Positions 1 to 12,903 of a stretch of DNA of 12,903 nt are shown piece after piece. Source of the DNA: Chrysochromulina parva (Eukaryota > Haptophyta > Prymnesiales > Chrysochromulinaceae); the NCBI GenBank assembly GCA_002887195.1, contig PJAB01001679.1, positions 1 to 12,903 on the forward strand. Reading direction: 5' to 3'. The notes under the pieces were generated by a model that worked only from the letters and a program-made list of their open reading frames with translations, made no database searches and was not told the origin of the DNA. Numbering within the stretch: the first letter of the stretch is position 1; each line of letters starts with the position of its first letter. The translations under genes were made by a program, and so were the position numbers.

Positions 1-3000
1 CGCGCGGGTGCCACCTTCTCCTCGGGCACACCGAACCGCACTGCCTCGTTGATAGCCGCCTCGAGCTCGACAGTGTTGCCTGGCTCTACCAGGGCCATTC
101 GAAGTTGGTGGTCCGCCGCGATGTGCCGCTCGTCCATTTCGTTGGCCCGCTCCTGCAGTTCAAGCGAGACGCCTGAGCGCTTGCCCTCAATTAGCACCTC
201 GCGCAGTAGCATTGGGTTGAGCACGTCGGCATCCATGATGCCCGCCAGCTTTTCGCTGAGCTCCTTGATTTCATTGAGGTGCGAGCGGAACAGAGTCACA
301 CTCGGACGTGGCAGGCCAAAGAGATCCGCCTCGTCAAGCACGCGCCCCAACTCCGTCACGTCGACCGCCGGCCGCGTGCCGTCGAGCTTCTCGAGCTTCG
401 CCTCCATCTCGACAATCTGGTCGAGCACCTCTTGCGCGGCTTGCACGTGGTCGGTCGAAGATATGCCGTCCTCAAGGCTCTTCTTGATCACGTGGCGTAG
501 CTCGTTCGGATCAAGCGGCCAGCGCCGCCGCTGGACGTCAAGCTGCACGATGCGCACCTCAAGCGTGGCCAACTTTTCGCTCGCGCCCTCCAGCTTGGTT
601 GGTGGCAGCTCCAGGTCGGCGGACGACGCATTGTGCAGGCGCATCTCAAGGTGTGCCATCTGAACAGTGCCCTGCATCGCCTCGTGCAGCTTGGTGCACG
701 CCTCATCCTGCGCGAGGTGCAGGTTCTTCTCGAGCAGCTGCCGTGCAAGATCGTCGCACGCCTCTATCACACGCTGCACGTACACACCATTCTCGGCTGG
801 CGTGCCCACACTTTTCTGCTTCTGCTTGAGTGTTGCATTGAGTTTTGCGCGCACATTGCTCACGGATTCGCGCATTGCTTTGACGGGGAGTGGCATTGCA
901 TCGTGCAGGCTCTTGAAGGCGTCTTGTGCGTCCGCCTTGATCTCGTCCTCTATCTTCAGCCACGACTTTTGCAGGATGCTCGCCACAAGGCTTGGCGGGT
1001 TGAGCGCTGGGTCGTCGGACATCAGCGCATCCTTAAGCTCTTCCATCAGATCGGAGATCATCCCTGCCGTCAGCGCCTTACCATCAAGCTGCTTGGGCTG
1101 AGACAGCTGCATGCAGATGGACGCGCGCAGCTTGTCGATCTTGGCAATGTACTCGGCGGCGCCGTCAACCGTCAACTCACGGTAGTTGGGCGACGGCGCT
1201 TCTTTTTTGGCGAGAGAGAGAGTGGGCAGGCACCATGTCTGCGGCTTGCTCTCGAAGACGTCGAAGATCTCCGTACGGATAGCGTTGCGGCTCTTGATCG
1301 CGTCGCGTTGCATTTTCGTTGTCGCGTTCTCGTCCTCCATCTCGAAAATGATGCGGTGGCACTCCTCCTCATCCGTGTTCACGTCGCGCAGAACAACGTG
1401 CAGGTTGCCAAACAGGTCGGTGCGGCTCGGCTCATCCGCTTCATCGTTCACCACCCCCGCCCCGTCCACCATATCCACCACCTCCGCTGGCGGTGGTTTG
1501 CGCACCTGTTTCGCAGCCATGATCATCTTCATAAGCGTCTGAAGGATCCTCTCCTTCGGGGGTTTGCCAAGGATCATGAGGATGACCACTTTTGAGATGA
1601 TGAGCAGCGGTGTGGCCAGCTTGATGTCGTAGGCATCTCCCTGGTCGTCCTGCCCTTCCATGTCGCAGAACGCAATGCGCGGCTCCGAGGCCTCACTGGG
1701 AATCAGCCGCGAGTACGGCAACAGCAGTGATGACAGGTGAATGCCTCGCGTGAATGAAACGTTTTGGCTGGATACACCAAAGACAGAGTCCATCTCGAGC
1801 AGCGAGTTCATCAGGTATGACTTGCCGATGCGCAGCGGGCCGCAGACGGAGATGACGTTGAGCGGCGTGTCACGATACTTCTCGAGCACCTCGTTGGCCG
1901 CCTCCTTCTGAATGTCGAGCGTGTTGCCCTTGAGCTCGAGCCACACAGTAGAGTGTGGGTTGATGCGTTGGAACACCTCCTTCACCGTGGCGTTCATGCG
2001 CTTGACCGTTGGCAGCATGACCTCCTTATCCTTTTTGTTGGTCACGAGCACGTCAGGCTTGCTCAAAAAGTCGTGCGCCTCCTGGCACGTTTTCTTGAGC
2101 CAGGTGGCAATAAGATGCTCCCGAGACGTCGAGCTGGTCTCCTCGGCGCCATGAATGCACACGATCTCGAAGCGCCGCTCTGCTTCAGACGCTGGCTTCA
2201 CTCCGTAAGGCGTACACTTTTGGAAGGAGAGCCACTGCGGGGGGGATTGGGGCAACACACTCAGTCGACACGGAAACAGCACCTGGATTAACGAGGCAAT
2301 TCACGAAGCATCATCTGGATTCCAGATGCGCTCGCGGTGTTTCAAGAATTTTGCGCGCGAGCATGCGTACCGCCTCGAGCTGCGTCCAGAAGCGATTCAT
2401 GTACCGGAGGTCGAAGAGGATGAGCACGCTCGCGCCGAGGTAGAGAAGGTTGATGTGCGGCAGCATCCCGTCGAAATCGCGCTGCTGTGCCATCGTTCGC
2501 TTGCCCTGGTACGTGCAGCTGAAGTCAAACCACACCCACCTAATCAGATGGCGGCGCGCGAGGTACTCGAGGAGCGACTTCATCTGCGCGCCCGTTGGGT
2601 CCGGGTTTTCCTGCGAGACGGCGAATAGACGAGGCATGAGAGAGGGTGGGCGGAAGTAAGGGGACTAACGTGTGGGAGACCTAATGGTTTGGGAGAGGGC
2701 TGCTTGTTCTGTTTCCGACGCTACGCGCGCGCGCACTTCAGTCTCCCAGCAGTGCGTGACCGCGACGATGGAGCCCGAGTGCACACCCAGGAATGCGTCT
2801 TCGTACGTGATGGGGATCTTTTGCACCCACGAGCCCTCGCCGTCACGCCGGTCCCATTTGAGAAGCTGCTGCAGCGACGGCATTTGCGTCAGCTTGCTCT
2901 GGCGCAGTTTGTCCGCGTCCACAAACCAAAACTCTATGCCGTCACGCGGCTTGCCTACTTCGATCTTGGGCGCCTCCTTGGGTGCAATCTCCTTCCATGC

Positions 3001-5108
3001 CTGCTTCACTCCATTGACCCTCTGCCACGCATCGTCTTGCTTGTTGACGCCCACGTCGATCGCTTGCTGCAGCTTGTCGTCGATGTCGCGGATCTCCTGC
3101 GAGCACGACGCTTGGTCAGCGGACCTCTGGGCTAGCAAACGGGAGCACACAAGGCATGGCGTGGCACGTTGCAGTCAGGAATCCTAACGAATCCTAACGA
3201 ATCCCTACATCGTACCTTCGCTACCATCTCTGTGTCGAGGTGCGCACGGTGCTCGGGCGGGAGCTGCACTTCGAGTAGCATCAGGACCGCCTCGAGCAGC
3301 GCCTCCGCCTTCTCGATGACACCCTCTGCCTCGCGCCCCGCCAGCAGCGGCTCCTTAGCCGCCTCCAGCGCCTTCTTCAGGCCCTTGGCGTTGATGGGGA
3401 CCTTGTTCACCTCGACATTAAGCGCCTTCAGTGCTTGAGTGCCCGCCTCGAGCACCTCCCTCGCCGCGACCATCGCCTCGTCCTCGCCGGGCACACGCGC
3501 TCGACTCGCTTCCATGATTGCTGCCTCGAGGACTGCAAGGTCAACCGGACGTACGCTCATGTGCTTACGGACGTCCGCGACTGCCGTCGACACTGCCTCT
3601 TGCGCTGCGCGAGCCGCCGTGAGCGCCTCACCCTTGGGCAGCTTAAGGCGCACGTACTCGTCCACCGCCGCATTCAGCTCACGCACGTATTCTGCATCGA
3701 CGGCGGGCGGGTCGCGCAGCACCCTCTCGAGGCCGCCAGTCGCCGCCTTGCCTGCCGCATAGAGCTGCTGTGCCTCTTCGAGACCTGCGATCGCCGCGAT
3801 CTCCGCGATCTCCGTCGGTGTCGCCGCGGCCTCATCTGTGTAGCCTTCGGGACCGCCCTCGGGGGTGGCGCCAAGCGATGAGTGTTTACGGACCGCCTCC
3901 TGTCGCTCAGCCTCGTCGATGACCTTCTGCAGGCCGACGAGGTCGAGCGTCTCCGCGCCCATCAATGCCTTGATCTTGAGCTCGGTCGCCAACTTAGGGT
4001 CGCTCAGGCTCGCCACGGAGCTCGCCACGTGCGATGAGATGGCTATCAGGCTTTCCGAGACTATCCGCGTGAGAATACGCTGTGGCGGGAGGGGCAGTGG
4101 TTCAACCGCTGCGCGCTGCGTCTGTGGCGGGAGGGGCAGTGGTTCAACCGCAGCGCGCTGCGTCTGTGGCGGGAGGGGCAGTGGTTCAACCGCAGCGCGC
4201 TGCGTCTGCTGATCCGCATCGCCATCAACAGCATCGCCATCACGCGGCAAGGAGTGGCGCGAGGAGGCAGACGTGGAGGCGGCGCATGGGACCGAGGAGC
4301 GGCGGCTGGAGGGCGCCCGCTCGCGCCGTGACGGCTCTCGCACGTTGCCCTCGTCGACCGACTTTTGCCTGGACACAAGTAGCTTCTGCTCAAGGGCCGC
4401 CTCAGGAAGAGTGGGTAAAGGCGTTATTGGGGAAGTCTTCAGCTTCTGCACCACCTCTTTGATGGATAATGGCGGAGTTGGTGGCTTGAGCGGTGCCGTC
4501 GCACCATCGCCACTCCTGCCTTTGGCCGCTTTGTGCGCCTCTGCCTCTGCCGTTGCGCGCCTCTGCCCCTCCTCCGCCACTGTTTTCCTTCGCTCGGACA
4601 GAAGCAAGTTGCGCTTGGCGAGCCTCTCCTCCGCCGCCATCAGCGCAGCTGAGTTGGACGCGACGCCCGCGGCCTTGGCCTCGCGCGTCGCGTTGCGGAG
4701 CTGGGAGTAGAAAAAGTCCTCATCTTCCTTCGAAGAGGGATGCACAAGCGCGCGCTTAATCGCAAACTCGATTGCCTGGCGCTTGGCTGCCTCAATGTGA
4801 TACGGGTTCACACCCAGACTCTTGGCCGCCGAGATTCCTTTCTTGAGCTCAAGCTCACAGATGTCGGCTGCATCCACGTCCGATGCATCCACAGTATTTG
4901 AGGTCGCAATCCAATGGTCCAGATCCAGCTCCACCTGCTTTCGCTTTGCAGCATTGACCAAGATGGGATCAACGCCAGCAGCTTCAGCGTTGGCGATCTT
5001 CTGTGCAAGCGTGGTTCGGTCCGTAGGCACGACAGCGAGCGCCTGCTGCAGCGCCTGGGCTTCCAACGGCGTCTTCTCCTTTTTCCCTCCCCCGAACAAA
5101 CCGCGCAT
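1..5108 (-). CDS. HET-like / GBP-like GTPase multidomain protein, 4 exons, 3' end outside window
   Basis: Spliced gene: exons 5108-3216, 3126-2737, 2610-2371 and 2234 to the left edge. All junctions are phase 0 and give at least 1585 residues without a stop. Residues 1-170 and 390-631 are alanine-rich helical hairpins; 301-342 is a proline-rich triple repeat. Residues about 749-870 form a HET-like domain: THCWE at 755-759, WFDF near 788 then a Q, an M-x-x-IN-x-LYLG stretch, and FWTQLEAW completed across the third splice. Residues about 965-1150 are a GB1/RHD3-type GTPase: P-loop GPLRIGKS 973-980, putative G2 Thr1003, G3 DMEG 1032-1035, G4 RD 1124-1125. Helical repeats follow to the edge. The start at 5108 is the only in-frame ATG before the domains; G stands at -3. 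The family role of GBPs is GTP-driven self-assembly, often in immunity; HET domains trigger cell death in fungi. The function here is inferred. The C-terminus is not visible. Confidence 0.85.
2235..2370 (-). other. intron 3 of the HET/GBP-like gene (136 bases)
   Basis: Donor GAGGCG|GTACGC at 2371/2370 and acceptor CCCCCCGCAG|TGGCTC at 2235/2234, phase 0, with a C-rich tract before the acceptor and a CGACTGAG branch-point-like element upstream. Splicing joins FWTQLEA to WLSFQ, giving the FWTQ-EAW signature that I associate with this domain family. Unspliced, translation ends at 2313-2311. Confidence 0.85.
2611..2736 (-). other. intron 2 of the HET/GBP-like gene (126 bases)
   Basis: Donor ACTGAA|GTGCGC at 2737/2736 and acceptor TCGCAG|GAAAAC at 2611/2610, phase 0. 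Splicing joins ...VTHCWETE to ENPDPTGAQ..., which restores the expected continuity of the HET-like domain. The intron is a multiple of three but carries an in-frame stop at 2667-2665, so retention truncates the protein inside the HET-like domain. Confidence 0.8.
3127..3215 (-). other. intron 1 of the HET/GBP-like gene (89 bases)
   Basis: Donor AAG|GTACGA at 3216/3215 and acceptor CCCAG|AGG at 3127/3126, both phase 0. A CTGAC branch-point-like element lies inside, in the sequence TTCCTGACTGC. If retained, it stops translation at the TAG at 3134-3132 and would leave a 658-residue protein with only the helical and proline-rich part. A nearer AG (CTAG at 3132) would put exon 2 out of frame, which is why the CAG seven bases... 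further downstream is preferred: only that choice keeps the frame that leads into the HET-like motifs. Confidence 0.8.
3179..3208. repeat. three tandem 10-base units inside intron 1
   Basis: The plus strand shows gaatcctaac at 3179-3188 and 3189-3198, and gaatccctac at 3199-3208. The array sits close to the donor of the 89-base intron and makes up a third of it. No function is evident; it may simply be slippage. Confidence 0.85.
4081..4206 (-). repeat. three tandem 42-base units coding for a proline-rich linker
   Basis: Units at 4081-4122, 4123-4164 and 4165-4206 are identical except for one base in the first unit. On the minus strand they encode QTQRAAVEPLPLPP three times (residues 301-342 of the HET/GBP-like protein). 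The near identity, including synonymous sites, points to recent expansion or active homogenisation. The unit length is a multiple of three, so copy-number changes keep the frame. Confidence 0.97.
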
Positions 5109-5528
5109 TACGAGCGAGCCTTGAGCACGTTGAAGTTGCGTCGGTTGTCGACGGCGGCGCGGCTCTTTTGTTCCTTGATACGCGTGTTTTGGGGGATCGC
5201 GAAAAAGCGCCGCAAGTTTCTTCGGAGCCGACGGCGCGCATAAAAGTTCACATGAAGAACGAAACAAAAGTCTCTGTCAGACGCTCGGGGCACTCTCGCG
5301 CCCCGGTTCACACACACCAAGTACGACTTCTCGAGAAGCATTTTTGGAAAGCCCTTCCGTGTCTCCCCGGTGACCTTACATTGTAATTCGATGATCGATA
5401 CATGCAAGATACCGTCATGAGACATAAGGAGACGGGAGACGTATCCGATAACAACTCCACGAACAGTACAGTGGTTAAATTTTTCCTCATTTTCGGCTGG
5501 AAATGACGAATTTTGTGCTCCGACGACG
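5109..5528. promoter_or_regulatory. 420-base intergenic stretch between divergent genes
   Basis: The start codons of the minus-strand HET/GBP-like gene (5108) and the plus-strand Mpv17-like gene (5529) face away from each other, so this stretch must hold both promoters and 5' leaders. It is visibly more AT-rich than the flanking coding sequence, especially 5380-5520. I see no canonical TATA box or repeated operator. Shared control of the two genes is possible but unproven. Confidence 0.5.
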
Positions 5529-6338
5529 ATGGCGTGCGGCAACGTCCTCCTTCTCCTTTCTACGCTTGCGTCTACTTCGGCCTTAGTTGCGAAGAAAGTG
5601 GAGACTTGCGATGATCTTTGCGAGGACCGGTTCATGCAGTTCAAAGTCCAGCCGGTGGCCGCCTACATAGCCTCGGGCGCTATTGTCACTGTGGCTACCG
5701 GCCTTCAGGTTGCGACTCCAGGATGGGTGAAGAAGTCATTTGGCACGGCCTGCGAGAGAGGCGTCGGTGCGGTCGCACTTCGCTGCGTCGAGGTGTTGCA
5801 CGCGATGAAGACCACGAACCCGCTGGGTCTTACACTTGGCCATGGCGTGGTCACCAAGGCCTGTGCCGATCTGCTCGCGCAAGCAATCCCGCAGTCTGCG
5901 GGTGTGGCGTGGATCGACCCGCTGCGAATGTTCCGCTCGACAATGGCATCTGTGCTCTCGACGACCCTGACGTACTATTACTGGACGCGCTTTATGGCGC
6001 GCAAAATTCCAGTCGCTCCCTCGTGGATTACAGGTCTCCTTGGCCAGGGGTTCGGAACAGCGGCGTTCAAGACGGCGGTGACGCAAATTATCTACCGACC
6101 GATCAATGTCGCGCTCTTCCTCGGGCTGCAGTCCATCTTCCGCGGCGACACCGCACGCCAGTTGAAGACTTTCTTCGACAAGAGGCTTAAGAGCTCCATC
6201 ATCGGAGGCATGAAGTTTGGCTCGTTTGCGAATCTTGTCACGTTCATGGTGCCCGTGCCATTCCTCCATCCCATCATCGGGGCTGTCTTCGGACTCTTTT
6301 TCAATGTGTGGCTGGCTGTCGTGTCCTATTCAAAATGA
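5529..6338 (+). CDS. Mpv17/PMP22-family membrane protein
   Basis: A single-exon protein of 269 residues. Start ATGGCG has A at -3 and G at +4. Residues 1-19 look like a signal peptide or a membrane-targeting segment (hydrophobic LLLLSTLASTSAL). A further hydrophobic segment lies at about 42-62. Residues about 97-265 match the Mpv17/PMP22 layout: NPLG...TKACADLLAQ (97-118), DPLRMFRSTMA followed by the Y-rich YYYWTRFM stretch (148-156), K..VTQIIYRPINVALFLG (181-199), and the C-terminal FANLVTFMVPVPFLHPI block (233-249). The family consists of small four-helix proteins of the peroxisome, inner mitochondrial or plastid membrane, thought to be channels. At 269 residues it is longer than usual, because of the N-terminal extension. 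The match is divergent, and the organelle cannot be decided from sequence. It stops at TGA 6336-6338. Confidence 0.72.
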   Translation: MACGNVLLLLSTLASTSALVAKKVETCDDLCEDRFMQFKVQPVAAYIASGAIVTVATGLQVATPGWVKKSFGTACERGVGAVALRCVEVLHAMKTTNPLGLTLGHGVVTKACADLLAQAIPQSAGVAWIDPLRMFRSTMASVLSTTLTYYYWTRFMARKIPVAPSWITGLLGQGFGTAAFKTAVTQIIYRPINVALFLGLQSIFRGDTARQLKTFFDKRLKSSIIGGMKFGSFANLVTFMVPVPFLHPIIGAVFGLFFNVWLAVVSYSK

Positions 6339-6622
6339 AGCGCTTCTGCGATGTGCTGCCGCACAGTAAACAACTGATTGGCTAACTTCCTGTTGGCTCC
6401 GCACGCTGCCTGTTCTCGTCTCGGCGTCTCCCGTCCGTCCGAACACGCCGCGCCGCGCCGAGATTGCGTATTGATGTTCATGCCATAGTACTTAAATATT
6501 TAGAGCTCAGCTCGCGTGTGCTGGTGCACTGTACTCACTCGAAGCGTCGGCCGGGCACGGTCGCAGATCGGAGTGATTCTGGAAAGCGCGCAGTGCCGCG
6601 GGGGGTGCGCCATGAATCTAAT
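6339..6622. other. 284-base gap between convergent genes
   Basis: This stretch contains the 3' untranslated regions of the Mpv17-like gene (plus) and the glycosyltransferase gene (minus). It has an AT-rich patch near 6485-6505 (agtacttaaatatttagag) that could take part in 3' end formation on either strand. No classical AATAAA signal is present, and I see no further gene in it. Confidence 0.5.
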
Positions 6623-8209
6623 CTAACCGGTCGACCGCGTTCGCCGCAGCCCCCCAGTCGCCTTTCCAGCCGCCTGCCCCCCTGCGGCTGCGCGGCCCGA
6701 GATTTCAGTGTGTTCCTGTGTCCATCTATGCGCTTCTTGCGCGGCCTGCAGGTACGCGTGGTCTAATTCGGGTGCCATGGCCCGTCGCTCCGCATTGGAC
6801 TCAAAGAGGAGCCCGAGGCTTGCGTCGCCGAGTTCTGGCAGCGCGTGCCGTACTGCCGGCCGGACGCCCGATTTAGGCGGCGCCTTCGAAAGTCGTACCA
6901 TCGAGAGCTGTGCCTCCAGCTCGGTAGCGAGATCCGCCGCCGCCCGCTCGTCCTCGCGCCGTGTGGCTGCACCGCTCGTGCACATGCCATCTGGATCGGT
7001 GACAGGGTTGGCGGCGCTGGCAGACCTCCCTTGTTTGGTAATCCGCTTGGCAGCCGTTCCATGCGGCCATTGATCAGACCTCCCTTCTTTGGTAATCCGC
7101 TTGGCAGCCGTTGCATGCGGCCATTGATCGAGTTGCGCTGCAGAGCTCTCGAGTCGATTGGCATAGAGGCGCAACAGTACGAGCCAGTAGATGCTGCGCG
7201 CCCGGCGCGAGAGGACGCGGTGTGCCAGCTCGCTCGCGCGTCGACCCATGTGCTCGAGCCTACCGGCCGCCGCCTCCGTGCTCAGCCGCGGAAGCAACTC
7301 AAGTAGATCTTGAGGTGACGAAATCCAAAAGGGGATATAGTGGACGTGGGGGACGAAGGCCGAGCCAAAGTAGCTCCAAAAGTACGACTCCATCTTGAGC
7401 ACCACCGAGTTGGTCGAGAGCAGGCATTGCAACCGACTCGACGCGGTGAAACCGTCGAGGTCGATCAAGAAGCGAACTGCGGCGTGTTCGGGGATGGGCA
7501 CGCGGGCGGCGAGGGAGAGCGGCCGAGCGGGGCGCGGCAGGTCGCTCGCTCGCTCCTCGCCGCGCACAAACACGTCGTGCGCCGCATCGTACGCTGTGAA
7601 GCGAACGTCGAGCGCGTCGCTCGCATTCTGATCACTGAGGTGCGCGAGTAGGAGACGGGCGCACTTCATGAACGGGTTAGGACCACAGAAGAGGGAGCCA
7701 CGCCACAGGGCGCGGTCTTGCTTGGAGCTCCACGGGTAGTGTTCGCGATAGTACTGCGGACCGGGCAGCCGATCGAATCCGAGCGTGCGAAAGTAAGCGT
7801 CGGGCATCAGCACGTCAGCTGCGGCTCGCGTTTGGAAAAAGGAGAAGACGGGCGCGGGGTGCAGCTGCAGCGGAGCGACGGGCTCGTCGAAAGTGTTCAC
7901 GTTCATGACGAGGCTTGGCACCTCGTACTCGGACGATAGCTCGATGAGGTCCTCCACGAGCGCGTGCAGGAGCGGATTGCGGCCACCGCGGAAGGCTCGG
8001 AGCCAGAAGACAGTGCCGTTGTGGATGCCGAGGGTAGCACGCGTATCGCTTTCGGGCGCCTCTTCGAGCCGAGAGCGCGAGATAGTCTGCGGAGCCCAGT
8101 GCTGCATGTCTCGCAGCAGCTGCGTGTGCAGCGATGGCGGAAGCACGGTGGAGAAGGGAGCACACGAAGCCGAGCCCCTAACCCCGACGCCATCATCGCC
8201 CGCTTGCAT
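6623..8209 (-). CDS. CAP10/GT90-type glycosyltransferase
   Basis: A protein of 528 residues; ATG at 8209-8207 with AAA before it, TAG at 6625-6623. Residues about 55-350 follow the CAP10 (GT90, POGLUT/Rumi-like) pattern: NVNTFDEP (103-110) at the place of the family's ND-P, PVFSFF (120-125), a DVLMPDAYF stretch (132-140), WSSK...ALWRGS (160-172), then LIDLDGFTASSRL (248-260), LLSTNSVVLK (263-272) and PHVHYIPFW (287-295). GT90 enzymes transfer glucose or xylose from nucleotide sugars. The C-terminal 170 residues are low in complexity and carry an 18-residue tandem duplication. No signal peptide or membrane anchor is seen, which is unusual for an ER/Golgi family. An upstream exon is possible, because a pyrimidine-rich run and CAG lie just before the ATG (about 8220-8250), but I cannot confirm one. 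Confidence 0.85.
   Translation of the reverse strand: MQAGDDGVGVRGSASCAPFSTVLPPSLHTQLLRDMQHWAPQTISRSRLEEAPESDTRATLGIHNGTVFWLRAFRGGRNPLLHALVEDLIELSSEYEVPSLVMNVNTFDEPVAPLQLHPAPVFSFFQTRAAADVLMPDAYFRTLGFDRLPGPQYYREHYPWSSKQDRALWRGSLFCGPNPFMKCARLLLAHLSDQNASDALDVRFTAYDAAHDVFVRGEERASDLPRPARPLSLAARVPIPEHAAVRFLIDLDGFTASSRLQCLLSTNSVVLKMESYFWSYFGSAFVPHVHYIPFWISSPQDLLELLPRLSTEAAAGRLEHMGRRASELAHRVLSRRARSIYWLVLLRLYANRLESSAAQLDQWPHATAAKRITKEGRSDQWPHGTAAKRITKQGRSASAANPVTDPDGMCTSGAATRREDERAAADLATELEAQLSMVRLSKAPPKSGVRPAVRHALPELGDASLGLLFESNAERRAMAPELDHAYLQAAQEAHRWTQEHTEISGRAAAGGQAAGKATGGLRRTRSTG
7023..7130 (-). repeat. tandem 54-base duplication in the glycosyltransferase tail
   Basis: Two adjacent copies, 7023-7076 and 7077-7130, differ at only a few bases. 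They encode DQWPHATAAKRITKEGRS and DQWPHGTAAKRITKQGRS (residues 361-378 and 379-396), just after the catalytic domain. The basic, in-frame unit looks like a recent duplication in a tolerant linker. Confidence 0.95.
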
Positions 8210-8379
8210 TTCCCAAACTGACTTTTATGACGTGACACAGAAAAAGAAAGAACGTAATCACCCCTCATTGCAACTCCAGCATCATCACGCATTTAACTGC
8301 TGTGCTTCCTGTTTCACGACAAGTTCACGAGTGCGTGGACGCCTTCGGCCGCCTCTCCTCGTCGGTGTGGTCCTCTGCG
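8210..8379. promoter_or_regulatory. 170-base spacer between divergent genes, possible bidirectional promoter
   Basis: The glycosyltransferase (minus) and the ankyrin/dioxygenase gene (plus) start on either side. A TGACGTGA sequence at 8228-8235 resembles a CRE/bZIP ACGT-core site, but it lies only about 20 bases from the minus-strand ATG, so it may be in the leader. The frame of the plus-strand gene stays open upstream of its ATG, with no earlier in-frame ATG visible. Confidence 0.4.
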
Positions 8380-9861
8380 ATGCCGCGTCGCCAAGTAATC
8401 CGCACATGCTCCGCCTGCGGCGGCTGCCTTCTTGCCGAGGACTTCGTCGGCCGTGCCGTTGGTCTCATGGACCGCGCACTCGCGTTTCACACCAGCATGG
8501 CGTGCTCGAGCGAGTCGCACGCCATCCAAGCGATCGCCGAGCAGCTCAAAGCGGTAGTGGAAGAGGTAGACGGTGGCACGAAGCGGAATTTGCATGCACT
8601 CCCATGGCCTGACGAACAGCATCCACTTAGTTTCTGCGCGAGACACGGGCTCAATGACCTCGGCCTCAGGCTTCTCTCCAGCGGCCTCGTGGAGCGCGAT
8701 CAATTGGAATGCACACATCTCGGTGGCCTCTCGCCCGTGCACCGAGCCGCGAGCAGCGACCGCAGCTTACCCTTGTTAGAGGCGCTGCTCCATGCAGGCG
8801 CGAGCCCGCGTGCACGAAGCCAGGACGGCACCACAAAGGCCGACGCGGGCGGGCGTACGCCTCTTCATGTGGCGGCTCAACACGGCGCTTGTCTAGCGGT
8901 GCGCCGGCTGCTTGTGGCGTGCCCGGTGGTCGCAGCGGTCGCCGACTGGGACGGCTGCTACCCGGCCCAAGCGGCCTGGATTCGAGGGCACGCAGCACTT
9001 GCGCTCGAGCTCGCGCAGGCCGCCGAGGCGGTGGCCGACGCCGCTGAAGAGGAGGCGCGGGCTGTCGACCCGTCACGTACCGACGCTGAGCGAGAAGAAG
9101 AAGCTGAACAGCTGCGGGCCATGGTGCGCGCCGTGCGTGCGGCGGGCGGCGTGTGCGAGCCACGCGAGGCGGCCGTGCAACGCTCGCTGCTCGAGATGAC
9201 GTACGTGGAGCGGGAGCGGGAGCGTCTCACTCTCGCGGGGCGGCGGCGGCTGCAGGCCGTTCATCTGGTGCGAGAGCTCTTCACACCATCCGAGTGTGAA
9301 TGGCTGCTCGGGCAGCTGCAGCAGGCGGCTGCATACTATGGGTGGCAGCACGCGCGCCATAAGCACTACGCGACCGAGGACGTGCCCGTGTGGCGTGCTC
9401 CCGCGGCGGCATCATTTGTCTTCGAACGGATGGCTTCCGTTTTGGGGCCGACGATGAGCTCGTGCTTTGGAGTGCCCGACACGGCGCTCCGGTTGCATGA
9501 GTGCTTCGGCGTGCGATACGAGCCGGCCGGCCAGCCGGCACTCGCCATGCACCGCGACGGCACCATGTTCTCCTTCAATGTCACACTAAACGACGCGAGC
9601 TCCTTTGCAGGTGGCGGCACATGCTTCAATACGCCCACGCAGCTCTGCACCTGGCCCAGTGCCGAGGCAGCAAGGAGGCAGCAAGAGGTCGGGGTTGACG
9701 CGATGTCGGCGGCAGAGACTACGGTGACGACGCTCGTGCGCGGTGGTCAGGGCGACTGCTTGCTGCACTGCGGTCAGCTGCTGCACGGGGGCTGCACTGT
9801 GAGCGAGGGCGTTCGTTTCATCTTAGTGGGCTTCGTTGCGGAGTGGTGGCAGGCGGATTAG
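8380..9861 (+). CDS. ankyrin-repeat protein with prolyl-4-hydroxylase-like 2OG-Fe(II) oxygenase domain
   Basis: A protein of 493 residues from the first in-frame ATG (G at -3). Residues about 80-200 hold ankyrin repeats: one weak at HPLSFCARHGLNDLG, one at GLSPVHRAASS..LLEALLHAGASP (116-144), one clear at GRTPLHVAAQHG..AVRRLLVACP (158-182), then a decayed one. A charged helix follows (about 215-285). Residues about 290-490 form the dioxygenase: metal ligands H391 and D393 in MHRDG, H469 in LLHGG, and the 2-oxoglutarate-binding arginine R479 in GVRFIL. GGG at 411-413 precedes the TCF strand. The family hydroxylates proline in proteins using Fe(II) and 2-oxoglutarate; ankyrin repeats would choose the partner. 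No signal peptide is seen, so it probably acts in the cytosol or nucleus. A cysteine cluster (CSACGGC) sits at the N-terminus. An upstream coding exon cannot be excluded. Confidence 0.85.
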   Translation: MPRRQVIRTCSACGGCLLAEDFVGRAVGLMDRALAFHTSMACSSESHAIQAIAEQLKAVVEEVDGGTKRNLHALPWPDEQHPLSFCARHGLNDLGLRLLSSGLVERDQLECTHLGGLSPVHRAASSDRSLPLLEALLHAGASPRARSQDGTTKADAGGRTPLHVAAQHGACLAVRRLLVACPVVAAVADWDGCYPAQAAWIRGHAALALELAQAAEAVADAAEEEARAVDPSRTDAEREEEAEQLRAMVRAVRAAGGVCEPREAAVQRSLLEMTYVERERERLTLAGRRRLQAVHLVRELFTPSECEWLLGQLQQAAAYYGWQHARHKHYATEDVPVWRAPAAASFVFERMASVLGPTMSSCFGVPDTALRLHECFGVRYEPAGQPALAMHRDGTMFSFNVTLNDASSFAGGGTCFNTPTQLCTWPSAEAARRQQEVGVDAMSAAETTVTTLVRGGQGDCLLHCGQLLHGGCTVSEGVRFILVGFVAEWWQAD

Positions 9862-10111
9862 CCGCGCTGTTAACGCTCCAGTTCAGATGTGAACCTACCC
9901 CCTCCTTTGAATCAATTTCTACCTTATGCAAGGCGTCATGCCGGGCGCCGAAAACGGTTTCAATTTGTTGAAACAAACCACTCCCCGCGCCCGCGCGCGC
10001 GGACTGCGCGACGATAGTCCTCTCGTGCTTTTCTTGTACTACAAGTTGGACTGATCGTGCGCCCTGCGGCGACTCTTGGCCTGTCGCTCAGGCCGCGTTT
10101 CAACTGGCAAC
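9862..10111. other. 250-base intergenic region before the Sfi1-like gene
   Basis: This holds the 3' end of the dioxygenase transcript and the promoter of the Sfi1-like gene, both on the plus strand. It has an inverted repeat at 9957-9974 and a CG-alternating run near 9985-10005. No TATA box or other recognisable gene is present. Confidence 0.5.
9957..9974. repeat. perfect 7-base inverted repeat
   Basis: GTTTCAA at 9957-9963 and TTGAAAC at 9968-9974 flank a TTTG loop. It lies about 95 bases after the dioxygenase stop and 138 bases before the Sfi1-like ATG. It could be a 3' UTR hairpin or a dimeric factor site; either is a guess. Confidence 0.6.
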
Positions 10112-12658
10112 ATGGCGGTCAAGAAGCAGAAGCGAACGGGACGGCGCATCCCACCTTCGGTAGACATGTTGGCCGCATGCGAATCCACAGGCGTGAAGGG
10201 GCTGGCGGTTGCGTTGCTCGGCATTTTTGATACAGACGGCAGCGCACAGCTCTCACGCGGGGAGTTCACTGTAAATGCGGGTGCACTTGGGTACGAGGCA
10301 AGCGATTCTGCGTGGGCCTCGCTTCGCTCACGCTTCGGGCTCACGCGACCCAATGCGCCCCAGGAGCGACTAGGCTCACCCAGGTCGGACTCTGATGAGC
10401 ATCTCGACCTGGGCCTGATCGCGGACCACTTCAAGTCCAAATACGACCCTATTCTTGAAGGCATTTTGCGCCAGATGATGGGTGGAATGGTCTACCTCTC
10501 TGCGCGCGTGACCAGCCTCGAGGAGGTGCTGGACCAGGTGCACGGCGCATCCTTGCGCGACCGCGAGCGTAAGTTGGAGGCAGTGGTGCGACGCTGGCAC
10601 CATGGCATCCTTTCCGTCGCCTTTGATGGATGGTGCAAGGTAGTCAAGGGACAACGCGAGCTTCTCAATCGCACCGCGCGGCACTTGTTAAACGCGCAGC
10701 TGTCCATGGTGTGGAAGAGGTGGCGCGAGGTGGTGGCGGAAGCGCAGGAGCAAAGGCAGATTGTGGCCAAGGCGCTGGGACGCATGCGCAATCGCGTGGT
10801 AGCGCGCTCATTCGATGCATGGAAATCCGTGTGGGAGGACGTGAGAAGACAGTGGGAAGTCGCCGCTCGTGCTGTACAGCGCATGCGCAATCGCCATTCC
10901 GCTATCGCCTTCGAGACCTGGCGCGACGCGGTCGAGACTGCAAAGGCGCACCGCGCAGCTGTGTTGAAGGTTCTCGTCCGCATGCGCAATCGACTGCTTC
11001 ACGTGGCCTTCGAGGGATGGCATCATGCCACGCAGGCAGCAAAGTGGCAGCGTGAGCAGATGGCGCGAGTCACGGCCCGTCTTCGCAATCTCGCCGTGGT
11101 TTTGTCTTTCGAGGCTTGGCGTGACGACGTGCAGGCAACCGTCAACTCGCGCCGAGAGGTGCTGCGCAGGGTAGGCAACAGAATGGTCAACCGCACACTT
11201 ACCCTCGCGTTTGAGCGATGGAAGGGCCAGGTGGTTGAGCAGAAACAGCAGATCGCGCGCGCGAAGCAGCATGCCGCTCGAATGATCAACGGCCTGCTCG
11301 GGAAATGCTTCGACGCATGGACTGCCTTTGAAAAGGAACTCAAGCGCATCAAACGTCGCGCCACTTACGCCATCGGCCCAGGTCGCATCCTTTTCATCAC
11401 GTACTCCACCTGGGCAGCGCACGTACGGGAGGTGCGTCAACTCGGTCTCATCGATTCGCGGCTTGCGGCGAACATCGAGGCGTACCTCGACGCCAAAGGA
11501 CTAGCGCTCGATGTGATCACCAAGGAAGTCGTCTTCCTCGAGCGAAAGGTGGCGAGGCTACGCATCGATCTGGACGAGCGGATGGCAGAGGCACGATTGC
11601 TAGAGGAGCGCATGCTGGAGCAATTCAAATTGGAGGCAGAGCGTTCTCGAAAGCTTGAGGAGGATCGGCTGAAGCGCGAGGCTGAGCGCCAGAATGAGCA
11701 GCGCGTGAAGCAGGTGATCAAACGCATGCTGTTCCGGGCGTTGTGGACCTGCTTCGAGGCCTGGGTGCTAGCTGTTAAGGAGGCCAATGCAAAGCTGCAG
11801 CTCGCGGAAAGCTCGCGACGGAATGTCAGCCTGTCAAAGGGCTGGCGCCGTTGGAAGAAAGTGTGGGAGGTACTGCACGAGCCCAACCTCAAGAAGAAGC
11901 TCGAGACCAAGGCGAGGCGAGATCGCGACGCGCAGTTGCTGGCAGGGCTGCGCAGTGTGGGCTCAACATGGTTTCAGGAGATGCAGCTGCGTGCGGATAG
12001 CATTCGGCCACACTATAGCTCGCACCTGGTGACCACTGAATACCTTCTTCCCGCAGATGGCTCAGGTATCGTCAGTCAATCGACGTCAACGGTTGCGCCC
12101 TCGCCTGGAGCGAAGCACGAGGCGCCGGACGCTCACACGATCACGTCGGTGCTCGAGTTGATGGATCAGCGCTACATTCGCATGGCCACGGGCGCCCGCG
12201 GCGGCGCACAACTCGACCACGACCTGCGTCTGCTTGAACAGCGCTTAGGCAACTTATGTCGGGCCATCGAACTTGACCCATACATGAAGCACATTCTCGC
12301 TAATATCATGATGGACCCTACCCTCCGTACGACCATCGATAAGTCTGAGCGAGAACAGTCCGTTCCACCGCGCCCACTCAGGCCACTACGCGCTCCTCCA
12401 CACTTTGACTTTGACGCATTGTCGGTCGAACAGATCGAGAAGATGATGGATGGTGCTGGAGCGCCTGCTCGATGGCTACGTCCTTCGCAATCACGCGCCA
12501 ACCTGCGGACGGGTGTCAGCGCGCCCACGTTGACACCAGTACGCGATACACGCAACACAACCGCTCCACCCGATGGCGACGGCTCACCTGTCTTCTCGAT
12601 CAACAGCCTCCTGCAAGAACGCCTCATGCACTCGCGCGTGGGGGACTCTAGAGGATAG
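10112..12658 (+). CDS. Sfi1-type centrin-binding repeat protein with EF-hand-like loop
   Basis: A single-exon protein of 848 residues. The start CAACATGGCG is a strong eukaryotic context; upstream in-frame codons include no ATG. Residues 40-51 form an EF-hand-like loop (DTDGSAQLSRGE, ligands at 1, 3, 5, 12). Residues about 155-440 hold nine repeats, each ending in a hydrophobic-F-x-x-W motif, with the tryptophans at 174, 204, 237, 270, 303, 336, 370, 403 and 434, spaced 30-34 and mostly 33. This is the Sfi1 pattern, a long helix that binds one centrin per repeat at the centrosome, basal body or spindle pole. Residues about 468-535 are a charged coiled coil; two more repeat-like tryptophans lie at 551 and 581; a helical segment (675-745) and a disordered tail complete it. 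Likely role: basal-body or contractile-fibre scaffold. The exact orthologue is not identifiable by eye. Confidence 0.88.
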   Translation: MAVKKQKRTGRRIPPSVDMLAACESTGVKGLAVALLGIFDTDGSAQLSRGEFTVNAGALGYEASDSAWASLRSRFGLTRPNAPQERLGSPRSDSDEHLDLGLIADHFKSKYDPILEGILRQMMGGMVYLSARVTSLEEVLDQVHGASLRDRERKLEAVVRRWHHGILSVAFDGWCKVVKGQRELLNRTARHLLNAQLSMVWKRWREVVAEAQEQRQIVAKALGRMRNRVVARSFDAWKSVWEDVRRQWEVAARAVQRMRNRHSAIAFETWRDAVETAKAHRAAVLKVLVRMRNRLLHVAFEGWHHATQAAKWQREQMARVTARLRNLAVVLSFEAWRDDVQATVNSRREVLRRVGNRMVNRTLTLAFERWKGQVVEQKQQIARAKQHAARMINGLLGKCFDAWTAFEKELKRIKRRATYAIGPGRILFITYSTWAAHVREVRQLGLIDSRLAANIEAYLDAKGLALDVITKEVVFLERKVARLRIDLDERMAEARLLEERMLEQFKLEAERSRKLEEDRLKREAERQNEQRVKQVIKRMLFRALWTCFEAWVLAVKEANAKLQLAESSRRNVSLSKGWRRWKKVWEVLHEPNLKKKLETKARRDRDAQLLAGLRSVGSTWFQEMQLRADSIRPHYSSHLVTTEYLLPADGSGIVSQSTSTVAPSPGAKHEAPDAHTITSVLELMDQRYIRMATGARGGAQLDHDLRLLEQRLGNLCRAIELDPYMKHILANIMMDPTLRTTIDKSEREQSVPPRPLRPLRAPPHFDFDALSVEQIEKMMDGAGAPARWLRPSQSRANLRTGVSAPTLTPVRDTRNTTAPPDGDGSPVFSINSLLQERLMHSRVGDSRG
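10565..11425 (+). repeat. degenerate ~99-base repeats coding for nine centrin-binding units
   Basis: The repeats remain visible at DNA level in the middle: cgcatgcgcaatcg begins at 10781, 10880 and 10979, exactly 99 bases apart, and encodes RMRNR in each unit. Outer units have diverged more. This implies growth by duplication from the middle of the array. Confidence 0.9.
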
Positions 12659-12903
12659 GGACCAGCGATGACGATTCGCGCTAGATTCGCGCAATTAACT
12701 ACGTCCTATTTTGACCACCGCCGTACTAACCGTTACGTGTGTGGCTCTGACGAAACGCGTCGCCCTGAGCACAGATACCGTATAGCACGGCGACGGGAAC
12801 GGGGTGCAGCGGGCGCCGCTATACAGTGCGCCCTGCGCGAGCGCGAGCACGTCCACGCAATGCGCCTCCTTGCCTCGCGCCCGGACGCCGCCGCGGCAGT
12901 CGC
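12659..12903. other. last 245 bases, possible edge of another gene, strand undecided
   Basis: On the plus strand a frame is open from an ATG at 12668, nine bases after the Sfi1-like stop, to the window edge (second ATG at 12860). On the minus strand a frame enters from the edge and ends at TAA 12697-12695, about 68 codons, also with mostly G/C third positions. Neither reading shows a recognisable domain. A convergent minus-strand gene tail is somewhat more natural than a plus-strand gene beginning nine bases after a stop, but I cannot decide. Confidence 0.3.

Follow-up and report, generated by a model that had tools for sequence, protein, structure and literature searches.

HET domains act in fungal allorecognition, TIR domains in immunity across life and GBPs in the cell-autonomous immunity of vertebrates, and GBPs and TIRs both work through clustering. 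HET- and TIR-type domains signal cell death in fungi and animals, and in mammals GBP-type GTPases counter infection inside the cell. Blooms of phytoplankton are ended by viruses. The kinship of HET and TIR domains is described in PMC4986451, which also reports HET homologues in Haptophyceae, so the presence of HET-like domains in haptophytes is not new. The biochemical activity of the HET domain is still to be established (PMC10197012). In Aureococcus, GBP genes decrease 30 minutes after giant-virus infection, and a defence role has been suggested (PMC5917014). Here we describe a haptophyte gene in which a HET-like domain and a GBP-type GTPase are joined in one predicted protein.

A single gene encodes a HET-like domain and a GBP-type GTPase

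The window, the whole stretch of DNA that was analysed, is a complete contig of 12,903 nucleotides (C1679) in the Chrysochromulina parva assembly (45.07 Mb, 2,199 contigs). Removal of three GT...AG phase-0 introns (89, 126 and 136 bases) leaves a single reading frame on the minus strand, in which every motif quoted in the original prediction was located. The predicted gene runs from an ATG near 5108, the putative start codon, past the contig end, giving 1585 residues that are stop-free after splicing. Since it runs off a contig that is itself the entire window, its C-terminus is missing.

3216..5108, minus strand: exon 1, residues 1-631, N-terminal region rich in helices, from open frame and GT donor
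3127..3215, minus strand: putative intron 1, 89 bases, GT...AG
2737..3126, minus strand: exon 2, residues 632-761, opening third of the HET-like domain, ending THCWETE, from frame and GT/AG
2611..2736, minus strand: intron 2, 126 bases, GT...AG, homologues align across the junction
2371..2610, minus strand: exon 3, residues 762-841, central part of the HET-like domain with VWFD... and RFWTQLEA, from frame and GT/AG
2235..2370, minus strand: intron 3, 136 bases, GT...AG, homologues align across the junction
1..2234, minus strand: exon 4, residues 842-1585 onward, one uninterrupted open frame running off the contig

Junctions 2 and 3, both within the HET-like domain, are supported because P0001 and P0002 align across them without gaps, while junction 1 (residues 631/632) is inferred from frame and GT/AG alone. 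Exon 4 holds the end of the HET-like domain, the GTPase and a C-terminal helical region, and a model of two separate genes was ruled out, the HET-like end and the GTPase lying in this one open exon. Environmental sequences match other parts of the gene: exon 2 has near-identical ORFs (P0075, P0080), and P0065, with 77 member sequences, is 98% identical to exon 3. P0071, probably a strain variant of the window gene, reads across from the HET-like domain into the GTPase and is 91% identical where it aligns. The fusion of both domains in one protein, as originally predicted, is thus borne out by the single frame after splicing and by homologues with both domains (P0001, P0002).

Within exon 1, three in-frame 42-base repeats (window 4078-4203) encode QTQRAAVEPLPLPP, three proline-rich units of 14 residues each. 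When the N- and C-terminal flanks were compared as one repeat, with a model built from the three N-terminal units, the C-terminal match reached 4.8 bits, below the best shuffle (8.9).

Elsewhere on the contig, a glycosyltransferase family 90 gene (PF05686, E 2.3e-24) lies at window 6623-8206 on the minus strand. On the plus strand, 8383-9861 encodes ankyrin repeats, the only match above Pfam cut-off there, followed by an end resembling a 2-oxoglutarate/Fe dioxygenase by eye (HRDG...). An 848-residue frame at 10112-12658, also on the plus strand, has FxxWxxxV-type repeats that look Sfi1-like by eye and matches no Pfam family.

The HET-like domain is a likely distant relative of TIR

The domain was delimited from an alignment of 22 HET-like copies and a predicted structure of the homologue P0009.

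1953..2943, minus strand: HET-like domain, residues ~693-935, introns 2 and 3 inside the span
2757-2743, minus strand: HET-like motif THCWE
from 2535, minus strand: HET-like motif VWFDFSC
2394-2371, minus strand: RFWTQLEA, the next residue, W, at 2234 beyond intron 3

Conservation in the family reaches residue ~935, ending in ..DxxVTNxxDKxxxLP. The original prediction had placed the domain at 700-870, followed by a linker of about 100 residues, and had ended the feature at 2775. These boundaries needed revision: the family alignment gives ~693-935, the linker reading of residues 870-960 was dropped because conservation in the family continues up to ~935, and the domain begins near 2943 and the gene near 5108.

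H, W, D, R-F-W and E are strictly conserved in the family. The motif W-x3-E carries the helix-C glutamate of TIRs. In the P0009 model (pLDDT 95.9), the third strand is followed by a helix that bears the invariant E of RFWTxxEAW, with W-x3-E spacing.

At E<=1 the window domain matches no Pfam family, and it stays under the HET gathering score of 22.5. PF06985 matched two of the 22 copies (best E 3.5e-4), and its scores for P0002 and P0001 were 16.1 and 14.8 bits against the same gathering score. Neither the window domain nor a single one of the 22 copies matched TIR (PF01582/PF13676) at E<=1. A six-frame scan of the assembly with Pfam HET returned 0 matches at E<=0.01, and its control was silent too, so the absence is unproven. 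Filing the domain as Pfam HET or TIR was dropped, the cut-offs being unmet.

Profile-profile comparison with TIR gave a weak link. When sequence blocks were compared without gaps, the pairing of SHRW with the 'SH' block of TIR came top of 30,879 block pairs; for the RFWTxxE block, the expected register came second (3.24 vs 5.13), and the figure of 38 in 2000 shuffles belongs to the unexpected register. Judged by its sequence, the domain is a HET/TIR relative outside the membership of both Pfam families. There is moderate evidence, from the structural model, for a TIR-like fold, and the domain is likely a distant TIR relative. The kinship first proposed for it is suggested by the predicted fold, but not borne out by the Pfam HET cut-off or by any Pfam TIR match.

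The GTPase domain is of the GBP type

The GTPase begins directly behind the HET-like domain.

1008..1946, minus strand: GBP-type GTPase domain, residues ~938-1250, from Pfam PF02263, PDB sequence matches and the P0085 model
1818..1841, minus strand: G1 P-loop GPLRIGKS, aligned with GBP5, its arginine at the GBP arginine-finger place
1650..1664, minus strand: G3 DMEGQ, in the spliced protein
1383..1391, minus strand: G4 LRD, in the spliced protein

Pfam GBP (PF02263, cut-off 21.1) scores 34.2 bits with the whole protein (E 1.9e-8) and 39 bits on the domain. The arginine of GPLRIGKS presumably corresponds to R48 of hGBP1, the GBP arginine finger, and SFTRG was also found in the spliced GTPase frame. 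A PDB sequence search placed GBP5, GBP2 and GBP1 first, with RNF112 and Sey1 far behind and no atlastin among the listed matches at E<=0.01. Compared with PDB structures, the P0085 model has a predicted GBP/atlastin fold for the G domain. Together, the score above cut-off, the G1, G3 and G4 motifs and the modelled fold agree with the GBP-like large GTPase of the original prediction. NACHT and NB-ARC were absent from the Pfam hits at E<=1 across the available 1585 residues. PADLOC found nothing for the GTPase; its sole match, SIR2 (E 0.023, 12 bits), was read as chance.

The fusion recurs in other proteins

With residues 690-1250 as the query, both domains were recovered together in P0001 (42% identity over 89% of the query, E 4.7e-150) and P0002 (36% over 99%, E 6.0e-134), and the GTPase alone in P0003. 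Given the E-value of the Pfam GBP match and this recurrence, the pairing is not due to chance. Searching with an alignment of three fusions returned 18 proteins. P0085 (41% identity) and P0086 (37%) were 92-93% covered; in P0087 (45%, 75% covered) and P0088 (44%, 62% covered) the HET-like part is incomplete. The pairing is thereby found in six further public sequences (P0001, P0002, P0085, P0086, P0087 and P0088), which are not all independent, as P0087 and P0088 are close kin. The claim of an undescribed architecture survives for the literature, where no publication on the pairing was found (most subscription papers and preprints lay outside the literature searched), but the architecture was already present in public sequences.

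A second HET-like domain, incomplete in P0086, lies C-terminal to the GTPase in P0001, P0002 and P0086. GTPase relatives without a HET-like domain include P0092, P0093 and P0094 (the last from Polarella glacialis, with an incomplete frame). In a GTPase tree of 17 rows, the seven fused rows were not grouped (2 changes), and a single clade of fused rows was not rejected (p-AU 0.219).

HET-like domains form a modular family

HET-like domains have at least 50 exon-level matches on at least 42 contigs of the assembly, the window included (60 candidates scored). Twenty frames, from 27 loci besides that of the window, were scanned for Pfam partners; 12 carry a partner domain above cut-off and 8 carry none.

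L011, L021: HET-like with Arm (Pfam)
L013, L017: HET-like with HEAT (Pfam)
L028: HET-like with ankyrin (Pfam)
L020, L029, L034: HET-like with SAP (Pfam)
L019: HET-like with SH3_15 (Pfam)
L008 (G000:C378): NAD:arginine ADP-ribosyltransferase (E 2.5e-13), then HET-like, in a 6362-residue open frame
L022/L044 (G000:C1210): HET-like, then TIR_2 (E 6.6e-8, residues 727-806) in the same frame
L027 (G000:C1295): HET-like, then AIG1 GTPase (Pfam E 3e-8)

L022/L044 places two related effector types within one protein. The HET-like start of environmental P0067 is 92% identical to that of L027 and stands behind a RING finger. Long hydrophobic N-termini were seen by eye in L010, L012, L014 and L016, and the HET-like frame L031 shares 80% identity with P0015 (Chrysochromulina OHIO) across 447 aligned positions.

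The assembly also holds 17 TIR_2 matches and four GBP matches, and the window locus is the only one of the four with the HET-like fusion: neither tblastn nor the HET motif picked up a HET-like domain at L001, L002 or L003. By eye, one of these is long and soluble-looking, L002 has hydrophobic C-terminal segments and L003 hydrophobic N-terminal ones.

In prokaryotes, two of 38 pattern matches were confirmed as relatives, both actinobacterial; the SHRW...PDP...E signature occurs in the proteins at L035:2356-3756 and L036:1990-4212, which are possible prokaryotic relatives of the HET-like domain. Viral contigs gave 24 and 25 pattern matches, none confirmed as a HET-like relative, and no HET-like relatives were found on plasmids.

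A putative GTP-gated immune switch

Our preferred reading, put forward tentatively, is that the fusion acts as a GTP-gated immune switch. A pathogen-linked trigger would lead the GTPase to bind GTP and to form dimers, or assemblies on a membrane or another target, thereby gathering several HET-like domains. Once clustered, these might cleave NAD+ via the invariant glutamate of RFWTxxEAW or, alternatively, recruit further HET-like and TIR proteins encoded in the genome, and the outcome would be cell arrest or death. The GBP module would then do here what the STAND NTPase does in fungal HET-NACHT proteins. This scheme accords with the presence of two HET-like domains in some fusions and with the way in which the domain is swapped between immune-type partners.

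A more far-reaching version, possible but doubtful, is that immune switches come in a third design, used by phytoplankton, with a GBP GTPase standing in for the NLR/STAND motor. Cages of GBP, formed with GTP, would bring together TIR-type HET-like NADases, sometimes on both sides of the GTPase, and the infected cell would die before its virus or parasite could spread. The protein would belong to a large mix-and-match HET-like arsenal, the domain being coupled also to repeat sensors, TIR domains, ADP-ribosyltransferases and AIG1 GTPases.

We consider it unlikely that the protein is a GTP-regulated scaffold, whose HET-like domain would be a non-enzymatic docking module while recruited HET-like/TIR proteins hold the effector activity. 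The many HET-like copies with varied partners within one assembly would suit such a role, as would the HET-like domains flanking the GTPase in P0001, P0002 and P0086, and PMC4986451 proposes that HET domains act by recruiting other HET proteins. On the other side, H, W, D, R-F-W and E are kept as strictly as in an active site, although a binding surface would account for this as well. An atlastin- or plant GBPL-type membrane-remodelling GTPase, merely regulated or targeted by the HET-like domain and devoid of an immune role, is more unlikely still, given the ranking of GBP5, GBP2 and GBP1 ahead of RNF112 and Sey1, with no atlastin listed at E<=0.01, and the immune-like company that the HET-like domain keeps in the assembly. 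It is improbable that an unrelated domain of TIR outline, for example a deoxyribosyltransferase-type nucleotide-handling enzyme, was attached to the GTPase for metabolism: such folds make up only 2 of 25 rows among the matches listed, and the weak HET hits (P0001, P0002; two of 22 copies) and the published HET-TIR kinship favour TIR. A gene-prediction or assembly artefact, joining two adjacent genes or a decayed copy, is largely refuted and barely credible, since, although the contig ends within the gene and junction 1 is inferred only, a single open exon runs from the HET-like end through the GTPase, the 1585 spliced codons are stop-free, and P0071 and six other fused proteins keep the same domain order.

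The HET, TIR and GBP fields have been studied apart, and their recurring union in a single protein allows a direct test of the GTP-gated switch: is GTP-driven assembly the on-switch for a HET/TIR-type effector? Such a switch would supply candidate defence genes for phytoplankton, where little immune machinery is known, and would open a route to the unsettled biochemistry of the HET domain.

Comparison with known systems

With the TIR NADases (SARM1, plant TIR-NLRs and bacterial TIR proteins), the window domain probably shares the fold and may share the helix-C glutamate of W-x3-E, but it spans ~240 residues, with a C-terminal extension ending VTNxxDKxxxLP and no Pfam TIR hit. The proteins of Streptomyces cyaneus (L035) and Pedococcus sp. 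(L036) resemble it in VSHRW...PDP..., YDY/FDY and ..RGWLVFE / RAWCVLE, but no GTPase domain was recognised in them, and neither Pfam HET nor Pfam TIR matched. L027 joins the same HET-like domain to an immune-type GTPase; this GTPase, however, is of the AIG1 family, and the HET-like copy is among the more divergent (35% identity over the match). GBP1, GBP2 and GBP5 share the G1 with its arginine, the D-E-G of G3, the R-D of G4, the predicted fold and the helical continuation, at 14-20% identity in structure alignments. GBPs end in a long helical effector domain with a lipid anchor; the C-terminus of the window protein lies beyond the contig. It differs from GBPs in its N-terminal HET-like domain, which to our knowledge no known GBP carries. 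The fungal HET-NACHT-WD40 proteins (HET-E, HET-D and HET-R) likewise join a HET-related domain to a nucleotide-switch domain, and the wider algal family, like fungal HET proteins, also couples its domain to repeat domains; in the window protein, however, the domain falls below the Pfam HET cut-off and the switch is a GBP-type GTPase rather than a NACHT/STAND NTPase.
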